Positions 1 to 64,000 of a DNA stretch of 64,000 bases are shown piece after piece; positions within the stretch are counted from its first letter, which is position 1, and each line of letters begins with the position of its first letter. A program made the position numbers and the translations under genes. The notes under the pieces are model-generated. The model was not told where the DNA came from. It searched no databases and worked only from the letters and a program-made list of their open reading frames with translations. Source of the DNA: Basidiobolus meristosporus CBS 931.73 (taxonomy: Eukaryota; Basidiobolomycota; Basidiobolomycetes; Basidiobolales; Basidiobolaceae); the NCBI GenBank assembly GCA_002104905.1, contig MCFE01000398.1, forward strand, positions 17,676-81,675. The letters run 5' to 3'.

Positions 1-71
1 TGAACCATCAAGATATTGGTATCACAAGAAAAGAGATTCAGGAGAACCCTCTCAACTTTAGTAGGGGAGAA
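1..71 (+). mobile_element. 3' internal end of an LTR retrotransposon with polypurine tract
   Basis: The sequence runs open to a purine-rich stretch (AGTAGGGGAGAA) directly before an LTR beginning TGTTATG at 72. A polypurine tract abutting TG is the normal 3' junction of LTR retrotransposons. The coding body lies outside the window, so the family cannot be named. Confidence 0.5.
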
Positions 72-625
72 TGTTATGATCTGCCGCTTGAATGTTTAAG
101 TTAGATCAGTTTTTAGTCAAATCAATTAGTATATGTTTAGGTTATCAGTATATCAGTATTATCTATGAAATCAGTAGCATTAGTCAGCAAATGAATCAGC
201 AGATCCTTATCAGACAGAAATAGATATATTAAGTAGGATCTTATTGGGTGATGATGATGCAATCAAATGAGTCATCAGCCACAACCTACATTAGGAAATA
301 CAATTAGTCAGCAATTGATCTGGCAAAATGTATATAAGGAGCTGCTGGAACCTCAATAAAAATCAGTTCAAGTTTTAGTGAATACAATACTAGCTAAACT
401 CCCTATTCCTCTACAACTCTTATACCAAGACTTGTAACATTACTAACCCTGAAACTGTTACAGAACGCTCCTGAATATTGAGAAAACCTCTTTATTTAGT
501 GTTACAGCTATATTACTTCTAAAAAGGTATAAATACTGAACTTTTTTGCTAATAAACAGCAGTTCAACTATTATCAATATTTCTTGATAAGTTCCTTATA
601 TCCAAATCACTACTTAAATTGCAAC
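72..625 (+). repeat. LTR, family A (TGTTATG...GCAACA)
   Basis: The block starts TGTTATGATC and ends AAATTGCAACA. Its first ~375 bp recur diverged at 6079-6455. Its last ~180 bp match the 3' half of the LTR at 8058-8424. It carries a TATA-like region near 530. The TG..CA ends and the adjoining polypurine tract support an LTR. The shared 3' half suggests families A and B are related elements with different U3 regions. Confidence 0.65.
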
Positions 626-900
626 AGAGACTCCCCAGGTAATGAGCAAATAGTTAAATGTATGCAGTCTTGCAGTAAGTATAAATACTATGTTGCAATT
701 CAATATATCAACTAGTAAATATCATGCAAGTCTTCTAATGCTCCATTTGACTTCCAATATATCCCTCTAATATTTCAACAATTCCATCCTCAGATGTATA
801 TGAGTATATCACCTCACACTATTTCTGATACTTAATGTAGATATGTAGCTTCTCTAATACATGTCCCACAGAGTCTCAGGATCATTAGTAACAAAAATGG
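626..900 (-). repeat. Dispersed repeat C, inverted copy
   Basis: The reverse complement matches 8880-9215 and 4960-5290, including the motif TTGATTTATTGAGTTGCAA and a shared AT-rich stretch ending in 'TTGCTCATTA'. No protein is visible. It is probably part of another LTR or a non-autonomous element. Confidence 0.5.
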
Positions 901-2016
901 TACCACTGCAAGATTGATGTCTCTGAAATCACTGATCTTTGGCCATATATAGAGAGGCATTATATATCAATCTGATCCTCCAGATATGGGCAAGCTGTTC
1001 TCTATATCTGTGTGCACATCCAACTCAAGACTAGGGTGGAAGGTGGCCTCAAAGTGTTTGCGCATTGTTTACATACTAAGGTGGTTCAGACTTATGCCAA
1101 ATCACTACAAGAATTTGGGAGCCTGATTGACTGAAATAGTCTAATCCACACCAAGGTACATGGGAATCCTGAACATAGCTCCTAGATGTAATGATGATAA
1201 GTATAATAGCGTTAATACATATATCATGTAGTATGCTCCTTGTTGATTTGGACTCCTTGCTGGGATTTTGCACTAGACTTGTTCCATAATACCATGCCAG
1301 GGCTTGCAGCGCAATCCGCGGTTGTAAAGAACAATTGGGCACAATATTATAGCTATCAGAAGGCAGGATTGTTCTTGGACAACTGTGCAATATGTGGGAC
1401 AATCTCGCACACTATGGCACAATCTGACTCAATGAGGTTGGCACGGATGATTGCGCCAACTTGTAATGTTTGCATCACGTGCGTGATTGGATACCGCTAT
1501 TATGGCAGGTAAAATCCGGTATTTGGATATGTTTCTTTAATGTGAATGGAAATAAATGTGTATCACACTATAAACTACACTGATACTTACCATGTTGGTT
1601 ACCATCATTCCAATTGGATGGTATCTCAATGGTTAATTGGTCCAAAAGTATCCTGAAGCTGGCAGCCCACAATTGGCTTATTGACTACTGAAAAAGCTAC
1701 TTGATTTGCCATCAGATATCCCATTTTGCCCATTGAGCAAGTAAATCCCTGATCCTAGTGATTGGATAAGGTGTCATAGCTAGCACGCAAGCAATTGTGT
1801 AGGTGCAAAACAGATCCAATAGCTGCACTGGTATTACAGTTGACGTATATATATGCAGGGTGTTTATTTATAGGGGTTCTGTCTCATATGTGAGACAACC
1901 TTGATATTACTTATATCAAAAATTTGATGATCACTGATTTGCAATGGCTTGATTTGGATTGCAAAAAAAAGGGTTGTTGGGATTATTACAAATGTGAGCA
2001 ATTCAAAGCCATTGCA
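901..2016. other. No gene recognised; AT-rich repeat-derived DNA
   Basis: Only short frames occur here. GC content rises slightly at about 1260-1500, where short motifs around GCAAT/GACAATC recur; similar motifs occur at 2600 and 3550. These may be subterminal repeats of the Harbinger-like element that follows, but I could not define its ends. Confidence 0.3.
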
Positions 2017-3266
2017 TCATATTCTCCTGGGTTTTTTTCTCACAGGGATTACTACTGAAGCATTTGGTAGTGACTCACTTTGCACACCTATACTACTTCC
2101 TGGCTGACTATCATCTTGGCTACTTGTGTATTTGTAGTCAGTATTTTGCCTCCTAGTTGATGAGTGCAATGCTGCAGCTTGGCCATGCTGAACTGCTCCA
2201 ACTGAACCAACTGAACCAGCCTGTAGTGCCACACGCTGACACGTTCTTTTACTTGCCAAGGGCTCCGGTGGTTGAGGCACTTCATGTTGGTCATCATCAG
2301 TCAGTTCACCAGAAGTAACTTGCTGATGGTCAGGCAAGACAGCACGTGCAGGTGCGCCTTGACACGTTGAGATGGCCCTTGGCTGAGTTTGATGTGATGC
2401 TGCATGTTGACGCAACTTGGTCCGCTCCAATGGACTCATGTCTAAATGAGCAGTTTGGCAAGTTCTTGTAGTTTTGCTCTGAAGCGCACGCATTGACTCA
2501 ATGCAGGGTGTTCTGGTAAAGGGTGTTGGCATGGTCTGGACTGACATGCGCTGGCATGCTATGGTTGCAAGAGATGGTAGGGAATCCAGCAAGGCGTGCT
2601 GGCGCAATCTGGACAATGTTCCTGGCGGTCTGTATTCTTCCTCCTGAAGCTCACCATCTGATTCCTCAAGGTATTCACTTACCCTCTGTCTGATACTTTG
2701 GAGCTGTTGCCTGGATGAGTCCTGTGTATATTGCCCTCAGAAGCCACTTAGCTCTACTAATATATCACGTAGTACATTAGTCATTTGAGGCAAAAACTCA
2801 TTCAAAATCTCTTTGATTCCCAAAGTTGAGGCACAAACGGACATGTCTGGCTGGTACTGTGCAAATTGCGCACAAAATTGTTCCCATGCAGCTTCTTTGT
2901 CAAATCCCCTCACTCTCAGCTCATTCTTGTTTCAATACTTGTCTTGCTATATATCTTTTTACATACATTGGCTGGCATCTTGATGTAGAACTCATGCCAT
3001 AGCTTTCTACTCAAATTCTTCCATCTTTGTTAACTCTCTGAGGTATCAAGTTCTGCTAGATTAATCAGTAGTGCCCAAATATCTGTATGAAGGCTCATCA
3101 TAAACACTTGGGCCATACTAAAATCATTTGGCAAGAACTCAAATGGATTTGACATCAACTTTTCCAGTGTGGACCGCGCTTGTGAGCTGGGGGATGGGTT
3201 TTGTCTGGGTTGTACTAAAGATGAGTTGAGGCTTGGTATGGGGACCATAGCAACGGATTTGGACAC
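2017..3266 (-). pseudogene. Broken ORF, probable accessory protein of the Harbinger-like element
   Basis: Two open blocks on the minus strand (3266-3030 and 2616-2017) are joined by a stretch that still reads as protein after a stop and a frame change. The first block is Ser/Pro-rich and then reads like a helical domain, including ..RKLWHEFYIKMP.. just past its stop. The second is Gln/Thr/Pro-rich with repeated 'TCQ'. It lies divergent from the DDE transposase at 3566. Harbinger/PIF elements typically pair a transposase with a Myb/SANT-like protein, so that role is inferred from position. I do not recognise a definite domain. An unrelated host relic is possible. Confidence 0.4.
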
Positions 3267-3565
3267 TTATACAGCAGTATATTGGCATCAACCTAGTCTT
3301 ATACAAAATATATATGAAAACTAATGTGATTGTTGAATTTTCCATATATCATGCATGATGCATCTTGGATTGCGTTGACACAGATCAGATCACATCAATC
3401 GCAGATTTTCTATTTGATTATAGACCTATGAGTTAAGCATCAATAAAAGTACCAAGGCATTGTTTGCGGATGATTTTTGCAACATAATGATGGGATACAT
3501 GGCAATTGATGGAGATTTAACCATAATGTATTAAAAATCAGATAAATAACGCAGATTGCGCCAAA

Positions 3566-4402
3566 TTGATTCAAACCACCTCCATACAATCATCCATCAA
3601 TTTTACTATGACTTACTCATCTGAATGGTCTTTTCTCATCAATCCCATCACTACCACTGGATTTCCTTTTGACACACTGGAGGAGATCTATTCCAAGTAC
3701 TGTGGACCATCAACCCCAATCTACTCAAGGAGATCCCTTGTTAGGCTTCTCTGCTATTACAAGAACTATTGCCCTACAAGGTTTCATACTACCATCCATG
3801 GCAACAAAAGTCATAAAAGCTTTCAGTCCCAGCTGACAGCAATGGAGAACCACCTTGCAGAGGGTATGAATGACTTAGAGCAAGCTTGGAATACTAGGTT
3901 CAGAAGCTCCAATAGACTTCGATATCCCTGAGTGTTCAGCAACAGGTTCCATATCAGGAGTATTTTGGATACCTTCCCAGTGAGGATTAACAGACCTTCT
4001 AGAGGGCAGAGGCACTTTTATTCTGGCAAGTACAAGGCACACTGTGTGAAGTTTCAAGCACTGTCTGACATTGAGGGTAACATCATCTGGTTTAGTGGGC
4101 CATTTGCTGGAAGTAGGCATGACAAAGCACTCTGGGTAGAGAATCATCCTCAATTCAGTAGAGGGGAGAAATGTATGGCAGACTTAGCCTATATAGGAGA
4201 GGATTGTCAGAGATTAGGATGTATTACAGCTTAGAGGAAGCCAAGGAATGGAGTGCTTAGCAGGAAGCAGAAGCTCTACAATGAGATATTTAATCATTTC
4301 AGAGTAAGGGTAGAGCACACATTTGGATATCTGAAGAGATTCAGCATATTGGCAGGTAAATACAGAGGAAAGTTATATAGGAGAAAACAGCAGAATAGGT
4401 AA
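3566..4402 (+). pseudogene. Harbinger/PIF-like DDE transposase with two in-frame stops
   Basis: One reading frame stays open from 3566 to the stop at 4400-4402, apart from TGA at 3929-3931 and TAG at 4232-4234. It matches the DDE_Tnp_4 pattern. The first Asp is in LDTFPVRINRP (codon 3968), the second in GSRHDKALW (codon 4121), and the catalytic Glu in RVEHTFGYLKRF (codon 4313). FYSGKYKAHCVKFQAL and MADLAYIGED are also typical. All three catalytic residues survive. The lesions are just the two stop codons, each explicable by a C-to-T change. The divergent ORF at 2017-3266 is its likely partner. Confidence 0.75.
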
Positions 4403-4574
4403 AATAGTTAAGATACTTGTTAATGCACAGTATGTTCATACAAGAAGACATCCACTGAGAGAAATGTGTCTGGAGCATTATGAAGAGTAAATAAAGCAAG
4501 GAAAGCACTGTTCTGAGCAACACAAGTAAGATTGAATAAAATTACCAGTAACTGTATCATACCACTGGCATCAT

Positions 4575-4670
4575 TATAGAAATTATAGTGCCAGATAGTG
4601 CCATAGAGTGCCAGATTGATCCAGCACCATAAGCAGGCTGGCATTTTGTGGCACTATCCAACAGAACAAG
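4575..4670 (+). repeat. Short inverted repeat rich in GTGCCA, left copy
   Basis: The segment contains AGTGCCAGATAGTGCCATAG and is found as a reverse complement at 7505-7585, sharing GGATCAATCTGGCACTCTA. Clusters of (T)AGTGCCA resemble the subterminal repeats of CACTA transposons. The orientation does not fit clean element ends, so these may be solitary remnants. Confidence 0.45.
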
Positions 4671-4959
4671 TCTACTTTCTCAAAGTCTGATCTTTCTGCA
4701 CATTCCATAACTTGAGATTTGCTCATCATTACCTCCTTGAAATACAGCCTTTCTCTTCTCTTAGTGTCTTCTTTAAGGGCCAAGGCCTCTTGCTCCATAA
4801 CCATATATCCTAGTTAGCAGTTCTTAGCAACAGCAGTGCTTTTCTGTCTTTTATAACTTCAGGTAGACAAGGCAGTCTTTATCTGGAATGAAGGCACAAC
4901 ACCAAAGCAAAGTAGACTCCCATAATATAGCAAGCTTGAGGCTCATAACCTGCCAAAAT

Positions 4960-5290
4960 ATTAGAGAGAGATATATTGGAGGAAAATGGAGAATTGGAAT
5001 AAATATGTAATATTCATGGGTTGATTTATTGAGTTGCAACACAATAGTGATATTTATTGCAGAACTAAATAAACATAACTATTTGGTCAGTATTAAGGGA
5101 GTCTCAGGAGTTCATGTGCCAAGTGTTAGCTCATTTGGACAAGTTTCAGATTTTCCTAAAATTCTTTACCTCACTAATTCCCAATAGTTGGTGAGTGTCT
5201 GACAAACTAATTTCTAGTTTACTATTCTGATACTCATCATTTAACCAAGTGCCAGTTCATAATATATTAATAATTAGCTGGACTCCTACT
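4960..5290 (+). repeat. Dispersed repeat C, second copy
   Basis: Aligns with 8880-9215 through TTGATTTATTGAGTTGCAA, a 'CATGTGCCAAGT' stretch, 'ACAAACTAATTTCTAG' and 'CATAATATATTA'. No coding potential is seen. Confidence 0.55.
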
Positions 5291-6078
5291 TTCTTCAACA
5301 TCTTCTCCTATACCATTTGGAGTGCACTCTTTGGTCATAAAAATAATGCAAAGGCCTTTTTGCTACAGCTGATTTTCATCTTCACCTTTCAGATTTGGGA
5401 GTCAAATCCATCCAGTTTTTCAGCAATGGTCAAAGTTGCCATAATAGCTGAAGTTGTACTCCAGAGAGTGGTGGCTTGGGGCTCATTACCTGCTGTAAGA
5501 GTATATGACATATATAAAGATTTATTGAATGTAAAAGCAGTATTTATACTTTAAATGGCCTTGGCAAAGCAAACATGTAAAGCATGTAATGCTTGTGGCT
5601 ACTTGCACAATTTGGCAAATTCCAATGTCCTGGGTATGTGGAAATCCAAACAAAACATTGCAAGTAAATCCCCATAAGAAACTAAATCAGAATTCTCAAG
5701 GATCTGTAGGAGATGCTCTAAGTAGCTAACTCAGGTGATGTCAGGTGTAATTACAGATTGTGGTTTTCTCTTAATGATACTGAGTGTTGAGGGAGTATTT
5801 CTGCTTTAACATACCCTTGGCATGAAAAGCATTGAAAATATGCTTATGAGGGTCCCACAAATACATGTGCAAAGCATGGGTGTTTTTGGAAAACTTTAGA
5901 TAGCTTTCATACTCCGGGTACCTGGAATCTTGGGAAAATATTTTCAGTATATATCAGCAAGGAATTTGGTCAGTAGTGTCCAATATTTGTAGCTAATGAT
6001 CTGAGTGACTAAGTTAGGTGAGCATTTTGGTGAAACTGAGAATATTTACCACACTCTGTAGATGCAATAGTGTTATAG
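5291..6078. other. No gene recognised; AT-rich
   Basis: A 101-codon frame at 5249-5554 shows no recognisable domain. The rest is broken in all frames and probably derives from repeats. Confidence 0.3.
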
Positions 6079-6455
6079 TGCTATGATCTACCACTTTAAT
6101 GTTTAAGTTAGATCGGGTTTTAGTCAAATTAGTTATTTTTATGCTTAGCTATTAGTGTATCTGTGTTATTTATCAAATTAGTAGTATCAGTCAGCAGATA
6201 AATCAGCAGATCCTTATCAGACAGAAATAGATATATCAAATACAATCTAACTGAGTGATGATGATGTAATCAAATGAGTCTTCAGCCACATCCTACATTA
6301 GGAAATACAACTAGTTAGCAACTGATCTGGCAAAATGTATACAAGGAGCAGCTAGGATCTCAATTAAATCTGTAAAGTTTCAGTGAATACAATGCTAGCT
6401 AAACTCCCTATTTCTGTACTATTGTTATATCAAGACTTGTACAAAAGCACTGAAC
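6079..6455 (+). repeat. LTR fragment, family A
   Basis: Matches positions 72-445, starting at TGCTATGATCTACC and running through the shared CAGATCCTTATCAGACAGAA block to about 6450. The 3' part of the LTR is missing, so this is a truncated copy. Confidence 0.55.
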
Positions 6456-7250
6456 CAGGAGTGCTTCACAATTTATAAGATCATACAGGGAGAGTTTTGG
6501 GCTAGCATATTAATTCTCATAAATGGACTAATTTAAATCTCACAATAGGAAATTAACAATATCATGATACATATGAGGTAAGCAGTGCAGTTGAGGCTGC
6601 AAATTAGCCCTATAGTAGCTAACACTAGTCTAAAGAGCTAAAGCAAAGTATCATCTGCAGAATGACACCAAGTGGCTTAATATTTTGGTACCCCTGTAGC
6701 ACTAACTAAAATATGATTCAGCTTCCCTCTGAGCCTTGGAGCAGCTCCCAGCTTATGTTTTGCTAATATATGTGTCTCCATTTTGTTTCCTGGCAGCAAG
6801 CAAAATCTACCAAATTTTTCTATACAGCCTCACTTAAAAAGTGGTATTTTGCATATGTGTGCCTGATGCTGAAGTACTTGAGACCTTGAAAACATTCTGC
6901 TTCTAAATAATTGCATAACAATTATGTACAGGTCTCAACAAGTGCTGGACTCAAATAGAGCATCCCTTTGCTATCTTCTATCAATCCATGATGTTATGGT
7001 ACCTCCTCTGCTGACAAGCTTGAAAGAGGACATCTACTATGTATTGTACATCAATCCAGAAACTGTTAAATATATACCTGATTGTTGTGATGCACTTCCA
7101 ACAGTGCTGCATTTTATTGTATCTACAATGACACAAGTACTGATATACTTTATGCATTAGCAACAGCTTAGTGGTTATCACTATTTTTTATTTGGTACTG
7201 AGAATCTAAGTACTACATAAGTTGCAATTGATTTCCTACCATGATGAGTT
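6456..7250. other. No gene recognised
   Basis: The 78-codon frame at 6924-7160 has no family I recognise. The region may be leader or 5' sequence of the gag-pro relic that follows. Confidence 0.3.
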
Positions 7251-7504
7251 GGTCTATTCTTAAGATGACCTGCTAACAGAAAATAAAGATCACTTTGCTG
7301 TAAAGAAGAAGCTTAATCCAACAGAAACTGGCCTTGGAAAATCAAGATTCAGATCCATCATCAGGGAAGTTAACTGTGAGATATAGTTAGAGGAGAAAAG
7401 GTTGAGGTCAAAGGAGCATCAGCAGAAGCTGTGAAGTTTCAATAGAGGTAAAAGAAGGTATTCCACACCATATGTGTAACTGACTTGCTCTATTGGACAG
7501 TAAA

Positions 7505-7585
7505 CGTGTTCTGTTGAATGGTGCTACATAGTGCCAGCCAGGTTATAGTGCAGGATCAATCTGGCACTCTAAGGTGCATTCTTGC
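7505..7585 (-). repeat. Short inverted repeat rich in GTGCCA, right copy
   Basis: Reverse-complement match to 4575-4670, sharing TGTTCTGTTG, AGTGCCAGCC-like and GGATCAATCTGGCACTCTA. It directly precedes the gag-pro relic. Confidence 0.45.
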
Positions 7586-8057
7586 AACACAATATCTATC
7601 ATAATGCCATTGATAGGATACAGTTAGCTATTCAGATTGCTACTGACTATGACACAGCTATATTTGGAGTTGAAAAGCCTACAGTCACTAATCAAAAAAG
7701 CTATAATCATTATGAAGGAAGCCAAAAGGAAGCAGTGCCAATGGAAACAGATGTTGTGTGGCAGAGTCCCAGCCCAGATGAATGTAAGATGAAAGGACCT
7801 TTTTTCCGTTGCCACTAGCATGGGACATCCTAAAGACTGCCCTCAGGAAAGAAATGAAGAAGAGTCTACAAGAACCTCAGCCATATTTAAGTCCAAGTAT
7901 GTAGTGATGTAGAAGACAAACTTGGGGAAGACTCAGAGCTCACCTCCCAAATGAAAGATAAATACTTATCCCAAATGACCTCAGACACAGGGAAGCTTTT
8001 ACACTTGAATGAAGTCATTAATGGAGTACCTGCCAAGTTCATGGATGACTCAGGAAA
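7582..8057 (+). pseudogene. Ty3/gypsy-like Gag zinc knuckle and protease relic
   Basis: An open block (7582-7818) ends in a broken CCHC zinc knuckle. FFRCH in one frame is followed in another by MGHPKDCPQE, giving C-x2-C..H..C across a frameshift near 7815. Further on, ING/VNGVPAKFMDDSG resembles the retropepsin active site (DSG in place of D-T/S-G). The coding sequence is then interrupted at 8058 by an LTR and resumes after 8424 with PEVFALADGTS, as expected downstream of a retropepsin. The order knuckle then protease fits Ty3/gypsy. Many stops make it non-functional. Confidence 0.6.
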
Positions 8058-8424
8058 TGCTGAAATATTGGACTATTTGGTATCATTCAGCAGCTGATAA
8101 CTACCTAACAGTTTTGGACTAGTCTTGGTTACTGTTGGGCTAACTAACAGCCCAGACTTTGCCACTTTTGTCAGATCTATAATCCTATGATTATTCCACC
8201 ATAGTCAAGATCAAATATGCATATTTATCAAGCATTATGTGCTAACCTTAAGACTATTACAGAATGCTCCTGAGTGCTGAGAGGCACTCCTTGCTTGTTG
8301 TTACAGTTGAAATACTTCTACAAAGGTACAAATACTGTGCTTTGTTATGAATAAACAATAGTGCAACTATTATCACTATTTCTTGATAACATCCCTTTAT
8401 CCAAATAACTTCTAAATTGCAACA
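8058..8424 (+). repeat. Solo LTR, family B, inserted in the gypsy protease
   Basis: A 367-bp block starting TGCTGAAATATTGG and ending ATTGCAACA, flanked by near-identical 5-bp direct repeats (GGAAA / GGAAC). A second copy starting TGTTGAAATATTGG is at 16546. TG..CA ends, flanking duplication and interruption of a coding frame support a solo LTR left by recombination. Confidence 0.7.
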
Positions 8425-8879
8425 GGAACAATACACAAGTATAGGCCTGAGGTATTTGCCTTAGCAGATGGAACCAGCTGAGAACCTACCAGGACATTTT
8501 CAATTTACAAACAGCTGATTGGAACTCTTATATTAGAAACCATATTACTCAGCCAGTAATATAAAGATTAATGAGTATGAAGAAGACCTAGAGCCCTACA
8601 TCATTGGAAGCAGCATTTTTGTCCTTCTACTTGGAGAGACATGGCTACTCAATCATAATCTATCAACTAATTGGTGAGCACATGCCACTCAGATCCAAAC
8701 TGACCAGCAAACAGATAAGCTACTACCTGCCAGACTGGACTGCTACTTGGTCAATACCAGTGTGCTTGACAAAAGTGAGCTTAGCAAGGCACAATTCTGT
8801 AGAGCACTTAGAAAAGGTACCCAGATATTTCTCATGGTGATGCTGCAGGATCATTCTGTTGAAGTTTCAAAGAGATATA
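8425..8879 (+). mobile_element. Degenerate continuation of the gypsy relic
   Basis: Starts with a frame reading like the post-protease linker (PEVFALADGTS). It then loses coherence, and the 78-codon frame at 8604-8840 shows no domain. Assignment is by position only. Confidence 0.35.
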
Positions 8880-9215
8880 TTGCAAGTGAAATGGACAATC
8901 AGAAGATTTAGATGATATTCACTTGTTGATTTATTGAGTTGCAATATAGTATATATACATATTGCAAAACTACATACATGTCACTATCTGCTCATTATAT
9001 GAGGACTCTTAGGAGTACATGTGCCAAGTTTCAGCTCATTAGGATAAGTTTCAGATTTTCCCAAAATTCTGTACTTCATAACTACTAATAATTAGCAAAT
9101 ATCTTACAAACTAATTTCTAGGTTTATTTTCTGAAATATGACATTTTACCAAGTGCTAGCTCATAATATATTAGTAATTAGGTGGATTGCTACTTATTTC
9201 AGCACTCCCACTAAC
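8880..9215 (+). repeat. Dispersed repeat C, third copy
   Basis: Aligns with 4960-5290 and, inverted, with 626-900. It carries TTGATTTATTGAGTTGCAA and 'CATGTGCCAAGTTTCAGCTC'. Confidence 0.55.
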
Positions 9216-9281
9216 ATAAGATATTCAAATACTTATCAGCTTGCTGTATTGTTGTGTGACTTCCCATTGAAACTAAACCTT

Positions 9282-10655
9282 GCCCTATGAAAAATAATTT
9301 GGTCCTGCAGGTGGATCCAATCCAGATCAGCCATCAAGATCCTGTTTAGAGACCATCACAATAGCAGCTGCTTGGAATTAGTCACCCTCCTAGCAATCTT
9401 ATAACAGTATCATAACGGTGCTTTGCTAATTTTACAACCAAATACAGGGATAAAACTTTACTCTATTTTATTGGTGCTAGAAAGTTGTTTGTATGGTATT
9501 GTTGTGGTCTCTCAGTGCTCTATAGCTATGTTAAGTGGATCCAGTTAGCCAGGACATCTAATTGCCTTATATGGCAAGAAACTTGATGGTATTTTAACAG
9601 CCTTGCAGCAAAACTCTGATGGCATTATATTGGCAGTATGGTGGCCTATTCCTGGTTCTGTAAATTGCTACTATACCAATTTACCTAATGGTATTTGCTT
9701 TTTCTACCTCCCCTTGTGCAATTAATATATTCCACTCTAGGATTACCCCTCTTTATTTGCTTGCCCACTTCTACCTTGGGTATTCCACAGATAGTTTGAA
9801 TCAAAAAAAACTATGGCCTCCTGCCTACTAACCTCTACAAACATGCACACCTGCTGCAATTGACATTTCTTCTATCACCTCAACTTTACAGCTTTTTAGT
9901 GTAATACTTGCAAAGTTGCCATATACCTTGTACTGCTGGTAGCATATACATCTTGCAAACATATGCTTGGTTGTTGCCACTTCTGCCATGAATACCTCCT
10001 GATATCCGCAAAGTCATCTTGGTATTAAGCCAATATATTCCTTCTCCCTGCTGGATTCTAGTCCCCCTTATAGGTGCACTCTAGCTTTTATCTGCTGATT
10101 CCATATTGAATGGTGTAGAATTTGGCTTGTGACCACAAGAGATCCGGCATATTCTGGTAGAGCTTTCCTGATAAAAATTAGTTGCTTGTTGCACCCAACC
10201 CAACTTTGCATTACTTAACTGATTACCCACACATTGGGGCTGCTTAGCTTCTTAATGCCATAGGCATTGGTGTCTCCATGTGCACATTTGTCCTCAGTAC
10301 TTTCCAACTCTTTCTGGCTGTCCTCCATGTGCCAACTCATCACATCCATGATGGACTTGAAGGTAGTGTTCTTGATGAGATTGGGATATGGTAGTACCTG
10401 CAACTTGACTTGTCTTCCTATAACCCCACACATCCACTCCATAGGAAACTCCCAAAAGGTGTGGCAAGGCCCAATATTCTCCACGCACCATGCAAGATGG
10501 ACTAGAGAATGGATACAGTAGTGGCAGAGATCTACGCGCTCAACTTTATGTTTGCAGTATAGCCACTCAAATCCCGTTACAAACTTCTCACACAACAGCT
10601 GTAGATGCATCAAGTTGGCATTGGTGATTGGCTTCTGGATAAATGTTCCTACAAT
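9282..10655 (-). repeat. CACTA element, 3' arm, copy 1 (inverted partner of 17437-18811)
   Basis: The reverse complement aligns end to end with 17437-18811 (about 1374 versus 1375 bp). The alignment covers the transposase C-terminus and about 900 bp of downstream non-coding DNA. The two ends of the alignment are CCCTATGAAAAATAATTTGG near 9283 and TCCTACAAT near 10655. Because the arms face each other across 6.8 kb, they could pair or recombine to invert the interval. Confidence 0.75.
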
Positions 10656-12235
10656 GTCCACACACAACTCCCAATGCTTCCAATGTACTCTTGGTAGGAA
10701 TGGCTTCAGAACACCACTTGAATAAATGCATGTCCAGTTCATCCGGTCTTTGCATTTGTATTGTTGCATATGCATATGAATATTAATTGGAGCCTGTGAG
10801 AAGTACTTAGGGTAGCGGATACTCAGTAATATCTTGCCAATTCTTTCATATTTTTCCAGTGTCTCAAAGAGCTCATTTAGCTTGAAATGCCCTATGTACA
10901 ACTTGGTCATTGGTATAGGGATATTGCTGAAAAGCAAATACATTGCTCTCAGTGGAAAGCTTTACTCCAGCAGATACCCTCTATCTTAAGTATCTCTAGT
11001 TTCCAATTGATTCCATATTATGGCAAATGGCTTATAGCATGCCAACTTTGCTGCAAATGCATGCTTAGTTCTGTACGTTCTCTCTGTAGAAAGATGATGT
11101 TCTTAGTGCTGGTGTTTGGGTAATAATAATGTGTGTGAGTTATGGAGTAAATCCCCTGGATCTCACACATGTGACAGCATTACCATCCATTGTGCCCAGA
11201 AAAACCTGCTATCTTGCTGATGGCTGGGGTATCTCCAATGCAGATAACAATATATGCTTTTATATGACAGCCATTTGCCATTATCCTGCTGGAAAGCATA
11301 CAAAACTCATCCAGCAATGGATACAGGTAGCTATCCAGGTTGGATGGTGATTTAGGCCCAGATACCAGAGAGACTATCATCAGATTATTGCTCTGATACC
11401 ATAAGATGGGTGGCAGATTTATGCTGATGAGAATCAGTGGCCAGCAGGATTTGCTGCCAGAGTACTTGATTAATGAAAATCCATCAAGTGCTAAAGCATG
11501 GGCATGGTTATACATACCTTGAAAGTAGCCCTTGCTTCTTAGCTGTTTGTAATGTTTGCCATTGAATATATTGGATATTTTGTTGCTTGATTGATACTGA
11601 GGGCAGTACTGTATAGCTTTGCAATATTTGTTGGACTGCATCAGCTTCCTCAAATGGGGTATGACTGGAATATATCCAGAGTGTGAACAATGTTTTCCCT
11701 CCATGGCAGCGGGTTCCTGACAATTTGGACACATTGCAATGGTAGCATCTTGGATGTGAATGCCATGCAACTGTTAACACATGCTGAAATCAGGACAGTC
11801 TCTGGATCATATGTTGCCAGCTGCATGACAGTTGTCCACTTGTACAATTTACATGGTTAGTTGTATTCTGGTATGATTTTGGCAAGAAGTAGTATTAAAT
11901 CCTCAAAGCCCCATTACTGATATTAGTGGAAACATGCCACTTCTCTGGCTACAACATTACATCATTCAGCAGTTGTTAAATTACTGGGCTCACTTGGCTC
12001 CATAAAGTATCCTTGGCATTTGTTTCATCAGGTGTTGTCTCAATGCATATAGGGATTTGGCTGGGCTCATACATGGTACTATTGTCAGGGCAGATAGGCT
12101 CAAATCCATTGATGAGCCTTCTCTGTCAGAGCTATCACTCTGCATGCCATATTCAGAAGGCTGGGGTGAGCCTAAAGGTGTCACAAACTCACCTGACTCA
12201 GTTTGCACAAGGTGACAAAGACAGCCAGGTGCCAA
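10215..12235 (-). pseudogene. Tnp2-family (CACTA/En-Spm) transposase, degenerate
   Basis: Minus-strand blocks in the expected order of a Tnp2 transposase. An N-terminal block occupies about 12235-11990. A zinc-like CPNCQEPA region with YIPVIPHLRKLMQ lies near 11700. The core includes LALDGFSLIKY, SCWPLILISINLPPILWYQ and VSGPKSPSNLDSYLYPLLDE (11770-11180). The C-terminal block (10943-10215) includes HWELCVDIVG, HYCIHSLVHLAWC and GPCHTFWEFPMEWMCG, the conserved region called DUF4218 in CACTA proteins. Several frameshifts and stops separate the blocks. A divergent ORF starts at 12666, and CACTA elements commonly carry two genes, so the two may belong to one element. Confidence 0.75.
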
Positions 12236-12665
12236 TATAGAGTATCAACTGGCTGGCAAGATAATGTGGTACAGTAGTGACCGATGAGTGGTCAAATATG
12301 ACTTGGGTGGCAAAACACTGGCCGTGATCCTTGTAATACTTCCTATGCTGTCTGCATGCTTCATGGCTGAGAGGCTTGTCACAATTGCCTCATGGTCTTT
12401 TTTCTCCTCTCTTATGGCATTGGGTCAAAGTAGTCTTGTCCATGGGGCAAACAGTTGGACCTTAAACAATGTAATGCTATTATATCACTTTTTGGTCAAT
12501 ACTCAGGTGAACTTAAGACAGTCTTGTATTTGAGACACTGCACCTACAACAATGTAAGATTCAATGATAACCTGCCATAGTAAGCATTATAAATAAAGTT
12601 GTGGCACCACATACATATGTATATATAGCACTATTTCCCCTTTGGTTTGACTCACTTCCATATAT
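12236..12665. other. Intergenic between divergent transposon ORFs
   Basis: No conserved frame. It contains a 'TATGTATATATAGCAC' TATA-like motif about 45 bp upstream of the ATG at 12666, consistent with a promoter for the rightward ORF. Confidence 0.35.
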
Positions 12666-14951
12666 ATGCCATCAAAGAATAAAGCAAAGTTGTCTGGTTC
12701 TCAACAAAACCCCACCACTGATGGCAACAGAAGAATGGTTGAACAACAGCTTGCTTTGACATTCAGTGCAACAAGCAGGGCTACATCCAAAAAAGGCCCT
12801 GTGGACAGTGTGCCCTTTGAAGGTAATAATGTGGACTCCTTAGGCTCTCAGTCAGGTAGGCAATTGAGAACCTCTGCAGAGCCACAAGCTGACCATTATG
12901 CTCAGGCAAATGAGAATGTGGCAAACACAGTACCCTCAGCTGAAGATCAGCAAGGGGCCATGATAACATCACCACCATACATATTAGCAAATATGTTGTC
13001 AGCCAATACCAAAGCATTAATGAAGCAATTAGGTGCAGTGGCTGATAGGATAGATGCAATGGCCCAGAGAAATCAGGAAATAGTCCAGAAACAGAATGAG
13101 CAGATAATATGTGTAGAGCAATCAATATCCCAGGTAGAGAAAGCAATATCTTTGCTGCAAAAAAGGAACCCAAGTAGCTCAATGTCACAGCCAAGGATTG
13201 AGCCATTTCCCAATGTAATGGCAGAAGAACACTGCACAGTCTTTGAAGCACAGCAACAGTGTCCAAAGATAAAGCCCACAGAAAAGACTATCACAGAGTT
13301 GGAGGGAGACAATGTGATGCTTATACAAAAGCCTGAAAATCAAAGACATCAGAGATCTGTGAAGCCATTGAGTGCAATGATGAGAAGTGGGCTAATATAC
13401 AAGAGGCTATCAGAAGTCTAGCTTGCCATCACCTTAAGGCCAGCATACCATGGGACCATCAGGAACTCAAGGTAAAGCAGAATGCACTTGACTTATTCCA
13501 TGAGCATTATCCTGGATTTAAATGGGCAAACAGATTTTGGGCCAGCATTGGTATGCTAAGAAAGTATCTTAAGAATAGCTGATACTATCAAAGGCAGAAG
13601 AACAAGGGTGCCATGGCTAAAAACCAGCAGCTTCCTCAAGAGCCTGTTACAAGCAGGGCCAAAAGCTCCAGACACGCATCAAAGATATGCCAGGTAGCTT
13701 GAAGAGTGCCAATTAGGGACAAGCAGGCAGACACAGATGCACCTGTACAACATTTATCCAAGAAAAAGCATATTACTACTCAAAAAGCATCCAGTCAAAG
13801 TAGCAGTGAACAACCTGTCAGTAATAAAAACCAGTTGCTTTTACAGGAGCCAGTCATAACAATGATTGAGAGCTCAAAACAAGCAGAATAGAAACATCAG
13901 GTTGCCAGAAGAGTGCCAGCAAGGGACCAGCAGGCCAAAACAGATGCGTCAGAGCAGAATTTATCCAGAAGAAAATGTAATTCTTTACAAAAAGCACTCA
14001 GACAGAGTAGCAGTGAAAGACCTGGCATTGATAATGGAAAAGGTAAAGGGAAAAATATCCACCCAATCCTGAGACAGGGAGGCATGCAAAAAAGACTGCA
14101 GTTCTTGCCAATGAATGCCACAAGCCAGAACAGACTAAATCCCATCATAACCAAGAAAAATTACCTACAAGAAAACAGCTGTTTTCACAAGAGTTGGAAG
14201 CGCAGCTAATTGAGCTACACTCCAGCAAGGTAGATGAGTTTACTGAAAAAGAAAATTTGTCTGCCACAGCCTCCACAGCCTCTATTATTGACAGAGTGGA
14301 GATCCTACTGAGAGACAAGGCTACAACGTCAAGAACTGAAAAGACTATCACAATGCCTTCTGTGGAATTTTGGAACATTAATATCCACACCAAGAGGTTG
14401 CAGCACTTCTCCAAGAGCAGTGCTCAAGAAAATGCACTGGAATATTGCAAGGGTTTATTGCAAAGACTGGCAGATGAGGTGCTAGACCTGGCAGTGCCAG
14501 CTGAAGACCAGGACATGTGGAAACCAGTGAATGCACAGTTGCATAAAGTCATTGGGTTCCTGCCAGAGTTGTGGAATCAGAGTTTTACAGCAGAAATACT
14601 TATTGAGTGGTGTATTTTAATGGAGTTACTTGTTGAGTGTGGGGTTGGGCTTAATGTTAGTGTAGGGTATAGGGACCTGTACAGGTCAATACAATTGGCA
14701 ATTGAGGTACAACTGAAGTTTCAACGGAAATAAATCAGTTTGTATGCATGAAAAGTAAGAGAAACAGTTGAGTCAGGAAGTAGGGAGTGTGAAAAAGAGG
14801 CAATAGCCAATCAATTCACACAAACATAGGAGGCAATAGAGTATCTGGGAACAGAAAGTGAGCAAATTGGCAGGGAACCAATCAAAAGCCACTTATACAT
14901 TGTTGTGATGAAAAATATTAACTAAGTTTTTTGTAAAATCTGAGGTGCAAT
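12666..14951 (+). mobile_element. Element G, copy 1: unidentified transposon ORF(s)
   Basis: The region starts with an intact 251-codon frame (12666-13421). Its N-terminus is Ser/Gln-rich. A heptad-like segment at about residues 115-160 (..KALMKQLGAVADRIDAMAQ..) is a likely coiled coil. Broken frames follow in which a roughly 60-residue block recurs (QEPVT..SS..QA..QVA.RVP.R..QA.TDA..QHLS), and then a 179-codon frame (14194-14733) ending in a leucine-rich domain. The whole region recurs as a direct repeat at 19702-21714. I do not recognise the protein. It could be a Gag-like protein or the second (TnpA-type) gene of the neighbouring CACTA element. Confidence 0.5.
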
Positions 14952-15449
14952 TGTTTTTCAACAGTCTTTGGACAGTTTCCCCACAAGATCAGTACCTCTT
15001 AGTCACAGGACTTTGACTTTGTGATCACCTTTTGATGGGATCAGCTCAATAATTATTTGTAGGGCTTCAAATTACCATCTAATCTATTGGACTAATATAA
15101 TCTCCAATACAAGTAGGGATTGCATGTTATCTATAATAACTAAGTATAAGCCTATACCATTAATTACATACTTCCAAACAAACTACTTTGAGTCTGAGTT
15201 CTGATCTCATCACAATATATTTAGGAATAAATATCATTCACTTGATTTGAATGGTATCTAGCCTAGGTTTTCTTGATTCCTGACCTGGGATATTGTACTC
15301 CCACTGAAGCTATGTCATCTTGTTCTTCCTCCCTTCTAATACTGACTTAGATAGATTACTAATATCCTACTGATCTAGGCATAACTTTCTGGCACAGATA
15401 CCTCTGCTATGTACTCAGATCTTCCATTTGTATCTTGATAGGCTTCATT

Positions 15450-15460
15450 TGGTATCAGAG
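15450..15460 (+). other. Possible tRNA primer-binding site of a copia element
   Basis: TGGTATCAGAG matches the primer-binding site complementary to the initiator tRNA-Met 3' end used by many copia elements. It lies upstream of copia protease and pre-integrase motifs in the same orientation. A 5' LTR should end just before it, but I could not find a clear second LTR copy. Confidence 0.4.
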
Positions 15461-15719
15461 AGTAGCACAATCTGATTGGTAGCTATTTATAGGGGCTACA
15501 TCCTAAACAGGATAGATGTGTACACATAAATATCATTGCACTCAAGCTGTACAACTGAATCTGGCACCTTCCAATTACATAAATCTTAAGAAAACTAAGT
15601 GATAATATGAAGGAAGAAGAAAATGCTCTAATAACAAATAGTAACCAACAAAGAGGTACTTGAGAAACTTTGGAGGCAACAACAATCTGTTTTGTCACTA
15701 CTGCAGCCAGAAATGGCAA

Positions 15720-16545
15720 CATCTGACTGATGCCTCAAAAAGAGGGATGATGAGCCAAAAAAGCCTGAACTCAAAATACTGCAACAACTGAAGATAGCCT
15801 GTCCATATCTGCACTAAGCATGACCACAAACAAGTATTCTTAGATTTGGTATATGGACTCTGGAGCATCTCAACTATCTACACATTAAATTGATCTTTTT
15901 ACCCAATATCAAGAAATTCAAATCATGAAGGTGTTCATGAGTGACAATGGAAAAGTTGATGCATTTGGAGAAGGAACTATATAAGTACGCCTTGGAAGCA
16001 GCGCAGGAAGTTGTTCACTTACCCTCAAAGAAGTACTCTATGTGCCAGAGATAACATAGAATCTACTTTCTGTAAGCAAGGCTACAGCTGTAGGACTCAG
16101 TTTCAACTTTTACAATTTGGGATGCAGGAACACTGATCAAGGTAGTACCCATATTGCTTTGGCTATCAAAAATCAGAATCTTTGCAAGCCAACATATAAT
16201 CCATCCAACCTGGGAGTCAATGTAAGTAACTTGAATGAAGAAACACCAACCCTTTGGCACAGGAGATTTGGACATAGCAATTTTGATTATTTTGTGCAAA
16301 ATGATCAATCAGCTAATTTCCACAGTATAAATTGATCCCCCAGCTAATTTGGACTACTGTGAATCCTGCATATATGGGTAACAAGCCAGGTAAGCTTTCA
16401 AGAGCTCTGAGTTAAGCAAAACTAAGATAAAATTACATTTAATGGTTTGGCCCAAACTTTTGGTGTGGTTTATTTGGATAACAATAGCAGGGGGATAACA
16501 ATGAAATTAGAATCAAGTCTGTTAATAATAGGGGTAGGTTTATTA
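15720..16545 (+). pseudogene. Ty1/copia Pol relic: protease and GAG-pre-integrase
   Basis: At 15844-15885 the frame reads IWYMDSGASQLSTH, the copia protease active site (DSGAS at 15856-15870), and then meets a stop. Downstream EVLYVPEIT..LLSVSKA and then PTLWHRRFGHSNFDYF (about 16247-16300) are the standard copia spacer and GAG-pre-integrase motifs, in shifted frames. A purine-rich tract (ATAGGGGTAGG) precedes the LTR at 16546. Multiple stops and the absence of integrase and RT make it a dead fragment. Confidence 0.7.
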
Positions 16546-16773
16546 TGTTGAAATATTGGACTATTTGGTATCATTCAGCAGCTATAAATTTACTTAACAA
16601 TTCTAGACTAGTCTTGGTCACTCTAGGACTCATTTACTGCCTTAACTTTGCCACTTTCTCCAGATATATGATCTTATGATTATTCCCCTATAGTCAGGAT
16701 CAAATTAGCACTATTACCAAACATTATGTACTAACCCTGAAACTGTTACAGAATGCTCCTGAATATTGAGAAA
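16546..16773 (+). repeat. LTR fragment, family B, cut by the NUMT
   Basis: Begins TGTTGAAATATTGGACTATTTGG and follows the LTR at 8058-8424 until GAATATTGAGAAA, where mitochondrial sequence starts. The missing 3' part shows the NUMT, or a later rearrangement, broke this LTR. Confidence 0.65.
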
Positions 16774-17292
16774 CCAACAATACTCTTTAACTTCCATAAA
16801 TATTTTCTACATTTTATTAGCTTTAGGTAATTTATTAGAAAGTGCTCAACCTGATGTTCCTAAATATTCACCTCTGAACACTATTTCTCAATTAAAAGGT
16901 CAATTCCAAATGGCTGGAGGCAATCCTTTACTAGTTTTATGTTTGGCTATAAGTTTTTTCTCTATAGCTGGAATTCCTTCTTTTATAGGTTTCTTTGATA
17001 AACTTAAAGTATTCTATGCAGCTACTCATTGTGGTTATTATATGCTAGCTATCATAGCGGTTTTAACTAGTGTTATTAGTGCTGCTTACTATTTAAGAGT
17101 TCTTAAAATAATCTCATTTGATTCTGCTCTGACAGGCCTGGCAGGTAGAACTCCTTTGGGCAGAGGGGCAGTGTCAGCCAGCTATACAGTCCCTTATGGT
17201 ATTTCTTGGGTAATTGCTCTATAAACTTTAACAATTGTATTCCCACCTGTTTTATTAGCCACTTTGAAACCTGCTTTTATAGCATTCATCCA
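16774..17292 (+). pseudogene. nad2: NUMT: fragment of mitochondrial nad2
   Basis: The frame reads like fungal NADH dehydrogenase subunit 2 (complex I): ISQLKGQFQMAGGNPLLV, AISFFSIAGIPSFIGFFDKL and IAVLTSVISAAYYLRVLK. After about 17126 the frame runs into a GC-rich palindromic insert (17130-17178), then a hydrophobic tail with TAA at 17222-17224 and TAG near 17295. Both nad2 ends are missing and it sits between an LTR and a CACTA fragment, so it is a nuclear copy of mtDNA, probably captured during break repair. It shows little decay, suggesting a fairly recent insertion. Confidence 0.8.
17130..17178 (+). repeat. Mitochondrial-type GC cluster within nad2
   Basis: A 49-bp GC-rich insert bounded by CTGACA and TGTCAG, interrupting AT-rich nad2. 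Short palindromic GC clusters are common in yeast and other fungal mtDNA. It was probably already in the mitochondrial donor. Confidence 0.5.
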
Positions 17293-17436
17293 ATAGCTTC
17301 TCCCTTGCTTATGCAGGGGGCCCATTGGCCCCCCTCTCCCCCCCCTCCTTGACCCTCAGGCAGGGGAAATGGACAGAGGGGCCATGTGGGTGGATTAACC
17401 AAGGGGCCTGACTTTTCCCCCAGGGGGGCTCCTTCT
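17293..17436 (+). repeat. GC-cluster DNA flanking the NUMT
   Basis: A very GC-rich block with runs of C and G and partial palindromes (GGGGGCCCATTGGCCCCC near 17316). It contrasts strongly with the AT-rich surroundings and ends where CACTA homology begins (ATTGTAGGA at 17437). Most simply it is an mtDNA GC cluster carried in with nad2. Confidence 0.5.
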
Positions 17437-18811
17437 ATTGTAGGATTATTTATCCAGAAGCAGATCACCAATGCCAACTTGACACATCTACAGCTGTTGT
17501 GGGAGGAGTGTGTGACGGGATTTGAGCAGCTATACCACAAACATAAAGCTGAACGTGTAGATCTCTGCCGCTACTGTATCCATTCTCTACTCCATCTTGC
17601 ATGGTGCGCAGAGAATATTGGGCTTTGCCTCACTTTTTGGGAGTTTCCTATGGAGTGGATGTGTGGGGATATAGGAAGACAAGTCAAGTTGCAGGTACTA
17701 CCATATCCCAATCTCATCAAGAACATTACCTTCAAGTCCATCATGGATGTGATGAGTTGGCACATGGAGGACAGCCAGAAAGAGTTGGAAAATGCTGAGG
17801 ACAAATGTGCACATGGAGACACCTATGCCTATGGCATTAAGAAGCTAAGCAGCCCCAATGTGTGGGTAATCAGTTAAGTAATGCAAAATTGGGTTGAGTG
17901 CAATAAGCAACTAATTTTTATCAGGAAAACTCCACCAAGATATGCCGGATTTCTCATGGTCACAAGCCAACTTCTACACCATTCAATATGGAAATCACAC
18001 AAAAAAAAGCAAGAGCACACCTATAAGGGGGACTAGAATTCAGCAGGGAGAAGGAATATATTGGCCAAATACCAAGAAGTACTTTGCGGATATCAGGAGG
18101 TATTCATGGCAGAAGTGGCAACAACCAAGCATATGTTTGCAAGATGTATATGCTACCAGCAGTACAAGGTATATGGCAACTTTGCAAGTATTACACTAAA
18201 AAGCTGTAAAGTTGAGGTGATAGAAGTGTGCTAATTGTGGCAGGTGTGTGTATTTGTAGAGGTTAGTAGGCAGGAGGCCATAGTTTTTTCTGATATGAAC
18301 TATATGTGGAGTTCCCAAGGTAGTAGTGGGTAAGCAAATAAGGAAAGGTGATTCTACAGTGGAATATATGGATTGCACAAGGGGAGGTAGAAAATGGAAA
18401 TACCATTTGGTAAATTGGTACGGTAGCATTATACAGAACCAGTGGCAGGCCGTCATACTCCCAAGAAAAAGCCATCAGAGTTTTACTGTGAGGCTGTCAA
18501 AATACCGTCAAGTTTCTTGCCATATAAGGCAATTGGAGGTCCTGGCCAACTGGATCCACTTAAAATAGTAATAGAGTGCTGAAAGGCCGCAACAATGCCA
18601 CGCATATATTGTCACAGCACCAATCAAAAATTGTCAAGTTTTATCCCTTTATTTGGCTGTAAAATTTGCAAAATACCATCATGATCTTGTTATAAGATTG
18701 TCAGGAGGATCACTAATTCCAAGCTGCTGTTATTATGACAGTCTCTAAATGGGATATGACAGATGATCTGGACCGGATCCACCCGTGGGACCAAATTATT
18801 TTTCATAGGGC
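17437..18811 (+). mobile_element. CACTA element, 3' arm, copy 2 (Tnp2 C-terminus)
   Basis: An open frame to 17877 encodes the C-terminal part of the Tnp2 transposase (RYCIHSLLHLAWCAENIG, FWEFPMEWMCGDIGRQ, DVMSWHMEDSQKELENAED). It is followed by about 930 bp of non-coding DNA identical in layout to copy 1 in inverse orientation. The 5' two thirds of the transposase are missing, so it is inactive. Confidence 0.75.
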
Positions 18812-19399
18812 TTGTTAGATATCTAGCTGGTATTCAGCTGATATTCAGATGTTATTATACCTTTGTTCAGTTGGTGCTTTTGCTACAGCTCTGTGGCTGC
18901 AATTTTGGTGGAATTAGTGAGCAGCAGTTTACCAAGCCTGATATTAATACTAACTGGCCCAGTCTTCCCCTTGAAAGGAAGTATACATGTATATTGTAAG
19001 GCTGGTATCTGAGATATTGAGAGCTGTCATATATGGGAAAGTTGGAGCTCAGCTGATATTATGATGGTATTTTGATGGCTTCTTTTTTTCTTGTTTATGG
19101 TAATTCTATTTGTAGGTGTAGCAATTGCTTTGGATTTGAGAAAAACACATTATGCATTTCTTGTAACTTAAGCAGTGCAAGTTTCAGCTTGTCAAGTAAC
19201 TAAGGAGTCAATATGGCTACCAGAGCACTATGCCTGCACCAGGCACACTGATATGCATCAACATTTGTGAGAGAAGCAGCCGAAAATAACTTGGTAGATT
19301 CAACTTACAAAATGGTGACCAATATTTTACTAAAACCATTAGCTAGGATGCATTTTGAGAATATTAGACATTGTAATTGAGTAATTATTTAATTGAGTG
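18812..19399. other. No gene recognised
   Basis: AT-rich, with no frame resembling a known protein. A poly-pyrimidine stretch occurs near 19080-19090. Confidence 0.3.
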
Positions 19400-19676
19400 G
19401 GATTATTGATGCATTCAGATATTTGGCTTCATTCTGCATTGCCAGACTTGCTTCACAGTTCCATCCTAGCTTTTGTCATTATAGGGCTTGCTCATAACCT
19501 TGATTTTGCGTACTTCTTCATGCTTTTGATCCTGAGATTATTCCTCAATTGTGGAGTAGATTGGTACTTTGATCATGCATTATATTCTACCAGTGGTGCT
19601 ATTACAGTATATTCCTGAGTATTGTTAAAGACCCTTAGTATTGTGTTACAGCTATAAAGGTATAAGTAATGAACTC
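19400..19676 (+). repeat. Diverged LTR remnant, family A/B
   Basis: Weak alignment with the 3' half of the family A and B LTRs (CCTGAGTATTG, GTGTTACAGCTATAAAGGTATAA). It ends at the start of element G copy 2. Confidence 0.35.
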
Positions 19677-19701
19677 ACTCATAGGTAGGTCCCACTAGCA
19701 A

Positions 19702-21714
19702 GCAAATTTGCAGTACCCTCAGTTGAAGACAAGCAAGTAGCCATCCTAACATCACCACCACCCATATTAGCAAGTATGTTGTCAGCTCATACCAAAGCAT
19801 TAATGAAGCAATTAGGTGCAGTGGCTGATAGGATAGATGCAATGGCCCAGAGAAATCAGGAAATAGTCCAGAAACAGGATGAGCAGATAATATGTGTAGA
19901 GCAATCAATATCCCAGGTAGAGAAAGCAGTATCTTTGCTGCAAAGAAGGAATTCAAGTAGCTCAATGTCACAGCCAAGAGTTGAGCCATTCCCCAATGTA
20001 ACAGCAGAGGAACACTGCACAGTCTTTGAAGCACAGCAACAGTACCCAAAGATAAAGCCCATAGAAAAACCTATCACAGTGTGGGAGGGAGACAATGTGG
20101 TGTTTATACCAAAGCCCAAAAATTAAAAGACATTGAAGAATCATAAAGCTGTTTAGTGCAATAATTAAGAGTGGGCTAATATTCAAGAGGCCATCAGAAG
20201 TCTAGCACACCATAATCTTAAGGCCAGCATACCATGGGACCATTAGGAACTCAAGGCCAAGCAGAATGCACTTGACATATTCCACAAGCATTATCCTGGA
20301 TTCAAATGGGCAAATGGATTTTGGGCCCGCATTGGTATGCTAAGAAATTATCTTAAGAATAGCAGAAACTATCAAAGGCAGAAGAACAAGGGTGTCATGG
20401 CTAAAAACCATCAGCTTCCTCAAGAGCCTGTTACAAGCAGGGCTGAAAGCTCCAGACAAGCATCAAAGAAACATCAGGTAGCTGGAAGAGTGCCAATTAG
20501 GGCAAGCAGGCAGACATGAATGCACCAGCACAACATTTATCAAAGAAAAAGCGTAGTACCACTCCAGAAGCACTCAGTCAAAGTAGCAGTGAAGGACCTG
20601 GCAGTGATAAAAACCGGTGACTTCTACAGGAGCCTGTCACAACTACAGTTGAGAGCTTGAAATAAGCGGAAAAGAAACATCAGGTTGCTAGAAGAGTGCC
20701 AGCAAGGGACAAGCAGGCCAAAAAGATGTGTCAGAGCAGAATTTATCAAGGAGAAAATGTAGTTCATTGCAAGAAGCACTCAGACTAAGTAGCAGTGAAA
20801 GACCTGGCAGTGATAAAGGAAAAGATAAAGGGAGAAATGTCTACCCACACCTGAGACAGGGAAGCACGCAAAAAAAAACTGCAGTTCACGACAATTAATG
20901 TTGCAAGCCTGGAACAGACTGAATCCCATCATAGCCAAGAAGAATTACCAACAAGAAAACAGCTGTTCTTACAAGAGCTGGAAGTGCAGCCAGTTGAGCT
21001 ACACTCCAGCAAGGTAGATGAGTTTGCAGAAAAAGGCAATTCATCTACCACAGCCTCCACATCCTCTATTGTTGACAGAATGGAGATCCCACTGACAGAC
21101 AAAGCTACAATGTCAAGAACTTGAAAGACTATCACATTGCCTTCAGTAGAATTTTGGAACATTAATAGGCACACCAAGAGGTTTCAGTACTTCTTCAAGA
21201 GCAGTGCTGAAGAAAACGCACTTGAATATTGCAAGGATATATTGTAAAGACTGGCAGATGAGGTGCTAGACCCTACAGTGCCAGCAGAAGACCAGGACAT
21301 GTGGGAACCAGTGAATGAACAGTGGCATAAAGCCATTAGGCTCCTGCCAAAGTTGTGGAACCAGAGCATCACATCAGAAATACTTTTTGAGTGGTGGATT
21401 TTAATGGATTTACTTGTTGAGTGTGGGGTTGGGCTTAATGTTAGTTTAGGGTATAGGGACTTGTATAGGTCAATACAATTGGCAATTGAGGTACAACTGA
21501 AGTTTCAATGGATATAAATCAACTCATACATATGAAAAGTAAGAGAAACAGTTGAGTCAGGAAGTAGGGTTAGGGTTAGGGTTACAAATGTAGGAGGTGA
21601 TAGAGTGTCTGGGATCAGAAAGTGAGCAAATTGGCAGGGAATTAATCAAAAGCTACTTATATATTGTTGTGATGAAAAATTTTGACCAATTTTTTTGTGA
21701 AATCTGGGGTTCAA
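19702..21714 (+). mobile_element. Element G, copy 2, degenerate
   Basis: A direct repeat of 12924-14951 that starts inside the coiled-coil ORF. It keeps KALMKQLGAVADRIDAMAQ (19776-20126) and the C-terminal leucine-rich frame (about 21263-21517) but has more stops and small indels than copy 1. About 45 bp present in copy 1 near 14790 is replaced here by a short telomeric tract. Confidence 0.6.
21565..21584 (+). repeat. Interstitial telomeric tract (three TTAGGG units)
   Basis: Three consecutive units of the same repeat and strand orientation as the telomere at 63771-64000, exactly where copy 1 of element G has unrelated sequence. Such tracts arise by telomerase action or template insertion at repaired breaks. 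Confidence 0.75.
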
Positions 21715-21732
21715 TTCTTACAACAATTTCTA

Positions 21733-21848
21733 GATAATCAAGGTTGTATAAAACTAGGTAGAAATCCAGGTTTTCATGCTAAAACTAGGCACATAGATAT
21801 TAGACATCATTTCATACAAAACTCTATAATAGTAAGTACCTATACAAG
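21733..21848 (+). pseudogene. Ty1/copia RNase H fragment
   Basis: DNQGCIKLGRNPGFHAKTRH followed by IDIRHHFIQ is the hallmark C-terminal RNase H region of copia Pol (consensus DNxxAIxLxxNPxFHxRTKHIDIRxHFIR). Only about 40 codons remain. It marks the right edge of the AT-rich transposon block; base composition changes at about 21850. Confidence 0.75.
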
Positions 21849-22260
21849 CGCCAGTGGCGCAAAGCATCGGGACACTTCAGCCAGGTAGACATGATATTTC
21901 AGATCCATAGTGCATTGGTTTGCCAAAAAGTCGGGAGATTTGTTGAGTAGTGGTGCGACCTGTTGCTCCATTGAAACCGGCGATGCTCCACATATGAATA
22001 AAAACTAGGAATTCGGATGTGCGTGGCACCTGAACCATGCATCAGCAGTCAGGTCACACCAGTAGATCAGAGATCCATAATTGGTGGAATGTAACCTTCG
22101 TGAATACAGCATCGTTGGGTCATGGTGAAAGCTCGGGGGAATGCGCCCAATTATGGTCAATTTATTGTGGATATGAGGGAGGGGAGCGATGGATTATTTG
22201 AGGGAGGACAAGGGACAGATGTTGTGTGTATGTGAGGATGCGCCAGAGTCTAGAGCCAAG
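21849..22260. other. Junction between transposon block and gene space
   Basis: Begins with the palindrome GCGCC-AGT-GGCGC (21848-21860), where AT-rich DNA gives way to balanced composition. It contains the 3' flank of the leftward FMO gene. No gene is seen. Confidence 0.4.
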
Positions 22261-24168
22261 CTACCCGCTGGAAAGCAGGACATCTTTCAGCACCAGCAGG
22301 GCCTTGTCCCTCACTTCGAACCACCTCTCGCCATGACCGAGGACCTTTGGGCGGCCCGAGAGGGCCCCATCATGATTGATCCAGGTGAGGATCTCCTTGA
22401 TGTACTCCTGTTCCAAGTCCGAGCCGAGGGCGTGAAATTCCCTACCGGGGCCCTTGCGCTCTAATCGGGATTGCCATTCGCGGCGCATCTCCGACTCGCT
22501 GGGAACCTTGGCCTGTAACGCGTAGACCCTGGACACCGCGTACGCCTGGAACTCGAACAACGAGAAGGTCGCGATGTGAAAGGGGATCCCGACGAAGCTG
22601 AGGGTGGGATTGGGGATGTAGAAGATATCCTTGTGCAGGTTGAACACCTGATCCCCACCGGTGACCAACACCTTGTCCGGGCTGGGGGCGCGACCGCCTC
22701 TCGTGGCGTTGATGTGAGGGTCGTCGTGGAGCTCTTCCAGGAAGTGGAAGTTGAACACGTACCCGGTGCATATGATGATCTGGTCCACCCCGGTGATGGA
22801 TTTCCCATCCTGAAACTTGATCACCGCTTTCCTCGGGTCCTTCGGGGACTCCTTGGAGAACCGGATCTCTTTGACCGCGCCCACTCGCTGGGTCTTCTTG
22901 GGCATCAATTTGGCGAACTCCTCTCTCAGGGCCTTGTACTTCTCGTCATATTGATGCTCGCTCTCGCGCACGGACTGATACAGATCCCCGGTGTACCGAC
23001 TGATATCTCGCGAGATGTCCATGGCGGAGGTACCGTTCCCAATGACCAGGACGTTCTGGACCAGATCGGTGGTTAGCACGAAGTAAGATCAACCCCATTG
23101 GGAGGAATCCCATACCTTTCCCCCAAATCCCTGAGGGGTTCTGTACTGTTTGGAGTGGATGATGGACCCTGGGTACCTCTGATTCCACTCCACAATACCC
23201 GGAAGGCTCGGGATGTAGGGCACATGGTAGTGCCCGGTGGCAATAACGACGGCATCGAATTTCTGCCCGACTCAGATTAGTCCATCTTATCTCCGTGGCG
23301 AAGTCACCTTGAACCTACCTCCTCTCGCCAGGTGATCTTAGCATAAGATTGGCCATCCTTCTCCTCAATTTCCAGGTGTTTGGTGAGGACGTTCCAGCCC
23401 TGCCGCCGAGGCAGCTCCTCGAGTCTCTCCAAAGATGCACCGTACTCGGTGATCTCGTCGAGGTGGAAGTGGGCGGCGTAATCCTGGAGATACTGGCAGA
23501 TGACATCGTGGGACGTGAACCATGGCTTCGAGAAATTCGGTGAGTACTCTATGGCTCTTTGCCAGCAAGGCTTTGTTGAGGTGAGTTACCGTATCCTTCG
23601 GCCATTCGAAGTCCTTGTATTGGATCAACGGTGTGGCGACGTTGTTTCTCAGGGATTGATAGCAGGGGGAGGGAGGCCTGTGACGTAGAAGCTCGCTTTG
23701 GCCTTCCGGTGTGTTCAGTGAAATGTGTTCGGTGTATGGAAGCGATGTGCCTGCCGGCGGGAGACTGACGGAAACCCCACTGGTTGGAAGCTCGGTGGGG
23801 AATCTCGGCTTCAAAGGAGGCTGTGATTCATAAATCCTGCAGCGATGTTGGCATGTCAATTGACCAAAGGATATCCGTGACCTAATATACTGACCATGTA
23901 CCCCCAGCCGCATAGTTTCTCTCAAATATCTTCACCTCCAGGCCTTCCTCTTTCAGGAGCTTAGCGGTTGGCAACTGATATTGGGTTAGTAGGTAACTCC
24001 CTGGTCTAGGAAGAATGTACGTACCCCAGCAGAGCCCGCACCAATGACGGCAACCTTTCGAATTGGGGAAGGGAACTGGAAGGCGTCCTCACGGGGCTTT
24101 TCCAGAAGTGGGTGCAGCACCTGGTCTGGCTTCCATTCACGCTTTGTGGCTATTTCTTGGATAGGCAT
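22261..24168 (-). CDS. Flavin-containing monooxygenase (FMO)
   Basis: Class B flavoprotein monooxygenase that uses FAD, NADPH and O2 to oxygenate nucleophilic N or S atoms. Exon 1 (24168-24025) starts MPIQEIATKREW and ends with the FAD motif VAVIGAGSAG. The next exon gives LLKEEGLEVKIFERNYAAGGTW. Later exons carry the FMO signature PGSIIHSKQYRTP (F/YxGxxxHxxxY), the NADPH motif VLVIGNGTSA and the IICTGY motif. The long last exon (about 23060-22261) is uninterrupted. Five short introns are needed to join the frames, all with GT..AG ends. It is adjacent to a dioxygenase on the same strand and a divergent permease. The substrate is unknown. The ATG at 24168 is the first in frame. Confidence 0.88.
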
Positions 24169-24613
24169 GGTTTATGAGGGTTGTAATGCGCGGGGTTCTC
24201 TTATATACGTCGGATTGGATGATACCATCGGTTCGAGGAATGGCGCTAATCCTAATCTACGCCCTGACCTACGCCTGATGATTGCTCACCAAGATCTGAA
24301 TTCGCTAGGTCGTACAAGGGAGGAGGTAGATTCCCTGTTAATTCGTACGCATAGTCCCGGCACCTTGGGCAACTGATCGACGAGATCTCATCACTGATGG
24401 TCCCCTCTTTTTCCTGGCTGGCAACACAGAAATTCGCCAGACTTTGCGGTGACAAAACCCGCATTGGCCTTGCTTTTGGATCTCCATTATGAACGATGTC
24501 CATGACGATGACGACTTGGATGTAGATGATAACGGTGATGGTGATGGTGGGGTGCAAACGGACTTTATTGAATTTCATGAAGATTCATTTCAGATGACAC
24601 GAGCGATCGAGGG

Positions 24614-25942
24614 TCACAACCCGGATAAGGTGGTTGGCTCAAGAGGAAAGACCTCGTCCCTTTCTTTGTGATAGATCTTGTTCCACACGGGCTCCAGCTG
24701 CTTTGGAAGCTTCCAGGCGTTCTCGGGATGAAGCCATAGGCGAAGGAGATGACGTCTAGCAAGGGATCGGGTCAGTTTCACTTGGCAAGGGTTCAGCGGG
24801 CAGCCATACTTACTGTTTCTCCTCCGAGTCGGTGAAACCGTCGCGGGCATGGAAGATGGAGAGGTTGTTGATGTACTGAATGTCCCCTTTCTGGAAATCC
24901 ACCCCTAGGTTGTACTTCTCGGCGATGTAGTGAAGGGCGTCCAACGCTTCTGCCTGGGCCTCGGTGATCGGGGGGATGTCGTCACGGCGGGGGTTTTTCC
25001 CGAACCCGGTGAAGCTTCGACGAGCGTATTGGATGATGAGATTGTTCTCGACGTAGTAGAGAAGGGGGCGCTGGTAATAGCCTGGCTCGCCTTCCTTGGC
25101 GAAATCACTAGAGCACACCAAGATCAGTAGGGTTGTCGTGTCGATCGTAGGTAAGCAACTCACTCTTGGAACGCCCAATTGGAAGCCAGGGTTTCAATCA
25201 AATCCGGTCTCTCTCTAGCCAGTTCATTGTAAACAGTCCAACTGGAGGCAATTCTGGATTTCCCTCCTTCAGCCGCGACACCGACCGCGAACAAGGAGAT
25301 AATATCTCCGATGTCTGTGTGGTAAACCTGATGGTCGTTGGTGTATGCTGGGGCAATGATGTCATCAAGCCCTTTCTTGGGCACCAAATCCTTGATGTGT
25401 GCTGCAGAGACATGGTGTGAGCCACTGGTTTCGAATCTCACATTGAACCATCACTTACCGAGCACATGTCTGCCTTGAAGGCCGCGCTTACCGATATGAG
25501 CGGAAGTGCCTGCATAGGCAATCACCTGCTGCTCACGGGAATATTGGTCAGGGTTGATCCCCCTAACCACCAAGAATCCACGTCCATCCACCACCTCGTC
25601 TTCAACCAGTTTCTTGAGTTTGGGACCTAGGTTGGGAAGTGGGAAGGTGTCCTTCTGGATGGCACTCAGCGGTTTTCCGGTGGCCTCGAAATCCTTGACG
25701 GCGTTGTCAATTTCCAAGAGCTCCTCCTCAGTAAGATTGTACACCCACTGCTCCTCTTTGCCTTCATAATCACTCCCCGTCCATAGCTTCGGGCCCTCCA
25801 ACTGTTCAGGGAATCCCTCGGGGAGTTCGCGGGTCAGTTGCTCCTCGGCCAAACGACGCTCGGTGCGCTCCTTCCAGTTCTTGCGATCAGGAAGATAAGT
25901 AATGTTGGGTTGGCTGCTGTTTTTGATTTGGATGGTAGGCAT
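24614..25942 (-). CDS. TauD/TfdA-type Fe(II)/2-oxoglutarate dioxygenase
   Basis: Belongs to the fungal TauD/TfdA-like oxygenase family, which hydroxylates small substrates with Fe(II), 2-oxoglutarate and O2. The first exon covers MPTIQIKNSS to the conserved GRGFLVVRGINPDQY. Exon 2 holds the metal-binding HTD in QVYHTDIGD; exon 3 has INNLSIFHARDGF; the last exon supplies the distal His and Arg in RHLLRLWLHPE. Three introns of about 57-60 nt are evident. The likely start is the ATG at 25942, although an in-frame codon at 25981 would add 13 residues. Linked to the FMO and permease. A role in taurine-like sulfonate or other small-molecule use is inference only. Confidence 0.88.
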
Positions 25943-26496
25943 GGTAGAAGATGGCCTGAACAAGGCACGCAGTTGCGGCAACTTATAGCCCCATGAGATT
26001 GCTCCATGATGGCATTTAGGCGTTTGTTGGCGTGATGAAGGCTGACTAATTTAAACAATTCAAGCGCATGTTCGAAGATGACAACATACAGGTTCTCTCC
26101 GAGAATGCGAATTCTTCGGAACAATCACCATCCACGAAGGTTCAGGCTAAGGATGAGCCCCCTAATCAGCATCTTGACCTGGAGGCCCATACTACATAGC
26201 GCCATCGAATATCGTCTTTTGGTTGTGGATGGTACAATCAGGGTGGTACCAAGCAGTGTTGTCAACCCATTCTCTCATTTGGTGATTGGCCAATTAAGTG
26301 ACGACTCAGTTTGGTTCGGTTAGACGGGATGTTGTTAGACGGGTTGTTGGGTTGATGGTGATGCATTTCTCAGGGTGTCATCGAGAATGGCGGGATATAT
26401 TGTGCAAGAGCGAAAACTATTTAGACCCGATCCATCTCGAAGTCACTCATCACTCGCTCCGATACCAGCATCTTTCCCCCACCCACACACTCGAAC
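25943..26496. promoter_or_regulatory. Divergent promoter region, dioxygenase / permease
   Basis: A gap of about 550 bp between two outward-facing genes, with no plausible coding frame. A shared bidirectional promoter would allow co-regulation. I see no clear TATA box or operator. Confidence 0.45.
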
Positions 26497-28253
26497 ATGT
26501 CTAGCTCCAACCATGACAAAGCGCAACCCACACAAGTGGACCGACTGGCTCCTTTGGCTGTAGGGGGTAAGAAATACGTGCGGGAACATCGCGACGTCGC
26601 TTGCTAACAGAAAGTGCCTTAGATCAGAAACTGAACCGCCATTTGGGCTACTTCAGCGGAACAATGATGAACGGTAAGAAATTCGACTCATCTCCAAAGC
26701 ACTGGCACTAACAACCTCTAAGTGGGCCAGATTATTGGCACTGGGATTTTCTCTAACCCAGCCCTCATCCTCCAGAACTGTGGTTCGGGTGGCATGATGC
26801 TGATTTTGTGGATTATAGGGGCAATCTTCGCAGCATGCGGGGTATGGTCGTACCTTGAATTGGGCACCATGCTCCCGCGAAGCGGCGGGGAAAAGGAGTA
26901 TTTGGCCTACCAATTCCCCAATCCCAAGCACCTGGTTTCCTTCGTCTTCCTGATCACCATCGGGGTCTTTGGTCGTGGCTCCGGAATTGCCCAAGGAGCC
27001 ACGGTCTTTGGCAACAACATCATCTACGCCATCGGTGGGCCCACATACACTAGCCCGTGGGGAGCCCGAGGCTTTGCCGTATTCTGCGTGACCTTCTGGA
27101 TCATCCTGAACATCATCTCGGCAAAGTGGGCCATCAAGTTTAACAACTTCTTCACCGTGTTGAAGATCGCACTTCTGATCCTGCTGATCGGGGTTGGGTT
27201 CGCCGGGCTTGCCGGTAGCCTCCCTGACCAGCCCAATCTGAGAGAGAACTTCTCGTTCAACAACACCAACACTAACGCTGGCTCGTACGCTAACGCGATC
27301 TACTACGTGATCTTCGCATATGGCGGATGGTACAACCTTAACTACGTCCTGGATGAATTGAAAGACCCCATCAAGAATTTGCCCCGGTGCGCAGTCTCAG
27401 CCCTGTCCCTGACCACCCTTTTGTATCTCTTGGCCAACATCGCCTATCTCGCCGTTCTCCCGATCTCCGTCATCGAGAGCTCCAACCTAACTGTCGCGGC
27501 GAATCTCTTCAACAAGCCTTCGGGGGCATCTTCGGCTCGAAGATTCTACCAGTGTTCGTCGGGCTGTCGTCATTCGGGTTCGTTGGTGTGGTCACTTACT
27601 CTGGTTCTCGGGTGATTCTGGAGGCCGCCCGTCAAGGGTATCTACCGTATGACCGGTTCTTCGCCGCAACCCACTCCAAACTTCATACACCCATCAATTC
27701 CCTGGCCTTGCTGTACGTGATCTCGTTGATCTTCATGCTGGCTCCGCCACCGGGCTCGGTGTTTCAGTTCATCATCGCGTTCGCTGGTTATGGAAGTTAT
27801 TTCTTCGCCGCGCTCTCGGTCATCGGATTGCTACTGTTACGCAGATGGGAGCCACACAACAACCGGCCTATCCGGGTGCCGATCGGTATGTACCTCCACA
27901 GTCCTACTGCATATCCCCATTCACTAAAGCTCCTTATTCTAGTTGCTGCGCTGACCTTCATCCTAGCCTGCTTCTACACGATGGTCTTCGTCTTTATCCC
28001 ACCCACCAAGAAGCCTGCCGACTACCCCTACTACCTTCCCTATCTGCTCTCGATCGTTCTGGGCATACTCTCCATCGGCCTTTGGTACATCAAGATGATC
28101 AAGAACGATGGCCTTGGCAACTCATACAACACTGAGATCCGGGATGCCGGAAGACAAGAACTCTACCAGGATGTCTTCGACGGACAACATGACAACATCA
28201 AGAGAGCAGAAAATGGCACGCATGTGGTGTTTGAGCACACGAACAAGTCCTAA
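26497..28253 (+). pseudogene. Mup1-like amino acid permease with a one-base frameshift
   Basis: Amino acid/polyamine/organocation permease resembling the LAT-type high-affinity methionine permeases. The first two introns (26567-26622, 26674-26722) join MSSSNHDKAQ.. to GYFSGTMMN and VGQIIGTGIFSNPALIL, the family's first transmembrane signature. About twelve hydrophobic helices follow. Between 27516 and 27517 the frame is lost: the left side reads AANLFNK and the right side, one frame over, continues FGGIFGSKILPVFVGL. One missing base explains it. A last intron (27886-27942) precedes VAALTFILACFYTMV. Otherwise it is complete, so this is either a young pseudogene or a sequencing error. Confidence 0.8.
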
Positions 28254-28566
28254 CCCCGCCTACCCAATACCCGCCTCGCTCATCATCTGTTCATAGTTTA
28301 CCCACCCTCATCATTGTCTATAGGAGGCCTACATATATCCTGCTGAGTGGTTGCTAAAAATCCGCCCCATCGGCATCACTCCTGAATTCCTATTTCTTTG
28401 ATTAAAGCACGTTTCCAATGAACAAACCGTGTCTATGACATTCTCTATCGCGAACCAACCAGTGGATGTGGTTGGATTACGTATTGGGACCAAGGTTGGG
28501 TGCAGTATGAATTAATATTTATATGTCGAAAGCAGAGAACGGGTTGGTTGCGGCCAAGAACTTCGC
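28254..28566. other. Convergent 3' intergenic region
   Basis: Between the permease and CysRS 3' ends. It holds AT-rich stretches suited to polyadenylation and no gene. Confidence 0.4.
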
Positions 28567-31020
28567 TCAGTTCAAGGATGCCAAGTATTCTTGGTGAAGT
28601 TTCTTCTGGTTCTCGAACTCCTTGGTCAGCTTCTTGCGACGGCTTTTTGGCAGCTCTTCTCCGTTGATATCATGAGTGGGGAATCCCTAAAAAACGCTCG
28701 ACCAGTTAGCACGGGGCATATCTCGTTTGGAGTCACATGTGCTTACCTCTTCGTCGTATTGACCGAACAATCCCTGGTATTCGCCCTGCTTGAACATCAC
28801 TTCGGGGGCCAACTTACCCTTGGCGAGCTTTTCTTGACGCTTGAGCTCTTGGGCCTTCTGGAGAGCGGCTTTCTTGGCCGCCTTCTCCTGCTCTCTTTGC
28901 TTCTTGAACTCTCTGGCGCGGATGAGTTCCTCGCGGTCCACGAGCTTGACCAAGGCTCTGCCATCCTCTTGGTCGTCAAGGGCAACTCCCAGCTCCACCA
29001 TGTCGTCGTCACGAAGCTTGTCGCTTAGAACCAAGAACTCTGAGTGAGGCTTCTGGTTTCTGGCCATCTCGCGAACGTTGTCACGGAATCTGGATAGGGA
29101 ACGAAGATAAGGCATCACCATTTCTTCGGCGTTAGCAACCCCTTGACCGGAGGAACCGAAGCCGATCAATTGACCGTCATCGGCAAGTCCGAATGACTTC
29201 ATGATACGAGTGATGTACTTGGCGATCTTCTCCACCACTGGCACGTTGATCTTGTTACGGCCGGCAGAAATGTAGATGTTGGTCTTGTTAATAAGATCAA
29301 GCAGCTCTTGGATCGCGTCAGGAGTGTTGATGGAGTCACAGAGAGCGGCGTGAACCTTGCCCTGCTTTTCGCTGAGATAGGCCAGCATGTCTCTTTCGGC
29401 GTCACGGAAACGGTGGGTGCCGTCGGATTCACTGGCGTGAAGGCGATACTCTTGGCTCAGTGCCTTGACATTGGCGAAGAAGTTGTTGAAGCCGGATTCG
29501 ATGCTGACTGCCTCGTTCATGGAGCTGATCTTGTAGTCGATCTTGCTGTCCCACTGATGAAGCAAAAAGAACAGACGGAGCTGCCTGGCGGTGTACTTCT
29601 CAAGGGCCTCGCGAATGGTGATGAAGTTCTTCAAAGACTTGGACATCTTTTGTCCTTCGATGTGCAAATGTCCAGGATGAAGGAAGTAGTTGACCCATTG
29701 CTTGCATCCATGATAGGCCTCGGATTGGGCGAGTTCGTTGTCGTGATGTGGGAAAGCAAGATCAATTCCGCCAGAGTGAATATCCATGCATTGGCCTAAC
29801 ACTTCACTTGCCATTACTGAGCACTCGATGTGCCAGCCAGGACGGCCTTCGCCCCAAGGCGAGTTCCAAGCAGGCTCGCCTCTCTTGGATTTCTTCCAAA
29901 GGGCGAAATCGGAGGGATTCTTTTTGCCGGTGAGTTTTGCTCCGAGCGAGCCTTCACCCTCTTCGGTCAAAGCGGTGTTTCCAGCGGACCATGGCTGGAG
30001 CTTGGCATAGTAGTGCTCATCGTGGCCATCGAAAGCAGCGGTATCAAAGTACACGGAGCCATCAGCCTCGTAACCATAGCCATTGTCGATGATCTTCTGG
30101 ACATACTCGACAATCTCGGGCACGTACTCACTGACTCGAGTCAAAACATCACAGGGCTTCACGTTCAAAGCCTCCATATCCTTCATGTACTCACTTTCCC
30201 AGTGGGCGGCGAGGTCACGGAACACCTTGGGATCGGTGACCGAATCTCCCTTCTCCTTGTCCAACCAAGCAGAGACGACATCTTGCGAGGCATCCAGGAG
30301 CTCGTCCGCCGACTCTTTGGTCTTATCCCCGCCACTCAACGACTGCTTGGCCTTTTGGATGGCGTGGTAGGCACCTTTGATGGAAGTGAAATTCATGGGG
30401 AACTTGGGATCAGCGTCGGTGATTTCTTTAGCAGCAACCTTGGCTTCAAAAGCAGCCCAGTTTTTGGCAACTTCCGCGTCCAGATGACCAAACTTTGAGG
30501 TGGCATACGCTTCCCAGGCGGCTTGGACTTGCTCGATCACTTGCTGCTCCAACTGCTTAACTGAGGCTTTGTAAGTATCAAACAAGTGGTTTTGTCTGGC
30601 ACGAAGGATGATCTTGTCGTCAATATCCGTGATATTCATGACAAAGAGTACATCGAAGTTGAAGTAATCTTCCAAGATTCTTCTCAGAATGTCGATGGTG
30701 AGGTAAGTTCTGGCGTGGCCCATGTGAGAGGCATCATAGACGGTGGGTCCGCAGTTGTACCAAGTCAGGGTTTTTCCCGCCTGTGGGATAAGCTCGACCT
30801 TGCTTTTGGTCAGCGAGTTGTAGAGAGAAAGGACCGGCTGCTCGGGCTTTTGGGGGGTGAGCCACTTTGGGAGTGGTCTACCGGTGGAAGTGGTGGTACT
30901 CATTTTGGATAGCTGAACGTTTAGCCGTAACTGGGTTTTATAGGCCCGAGGTTTGAAGGAATGCAAGCTATAAAGTCGTGGGGAACTTCGCGAAAGGCTG
31001 CGAAATATAATCGAATTCAT
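28567..31020 (-). CDS. CRS1: Cysteinyl-tRNA synthetase, probable dual-targeted
   Basis: Class I aminoacyl-tRNA synthetase charging tRNA-Cys. CGPTVYDASHMGHART contains the first Zn ligand and the HIGH motif. WHIECSVMA and GIDLAFPHHDNE complete the Zn/substrate site, and EGQKMSKSLKNF is the KMSKS loop. One intron (28746-28687) near the 3' end joins ..QYDEE to GFPTHDINGEELPKSRRKK, the usual C-terminal tail, ending at 28567. Two starts are plausible. ATG 31020 gives a 39-residue Arg/Ser/Leu-rich, acid-free leader (MNSIIFRSLSRSS..) like a mitochondrial presequence, and ATG 30903 (MSTTTSTGRPLPKW) gives the cytosolic form. Yeasts make both forms from one gene, so alternative starts are likely here. 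Confidence 0.93.
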
Positions 31021-31757
31021 TGAGGCCTCTCTGTTTGAAGTAAGCTTGCTTGGGATTTTCCATTTTTTTTTTAGCCAATAAATTCTGCCAATAATCCAAA
31101 TCACTCAGAGTGCTCCGAGATTTCACCACCACGGCCAGCCTTGATTTCCGCAATTCCGGCAGCGGGTTGAGAGCAGGTTGCTGGTTAGCCTTGACAAAGG
31201 TGCCATGCAGGACGACTAAATATGCGTCACTTCTGCCCGCTAGGGATACAGGTGGATATGCTATGGCGCATAAGCTAATTGGCTTGCCCGTCTTTGTCAG
31301 TAATGCCCGCAGATGATTGACAAGTTCTATCCAATAAATCTTCTAGAAACACCGTTTACTTTGTTAGGCATTAAAATATCAAAGAACGCAGAAACGGTCA
31401 CATTGTGGAAGGATTGTTTGCGAGGTTGCGGTATGTTGATTTCTAGACACCACGGCACCGAGGGTTTCAAGGTATTCCGACCGGCCATCAGCCATAAAGC
31501 CCACCTGTCCAGTGGCCAACGGATAAAAGAATGCCGCATTCATCTCCTCGAATTCCAACCACCGAACCTTAGATTCCATTTCAGGTATATCAACCAATCC
31601 AGATCTGGCACTGATCCATGAATGGTGCAAAGGCAGTTCAAAAGAAGTCCATTCATAACTTCGATTTGGGAGGTTTCATAAAAAACATCCAGTGGCCGGG
31701 CAGCGCAAGATGACATAAATATGCGGGCTGGACGATCGAATTGTGTGATTTTGTGCC
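31021..31757. other. Divergent intergenic region, CysRS / ArAE protein
   Basis: No convincing gene; the short frames on both strands overlap one another and lack domains. It should contain both promoters. Confidence 0.4.
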
Positions 31758-34700
31758 ATGAAAGTTGACCCATTTAGAAAAGCAAAGTCATTTAGGTTAC
31801 CTTCAGTTTTCTACTGGAAGCCGACCAAGAGACACTGGCAAGCGATCATCAAGGGGATGATTTGCTGTCTCATCACATCCTACATCTATATGATCACCCC
31901 GGTGACCAAGTACTTTGGTGCCCTGGGGTATTTATGTATTGCAATGGTCATCATTACCCCGCCGTTTCTTCCGTTGGGCTCCCACATTGAAAGTTTCTTT
32001 GTGGCAACACTGGGTATGGGATTTGGTTTGGTGATCTCGGCCTTTGGCATGGCCTGCTTCACAGCGGTCAACCGGAACATCGGTGTGCCTAACGGGAGAT
32101 GGCTTTCCTTTTCCTTACTGATGCTCACTGCCTTCTTGTTTGGTTTCGGGAAAGCCAAATACCCAAAGCTGGCCATATTCTGGATCTTGGGTCTTATCCC
32201 CCCTATGTACTTGTTGACCATCCAGGTTGACACGCCGGACTTCAATTTTTTGTTCGCAGCGAAAATCCTCATTTTGCAGATTACCGGGTGCTTGATTACC
32301 CTGATAGTGAACTTCCTCTTCTGGCCAATCAGTTCGACCGCTCTCGTGTGGTAAGCCGGTTCCTTTTTCGTTCTCAACGTATGTCGACTAACATTACCCA
32401 GCAACGCTATGGTTTCGGCACTTGCTCAGTCCCGTGATATCCTCCTGGAGCTCCCTGACGCCCTGAAAACCACCGATTACGACCGAGCAAAGTCCTACAA
32501 TCTAGACAAAAAGCTCAGCAGCATCCAGGGGACCATGTATAAGCTGAGAGACATGTTCCGACAGGCACGATACGAGGTGACCTACGGGCGGTTCGATCCT
32601 CGACAGATAGTCCGTTCGGTCGGTACCTTGGTAAAGTTTCAGCATTATCTTAGGATCCTGTCGAAGTGCGTCTTGGATGCACAGAACATGAGAGAGTGTA
32701 GCGAGCCCCACCACAGTGGAAACATTCATATATATGGAGCACGAAGCTACGAGAGAGCGCCGATGAAGGACAATGCAAAGCTAATGAAACTCAACCTAGA
32801 TATCTTGGCTGAACACACATCCGAGGTATTGCGAGTGGTTGCATGGGCCATCAATCAACTAATAGGAACGTTCGAGGAGTTGAGCGATCAAGGACAGCCG
32901 ATCAAGGCTCTGTCACCAGAGAATCTTCCATATCAAGCAGCACCCGGTGCTACGATATTAGGGGTGCTAGAGGATACATTGAAGAAATACGAGCAGATGC
33001 ATTCCAAAGTCAGCGCAGAGTTGCATAAAGCACCCCACACCAACTGCACGATTGACCCGTTGCTGGTAGCTTCGGCCTATATGTATGCACTTAAGGGGAT
33101 CATTTGCGCGGTAAGACAGGTGGTGGAATCTCAAGAAGAACTAAAGCCGAAGATCTGCAAGCGCAAAAGATTTTGGTGGCCCACGGTGAAGTTTTCGAAA
33201 TGGCTCCGCACTGATTCGCAACAAGAGAGGAAATACGAGGATACAAAGGTAAGGAAATCCCCACTTTCCAATGCGAAACCCCCTTTGATGCTGACCGTGC
33301 TTCCCTTGACAGGCACGTCGTCTAGTGAAGTTGACGAGAGCGAGATGGACGAAGCAGATGTGCTGTCTGTAGCCGACCCGGAAGATTTGGACGAGAATAC
33401 CCCGCCGAAGCGTGAAGGTACTCAGACGGAACAGGTACCAGACCCTATCGCAAGGCCACGCCTGATGTCCAATGCGGTGTCCTCACCTCCAAGACGGAAA
33501 CAGTCGATTGGAACGTATCTGTATCAGGTGCAGAAGGAGAAAGAGAACCAGAGAACATGGAGACTCCTGCTCTGGAAGATTATGCGATGGTGCCAAACTG
33601 ACGAGGTCATCTACGCCTTCAAGTTCACCATTATATTCTGCTGCCTATCGCTTCCGGCATTCTTCGACTCTTCCATGAAGTGGTATTTGGAGGACCATGG
33701 CCAGTGGTCATTGATCACAGCCAACATCGTGTCCAATGTAGCGGTAGGGGCCATGTTCACCGTTGGAATCCAGCGCTTCATTGGGACCATTCTTGGTGGT
33801 CTTTACGGCCTTGCCATATGGGAGATGAGCCGCGCCAACCAATACGCACTTCCAGCATGCTTTACGATCTTCAGCTTACCATTTTGGTATCTCTTTGTGC
33901 ATAACCCAATGAACAAGGTGGGGTCGGTGTCGCTCACCGCCTATGTTGCGATCATATTCAACGAATGGGTGTACCGTTCGGTTGAAAAGAAGTTTTATAT
34001 CGTCGCCTTTGAGAGAATCGCCACGGTGGACGCAGGTATTCTGGTGACCTTCATCGTCCACTCGTTCATTTCCCCCTACATCGCCCGAAGAGAGCTTCGC
34101 ATGGAGCTCGCCCACATCTTTAGCTTGAACATGCACGTCATCTCCGGCCTGTTCAACCTTCACAACGAGGAAGATGAAGATTCGGAACTCCGTATTTCCA
34201 AAGATCTCATGTCCAATCTCACCAAGATGTCTCATGGTTTATTGAAATCAAAGGCTCTCTTCGACCAGTCAGCAGCTGAGCCAAGACTGAGAGGGCCATT
34301 CCAAAGGGATGTGTATGAGGAGCTGATGAGTCGGCTCAAGCATATGCTGGATCTTGCGTTTGTAGTCAAATCTACACTCGCTCGGCTGCCCAAGGAATAC
34401 GTGGAGAGCCATATGCTACCGACCAATGATTATCGTCGGGAGATGGTAAGTTGCATCAGCATGTTGTCGTTTGAATTCTGCGTTGCTAATGTCTGTGTTA
34501 TAGGTGAGTGTGTTGATCCTCAATCTGTACAACCTCTCTGGAGCGTTGCGGACCAAGTCTCCGATGCCAAGATTCCTTCCTTCCATCACCGGAATAAGTG
34601 AAGTGCTATGTGAAATGGTGTTTGAGGACCTAGCAACTGAGCCTGGACATGAATTTGATGTAACTATCTTCTGTGCATATGGATGGGCGCTTTCAGAGTT

Positions 34701-34854
34701 CGCCATTGAGGAGGAGATCGTTATCGAGCTGGTCAAGGGAATTGTCGGAGAGACCGAACTTAACATCAGGCTGGATCCAACCAGAATCCCCCAACGCGCC
34801 AACGCTATGATGTTATTTCAGAACAAGCAACCGCATCAGATGAAGTATGACTGA
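31758..34854 (+). CDS. BRE4-like membrane protein (ArAE_2/FUSC, DUF2421)
   Basis: Three exons (31758-32350, 32402-34445, 34504-34854) give 995 residues. An N-terminal six-helix block (GYLCIAMVIITPPFLPLG, LEVEL hydrophobic segments to about residue 195) matches the ArAE_2 N-terminal family. A cytosolic, acidic linker (about 490-570) follows. A second helix block (YAFKFTIIFCCLSLPAFF to VAIIFNEWVYRSV) is of FUSC type, and the C-terminal soluble part fits DUF2421. Yeast Bre4 (brefeldin A sensitivity) is the best-known relative. The family is thought to export aromatic acids or similar anions, but function is poorly established. Starts at the first ATG. Confidence 0.85.
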
Positions 34855-35337
34855 GTGGCAGTCGAAATCGAGATGTAACATACCATAGATGTAGCATTGA
34901 TCCCATTTGTAAATAAATTCTGAAGTAGATTTCTATCCCATACATCATGCAGGAAGACTAGTGTAGCCCCTTTCATGTATCCGTTCAATTCGAAGCTTCC
35001 ATCATCATTGAATACATGATGCGCTGCGAGTGCGAATAGATAGGGTGCGTAACGAATGCCCTACAAATGCCTCACCAATAATACATTGTGTAAGTGGGAC
35101 TAACCGGACGTCAACACCTGGATCCGCTACCTCCCATCCAATCATCCAACAAATAGGCATGATAACAAACTTCAAGCAAGCTTATTTCGCCTACAGCTAT
35201 GCACATCTAATTGATATGCAAATGGGTTAGTTTGGAAATCCTTGACTAACGACCCCGCCACACGTTACTTACACGTTACTTAATTCTCCTTGCTCCCAAG
35301 CCTTATAAACCCTTGATCTCTCTTGACCCAACTCATC
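34855..35337. other. Intergenic, no gene
   Basis: AT-rich with one short domain-free frame. A TATA-like TTATAAAC at about 35302 lies 36 bp upstream of the LysM gene's ATG. Confidence 0.45.
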
Positions 35338-36018
35338 ATGATTGTGGATAGCCGTTCCTTTACTCCCCCTTGCTCAGACCCGTTGTCGGGGGCAATTCCT
35401 CCTGAGCCCAACGGCAGAGGCAACAAGATTTTCATAGACATCCGGGAAGCACTCTCGACAACCATCCAAACCAGTCCCCCTCACGCCCATGAGCGCGAGG
35501 TACGAGTGATTGTCCACAAGGTCAAGCCGGAGGACACGTTTGCAGGGATCGTCCTATTCTATGACGTTCCCATGGGGCGACTGAAGAAGCTAAATAGACT
35601 ATGGTCCACTGATAGCATTCATCTGAGGAAATTCCTGTACATCCCTCTTGAACTCATCCAGTACCAGCGGATTTATTGCAAGCTGAGAGAGATCCAAACC
35701 CCCGAGCTGATCGACGACGCTTCAAGCATCTCCACCAACTCTACCTGGGGAACCTCATCGCCGAGATCTCCCCTGGTCCCAATGGCTACCGTTCCATACA
35801 GCGAGCTCCAGTTTTTCACCAAAAAGCCTGATGATCACGCAAGCACCCCTGCAGAGCCCAGCGATGATCCACCCTCGCTGGTGGATGCATTTGGGATAAC
35901 GTATTTGGGGAGAGTTGCAGACACACTGCTTCAGGCATCCCATAAAGCCATGGCCGGCCCTAAAAAGGGGGGACTGACGGAAAATTACGAACTACAGAGA
36001 TTGATCCATCCGTTGTAG
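35338..36018 (+). CDS. LysM-domain protein, intracellular type
   Basis: A single exon of 226 codons. Residues about 55-110 form a LysM domain: VIVHKVKPEDTFAGIVLFYD, then LKKLNRLWSTDSIHLRKFLYIPL. There is no signal peptide, so it is not a secreted chitin-binding effector. The layout of N-terminal Pro/Ser linker, LysM, Ser/Thr-rich linker and basic helical C-terminus matches the conserved fungal and animal intracellular LysM proteins (LYSMD type) of unclear function. The ATG at 35338 is the first true ATG and sits 36 bp past a TATA-like box. Confidence 0.82.
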   Translation: MIVDSRSFTPPCSDPLSGAIPPEPNGRGNKIFIDIREALSTTIQTSPPHAHEREVRVIVHKVKPEDTFAGIVLFYDVPMGRLKKLNRLWSTDSIHLRKFLYIPLELIQYQRIYCKLREIQTPELIDDASSISTNSTWGTSSPRSPLVPMATVPYSELQFFTKKPDDHASTPAEPSDDPPSLVDAFGITYLGRVADTLLQASHKAMAGPKKGGLTENYELQRLIHPL

Positions 36019-36274
36019 CATCCACCACCTTGGACCAGTTGCCAATCACTTATCTATCTATTTATCACAATAAACCAGCGTTGACCGTATCCACCACCCT
36101 AGACCATCTGCAGCGTTGACCATACTTTTTATTAATACCTCGCTTCTGATCCGCTTCGAAAACCCTGATTAGAAAACGTGGGGGGCAAAGAAATAGATGT
36201 CTTATAATACAATATCATGATGATGAAGGTTCGTGGGAAATTAACAGGTCTGTACAGAGTGGGATCCTTGTCCA
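36019..36274. other. Convergent 3' intergenic region
   Basis: A short gap between LysM and bHLH 3' ends. It contains a repeated phrase (TTGACCATA/GTATCCACCACC.. near 36080) and AT-rich DNA. Confidence 0.35.
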
Positions 36275-37129
36275 TTAGAGCCCAAGAGGGTAGGCTTTGT
36301 CAAAGTGTTGGCCTTGGGCCATTATCTCGTAGAATCTTCGAAGCCTCTCGTTTTCGGCCTTCATCTGTTGAAGCTGGGCGGTCAGGTTCATCTGGATCTC
36401 TTTCACCTGCTCCAGATGTTGTACAGCTAAATCAACCAAACGGGTCAGCTGACTACTCCGGTTGGTCTGATCCACTCGGCCATACTTACTTTTGCTTAGG
36501 ATGGCTGCTTTGCTAATCTTCTTGTTGTTACAGTTGGGCAAATGCCGCTTGAGCTCCTCGAAGCCATCCTTGATTTGGGCCCGGCGCTTTTGCTCCGACT
36601 GAATGTGTATCTGGCGTCTGATTTCGGCGCTGTACACGGATGAACTATTTGTGGAATAGCATCAGAATCGGGCTGTTTGGGCGATTGAGTTGGGTGGGTT
36701 TCTTACCTTGTGCCGTCGTCGCCGACCTCCGAGTTGCTCTCGCTTTCCTCAGACTGCGACTGCCTTGACCGCTTACGGCTGGCTGTGACTGAGGCCTGTT
36801 CGTAAGTCTCCCGGTTGTACTCTTGAAACTCAATAGGGAACTGCTCGGCGGGCGTGGGCTCAGAGCAGCTGAGAGTTGGCGAGGTGAATTCGACTGGTAG
36901 GGCAACGGAGCCGTCGTAACTAAAACTCGAAGCATCTAAAATGGACAACATCAAGGTAACATGGATTAATCTCTGGCTAGCACGGGGAATCAAGCTTTGT
37001 GTGTATACCATCAAAGAGCATCGTTGGTGTCAAGTAATCTGGTTTCATCCCAGGGATGGAGGTGACAGGGCTTAAGGAAAAGGGCTGATTGCCAAACTGT
37101 TGCAGCGATACTGTGCCTGGTTGTGACAT
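36275..37129 (-). CDS. bHLH (probable leucine-zipper) transcription factor
   Basis: Four exons. Exon 1 starts at 37129 (MSQPGTVSLQQFGNQPF..TMLFD). Exon 2 is Ser/Glu-rich and ends ..SNSEVGDDGTR. Exon 3 has the basic region and helix 1 (RRQIHIQSEQKRRAQIKDGF) with the His-Glu-Arg type E-box contacts, plus the loop NCNNKKISKAAILSK. Exon 4 gives helix 2 and a possible zipper (AVQHLEQVKEIQMNL..LQQMKAENERLRRFYE). Introns are GT..AG and the third, 50-60 nt, splits the HLH loop/helix 2. The basic region resembles MLX/Mondo-like fungal factors, which bind CACGTG/E-box sites, often in lipid or sugar control. The target here is not known. Confidence 0.85.
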
Positions 37130-38247
37130 GGTGAAGGGAGTATCAATCTGTTAATGTCGATGCTTGATAGCGATATCCAATGGTTCTTGGGCAACACACT
37201 GCTGAGAAGAGGATTTTTATAACCAAAAGTCGAGCTGATTATGAATGCCAAAGATCACCAATCACACGCTGTGCTACAACAGTGCCGAAGAATCGCCTTA
37301 TTTGAATGCTAAACTTCGGATTAATTGAGATCTGCAGGTAGCTGCCATCCCGATTCCACTCCCTGTCTAATCATCAAGATTCCCATCCCTCGCCGCGCAT
37401 AATCATTGGCGTAAGCGGGGAAATGGTAGCAGATTTAAGCAGAGCGAACTGAGATCCTATGACCTAACTTAGTGGGCGAATCCAGCATAGAATATTCGGT
37501 TTATACCTATCTACAGTGATCCAGTGATGTAGCAGGTTTCATTGCCAAATGGTCACGGCAGAATGTTCGGAGGGAGGAACGTAGAGTTTGATGTAGGGTG
37601 CCACAAGCTGACCCAAATGTCAACGGGTTCCTGATTTTGCCTGTCACATCATCATCTAGATTGCCAGTAGTAGAGCGCTGGTGTAGATACCATCTCTCAG
37701 AATGGCTATATAAAAGCGCTAAAGAAGAGAAAAAGTCTTTTGTTCCAACCATTCTAGTCCGCTCGAATTCATTGGCTGAACTATGAGGTCATCCAGATGC
37801 TTCAGTCAACAATGTTACGTTGATTTGATTACCTAAGTGAGACAGGGCCAAGCTTAAATTATGAGGTTCGCCGAAGACTCATCGATGGACCTAGAGCATT
37901 ATAAAGTTTGTGGAGGTAAAACCTTTCATTTGGTCACCGCTTAATTTTGACTTGATCACCTCATTCTACAGATTAGGTTAGTCCATTTGTCATCCATCAT
38001 TCATGGTCAGGGTCCGTGTGCTTGATGGTTAAATTTAACCGTTCCTGTTTAAATCTAGGCCAGGTTGAAAACCACCCGAATATGTTTAAGATGAGCCACT
38101 TTAACCAAGATGTGTGATGAAAAAAAAAGATTTAGTCCCGAAAAAAAATATGAAAAAAAAATAACGCAAACTCGTGTTATATGTCCGTTGCTTCATTACG
38201 TTACTTTGCCACCAGCTCAGTTTTCAGCCCAACTATACACATTCAAG
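37130..38247. promoter_or_regulatory. Divergent promoter region, bHLH / SSZ1
   Basis: No supported gene. Short opposed frames at 37507-37786 shadow each other. An A-rich run at 38119-38165 lies about 80-130 bp before the SSZ1 ATG and resembles a nucleosome-depleted dA:dT promoter tract. Confidence 0.45.
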
Positions 38248-39868
38248 ATGTCTGACGCCCCAACTGTCATCGGTATCAACTTCGGTACTTACTACTCCTG
38301 TATTTCTATCTTGAACAAGGTGCCTTTTTTTCGCTGAAACCCCCATCCCATCGAACCCATGCTAATCCCTGCTTTCTTTTTTCCAGGAAGGTCGTGCTGA
38401 GGTCATTGCTAACGAAGATGGTGATCGTATGATTCCATCCATTGTTGCTTTTTCTGGCGACGAGGAATTCTGCGGTACCCCTGCTAAGCACCAAGAGCTT
38501 AGAAACGCTCAGAACACCGTCTCTGAATTCAGAAACGCTTTGGGTCAAGACCTCGCTGAGGTCCAAAAGATCTATGCTCAAACCGCTAGCAAAATCACCG
38601 AGAAGGACGGTGTTGCCGCCTTCGAAGTTAACTACAAGGATGCCGAAGCCAAGTTCACCGCCAAGGAAATCACTTCCAAGTTCTTCGTTACCTTGAAGCA
38701 AACCGCCGAGAACTACCTCGGTAAGACTGTTGATGGTGTTGTCATGGCCGTTCCCTCCTATTTCACTGAGAAGCAAAACGAGGAACTCAAGCAAGCCGTC
38801 GAAGCTGCTGGTCTTCATATCTTGCAATTGATTCACGAGCCCACTGCCGCTGCCCTTGCCTACAACCTTGGTCAAAATGCCTCCAGAAAGGACGCTGATG
38901 ATAAGACCGTTCTTGTTGCTGATTTGGGTGGTCACAACCTTGACCTTACCCTTCTCGCTGCCAGAGGTGGTGTTTACACTGTTCTTGGTTCCGGTCAAGA
39001 CCACGAGTTGGGTGGCAAGAACTTCGACGAGGCTTTGGTCAACCATTTCGCCGCTGAGTTCAAGCGTAAGAACAACATCGATATCTCCAGCAACAAGCGT
39101 GCTTTGAACAAGCTCAGAGCCGCCTGTGAGATCACCAAGCGCACCTTGTCCAGCGCTGCCTCTGCTCCTTGCTCCGTCGAGTCCTTGGCCGAGGGTCTTG
39201 ACTTCCACTCCAACATCAACAGAATGAGATTCGAGATGCTCTGCAACAAGTTGTTCAGCCAATTCTTGAACGCTGTCGAGAAGGTCTTGGAGGACAACAA
39301 GCTCCAAGCCAGCCAAATCGATGAGGTTCTCTTGGTTGGTGGCTCCACCCGTATCCCCAAGTTGCAACTCAAGCTCCGTGATGTCTTCCCTGAATCTACT
39401 GTTGTTCGTACTGATGTCGAGGCTGATGAGGCCATCGCTATTGGATGTGCTTTGCAAGCTCTTCTGATCTCATCCTTGGGTGATGACGAGTCTCACTACA
39501 AGTCCTACCTTGCTCCTGAAGTGACCAACGCTCTCCACACCACCAAGGCTATTGGTCTTGTTCACGAGAAGGAGTTCTACCCCATCGTTTCCGCTGCCAC
39601 CCCTCTTCCTCTCCACAGAAACGTCGAGCTCCCTACCTCTGTCGATGACCAAACCGAGGTGTATGTTGCTCTTTACGAGAAGGAGTCCTCCCAAGAGGCC
39701 GAGCCAGTCCTTTTGGCTGAACTTGTCCTCTCCGAGCTGCCTGCCGCCAAGGCTGGGGAGACCAAGGTTGAGCTTTTGATCCAAGTCGACGAGGCCGGCA
39801 AGGTTCAAGCCACCCTTCGTGAAAAGAAGTCCGGAAAGATTGCCCAAGCCGAGATCGCTGCCAACTAG
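38248..39868 (+). CDS. SSZ1: Ribosome-associated Hsp70 Ssz1 (RAC subunit)
   Basis: Atypical Hsp70 that pairs with the J-protein Zuotin on ribosomes to help nascent-chain folding. Exon 1 encodes MSDAPTVIGINFGTYYSCIS; the intron 38320-38386 splits it from EGRAEVIANEDGDR. The nucleotide-binding domain keeps HEPTAAALAYNLG, VADLGGHNLDLTLL (GG in place of DLGGGT of active Hsp70) and VLLVGGSTRIPKLQ. The substrate-binding part is short, with no helical lid and no EEVD tail, as in Ssz1. Total length is 517 residues, close to yeast Ssz1. Strong use of a few codons (GGT, TTG, AAG, ATC) suggests high expression. The intron donor is GTGCCT, not the usual GTAAG. Confidence 0.93.
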
Positions 39869-40239
39869 GCGGAGTGCATGTTTGTCAGCCACCCTGAATA
39901 TCCCATCATAATGAAATTAAAAATGAGTTGAATTTTCAGTTGACGACCGATCATGTGACCTCTCCCACCTCTACAATTTCCATAGAGTAGATGTAACGCA
40001 TTACTTCCATCCCTAGTTCTAGCTCAGCCTGAAACTATTTGTAAAGCATTAAAATTTAGTAATTTACACAGCATTCCATTCCATCCCATCAACTTCATTA
40101 CCACCTGCTTATTGAGGAAAATTGCACTCAGGTAATATTTCAATTAATACTTGGGCCATTGACCTTGACAAAGTTGCCGTCGTTTTTCTGTCAAATTGAA
40201 GGTGTTAATTCCAGATCCTTTGTTGATACCTTATCGTGA

Positions 40240-40930
40240 TCGACAGTGTTCAGTAAATGGACTGAGACTTCGCCTTGCCAAGCTCAAACACGATGCGAAA
40301 ACTGGCCTGCTCGGCCTCAGCGAAACAATTATCCACATTGTGATTCAGAGTCTAGCAACGGGGTAGATCAGCAACATACATTGGCCCAGCAATCGAAGGT
40401 TGTTTTTCCAATCTTGGTCTCTGGCAGCAGAGGCCTGGGAATGATCTGCACACTCAGTTCCTACTTGGGATAGTCTCCATTGTTGACAAGGTAGAGGTAT
40501 CGTCGGTGAAAATCGGCATCGCTACCTACGAGCTTTGGCGCTTCATTCCGCACCAAGATCGCCAGACCTTGAAGTGACTTCCTGTCATTTGACGAATCTC
40601 ATGAGAACTAGGGTTTTTGTATACCAACAGTAATAGACTAAGCAGCGACTAAGCAGCGGCGATATTCAGGTAATCTACAACGGGTTGGAAGTAGCCGTAC
40701 GCTTCAACCACACGCTTTGGGATGCGCTCATGATCTAACGAGATTAAATGATTAACTAATCCATTGACCAAAGCCAAGTCCTTAACGGCTAAACCCTAAC
40801 CGAAGTGCACAATCTTCACCCGCAACTGCAAGTCCCCGAGAAGGGTAGGACCCCGCAGGCCTGACTGCAAACGATTAGTGTTATTGATCTATGGATCCGG
40901 TTAGTGGAGGCCGATGGAGGGGTCAAGGGT
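40240..40930 (-). pseudogene. Catalase relic (array unit 0)
   Basis: Pieces align in order with the catalase at 47024-49636. GGACTGAGACTT..CAAGCTCAAA matches 47690-47720, TTCAGCGAAA..TTATCCACATTG matches 48205-48230, GATGATCTGCACAC..GATAGTCTCC matches 48400-48440, and GAGATTAAATGATTAA with CGGCTAAACCCTAACCG match the intron near 49250-49310. Large internal deletions and frameshifts rule out function. Its flank continues (to about 41100) with the catalase-upstream sequence found at 49900-50000, so this is the remains of a preceding array unit. Confidence 0.75.
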
Positions 40931-41315
40931 ACACGCCTCAACATGGTTGATTCCCTGGTAAGTGTGAAAATGATCTTGATGCGAGTAGGATCCTTGATTC
41001 AATTAACAAATTAAAACCGTATAGTAACTCGTGTTGAAGCCTCGTTTAAGGCAAAATGTGAGGGTTCCCAACTGACACTTCAATTGGTCTATACTTGTTT
41101 ATAGTATCCACATGTACGGGTTAAAGTCGACTGGTAGTGGGCTTTAATGCTGTGAGTGGCAGGTATATCTAATCACCTGATATCATTTCCTATTTGGGTG
41201 AGGCTGCTATGATAGGATGTAGTTGAAATTTGGAAAAGCCAAGAACGCTGCCAAGACCTTCAAAAACTTCTAGTAAGGGATTTGGCTGTTTGACATACTC
41301 GAGGGAATTATCGCC

Positions 41316-41323
41316 TATATATA
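41316..41323 (+). promoter_or_regulatory. TATA box of the unit 1 Ser/Pro-rich gene
   Basis: TATATATA 33 bp before the ATG at 41356. The equivalent site in unit 2 is at 50260-50268. It argues against the longer upstream frame starting at 41230. Confidence 0.55.
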
Positions 41324-41355
41324 GCGCCTGCTCTAGTCATAATCCAGACTGCACA

Positions 41356-42345
41356 ATGTCCAAGCTACCATATAATAATGACCATGACACAACCAGCCCA
41401 TCACAGTTCTCCTCCAACCTTCCACCTCCTCCTTACACACAACAGATAGAACCGCATACCTCGGGTTCTTCGTGTCCCATAAACCGTCCTCCAAATGCCT
41501 ACTCCCACCTCCAGTATGGTGGCTCAACTTCTTCAAGTCAACCTTCTCATCAACTGAACCAACCCACAGTCCACTCCAAAGAGGGCTCATATTCTTCCAG
41601 TGGTCAGGTCAACTATCCACCGCAACAAGCTGTGGTGAATGTGAGCAGCACTGGGATGAGTAGCGCCCAGGCGCGCTCAGTCCAATCGTCTGGAAGTCAA
41701 ACCCCTGCTTGCTTTTCCAGACCGCCTCAGATACAAGGGTATGCCCTAGCACCCTTCCCCTCGTTCCGAGTTCCTTGTAATGGAAGAACGTTTCAAGATG
41801 GATTCCCACAATTCTATCCTCAGCCACAGCACCTGTCCGCCCGCGATATACATGAGGCAGACTGGCTTCAGTTCATGCAGGAGCTGTCGGATGAAGGTCG
41901 CTTAAAGGGAGGTCAAAAGGTGACTGCTTCCATTCTACCCATAGCAATGCATGTTGGGGCGACCGGGTTTCTGATCACTCGTGCAATTGAGAAAAGGATG
42001 AAGAAAGGGAATGTTGGCAAAGCAGCAGCCAAAATCGATATCTGGAACTACTGCTTTTTCAATGCTCGTGGGGTTAATATCACCCTGTTCCAAGGACCAA
42101 GAAGAGTGAGTGGACCATCCACTGGCTCCTCTTCCTCTTCCAGCAGCTCTTCAGAAGATGAAGATAGACATCCTGCTATGGGTATGAGCCGAGAATCAAG
42201 AAGAGCAGCCAAGGAAGCACGAAGAGAGGATCGACGTCGTAGAAGAGAGCAGCGGCGCCATGACAAACAGAAGAGGAGAGAACTAAAGCGAGGGGAGAAG
42301 ACTGATGAGCCGTACTATCTACTTGTGGAAAGCCAACATCTTTAA
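41356..42345 (+). CDS. Conserved fungal protein of unknown function, copy 1
   Basis: 329 residues. Residues 1-165 are Pro/Ser/Gln-rich and probably disordered. A compact conserved-looking domain follows (about 170-265): SARDIHEADWLQFMQELSDE, GGQKVTASILPIAMHVGATG, IDIWNYCFFNARGVNITLFQ. Then come a Ser run, an acidic SSEDEDRH patch and a very basic Arg/Lys tail (about 290-318). Similar ARDIxEADWxxFL..L..GG proteins occur in many fungi without known role. There is no signal peptide and no clear membrane helix. The basic tail could bind nucleic acid or membranes. The start is the ATG just after the TATA box. Copy 2 differs at 11 residues. Confidence 0.82.
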   Translation: MSKLPYNNDHDTTSPSQFSSNLPPPPYTQQIEPHTSGSSCPINRPPNAYSHLQYGGSTSSSQPSHQLNQPTVHSKEGSYSSSGQVNYPPQQAVVNVSSTGMSSAQARSVQSSGSQTPACFSRPPQIQGYALAPFPSFRVPCNGRTFQDGFPQFYPQPQHLSARDIHEADWLQFMQELSDEGRLKGGQKVTASILPIAMHVGATGFLITRAIEKRMKKGNVGKAAAKIDIWNYCFFNARGVNITLFQGPRRVSGPSTGSSSSSSSSSEDEDRHPAMGMSRESRRAAKEARREDRRRRREQRRHDKQKRRELKRGEKTDEPYYLLVESQHL

Positions 42346-42517
42346 GCATAAATATTCCCTGCTGGCTACATGGAATTTGGTGATCCTCCTTGACAAAATA
42401 GTACAGTATCAATCAATATTTATTGGATGTCCTTTCAATGAAACAAATCACGTGGATACGTAATAAATGAAAGTGAAGCATTACGCTAGCCAAAAATCCG
42501 TTGAGCCATTGTTGCCA

Positions 42518-43264
42518 TTAAAGTATGCCCAGGGCTACCAGTGAAAGTGCGATCCACATTCTGTAAACAAATGGGATGATTGTATCAACTCTTTCAATCC
42601 AGTCATCGATTCCACACTGGCAGCCGAACTCAGCCGGACCAACAGTGAAGGGGTAGCTTTGTTGATGCTCTATATTTACAAATCACTGTCTTCTAAACTT
42701 GCTTTAGCTTATGAAATGTGAAGTACGGACAGTGGAGCTTCCAACCCCAGTCTGCAGTTCTTGAAACTTGCAATGGGGGGGGAGGTCTGGCAATATTATT
42801 GTATTGCCGACCTTCTCCCACCTCAGGGTGCCTGTGTTTTCCGAGTAAAACCCAAAATCTGAGCGAAAGTGAGCAAGGATAGGGTCACATCTTTGTCGGG
42901 CTCCAACTTGAAGTATCCAGTCACCAACCACATCATTGACAGTGACACTAGTTCTCCGGCTTTCTTTCTTGGCTAGAGCGTAGCAGGATTTCCAGGTAGA
43001 TTTGGCGGGAGGTGAAGAAGAGCTCGTTTCCTGGAGAGCATGAAGTATTTCTGCACCAGACAAGTCAGTAGTCTTTATCCACAGCTTCTTCTCCTTCCAA
43101 GATATCCTACACAAGGTTTGCCACAAACCTTCAAGATTGGAAAGTTCTCGCCATGCATGTGAAACAAGGCAGCATTGGCATAAGTCAGCTGCATCGAAAT
43201 ATTCGAACACTTCAATGATCAACTCTGGCGGAAGATGTATAGAGGTGGTCGGGGGGTTGTGCAT
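42518..43264 (-). CDS. F-box protein, copy 1
   Basis: The N-terminal F-box (residues 10-55: LPPELIIEVFEYFDAADLCQ, CCLVSHAWRELSN, LWQTLC) would dock to Skp1 in an SCF ubiquitin ligase. The rest (STWKSCYALAKKE, VVGDWILQVGARQRCDP) may be the substrate-binding part but matches no repeat family I know. The frame stops at about 42704 if unspliced. A 57-nt GT..AG intron (42670-42726) would extend it to 42518, adding HQQSYPFTVGPAEFG..FVYRMWIALSLVA with a hydrophobic end. That splice works only in this copy's frame. The spliced end is inferred; the F-box itself is clear. Confidence 0.78.
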
Positions 43265-43779
43265 GTTCTCGCTTGATTAAAAGTTGATGTGGAAAAGAGC
43301 GCTTATATAGGCTGGGCAAATTCTCTGCAATTTGGCCCAGACGGAAGGTGCATAAGTTGATACAACAGAAGGCACAGACACCAAGGGACGCTTGCTAGAA
43401 TTTGCCATCACATATTCCAATTGGTCTAGTGAATAGATCCCGTTCATCTGACTAGCTTTTCTATATCTTGGCTTCTAGAAACCCAGCTACGAGAATACCC
43501 GATGAGGCGATACAAGAAATTAATTGGCTTCACTGATTGTGTGACGAACTGAGTTATGTGTATGATTGGTTGCTACGTGCTTTCAGCTATAGCTCCATCT
43601 TGATCGTTTTATCTGGTTGTCCACTCAGGCTTACCACATACTTCGATACTTGACTGGATTGAGTGTACAACCCCTTCACCCATCAGTCGCATCCCGGATG
43701 AACAACTTTACATAGTATTCCTGAAACGCATACTTACTTGAGTGGCAATACTGACAAGCCCTTGGACACTATGCTAATC
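43265..43779. other. Intergenic within unit 1
   Basis: Upstream flank of the F-box gene. It holds no coding frame and is near-identical to 52211-52730. Confidence 0.4.
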
Positions 43780-44060
43780 TAGATATTTGAGACTATCCTG
43801 AGTGGGAACTGGGTGTGCGTATCTTCCGCAATGAGGGCGAGTTCAAATATGATTCCAACCTGCTGGCCCCAATCAAGATAGTGCTCACCTCTCAAGTATC
43901 CGTAGCCAGAAATGTAAAAATGGTCTTTGTGAGTATTGGACTAGTATATGCTGACTCTCATTGCTACACTTTGAACTGCAATGTCAATAACCTTTTCACT
44001 GAGACTGTACAGTCGAGTCTACATCCAGGCCATACCGTAACTAATAATACTCCCTAGCAG
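43780..44060 (+). pseudogene. Catalase exon fragment, inverted relative to the full catalase
   Basis: Reads [20 protein letters not shown], equivalent to [20 protein letters not shown] in the full catalase, then LLAPIKIV. After an intron-like gap it reads LNCNVNNLFTET and SLHPGHTV, matching the next catalase exon ([14 protein letters not shown]). Only two partial exons remain, on the opposite strand to the full gene. The same relic is in unit 2, so it predates the unit duplication. Confidence 0.75.
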
Positions 44061-44707
44061 GAGCTTATGCAAACAGAGATGAATGGGCTGAGTCAACTGC
44101 GAAGATTAGTCTGGCCATCCGAGTGTGCATTAGTCCAAGAATGATTTGCGATGCTGTGCCCCACAAGCGGTTCATAATTGGACGGACGAAAGCTACAATT
44201 ACCATTTAGCGGTAGTAATAATCGGTGGGCGTCTTGGATTACTGATATGGTCATGTCCATGGCTTTTTTACCCGAGTCCATATTTGGCATATTGTCCCGA
44301 AGGAGGGTGAGGTGAATCTTAAACGAAATTGGTGTTCACTTCAAACGGACTAGAATTGGAATTTTTCTCTGATCGGTAGTGGTCGGAAAGGTTAGGCCAT
44401 TTACATCATTGCCTAATTTATCGCGAATCTTGGGTTCTAGATTTCTTCTGATGCTCAGCAACTGGGTCACTCTATTCCGTTTGCCCAGGGTCCAAAGTGT
44501 GAGAGCAGTGTTGTAGAGGGTGAGGCATGAGAGTAGCAGCTGGTACTAGCCTGAGAGATAGTGGATAGCTATCATGCTGACTGTGATACTGAGCAGTTCA
44601 CTTTTCGAGCCGATGGTGAATCTTCAATCACTAACTCCAGGATTCCCCGATAGTTCGATCTAGGTACCACCAGCAGCCAAAGAAAATTCACCCACCATAT
44701 ATGGAAA
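44061..44707. other. Upstream region of sugar transporter, unit 1
   Basis: No gene. Conserved nearly base for base in unit 2. Probably promoter and old repeat DNA. Confidence 0.4.
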
Positions 44708-44742
44708 GCGGGACATCCTAATTAATGATTGGAGTGTCCCGC
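44708..44742 (+). promoter_or_regulatory. Perfect 8-bp inverted repeat upstream of sugar transporter 1
   Basis: GCGGGACA (44708-44715) and TGTCCCGC (44735-44742) are exact reverse complements around a 19-bp AT-rich centre containing ATTGG (a reverse CCAAT). It sits just upstream of TATAAATA at 44758-44765. A CGG..CCG pair suits a zinc-cluster regulator, though the spacing is wide. Also present in unit 2. Confidence 0.5.
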
Positions 44743-44757
44743 AAGGCAAATCCCAGG

Positions 44758-44765
44758 TATAAATA
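44758..44765 (+). promoter_or_regulatory. TATA box of sugar transporter 1
   Basis: TATAAATA, 54 bp before the ATG at 44819. It lies only 13 bp before another in-frame ATG (44771), which is therefore probably not transcribed. Confidence 0.6.
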
Positions 44766-44818
44766 TCTCCATGACGCCTAACTTGCCAACCATCCACAAC
44801 TACTACTCTACTACTAAA

Positions 44819-46282
44819 ATGCTTGGTCGCTCTACCAAAGAGGCAAAAACCTCCAATGACTCCTCACAGGCCGGGTTCTCGTTCTATACTGTCATGTGCG
44901 TCTCAATCGCCTGCCTTGTCTCGTTCAACAATGGGTGGAACACTTCCGATACCAATATTATCCAATCATCCATCATCGAGTGTGAAAACCCTGACGAGAA
45001 ATTCAATGGCTTTCCAAGTTGCTTCCCTATGGGTGACTGGCTTTGGGGCTTTGCAGTAAGCAGCTTCTCCATCGGCGGCGCTATCGGGGGGCTTTCGGCC
45101 GGGTGGTCTCAAGCGAAGTTCGGACGTCGCAACTCTCTTCTATTCAACAACATTTTCTTCATCGTTGGCGCCTTGCTTCTTGGACTCTCGAAGAACAAGG
45201 GGACTTGGATTGTCGGTCGTTTCTTTACCGGGATCGGCTCAGGATTCGGAACCGTTGTTCTGCCTACGTATATCGGTGAAGTCTCCACCACCAGAGTCCG
45301 AGGTGCGTACGGTGCTATGACACAGCTTACCTGTGTGATTGGACAGTTGGTGACTCAGGCCGCCGGCCTCGGTCTGTCGAGCAGGGTGGGCTGGCGTATC
45401 TGCATGGCACTTACCGGAGCCATTGCCATTCTCCAACTGGTGACACTGTCCTTCATCACTGAAACGCCCCGCTACTACATTTCCAAGGATCGGATCGACG
45501 ATGCCGAAAAGTCGTTACTCAAGCTCCGCAAAGGAATGGATGTCACCAATGAACTCCAAACCATGGTGGACGCGCGTGCAGAGGCCAAGGTCAACGGAGA
45601 GCAGACATCAATCGTGGACGGGTTCAAGTTCATCATGCGTGACTCGTTGACTCGTAAACATGCCTTCATGTGCATGTTCCTTTGCGTGATCCAGCAGCTT
45701 TGCGGCATCAACGGGATCATGTACTATTCCACCTCGATCTTTACCTCCATCTACGGCAACAAAACCGCGCAGTATCTCACAGTTGGCGTCGGTGCTATCA
45801 ACCTGTTGGCGACGATCGTCACTATCCTGCTGATTGATCGAGTTGGACGAAAGTTCCTTGTGCTACTCAGTCTTGCCGGGATGGCATCCTTCAATGTCCT
45901 GATGATCATTGGTATCGAGTGCGACGATTCAGGCCTTGTGATTCTGGGGTTGTTCGCGTTTGTTGTGTCATTTGCACTCGGTATGGGGCCCATTCCGTTC
46001 CTGATCATTTCGGAGCTTATCCCTACCCGAGCTGTCTCCACAGTTGCATCCAGTGCCCTCGGGCTCAACTGGCTGGGCAACTTTGTGGTTGGATTCTTCT
46101 TCCCATCGTTGAAGAACACCATGCACGGGTATGTGTTCTTGATCTTCGTGGGATGCTGTATTGCCGGGTTCGTCGGGGTCCTGTTCTTCTTACCTGAGAC
46201 TAAGGGGCGTAGCATCGAGGAGATCACTGGCCACGGGAGTAACAGTGCGACTACCAACGAGCCCAAAATTAGCCAGAACTAA
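44819..46282 (+). CDS. MFS sugar (hexose-type) transporter, copy 1
   Basis: 487 residues, intronless, twelve predicted helices. Sugar-porter signatures: FGRRNSLLFNN after helix 2, ETPRYYISKDR after helix 6, QQLCGINGIMYYSTSIF in helix 7, DRVGRKFLV after helix 8 and PETKGRS at the C-end. The extracellular loop after helix 1 is fairly long (residues about 45-75) with two Cys. It most resembles GLUT-like/fungal hexose facilitators of the plasma or vacuolar membrane. The substrate is not determined. The start was chosen by the TATA box position. The last residues of the copies differ (..SQN versus ..SQH). Confidence 0.9.
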   Translation: MLGRSTKEAKTSNDSSQAGFSFYTVMCVSIACLVSFNNGWNTSDTNIIQSSIIECENPDEKFNGFPSCFPMGDWLWGFAVSSFSIGGAIGGLSAGWSQAKFGRRNSLLFNNIFFIVGALLLGLSKNKGTWIVGRFFTGIGSGFGTVVLPTYIGEVSTTRVRGAYGAMTQLTCVIGQLVTQAAGLGLSSRVGWRICMALTGAIAILQLVTLSFITETPRYYISKDRIDDAEKSLLKLRKGMDVTNELQTMVDARAEAKVNGEQTSIVDGFKFIMRDSLTRKHAFMCMFLCVIQQLCGINGIMYYSTSIFTSIYGNKTAQYLTVGVGAINLLATIVTILLIDRVGRKFLVLLSLAGMASFNVLMIIGIECDDSGLVILGLFAFVVSFALGMGPIPFLIISELIPTRAVSTVASSALGLNWLGNFVVGFFFPSLKNTMHGYVFLIFVGCCIAGFVGVLFFLPETKGRSIEEITGHGSNSATTNEPKISQN

Positions 46283-47023
46283 GCTGACGAGCGAGATGTA
46301 AAGTTTAAGCAAAATATGTATTATAACAAGAATAAATAGTTATCAACTTCACACGTGGATTTTGTGGCTCATAATGAACGTTGTTGGTTCCAAAGAATTG
46401 GATTCTAGCTTTAAACTTGTTGCTTTTTATGGCCGAAGATTCATTGTTCAGTAAGTAATCTTGAATTTGAAATTCTCCCATCAGAGTGGTTTCTACATTA
46501 TTTCATGGGCCAACCGGTCACTTTACACAAATGTAAGAGTATTATTGAAAACTCCAGCACAGGCATGTATCGTACATGCTTAGGCTCATATTCGTAAACA
46601 CTAAGCACACAATACCTAATTCAGTTTCTTGTCCTCGTTGAACTTCTGATAGCTATGCCAAGTAACAAACCATTCTGAAACCGAAACCGAAACTGCCACT
46701 ATCTGAGCTAAATAATGCTTGTCAGTCGCACCGGATTTTTTGGGGATTATCACCCACGTGACCTAGGTATCTCTATCCAATGAAGTAGAGGCATTGCGTT
46801 ACCTTCTTCTATGGCACTGGTTCAGCCCTCAACTACTTCAAGATGACAAATCCCAATAGCTTACTTCCCACCAACTACCGACTTCGTCACCATAATCCCA
46901 TCCTCATATCAACCCACCAATGGAGAAAGATAGCACTGCATGAGCCCAGGATTTTCCGAACTATTTTCAGGGAAATAGCTAGTTGTCTTTTATTGACCGT
47001 GTTCATTGGCTTTCAGCTATATT
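46283..47023. other. Convergent intergenic region, unit 1
   Basis: Between transporter and catalase 3' ends. Similarity to unit 2 stops at about 46450, after which the two units differ. No gene is supported; the 85-codon frame at 46843-47100 overlaps the catalase and lacks a domain. Confidence 0.4.
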
Positions 47024-49636
47024 CTAAGCCTTTGTTGGGTCCATCTTCATCCGCTCCCAGAACCTTGCGGTCAAGATGGCATTCGCGAAAGGCTGGTTGA
47101 TCTTGCCGGCATTAGAATCCGTAGAGGTGATTACGCCATTGAGGTCGTTGACTCCAGAACCCTTGTTGTTGTAGGGGATACCTGATTTGTCAATGAGCTG
47201 AACTCCCTCACCTGTGGCAGCTATTGGCTTTCCATGACGATAAGCCTCGCGGATGAATTCAAGTGGCTCTGCATACGGGAACATAACACTCTGTCCAAGT
47301 AACGTCTCGACCGATTTCTTCCCTCCAGGTATGTATAGAGCATCGAAGAGGACAGAGGAGGTGGTGACGAACGTGTTGTTCACCTGCATATTGAGGTTTT
47401 GGACCTTGCCAAGATGCGGAGCCACTATGTCTGGATAGGCTCCCTTGGATTTTAGACTGTTGTACACCGACTGCACTTGTGAAGCATCCACCCCATCAGC
47501 GACAAGGATGGCCACTGTGCGAGTACGAATATTGCTTTTCGGATACTTCTCGATGGACAGGCCAGTGCTGGTGCGGTTCTTGTTTGGGTTGGTGACCTTC
47601 GTAGGTGGGGTTACGCCGATGGCGATGGCCACTCGTATGGCCAAATCGTGATCGACATTATTCAGCAATTCGATCATTCGGTCACGGATGGACTGAGACT
47701 TGGTCTTACCAAGCTCAAATCGGGCTGCATCCACTAGTTGTTGCTAAACACAGTTCAATCGTTAGTGATTAGGAATTCCTCAACCGAGTGCGCGATTACT
47801 TACCTGCTCTGCCTTCGTCAAGCTGTTGTAGAATAGTTGGGGCTGCGAGAAATAATCGAAGAAGCTTGGCGCGGTGCCCCTCACCTTCGGTCCATCCACT
47901 TTGCTGTTGTAGGACTGGAAGCCACCATCCTCTGGGGATGCCATTTGGGGGGAGTTTCCTTGCATCCTATTGGGGTAGTAAGCGACTTTCCCCTTGTTGA
48001 TGGTCGTTTGCATGAACCCATCGCGCTGATTGTTGTGAACTGCGTTGATGGGCCGGTTGATGGGGATTTGGTAGAAGTTGGCGCTTCCGTGTCTATTCAG
48101 CTGTGTGTCTAGATAGCTGAAAAGGCGACCTTGCAAGAGGGGATCATTGGTGAAATCTATTCCGGGTACGATATGTCCCAGGTGGAAGCTGACCTGCTCG
48201 GTTTCAGCGAAATAATTATCCACATTGCGATTCAGAGTCTAGCAAAAAGTTGAAATGAGTGAACCAGCCGTTTACATTGGCGCAGCAATCGCGAAGAAGT
48301 TACCATTTTCCCAATCTTGACCACTGGTACTAGGGACTCGGGGACTATCTTGGTTGGATCCAGTATGTCGAAGTCGTATTTGAACTCATCCTCTTCAGGG
48401 ATGATCTGCACACCCAGCTCCCACTCGGGATAGTCTCCGTTGTCGATGGCAGTGTATAGGTCCCTTCGGTGGAAATCGGCATCCTTACCCGCGATCTTTT
48501 GCGCTTCATCCCACACTAGGGTCGCCAGACCTTGAAGTGGCTTCCAATGCCACTTGACAAATACGGATTTGCCCTTAGGATTTACAAGACGGAAGGTGTG
48601 TACGCCGAAACCTTCCATCATACGGAGGCTAGGCATAATGTCAGTCAAAGTGCACTACGCTACTGATAGGGTGCCACTGAACAGTACCTTCGCGGAATAC
48701 CACGCCCAGAGAATGCCCACAGAACGGTGTGCAATGACTCGGGGAACTCGGAAAAGAAGTCGTAGGTTGTGTCATGGGCGGTACCAGCTTGGGGCATCTC
48801 CGTATCAGGCTCTGGTTTAGCAGCGTGGATAAGATCGGGGAATTTGATGGCATCTAATAGCAAATACTGTGAGTGGGGTGGCTGGGTTTCGACGTTGCAT
48901 CGGTGATGTACCTTGGATAAAGAACACAGGGATGTCGTTTCCAACTATACATAGAGTTAGATAGAGCAGAGAACAAACTCCAGTCAGATGCAAACTTACC
49001 TAAATCAAAGAGACCCTCCTCTGTGTAGAAACGTGTTGCGAATCCGCGCACATCTCTTACTGTATCTGCCGATCCACGTGATCCCAGCACTGTAGAAAAT
49101 CTCACAAAGACTGGGGTTTTGGTATCTGGGTTTCGCAGAAACTTGGCGGCGGTGATGTTGGAGTAATCTCCATATGGTTGAAAATAGCCATGTGCACCAA
49201 CCCCACGCGCATGAACAACGCGTTCAGGGATGCGTTCGTGATCTATCGAGATTAAATGATTAATTAATCCATTGACGAAAGCCAAGTCCCTAACGGCTAA
49301 ACCCTAACCGAAGTGCATAATCTTCTCCCGCAACTGGAAGTCCTCAAGAAGGGTGGGCCCCCGCAAGCCTGCCTTCAGACTATTGGTGTTATTGATCTAT
49401 GGCTTTGGTTAGTAAAGTCCAATGGGGAGGGTAGACGAGTAGTACTCAACCAATAGTCCAAAATTGGTGGTCTCATGTGTGTTGGCATTTCCAATGGTGT
49501 ACTCGCGAAGCTGCCTATTCTTGGCTGAACCATCAGTAGCCCCGGTGAGGCCCTTTTCAAGAGCACACATCTGAGAAAGAACCAGCGGGGCCCCGAGCAC
49601 AAGGTTGAAAAAGACGAGAAGTTTCCGATGGGTCAT
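47024..49636 (-). CDS. Secreted large-subunit catalase, copy 1
   Basis: Clade 2 catalase breaking down H2O2. Start 49636 gives a signal peptide ([22 protein letters not shown]). Seven introns are inferred. Exons supply [40 protein letters not shown] (catalytic His), [25 protein letters not shown] (catalytic Asn), [20 protein letters not shown], and [11 protein letters not shown] (heme-ligand Tyr). The C-terminal exon (47734-47024) is the DJ-1/PfpI-like domain typical of large-subunit catalases: [27 protein letters not shown]. Length is roughly 700 residues. Introns 1 and 2 start GTTGAG and GTTAGG, the others with more usual donors. This copy appears intact. Confidence 0.88.
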
Positions 49637-50259
49637 TTTATCGAGTGGAGTTTGAATGCACAACAAGAGGTCTTATATAATGGCGCCGATTGAGCTCACT
49701 CATCCATTGTGGCAACACTCTAATCCAACGAAAGCTTTTTTGATGACGACGAACATAAATATTACTAATCCCTACCTGTTTCATATGTGTTGCATCATGA
49801 TGATTCTTTCTATCAACCAACATGATTAGTTCCCCAGCGAAGTAGGAAGGTGACCTCAATGCTAATAGGTTCCCCAGATTAATTAACAAATAAGAATGGG
49901 ATATCGACTCGTGTTGAAGCTTCGTTTAATGCAAAACGTGATGAATCTTCATCGGCACTTCAATCGGTCTATTCTAATATATAGTATCCATATGTGGGGA
50001 TCGAAGTAAACTTTTGGGCTTTAATGCTGTAGGTGCCAAATATCTTAAGTGCCAAGTACCTTAAAACATTTGAAATCATTTCCTATTTGGGGGTGAGCTC
50101 GAAGATAAATATGGGTATGGTTAGAGAAAACCAAGAACACTGCTAGTGGGGGGTTTAGTTTCGTTACAGGCTCAAGCACATTATCGGATTCATCAATGTC
50201 TCACTCAGCCTGCGTTCAGTAAGAACTCCCAATAGAATATGACTTAGAAAACCTCACTC
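49637..50259. other. Intergenic between unit 1 catalase and unit 2
   Basis: The catalase upstream region. Parts recur at 40960-41200 and weakly at 59690-59880 (CTCGTGTTG..CGTTTAA), showing it is the recurring boundary between array units. Confidence 0.5.
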
Positions 50260-50299
50260 TATATATATCGGCTGCTCTAGTCATAATCCAGACTGCACA

Positions 50300-51289
50300 A
50301 TGTCCAAGCTACCATATAATAATGACCATGACACAACCAGCCCATCACAGTTCTCCTCCAACCTTCCACCTCTTCCTTACACACAACAGATAGAACCGCG
50401 TACCTCGGGTTCTTCGTGTCCCATAAACCGTCCTCCAAATGCCTACTCCCACCTCCAGTATGGTGGCTCAACTTCTTCAGGTCAACCTTCTCATCAACTG
50501 AGCCAACCCGCAGTCCACTCCAAAGAGGGCTCATATTCTTCCAGTGGTCAGGTCAACCATCCACCGCAACAAGCTGTGGTGAATGTGAGCAGCACTGGGA
50601 TGAGTAGCGCCCAGGCGCGCTCAGTCCAATCGTCTGGAAGTCAAACCCCTGCTTGCTTTTCCAGACCGCCTCAGATACAAGGGTATGCCCTAGCACCTTT
50701 CCCCTCGTTCCGAGTTCCTTGTAATGGAAGAACGTTTCAAGATGGATTCCCACAATTCTATCCTCAGCCACAGCGCCTGTCCGCCCGCGATATACATGAG
50801 GCAGACTGGCTTCAGTTCATGCAGGAGCTGTCGGATGAAGGTCGCTTAAAGGGAGGTCAAAAGGTGACTGCTTCCATTCTACCCATAGCAATGCATGTTG
50901 GGGCGACCGGGTTTCTGATATCTCGTGCAATCAAGAAAAGAATGAAGAGGGGAAATGTTGGCAAAGCAGCAGCCAAAATCGATATTTGGAACTACTGCTT
51001 TTTCAATGCTCGTGGGGTTAATATCACCCTGTTCCAAGGACCAAGAAGAGTGAGTGGACCATGCACTGGCTCCTCTTCCTCTTCCAGCAGCTCTTCAGAA
51101 GATGAAGATAGACATCCTGCTATGGGTATGAGCCGAGAATCAAGAAGAGCAGCCAAGGAAGCACGAAGAGAGGATCGACGTCGTAGAAGAGAGCAGCGGC
51201 GCCATGACAAACAGAAGAGGAGAGAACTAAAGCGAGGGGAGAAGACTGATGAGCCGTACTATCTACTTGTGGAAAGCCAACATCTTTAA
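50300..51289 (+). CDS. Conserved fungal protein of unknown function, copy 2
   Basis: 329 residues, same length and layout as the gene at 41356. It differs at 11 positions, six in the disordered Pro/Ser half and five from about residue 160 on (e.g. ITRAIEKRMKKGN versus ISRAIKKRMKRGN). No stop or frameshift, so it is likely functional. TATA box at 50260-50268. Confidence 0.82.
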   Translation: MSKLPYNNDHDTTSPSQFSSNLPPLPYTQQIEPRTSGSSCPINRPPNAYSHLQYGGSTSSGQPSHQLSQPAVHSKEGSYSSSGQVNHPPQQAVVNVSSTGMSSAQARSVQSSGSQTPACFSRPPQIQGYALAPFPSFRVPCNGRTFQDGFPQFYPQPQRLSARDIHEADWLQFMQELSDEGRLKGGQKVTASILPIAMHVGATGFLISRAIKKRMKRGNVGKAAAKIDIWNYCFFNARGVNITLFQGPRRVSGPCTGSSSSSSSSSEDEDRHPAMGMSRESRRAAKEARREDRRRRREQRRHDKQKRRELKRGEKTDEPYYLLVESQHL

Positions 51290-51444
51290 GCATAAATATT
51301 CCCTGCTGGCTACATGGAATTTGGTGATCCTCCTTGACAAAATAGTACAGTATCAATCAATATTTATTGGATGTCCTTTCAATGAAACAAATCACGTGGA
51401 TACGTAATAAATGAAAGCCAAGTAGCGAGTTGACCAAAAGCCTA

Positions 51445-52210
51445 TCAATCGGGCCATTGCTGCGGCTTGAACACGCTTTTTGCTACCAGTGAAAGTGCGA
51501 TCCACATTCTGTAAACAAATGGGATGATTGTATCAACTCTTTCAATCCAGTCATCGATTCCACACTGGCAGCCGAACTCAGCCGGACCAACAGTGAAGGG
51601 GTAGCTTTGTTGATGCTCTATATTTACAAATCACTGTCTTCTAAACTTGCTTTAGCTTATGAAATGTGAAGTACGGACAGTGGAGCTTCCAACCCCAGTC
51701 TGCAGTTCTTGAAACTTGCAATGGGGGGAGGTCTGGCAATATTACTGTATTGCCGACCTTCTCCCACTTCAGGGTGCCTGTGTTTTCCGAGTAAAACCCA
51801 AAGTCTGAGCGGAAGTGAGCAAGGATAGGGTCACATCTTTGTCGGGCTCCAACTTGAAGTATCCAGTCACCAACCACATCATTGACAGTGACACTACTTC
51901 TCCGGCTTTCTTTCTTGGCTAGAGTGTAGCAGGATTTCCAGGTAGATTTGGCGGGAGGTGAAGAAGAGCTCGTTTCCTGGAGAGCATGAAGTATTTCTGC
52001 ACCAGATACCTCAGTAGTCTTTATCCACAGCTTCTTCTCCTTCCAAGATATCCTACACAAGGTTTGCCACAAACCTTCAAGATTGGAAAGTTCTCGCCAT
52101 GCATGTGAAACAAGGCAGCATTGGCATAAGTCAGCTGCATCGAAATATTCGAACACTTCAATGATCAACTCTGGCGGAAGATGTATAGAGGTGGTCGGGG
52201 GGATGTGCAT
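51445..52210 (-). CDS. F-box protein, copy 2, altered C-terminus
   Basis: The F-box region is the same as at 43264 with a few substitutions (MHNPP to MHIPP, TTDLSG to TTEVSG). The G-run at 51723-51728 has six G, against eight at 42775-42782 in copy 1. After PDLPP the frame therefore shifts and ends at 51641 with a different tail (..LQVSRTADWGWKLHCPYFTF..). The intron site that extends copy 1 is present (51618-51674), but in this frame it does not restore the same C-terminus. The interval given reaches the old stop (51445). Probably a copy with an altered, perhaps non-functional, C-terminus. Confidence 0.65.
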
Positions 52211-52729
52211 GTTCTCGCTTGATTAAAAGTTGTTGTGGAAAAGAGCGCTTATATAGGCTGGGTAAATTCTCTGCAATTTGGCCCAGACGGAAGGTGCATA
52301 AGTTGATGCGACAGAAGGCACAGACACTAAGGGACGCTTGCTAGAATTTGCCATCACATATTCCAATTGGTCTAGTGAATAGATCCCGTTCATCTGACTA
52401 GCTTTTCTACATCTTGGCTTCTAGAAACCCAGCTACGAGAATACCCGATGAGGCGATACAAGAAATTAATTGGCTTCACTGATTGTGTGACGAACTGAGT
52501 TATGTGTATGATTGGTTGCTACGTGCTTTCAGCTATAGCTCCATCTTGATCGTTTTATCTGGTTGTCCACTCAGGCTTACCACATACTTCGATACTTGAC
52601 TGGATTGAGTGTACAACTACTTCACCCATCAGTCGCATCCCAGATGAACAACTTTACATAGTGTTCCTGAAACGCATACTTACTAGAGTGGCAATACTGA
52701 CAAGCCCTTGGACACTATGCTAATCTAGA

Positions 52730-53005
52730 TATTTGAGACTATCCTGAGCGGGAACTGGGTGCGCGTATCTTCCGCAATGAGGTGAGTTCAAATACGATTC
52801 CAACCTGCTGGCCCCAATCAAGATAGTGCTCGCCTCTCAAGTATCCGTAGCCAGAAATGTAAAAATGGTCTTTGTGAGTATTGGACTAGTATATGCAGAC
52901 TCTCATTGCTACACTTTGAACTGCAATGTCGATAACCTTTTCACTGAGACTGTACAGGCGAGTCTACATCCAAGCCATACCGTACCTAATAATACTCCCT
53001 AGCAG
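52730..53005 (+). pseudogene. Catalase exon fragment, unit 2
   Basis: The counterpart of 43780-44060 with one extra small deletion (GAGGTGAGTTC in place of GAGGGCGAGTTC) that breaks the frame further. Confirms a shared, already-dead relic. Confidence 0.7.
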
Positions 53006-53652
53006 GAGCTTATGCAAACAGAGATGAATGGGCTGAGTCAACTGCGAAGATTAGTCTGGCCATCCGAGTGTGCATTAGTTCAAGAATGATTTGCGATGCT
53101 GTGCCCCACAAGCGGTACATAATTGGACGGACGAAAGCTACAATTACCATTTAGCGGTAGTAATAATCGGTGGGCGTCTTGGATTACTGATATGGTCATG
53201 TCCATGGCTTTTTTACCCGAGTCCATATTTGGCATATTGTCCTGAAGGAGGGTGAGGTGAATCTTAAACGAAATTGGTGTTCACTTCAAACGGACTAGAA
53301 TTGGAATTTTTCTCTGATCGGTAGTGGTCGGAAAGGTTAGGCCATTTACATCATTGCCTAATTTATCGCGAATCTTGGGTTCTAGATTTCTTCTGATGCT
53401 CAGCAACTGGGTCACTCTATTCCGTTTGCCCAGGGTCCAAAGTGTGAGAGCAGTGTTGTAAAGGGTGAGGCATGAGAGTAGCAGCTGGTACTAGCCTGAG
53501 AGATAGTGGATAGCGATCATGCTGACTGTGATACTGAGCAGTTCACCTTTCGAGCCGATGGTGAATCTTCAATCACTAACTCCAGGATTCCCCGATAGTT
53601 CGATCTAGGTACCACCAGCAGCCAAAGAAAATTCACCCACCATATATGGAAA
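53006..53652. other. Upstream region of sugar transporter, unit 2
   Basis: No gene. Near-identical to 44061-44707. Confidence 0.4.
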
Positions 53653-53687
53653 GCGGGACATCCTAATTAATGATTGGAGTGTCCCGC
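53653..53687 (+). promoter_or_regulatory. Inverted repeat upstream of sugar transporter 2
   Basis: GCGGGACA..TGTCCCGC, unchanged from unit 1, followed by the same TATAAATA. Exact retention is expected from recent duplication and so adds little independent support. Confidence 0.45.
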
Positions 53688-53763
53688 AAGGCAAATCCCA
53701 GGTATAAATATCTCCATGACGCCTAACTTGCCAACCATCCACAACTACTACTCTACTACTAAA

Positions 53764-55227
53764 ATGCTTGGTCGCTCTACCAAAGAGGCAAAAACCTCCA
53801 ATGACTCCTCACAGGCCGGGTTCTCGTTCTATACTGTCATGTGTGTCTCAATTGCCTGCCTTGTCTCGTTCAACAATGGGTGGAACACTTCCGATACCAA
53901 TATTATCCAATCATCCATCATCGAGTGTGAAAACCCTGACGAGAAATTCAATGGCTTTCCAAGTTGCTTCCCTATGGGTGACTGGCTTTGGGGCTTTGCA
54001 GTAAGCAGCTTCTCCATCGGCGGCGCTATCGGGGGGCTTTCGGCCGGGTGGTCTCAAGCGAAGTTCGGACGTCGCAACTCTCTTCTATTCAACAACATTT
54101 TCTTCATCGTCGGCGCCTTGCTTCTCGGACTCTCGAAGAACAAGGGGACTTGGATTGTCGGTCGTTTCTTTACCGGGATCGGCTCAGGATTCGGAACCGT
54201 TGTTCTGCCTACGTATATCGGTGAAGTCTCCACCACCAGAGTCCGAGGTGCGTACGGTGCTATGACACAGCTTACCTGTGTGATTGGACAGTTGGTGACT
54301 CAGGCCGCCGGCCTCGGTCTGTCGAGCAGGGTGGGCTGGCGTATCTGCATGGCACTTACCGGAGCCATTGCCATTCTCCAACTGGTGACACTGTCCTTCA
54401 TCACTGAAACGCCCCGCTACTACATTTCCAAGGATCGGATCGACGATGCCGAAAAGTCGTTGCTCAAGCTCCGCAAAGGAATGGATGTCACCAATGAACT
54501 CCAAACCATGGTGGACGCGCGTGCAGCGGCCAAGGTCAACGGAGAGCAGACATCAATCGTGGACGGGTTCAAGTTCATCATGCGTGACTCGTTGACTCGT
54601 AAACATGCCTTCATGTGCATGTTCCTTTGCGTGATCCAGCAGCTTTGCGGCATCAACGGGATCATGTACTATTCCACCTCGATCTTTACCTCCATCTACG
54701 GCAACAAAACCGCGCAGTATCTCACAGTTGGCGTCGGTGCTATCAACCTGTTGGCGACGATCGTCACTATCCTGCTGATTGATCGAGTTGGACGAAAGTT
54801 CCTTGTGCTACTCAGCCTTGCCGGGATGGCATCCTTCAATGTCCTGATGATCATTGGTATCGAGTGCGACGATTCAGGCCTTGTGATTCTGGGGTTGTTC
54901 GCGTTTGTTGTGTCATTTGCACTCGGTATGGGGCCCATTCCGTTCCTGATCATTTCGGAGCTTATCCCTACGCGAGCTGTCTCCACAGTTGCATCCAGTG
55001 CCCTCGGGCTCAACTGGCTGGGCAACTTTGTGGTTGGGTTCTTCTTCCCATCGTTGAAGAACACCATGCACGGGTATGTGTTCTTGATCTTCGTGGGATG
55101 CTGTATTGCCGGGTTCGTCGGGGTCCTGTTCTTCTTACCTGAGACTAAGGGGCGTAGCATCGAGGAGATCACTGGCCACGGAAGTAACAGTGCGACTACC
55201 AACGAGCCCAAAATTAGCCAGCACTAA
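53764..55227 (+). CDS. MFS sugar (hexose-type) transporter, copy 2
   Basis: 487 residues with all sugar-porter motifs. Only two residues differ from copy 1 (ARAEAKV to ARAAAKV and final Asn to His), although there are scattered silent changes. The contrast with 11 changes in the neighbouring 329-residue protein suggests purifying selection or recent gene conversion. Same start logic as copy 1. Confidence 0.9.
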   Translation: MLGRSTKEAKTSNDSSQAGFSFYTVMCVSIACLVSFNNGWNTSDTNIIQSSIIECENPDEKFNGFPSCFPMGDWLWGFAVSSFSIGGAIGGLSAGWSQAKFGRRNSLLFNNIFFIVGALLLGLSKNKGTWIVGRFFTGIGSGFGTVVLPTYIGEVSTTRVRGAYGAMTQLTCVIGQLVTQAAGLGLSSRVGWRICMALTGAIAILQLVTLSFITETPRYYISKDRIDDAEKSLLKLRKGMDVTNELQTMVDARAAAKVNGEQTSIVDGFKFIMRDSLTRKHAFMCMFLCVIQQLCGINGIMYYSTSIFTSIYGNKTAQYLTVGVGAINLLATIVTILLIDRVGRKFLVLLSLAGMASFNVLMIIGIECDDSGLVILGLFAFVVSFALGMGPIPFLIISELIPTRAVSTVASSALGLNWLGNFVVGFFFPSLKNTMHGYVFLIFVGCCIAGFVGVLFFLPETKGRSIEEITGHGSNSATTNEPKISQH

Positions 55228-55399
55228 GCTGACGAGCGAGATGTAAAGTTTAAGCAAAATATGTATTATAACAAGAATAAATAGTTATCAACTTCACACG
55301 TGGAGTTTGTTGCTCATAATGAACGTTGTTGGTTCCAAAGAATTGGATTCTAGCTTTGAACTTGTTGCTTTTTATGGCCGAAGATTCATTGCTTAGTAA

Positions 55400-56750
55400 G
55401 TAACCTAGTAAGATAATTGTAAGAAGTGATACTCAAGCCTTCATCTGGTAATATTGTTTGTTGCAAGATATTAACGAATATAGCTCCTGACTTCTCGTTG
55501 CATTGTTGACAGAGTAGTAATCTGTTCAAACCGTTAGTTTCGTTTGTCAGTTGGTGGATATTGAGATAGTACTCTTATACTCATTGCTCCTTTGTGGACA
55601 ATGCTGAGAATAGTAGTAGGACCTTTACAAACGTTTCTGGACGGTCGATTCTCCCCGGAATAGATTGTTTGAGAGCCTACACATGTGCTGGTACTGTTAC
55701 TGTTGGTTCGACAACTCTGTCCATATTAGGATATGATTTGTCAAGTCTCGGCTTATCTGGGATATGAAGCTCAACCGAGCTGAGAAAAACGTTAACTGTG
55801 TACTAATAAATGGTGTGGTAAATGTTAAGTATCTGCCACGTATCCTGTTTAGGAGATTGAAAGTTTCACATCAATACCATGTTGAGCGAAATCAGAAGAA
55901 TTTCTTGACTTCAGGTGTCCTATGATATTAGTGTGATCACATGACAATTAATAGGTGATACTGGGATGCTATCAATGGCATAAGCATGTTAGGTTTACTC
56001 CAGAATAATTATATTCAACTTCATTAAAGATGTTATGCGCTTCACTTATTGGCAATGCTTATCACACCATCAAGTAAACCTTTTTGAAGATATTAGTCTA
56101 GGTTCATACTTCTTCTATGCTACCATTATGAGCTAATAATGTATATAACTTTCCTTTGTACCTACTAGTAGTACTTTGTAGAAGCTCTAATCAATCCATG
56201 ATAAACAGTTATGAGCAATGCAATGCTTTTACTGTAGTAGGGCTGAGCATTCTCAAAGCATCCTGTGAGGTAGAAGGCAATGCCAACAAGAAAAATATAA
56301 ACATGAGTTTGAAATTTCTACTGGGTTTTATGTCACTTGTGTTGTATAAAATAAGGTTCTGACTCGATGATGGGTTTAATGCAACTAGTACCTAAAAAAT
56401 CCATATGGTTGATTTGTGAATAGGTGTATAATACAATTTCATTCTTGATCAACTACTTACAAATATATTGAGGTTGATGCACCGTTGACTCTTCAAAGTT
56501 GTGTAAATACTGAAGAGCTAGGGTGAGACATTACTCTCACAACCTTCTGAAGGCAAAGCCTCCATAACCATGTTGGAAGGCCATAACCTATTCGTTTTGC
56601 CGCCACTTTTCTATCTATTATAATGCCTCTACTGTGGGCCAGGCTGAAGTGGATCCTACTTTATATGGGCCACCCTTTCTAGTTGAGCTTCTACGCTTTA
56701 CGAGTCCCGAATGATTACCTATGCTGTCATCACTATTAAATTAGCCTAGG
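55400..56750. other. Unit 2-specific AT-rich insertion
   Basis: Homology to unit 1 stops after AGTAAGTAA at about 55400, and catalase-flanking homology (with 39880-39965) resumes near 56752. The inserted DNA is AT-rich with no recognisable protein. A 68-codon frame (56156-56362) has no domain. It may be a decayed mobile element, but I see no terminal repeats. Confidence 0.45.
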
Positions 56751-56901
56751 TATGTTTGTCAGCCACTCCAAATATCCCATTGTGGCGAAATTGAATATGG
56801 ATCGAACTTTCGGTGGACGATCACTCATGTGACTTCCACCGCCTGGAGATTACCGAAGATCAAAGATAACTTTATTTATGCCCAGCCATTATTAGGCCCA
56901 T

Positions 56902-59494
56902 CTACAAACGCTCCCAGAACCTTCCGGTCAAGATCGCACTGGCGAATGGCTCGTTAATTCTACTAGCATTAGAATCCACTGAGGTGATGACGCCATTGAG
57001 GCTGTTAACCTCGGAACCATTGTTGTTATATGGGATGCCTGACTCAGCAATCAATTGAACTCCTTCACCCGTGGCAGCTATTGGCTTCCCATGGCGATAG
57101 GCCTCGCGGATGAATTCAAGGGGCGCTGCGTACGGGAACAGGTCGCTGTGTCCAAGCAATGTCTCGACCGATTTCTTCCCTCCAGGTATGTATAGAGCAT
57201 CGAAGAGGACAGAGGAAGTGGTGACGTACGTATTATTCACCTGAACATTGAGATTCTGGATCTGGCCTATATGCGGAGCCACTATGTCTGGATAAGCGCC
57301 TTGGGATCTAAGACTGTTGTACACTGACTGCACTTGTGAAGCATCCACCCCATCAGCGACAAGGATGGCCACTGTGCGAGTACGAATATTGCTTTTCGGA
57401 TACTTCTCGATGGACAGGCCAGTGCTGGTGTGGTTCTTGTTTGGGTTGGTGACCTTCGTAGGTGGGGTTACGCCGATGGCGCTGGCCACCTGTTTGGCCA
57501 AATCGTGATCGACATTATTCAGCAATTCGATCATTCGGTCACGGATGGACTGAGACTTGGTCTTACCAAGCTCAAATCGGGCTGCATTCACCAGTTGTTT
57601 CTGAACATAGTTCAATCGTTAGTGATTAGGAATTCCTCAACCGAGTGTGCGATTACTTACCTGCTCTGCCTTCGTCAAGCTGTTGTAGAATAGTTGGGGC
57701 TGCGAGAAATAATCGAAGAAGCTTGGCGCGGTGCCCCTCACCTTCGGTCCATCCACTTTGCTGTTGTAGGACTGGAAGCCACCATCCTCTGGGGATGCCA
57801 TTTGGGGGGAGTTTCCTTGCATCCTATTGGGGTAGTAAGCGACTTTCCCCTTGTTGATGGTCGTTTGCATATAACCATCGCGCTGATTGTTGTGAACTGC
57901 GTTGATAGGCCGGTTGATGGGGATTTGGTAGAAGTTGGCGCTTCTGTGTCTATTCAGCTGTGTGTCTAGGTAGCTGAAAAGGCGACCTTGCAAGAGAGGA
58001 TCATTGGTGAAATCTATTCCGGGTACGATATGGCCCGGATGTAAGCTCACTTGTTCAGTTTCAGCGAAATAATTATCCACATTGCGATTCAGAGTCTAAC
58101 AATAAATCGAAATGAATGAATCAACCATTTATATTAGCGTAGCAATCATGAATGAGGTACCATTTTTCCAATCTTGACCACTGGTACTAGGGACTCGGGT
58201 ACAAGCTTGGTTGCGTCCAGTAGGTCAAAGTCGTATTTGAACTCATCCTCCTCAGGGATGATCTGCACACCCAGCTCCCACTCGGGATAGTCTCCGTTGT
58301 CGATGGCAGTGTATAGGTCCCTTCGGTGGAAATCGGCATCCTTACCCGCGATCTTTTGTGCTTCGTCCCACGTCAATGTTGCTAGACCTTGAAGTGGCTT
58401 CCAATGCCACTTGACAAATACGGATTTGCCCTCAGTATTCACGAGGCGGAAGGTGTGTACGCCGAAACCTTCCATCATACGGAGGCTAGGCATAATGTCA
58501 GTCAAAGTGCACTACGCTACTGATAGGGTGCCACTGAACAGTACCTTCGCGGAATACCACGCCCAGAGAATGCCCACAGAACGGTGTGCAATGACTCGGG
58601 GAACTCGGAAAAGAAGTCGTAGGCTGTGTCATGGGCGGTACCAGCTTGGGGCATCTCCGTATCAGGCTCTGGTTTAGCAGCGTGGATAAGATCGGGGAAT
58701 TTGATGGCATCTAATAGCAAATACTGTGAGTGGGGTGGCTGGGTTTCGACGTTGCATCGGTGATGTACCTTGGATAAAGAACACAGGGATGTCGTTTCCA
58801 ACTATACATAGAGTTAGATAGAGCAGAGAACAAACTCCAGTCAGATGCAAACTTACCTAAATCAAAGAGACCCTCCTCTGTGTAGAAACGTGTTGCGAAT
58901 CCGCGCACATCTCTTGCTGTATCGGCTGATCCACGTGATCCCAGCACTGGTAGAAAATCTCACAAAGACTGGGGTTTTGGTATCTGGGTTTCGCAGAAAC
59001 TTGGCGGCGGTGATGTTGGAGTAATCACCATAGGATTGGAAGTAACCGTGTGCACCAACCCCACGTGCATGAACAACGCGTTCTGGGTTACGCTCGTGAT
59101 CTGTTGGGATGAAATAATAATTTAGCCACCTGGCCAACTCAAATTAATCGTCTATGAATTCTAACCAAAGTGCATGATCTTTTCCCGCAGTTGGAAATCC
59201 TCGAGAAGGGTGGGGCCCCTCAAGCCTGCCTTCAAACTATTCGTGTTGTTGATCTATGAGCTATGTTAGCGGAGTCCAATAGTGAGAGGTAGCTGATCAA
59301 TACTCAACTAATACTCCAAAATTGGTGGTTTCGTGTGAGTTGGAATTTTCAATGGTAAACTCAAGAAGCTGCTTATCCTTAGCTGAGCCATCAGTGACCC
59401 CTGTAAGGCCCTTCTCAAGAGCACACATCTGAGAGAGGCCCAAGCGGACTCCGATTACAAGGTTCAAAAAGGCCGAAACTTTCCAGCTGATCAT
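56902..59494 (-). pseudogene. Secreted large-subunit catalase, copy 2, frameshifted
   Basis: Same exon plan, signal peptide (MISWKVSAFLNLVIGVRLGL) and C-terminal DJ-1-like domain as copy 1. An extra G at 58949/58950 (CACTGGTAGAAA versus CACTGTAGAAA) shifts the frame inside the conserved [14 protein letters not shown] segment, between the catalytic His and Asn. The conserved HERIPERVV has become HERNPERVV. Central exons are almost identical to copy 1, whereas exon 1 and introns 1 and 2 differ markedly, so the locus is mosaic. The product would be truncated before the heme pocket is complete unless this is a sequencing error. Confidence 0.82.
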
Positions 59495-59859
59495 TGTTTG
59501 GAATAGCGACTGGATATTCAAGAGATGGCCTTATATATTGGTAGTGATAGAGCTCTATCAGCCTTTGTGGCAATGCTCTATCCAACGAATGCTTCCCTGA
59601 TGATGATGAGCGTCAAGCATTACTAATCTTCTGGTGTTTATTTCAATCAGCCAAAATCGCGACAAACTAGGAATCTTAATAGGTTTGATTAACGAACTAG
59701 AATGGAATGACAGCTCGTGTTGGGGATTTGTTTACCGAAAGCGTGGCGGTTTCGTTACACATGTACATAACCGAGACCTTTATCAAATGTATTGATGTCT
59801 TAGGTATGGAAAAGCTGTCTATTTAAATGTGACTGATAAATCCCCATCCTATCTATGGA
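59495..59859. other. Upstream flank of unit 2 catalase
   Basis: No gene. Carries a weak match (GACAGCTCGTGTTG.. near 59709) to the unit boundaries at 41020 and 49900. Confidence 0.4.
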
Positions 59860-60060
59860 CTGCTCTAGTCAATGTGTTATCGAGCAATGTTTCTAACCGA
59901 AAATGCTAGCTGACAAATATTGAAAATTCCCTCCAATCCGCCACAGTTGGCAGCTGACTGTCGATTATGCAGTAAACAGAGTCGAGCCCATCTGACCCTC
60001 ATATTCCGTACGCTACCTTCCAAATGCTACAAGTATCAACTTCTTCCCATTAGCCATGCT
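59860..60060 (+). pseudogene. Faint relic of the Ser/Pro-rich protein gene (unit 3)
   Basis: CTGCTCTAGTCA is identical to the leader of the gene at 41356. Further scattered matches lie in the same order (CCACAGTT, CCTTCCAAATGCTAC, TCAACTTCTTC). The rest is heavily decayed. It lies exactly where the next array unit should begin. Confidence 0.45.
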
Positions 60061-61106
60061 CTAGCCCTCTGATTTATACTTCCACCAAGACCTGGAATAG
60101 CAGTGAGAATATTCCCGGGAGAAATCGTGAGTGTATATTTGAAGACAAGGGTTTTATAACTCAAATTTCATCTCACGCTATTCGGAGAAGAAACCAAAAT
60201 AAATGCGAAGTCACTGAGAATTTACATTCATCAGTACAGAGTCACCAAAGAAGTCTTGTTCTACCATAATACTGTTGTATAATATTCTGAAATAATTCTT
60301 GTTGATGAAATACGACTACATCCTACATGAAGAGTGAGCATAAGTGCAAATATGCTGACAAGATATTCCAGTTTACATTCCTCCATTTCTTGGTAACTAG
60401 TTGATGATATAGTGATTTTTGTGAGAGGACCGTAAATTTCACTAAACAATATTGGCCTGCGCTTCAATTTATTCCCAGACCTATATTTCATTTGCTTTAT
60501 TACTCACAGCTGAATTAACTGAAACTAGAAGCTGGTGTGTCGGTGCTATCTTGTGCTCCGGTGAAGTATGTAATTATGACACCAAAGAAGCTTGAAAAGA
60601 GGGCACTTACATAAGTAATTCTTAGTTAATGACGTCAGATTATTCCATAATAATATCTAGAGTAAAACAATACGTATTTAGCGGTCAGATTGGTATTTGT
60701 TAACGAATCAACCAAAGTCCAGTGAGGGTGAATGTCATTCGATTATGATCTTAGTTTTAGTGTTGGGGTTAGGGCCAAGGTTGAAGGAGAGCACCACCAC
60801 CAGCAAGTGATTATCCTCACATTTTCATGCTTGTAAACGGAAATTGTCCTTTACAAATTGGCATAAAATTTTTATTTAGTTTGTCCAAATTATACATCCC
60901 AAAACGATTACCAGGCAGGATTACCAGGCAGGATTACTAATCAATTGAAAGTACCTCAGAGATGCAAAAGATGTGAGGAATGGAGGGATTGGAGGATTGG
61001 AGGATTGGAGGGATGGAATATAAAATGATATGTCATGCCAATCAGTTGTGAATTCCCCCATTACACATTTGCTTCTGCACCTGAATCCTTGGTTTCGATA
61101 TGACTG
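60061..61106. other. Gene-free AT-rich subtelomere
   Basis: Only short frames without domains. Contains a short direct repeat (ATTACCAGGCAGG x2 near 60908-60935) and the minisatellite at 60981-61016. Confidence 0.45.
60981..61016 (+). repeat. Minisatellite, GGAGGATT-type
   Basis: About four and a half copies of an 8-9 bp GGAGG(G)ATT motif in tandem. G-rich strand is the same as the telomere. Confidence 0.7.
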
Positions 61107-61191
61107 TTAGGGGGAGGAAAGTCACCAAGTGGTGAAATCTTTATTTACTTATGACAAGTATCTAAAGAAGCCATGTTAATCTGAAGTAATT

Positions 61192-61310
61192 CCTAGAAAG
61201 CTAGGTCTGAGAGATATCTTCCTGGTAAGCCAGGTCTGAGAGGTGAGAGGCTGAGTGGTACTATATTTCCTAGTTAGCTAGGTCTGAGAGAGGTTTCCTG
61301 GAAAGCCAGG
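61192..61310 (-). ncRNA. Four-hairpin array in the SINE body
   Basis: Four 14-nt palindromes: CCTAG-AAAG-CTAGG (61192-61205), CCTGG-TAAG-CCAGG (61221-61234), CCTAG-TTAG-CTAGG (61269-61282), CCTGG-AAAG-CCAGG (61297-61310). Each is followed by a TCTGAGA-like spacer. A:T and G:C alternate at the same stem position with both sides changed, a compensatory pattern pointing to RNA structure. Hairpins 1+2 and 3+4 form two tandem units about 76 bp apart. Confidence 0.6.
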
Positions 61311-61559
61311 CCTGAGAAGTGAGAATCTGAATATATCTGAGCTAAGTTATACTGGTTTGCGGTAGCTGAATTGTGGCTGGAATGGCCAGTAGACTGGGGG
61401 AACTGAGATGAATTTCTGGGCGATCACTGGCCAAATTTACTAGGCAAATCTGGCCAATTAGCATTTCAAGGATTTCAGCCAATCAGAGCCTTTACTTTGC
61501 CCGATGGTTGATCAAGCCATCTCCCAATGAGCACACATCAATTTATTGATCAAATTTTG

Positions 61560-61630
61560 CTGGATCCAGGATTTGAACCCACAACCATGGGTATGGAAGG
61601 GTTAGGGATAACCACAAGGCTAAGTGTTCT
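61560..61630 (-). other. tRNA-like promoter head of the SINE
   Basis: Box A and box B are separated by about 32 nt. Between them lies CCCTAACCC (61607-61599), a telomere-like 9-mer, and the self-complementary CCAT-ACCC-ATGG. It does not fold as a canonical tRNA, so it is a SINE head and not a tRNA gene. Confidence 0.6.
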
Positions 61631-61633
61631 TGG

Positions 61634-63770
61634 TTAGGGGGGAGACAGTCACCAACAGGTGAAATCTTTATTTCAGTTGAAACAAAGAAGCCAGCGCTAC
61701 TGTTGTAGCTTTGATACAAGAGTGTGTAGCTGAGGGGAATTTGTAGGTAAGTTAATAAGAAGTGATGATAGTTCTTCAGTGCTCAAGACACTGTTCAGTG
61801 GGAAGGGGGGTAGCAAGAGAGGTAAGAATGACTTGTGAACAACATTAATGAGGGGAATGTGATAAGGATTGATATTCATCATAAAGGGAGTGTGCTGCTG
61901 CAGATATTGCTGCCAAAGGTCTGTCAAGTACTTCAGGTAGGCCAGCTTGGGTTTTTCTGACTGCAGAATATAGTGTGCAAACTTCTTGACTTCAGGATCT
62001 CCAAGTATAGTTCTCCAGCACGAGTCAGGTGTTGTGTGGTGTGTTCTCTTCCAGGCCTTAATCAGTGGGTTGTTGCAGTTGTGAAGTCTGAGGTATAATC
62101 TGGTTCTAAGGTAGAGAAGTCTGATCTTATAGGGCATAAACCCAAAAGCACCAAGAATAGCATGTCTGTAGGGGCATTCAGGCAAATGAGGCACCAAGGA
62201 GGTAATGCACCATACTGCAAACTTGTCAAGCTTAGTGCAGTCTCTAGAAGTAAGAGAGAGAAGTGGTAAGCCAAATTCCAGGACAGGGAAGACAAACTGC
62301 TTGAGTAGAAGGAGGCAGCTGGGAGCTGAAGTTGTAGGAGGAGTAACAGCCAGTAGCTTGTGGAGTGCCTGTCTTGCCAGGATAATTCTCTTCTTCAGGT
62401 GTGCTCCAGAGTCTAGTCCAGTAGGAAGGAAAGGAAAGCCAAGATATGTAGCAGAAACCTGAGCAGGTAGAGTGGAGTTCTCCAAGTTGATAGGAGAGCC
62501 CAAAGGTACTGTCTTTGCAATGGAAAGCTGGAGATTATTCTTCTGCAGATACTGCTGGATGGTCTGGGAGTCTTGTTGCACATTGGAGGAGGATATTCTG
62601 ATGTCATCAGCAAAGAGAGTAACCAGGCAGTCAGCTGAGAGTCTTGGGAAGTCATTCAGGAAGATGGCAAACAGTATAGGACCAAGCACAGAGCCTTGAA
62701 CCACTCCATTAGGAACTGAGAACACAGCTGATTGCTCACTTGGGTGCAGAATTCTTGCTTGTGGATCCAGAAACAGAGACCTGACAAGGAGGGTGAGAGA
62801 GGTACTGGAGAAGCATTGCAACTTGGACCAAAGCAGATTTCTGTCAACTGAATCAAAGGCCTTAGTAATATCAAACAGAACAGAGGGATACTTGCACTGG
62901 AGAGAGTGATCTTGGCTAAGTATGACTGCATATTCCAAGGAGAGGCCAGGAACAAAGCCAAACTGTGCAGGATGAAACTTGAGGGAGTCAGAGTAGAGCT
63001 CCTGAGCAAGCAGAAGCTCAAACACCTTTCTGCAGGTGGGCAGCAGAGATATTGGCCTGTAGGAGCTAGGATCCAGGTGCTTTCCTTTACCCTTGTACAG
63101 TGGCAGAACATTTGCAAAGGACCATTCCTCAGGAGTAGAAAGCTGGGCTGAGCATTGCTGAAACAGTGGAAGCAGAAGTGCAGACATGGCCTTGGTACTA
63201 GTCTTCAGAAGCTCATAAGAGATTGTGTCCACACCTGGAGCAGTAGAGTTGGGAAGCCTCTTGAGCACATTTTGGATTCTCCTTTGATCAAGTGCAAGTG
63301 GGATGGGCAGAGTCTTGAAGTCAGGATGAAAGCCAGGAGTTGAGTACTGCTTTGTAGAGAAGAAGATGTTAGCCAGCTGTTCTGTTGAAGGTAACTTCCT
63401 GGAAGAGGGCCTCATTGCCCTGTAGAGTCTTGATACTGTTCTTGTTATAGAGTTGGAAGATTGCAGAGGCAAAGAACTCATAATATGATCCCAGAGCTGA
63501 GTATGCAGAGTGTGGTGAATTGCCTTGTAGTGGTGTATTGCTGTCAGGAGGAGTTTCTCTGTTTTTGGGTTAGGGAAACTCAGGTAGCTTTGTTGCAGGG
63601 CTGAAACAATGGATTCCCATTTTCTTGAGGTAACAGCAGTAGTCTTGCATGGCAGTGAGAGGGAGGCAGACACCAGAATCAGATGCTTCACAAAGAGCCA
63701 GGCATAGTTGAGATCATCTGGCAGAGAAAGTAGCAAACTGGCAAGCTTCAAGTAGTTCCCAAAGTCTTTC
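61634..63770 (-). mobile_element. 5'-truncated LINE directly joined to the telomere
   Basis: On the minus strand, coding sequence comes first, then a short 3' UTR with AAATAAAG, hairpin TCACC-TGTT-GGTGA (61662-61649) and a terminus CTCCCCCCTAAC at 61642-61633. The 5' end is missing: at 63770 the coding frame meets telomeric repeats. The 3' end faces the centromere and the 5' end faces the telomere, the orientation expected if the telomeric 3' end primed reverse transcription. Confidence 0.8.
61697..63770 (-). CDS. LINE reverse transcriptase, N-terminally truncated
   Basis: At least 684 uninterrupted codons. Motifs in order (numbered from the codon at 63751): APGVDTISYELLK (171-183), YKGKGKHLDPSSYRPISLLP (219-238), AQFGFVPGLSLEYAV (262-276), LFDITKAFDSVDRNLLW (292-308, catalytic Asp), VPNGVVQGSVLGPILF (346-361), LFADDIRI (379-386, catalytic Asp pair). 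All catalytic Asp are present. No endonuclease is visible: an N-terminal APE domain would be upstream and lost, and no CCHC or restriction-like endonuclease motif is seen in the C-terminal 250 residues. There is no ATG at the left end; the frame simply stays open into the telomere. The absence of stops suggests recent insertion. Confidence 0.88.
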
Positions 63771-64000
63771 TTAGGGGTTAGGGTTAGGGTTAGGGTTAGG
63801 GTTAGGGTTAGGGTTAGGGTTAGGGTTAGGGTTAGGGTTAGGGTTAGGGTTAGGGTTAGGGTTAGGGTTAGGGTTAGGGTTAGGGTTAGGGTTAGGGTTA
63901 GGGTTAGGGTTAGGGTTAGGGTTAGGGTTAGGGTTAGGGTTAGGGTTAGGGTTAGGGTTAGGGTTAGGGTTAGGGTTAGGGGTTAGGGTTAGGGTTAGGT
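63771..64000 (+). repeat. Telomere, (TTAGGG)n
   Basis: An almost perfect array of about 38 units, G-strand 5'->3' toward the right edge. It starts with one TTAGGGG unit at 63771-63777 and has another four-G unit near 63978-63981. It marks the physical chromosome end. Confidence 0.98.

What the first reader, a model, noticed from the sequence alone, without database searches (positions are those of the whole stretch)
61106..63770. Telomere-attaching LINE/SINE pair whose 3' ends carry the telomere motif
Two different elements sit head-to-tail beside the telomere in the same orientation. Both end, on their own strand, in a pyrimidine run plus CCCCCTAAC, and both have AAATAAAGATTTCACC and a TCACC/GGTGA hairpin before it. 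On the + strand each begins GTTAGGGGG-(G)AG. This is what copying an RNA ending ..CCCCCUAAC onto a telomeric G-strand 3' end (..GTTAGGG) would give. Seen: the shared tail, the orientation and the telomere cap. Known parallels: HeT-A/TART, TRAS/SART, MoTeR and telomere-attached Penelope-like elements. Inferred: overhang-primed, possibly endonuclease-independent attachment, with a SINE riding on the same machinery. I know of no described fungal SINE with this behaviour.
Basis: partly seen in the sequence, partly recalled or inferred. Interest (0 to 1): 0.92.

Follow-up and report, generated by a model that had tools for sequence, protein, structure and literature searches.

The report
Telomere-tipping LINEs with a SINE partner
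At many chromosome ends of the fungus Basidiobolus meristosporus, retroelements, among them a short SINE, are stacked head to tail just inside the telomere and share an end sequence that finishes with the telomere motif, which likely lets one set of LINE enzymes copy them all onto exposed or broken DNA ends and so would help rebuild those ends.

Summary
The core of the shared tail has 1,127 exact matches in the 89-Mb assembly; 904 have TTAGGG within 12 nt upstream. In a sample of 100, the 36 tails on contigs over 50 kb all face the nearer contig end, within 18.3 kb; 23 of the 36 sampled contig ends are (TTAGGG)n. One 312-kb contig has a SINE against the telomere at both ends. Four families share a tail of two predicted hairpins and a C-run: LINE A and LINE B (ORF1, in-frame UGA-CUA, ORF2 with APE-type endonuclease and RT), a gag-only element C, and the SINE. 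3' junctions mostly hold exactly one TTAGGG (89 of 149); usable broken acceptor ends (34 of 56) overlap the telomere register by 2.1 nt against 0.5 expected. Best reading: the tail RNA is copied from an exposed chromosome 3' end, SINE and C borrow the LINE enzymes, telomerase re-caps. Tail, orientation and junctions are shown; priming, trans-mobilisation and readthrough are inferred. It resembles MoTeR, HeT-A and TRAS systems, but with a different endonuclease type from MoTeR; my searches showed no described telomere-dedicated SINE.

The parts
61106..61632 (-). SINE, full length, 527 nt; 5' end at 61632, 3' end at 61106, against subtelomeric DNA on the left
   Evidence: 60 matches of at least 514 nt at 96-100%, this copy included (40 of 441 candidates scored); its 5' end is a recurring boundary, 29 of 149 parsed junctions
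61569..61579 (-). B-box-like sequence GGTTCAAATCC in the SINE head
   Evidence: ARAGORN calls no tRNA there
61612..61622 (-). A-box-like sequence TAGCCTTGTGG, 43 nt before the B box
   Evidence: only a loosened pattern matches, the stricter A-box pattern does not
61106..61146 (-). SINE 3' tail: AAATAAAG, hairpin, C-run, CTAAC (+ strand GTTAGGGGGAGG...)
   Evidence: predicted RNA fold z -2.35
61122..61135 (-). predicted tail hairpin TCACC/GGTGA of the SINE
61633..63770 (-). LINE A copy, 5'-truncated (about 2,138 of about 4,570 nt); 3' end at 61633 directly against the SINE 5' end
61697..63770 (-). ORF2 fragment: RT domain and C-terminal part; the endonuclease part is lost by truncation
   Evidence: full ORF2 of 922 aa in other copies
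61633..61673 (-). LINE A 3' tail: same layout, six C then TAAC
   Evidence: predicted RNA fold z -3.58
61649..61662 (-). TCACC/GGTGA repeat of the LINE A tail hairpin (predicted)
63771..64000 (+). (TTAGGG)n telomere array capping the truncated 5' side of LINE A; its first TT is shared with the intact element
28690..30951 (-). cysteinyl-tRNA synthetase gene, used only to name the host
   Evidence: 100% identity over 95% of the query to Basidiobolus meristosporus CBS 931.73, on a contig of 81,675 bases, the length of C644

Best explanation
These are telomere-associated retroelements of Basidiobolus meristosporus whose shared 3' tail, predicted to fold as RNA into two hairpins before a C-run and CUAAC, is likely used as a telomerase-like template: an exposed or eroded chromosome 3' end would pair with it and a LINE reverse transcriptase would copy the element outward from there. 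Shown: the shared tail in four families; the 5' end toward the telomere; head-to-tail stacking; mostly one TTAGGG unit at the 3' junction; 5' truncations down to tail-only pieces; telomere arrays starting at the 5' side of elements. Inferred: the RNA 3' end is CCCCCUAAC; priming is by the DNA end itself, with little or no need for endonuclease cleavage; the SINE and the gag-only element C are mobilised in trans by LINE A/B proteins that recognise the tail; LINE ORF2 is made by UGA-CUA readthrough from ORF1; telomerase (a TERT RNA-binding domain is in the genome) re-caps the new end.
For: Place: 1,127 exact tail cores, 904 with TTAGGG at the junction; of 100 sampled, 36 of 36 on contigs over 50 kb face the nearer end, 33 of them under 10 kb from it; 23 of 36 sampled ends are telomere arrays. 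Of 12 contigs among C1-C90 listed with an exact 150-nt telomere run, 11 carry a tail, against 15 of the other 78, 7 of which also end in less perfect telomere arrays (Fisher p 1.8e-6). C424 (312,558 bp) has telomere and an outward-facing SINE at both ends. Junctions: of 151 distinct ones 149 parse; telomere units 0:12, 1:89, 2:34, 3 or more:14. Acceptor ends of the 149: SINE 5' end 29, LINE A 5' end 4, broken LINE A/SINE/LINE B 37/11/8, no match to these three 60. Broken ends overlap the telomere register by a mean of 2.09 nt against 0.48 for random breakpoints; 24 of 34 usable have 2 nt or more, simulation mean 4.0, maximum 11 in 1,000. Five distinct tail-only pieces of 13-43 nt. Tail fold predicted alike in the four families, with one C-G to G-C swap seen by eye. 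TGACTA between ORF1 and ORF2 in 29 of 29 LINE A and 2 of 2 LINE B matches, overlapping loci not removed. TERT RNA-binding domain at C880.
Against: No RNA, no retrotransposition event and no enzyme assay was seen. The tail pattern picks near-consensus copies, so decayed internal copies could be missed. 12 of 149 junctions have no telomere unit, so CUAAC is not always copied. G-run length varies (LINE A mode 6, range 3-12; SINE mode 5, range 3-9), which fits slippage but also homopolymer sequencing errors. The APE domain is retained, so cleavage-based targeting is not excluded. The microhomology would also arise if telomerase healed the break first. 22 of 56 broken junctions were dropped from that test, two as gapped alignments and the others because the junction was not a clean telomere string. 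13 of 36 sampled ends are not telomere arrays; by eye 6 of those stop inside element sequence. Opposite contig ends were looked at only for C27, C80 and C424. No covariation test was run on the tail fold.
Confidence: 0.6

Rival explanations
1. Endonuclease-cut telomere insertion, as proposed for MoTeR and TRAS/SART: the APE domain cuts short TTAGGG tracts near their base and target-primed reverse transcription starts there; the one remaining TTAGGG is target, not template.
Against: 12 of 149 junctions without a telomere unit; tail-only pieces; acceptor ends broken at scattered places inside older elements with short overlap to the telomere register; Asp for the conserved Glu in 4 of 4 sequences covering it.
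Confidence: 0.25
2. Recombination, not retrotransposition: a subtelomeric array spreads between ends by break-induced replication and only looks like repeated attachment.
For: Listed copies are mostly 96-100% identical, as expected of exchange between ends; some junctions recur on several contigs.
Against: 151 distinct 3' junctions, 60 of 149 parsed ones with flanks matching none of LINE A, SINE, LINE B (some are element C); variable 5' truncation and C-run; a SINE and LINEs that share only the tail.
Confidence: 0.1
3. Assembly artefact: reads of many similar elements mis-joined at contig ends.
For: 21 of 36 sampled contigs are about 20 kb or shorter, and 13 of 36 sampled ends lack a telomere.
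Against: 36 of 36 tails on contigs over 50 kb face the nearer end, one contig is telomeric at both ends, and ORF2 is open at full length in 16 of 22 LINE A stretches and 14 of 52 listed LINE B matches.
Confidence: 0.03

Closest known systems
MoTeR1/MoTeR2 of Magnaporthe oryzae (PMC7367193, passages) and FoTeRs of Fusarium oxysporum (PMC12857005: abstract, section 14 part 1 of 4, section 19, passages)
   Same: Fungal non-LTR elements at telomeres, 5' end toward the chromosome end, 5' truncation, telomere repeats at the 3' end; MoTeRs in head-to-tail arrays; MoTeR2 is a non-autonomous partner sharing both ends with MoTeR1
   Different: Those carry a C-terminal restriction-like endonuclease; here an N-terminal APE type. 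MoTeR2 is not described in the passages as a SINE; here a SINE shares only the 3' tail. FoTeR 3' ends carry about 3-8 TAACCC; here mostly one TTAGGG plus a G-run
HeT-A / TART / TAHRE of Drosophila (PMC4700185, passages)
   Same: Elements assumed to be added to the 3' OH of chromosome ends; a gag-only element (HeT-A, here C) beside gag-pol elements (TART, here LINE A/B)
   Different: Drosophila lacks telomerase; here TTAGGG arrays and a TERT domain are present; the passages seen name no SINE at those telomeres
TRAS / SART of silkworm (PMC10088271, passages; R1Bm and TRAS1 endonuclease structures listed)
   Same: APE-type LINEs in telomeric repeats, telomerase repeats also present
   Different: Insect R1 families that insert into telomeric repeats; here many acceptor ends are broken elements with one telomere unit; clade relation not tested
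Stringent LINEs that recognise their 3' tail, and SINEs sharing it (PMC4176376: start of abstract in the listing; the SINE part is recalled)
   Same: A structured 3' tail shared by SINE and LINE
   Different: As recalled those insert at internal sites; here the sampled copies sit at chromosome ends
[quoted passage not shown]
   Same: Attachment at telomeres
   Different: Different RT class (recalled), or an effect seen with mammalian L1; no SINE partner known to me

Membership tests
Telomere-specific non-LTR retrotransposons | Copies at chromosome ends in one orientation, 3' end at telomeric sequence | tested here: met
   36 of 36 sampled tails on contigs over 50 kb; 904 of 1,127 junctions with TTAGGG
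CRE clade (MoTeR, FoTeR, Cnl1) | C-terminal restriction-like endonuclease with CCHC, RHD/N and R/KPD motifs | tested here: not met
   CCHC and RHD/N in 0 of 7 sequences, some of them partial; one stray [RK][PA]D match at residue 145 of P0001, in the N-terminal domain
APE-type LINEs | N-terminal APE endonuclease plus RT on one ORF | tested here: met
APE-type LINEs | Conserved Glu of the APE active site | tested here: not met
   Asp in 4 of 4 focal sequences covering the column, Glu in 11 of 11 outgroup rows
TRAS/SART (R1 clade) | RT within the R1 clade | not tested
   No labelled R1 RT in the tree
SINE | tRNA-like head with A and B boxes | tested here: inconclusive
   B box matches, A box only by a loosened pattern, spacing 43 nt; ARAGORN finds no tRNA
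SINE | 3' tail shared with a partner LINE | tested here: met
SINE | Transcription by RNA polymerase III and mobilisation in trans | not testable with these tools
   No T run of four or more inside the 527 nt; no RNA data
HeT-A-like gag-only element (C) | ORF1-like protein, no RT, same 3' tail as the autonomous LINEs | tested here: met
   Stop-to-stop frame of 271-276 aa, 34% identity to LINE A ORF1 over 163 aa, E 3e-19; pieces up to 1,365 nt leave no room for an RT
HeT-A/TART telomere system | No telomerase | tested here: not met
   Two adjacent matches to the TERT RNA-binding domain over the cut-off, one with a TAG inside
Telomeric Penelope-like elements | Penelope RT without APE domain | tested here: not met
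   APE fold present; RT of the model aligns with LINE-1 and R2

The most novel reading that the evidence does not exclude
A telomere guild: two autonomous APE-type LINEs, a gag-only element and a SINE with a tRNA-like head all carry a telomerase-template-like RNA end (C-run + CUAAC behind two hairpins) and act as chromosome-healing elements, attaching to naked or broken ends alongside telomerase. The SINE would be the first telomere-dedicated SINE, in effect a second kind of telomerase RNA served by a LINE enzyme, with ORF2 made by UGA-CUA readthrough.
Probability: 0.45. Interest if true: 0.93.

Novelty: new variant of a known kind. Interest (0 to 1): 0.86.

Why it matters
It would be a natural case in which LINE enzymes serve several different RNAs at DNA ends through one tail that finishes with the telomere motif, close to what telomerase does with its own RNA. 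It would show that a SINE can become telomere-dedicated, that a HeT-A-like split into gag-only and gag-pol elements arose in a fungus that has telomerase, and that APE-type LINEs reached fungal telomeres apart from the CRE/MoTeR lineage. The tail is short and testable in vitro, and the genome supplies many natural junctions for asking how broken chromosome ends are healed.

Tried and rejected
Rejected: CRE/MoTeR membership; an Rfam family (no match in 60-64 kb); a simple LINE/SINE pair (LINE B, element C); a claim that the endonuclease is dead (one inspected column differs). A tree of 79 full-length rows did not finish; a 60-row RT tree by a short search gave one clade of 7 (LINE A, LINE B, P0001-P0005; SH-aLRT 100) on a long branch of 2.11, with warnings about long branches and few named neighbours, so no clade name can be given. 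PDB search with the single endonuclease stretch found nothing. Two junctions (L007, L038) with gapped alignments inflated the first microhomology run (36 junctions, mean 2.47) and were removed. The 99-nt SINE match to the LINE B reference I read as a decayed SINE copy between LINE B and LINE A. One cap (L100) matched LINE A's own telomere-like 5' UTR stretch and is not used. In one search three 7-nt rows are too short to count, and some rows list one piece twice.

Literature, seen as listings with titles and starts of abstracts unless passages are named elsewhere: SINE with telomere terms; one search returned 0 papers; MoTeR; Basidiobolus; 3 listed, 7 listed of 9, 8 listed of 210; readthrough; one search returned 0. 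None of these listings shows a telomere-dedicated SINE or a Basidiobolus telomere element; most of the papers were not opened. PMC8381367 was seen as passages only (0 occurrences of SINE). The library is open-licence PMC only, so absence in print is not shown.
Full report
What is in the window. The last 2.9 kb of the + strand read: subtelomeric DNA, a full-length SINE on the minus strand (61632 to 61106), a 5'-truncated LINE on the minus strand (63770 to 61633) and a (TTAGGG)n array to the window end. The two elements share a 41-nt tail at 88% and nothing else that BLAST detects. The LINE piece is an ORF2 fragment with an RT domain.

Host. A cysteinyl-tRNA synthetase in the window is 100% identical, over 95% of the query, to that of Basidiobolus meristosporus CBS 931.73, and the contig length given there, 81,675, is that of contig C644 in which the window lies. 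The assembly has 89,006,234 bases in 1,311 contigs.

Copies and place. The tail core GTCACCNNNNGGTGAAATCTTTATTT, which LINE A and the SINE carry, has 1,047 forward and 80 reverse exact matches and 0 in the backward control; 847 + 57 = 904 of these 1,127 have TTAGGG 0-12 nt before it. The first 100 exact matches by contig order lie on 36 contigs. The distance in the element's 5' direction to the contig end has a median of 3.5 kb and a maximum of 18.3 kb, but 21 of these contigs are about 20 kb or shorter, so the informative part is the other 15, all over 50 kb: their 36 tails all face the nearer end, 33 within 10 kb. Of the 36 ends on the 5' side, 23 are telomere arrays (15 of the 21 short contigs, 8 of the 15 long ones); of the other 13, six by eye stop inside element sequence. 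In the other direction, 12 contigs among C1-C90 are listed with an exact 150-nt telomere run (a capped list that ends in C90) and 11 of them have a tail, against 15 of the other 78 (Fisher p 1.8e-6); 7 of those 15 also end in less perfect telomere arrays. Contig C424 (312,558 bp) starts with CCCTAA repeats joined to a SINE and ends with a SINE joined to TTAGGG repeats.

Four families with one tail. LINE A is about 4,570 nt in the copy on C191: a 523-codon ORF1 frame with clustered cysteines, a TGA, then ORF2 in the same frame (922 aa in most copies). LINE B has the same plan with a 949-aa ORF2, 47% identical; of 52 listed matches (48 of 1,278 candidates scored) 50 lie on the strand that puts the 5' end to the right and the other two near left contig ends; 14 are full length without an internal stop. 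Element C (longest piece 1,365 nt) encodes an ORF1-like protein, 34% identical to LINE A ORF1 over 163 aa (E 3e-19), with the tail after it and no room for an RT; its tail has 215 + 28 = 243 matches at up to one mismatch, control 0. The SINE has a B box and, by a loosened pattern only, an A box 43 nt before it, and no run of four T. All four tails are predicted to fold into two stem-loops, an A/U-rich one with CUUU/AAAG near its base and UCACC/GGUGA, followed by a C-run; shuffles of the LINE A, SINE and LINE B tails fold at least as well in 1, 5 and 0 of 200. Stem 1 differs between LINE A and LINE B/C by one C-G to G-C swap, read by eye; no covariation test was run.

Junctions. The loci in hand gave 151 distinct 3' junctions, 149 of which parse. 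Telomere units between flank and element: 0 in 12, 1 in 89, 2 in 34, 3 or more in 14; for comparison, the last 200 bp of the sampled telomeric ends hold 10-33 units. The G-run before the tail has mode 6 for LINE A (range 3-12) and 5 for the SINE (range 3-9). Of the 149, the flank is the 5' end of a SINE in 29, of LINE A in 4, a broken LINE A in 37, broken SINE in 11, broken LINE B in 8, and none of these three in 60, some of which are element C. For broken acceptors the intact sequence is known, so overlap with the telomere register can be measured: 34 of 56 were usable, mean overlap 2.09 nt against 0.48 for random breakpoints; 31 have at least 1 nt (simulation mean 10.9, maximum 19 in 1,000) and 24 at least 2 nt (mean 4.0, maximum 11). 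Five distinct tail-only pieces of 13-43 nt occur. Of 17 distinct starts of terminal arrays, 3 lie at a full SINE 5' end, 6 at LINE A (one of them an artefact, L100, and one almost at the 5' end), 3 at truncated C, 2 at truncated SINEs and 3 elsewhere.

Expression. The hexamer across the ORF1 stop is TGACTA in 29 of 29 LINE A and 2 of 2 LINE B matches (overlapping loci not removed), and ORF2 is open for 922 aa in 16 of 22 LINE A stretches, two of the others running off the locus. That UGA CUA is a leaky stop context is recalled, from no call. Readthrough is predicted, not shown.

Mechanism. I favour end-priming: a 3' end that can pair with the C-run or CUAAC of the tail RNA is extended by the LINE RT, the product is often cut short, and telomerase re-caps it. 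One-unit junctions, scattered broken acceptors with short overlap and tail-only pieces all fit. A short telomere cut by the APE domain fits many of the same facts and is the main rival. That the SINE and C use the LINE enzymes rests on the shared tail and the shared place.

Known systems. MoTeR and FoTeR share the orientation, MoTeR also head-to-tail arrays and a non-autonomous partner (PMC7367193, passages; PMC12857005, parts named under Closest known systems), but use the other endonuclease type. HeT-A/TART share the gag-only and gag-pol split (PMC4700185, passages), without telomerase. The searches named under Tried and rejected showed no telomere-dedicated SINE.

Noticed in passing
L034:4334-4336 and L061:1302-1304 (LINE A), L034:655-657 (LINE B): ORF1 and ORF2 of both LINE families lie in one frame, separated by a single TGA followed by CTA, a leaky stop context (recalled); the ORF2 frames have no Met before the first endonuclease motif. 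Predicted stop-codon readthrough in a LINE.
   Followed up: partly
L049, L011, L018, L009 (element C); 243 tails genome-wide: A gag-only telomeric element with the shared tail, HeT-A-like, beside the LINEs and the SINE.
   Followed up: partly
LINE A 5' UTR, L061 at about 2881-2895: The LINE A 5' UTR contains its own AACCCTAACCCTAA, two telomere-like units inside the element.
   Followed up: no
61187-61319: The SINE body holds four copies of a 28-nt imperfect repeat.
   Followed up: no
window 44729-46282 and 53674-55227: Two near-identical 517-aa frames that look by eye like sugar transporters, on the same strand near the telomere, suggesting a recent duplication; a catalase-like gene, by eye, lies at about 57-59.5 kb.
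   Followed up: no
assembly G000: Of 36 sampled element-bearing contigs 21 are about 20 kb or shorter and 15 of these end in a telomere, as if chromosome ends vary between nuclei or alleles.
   Followed up: no
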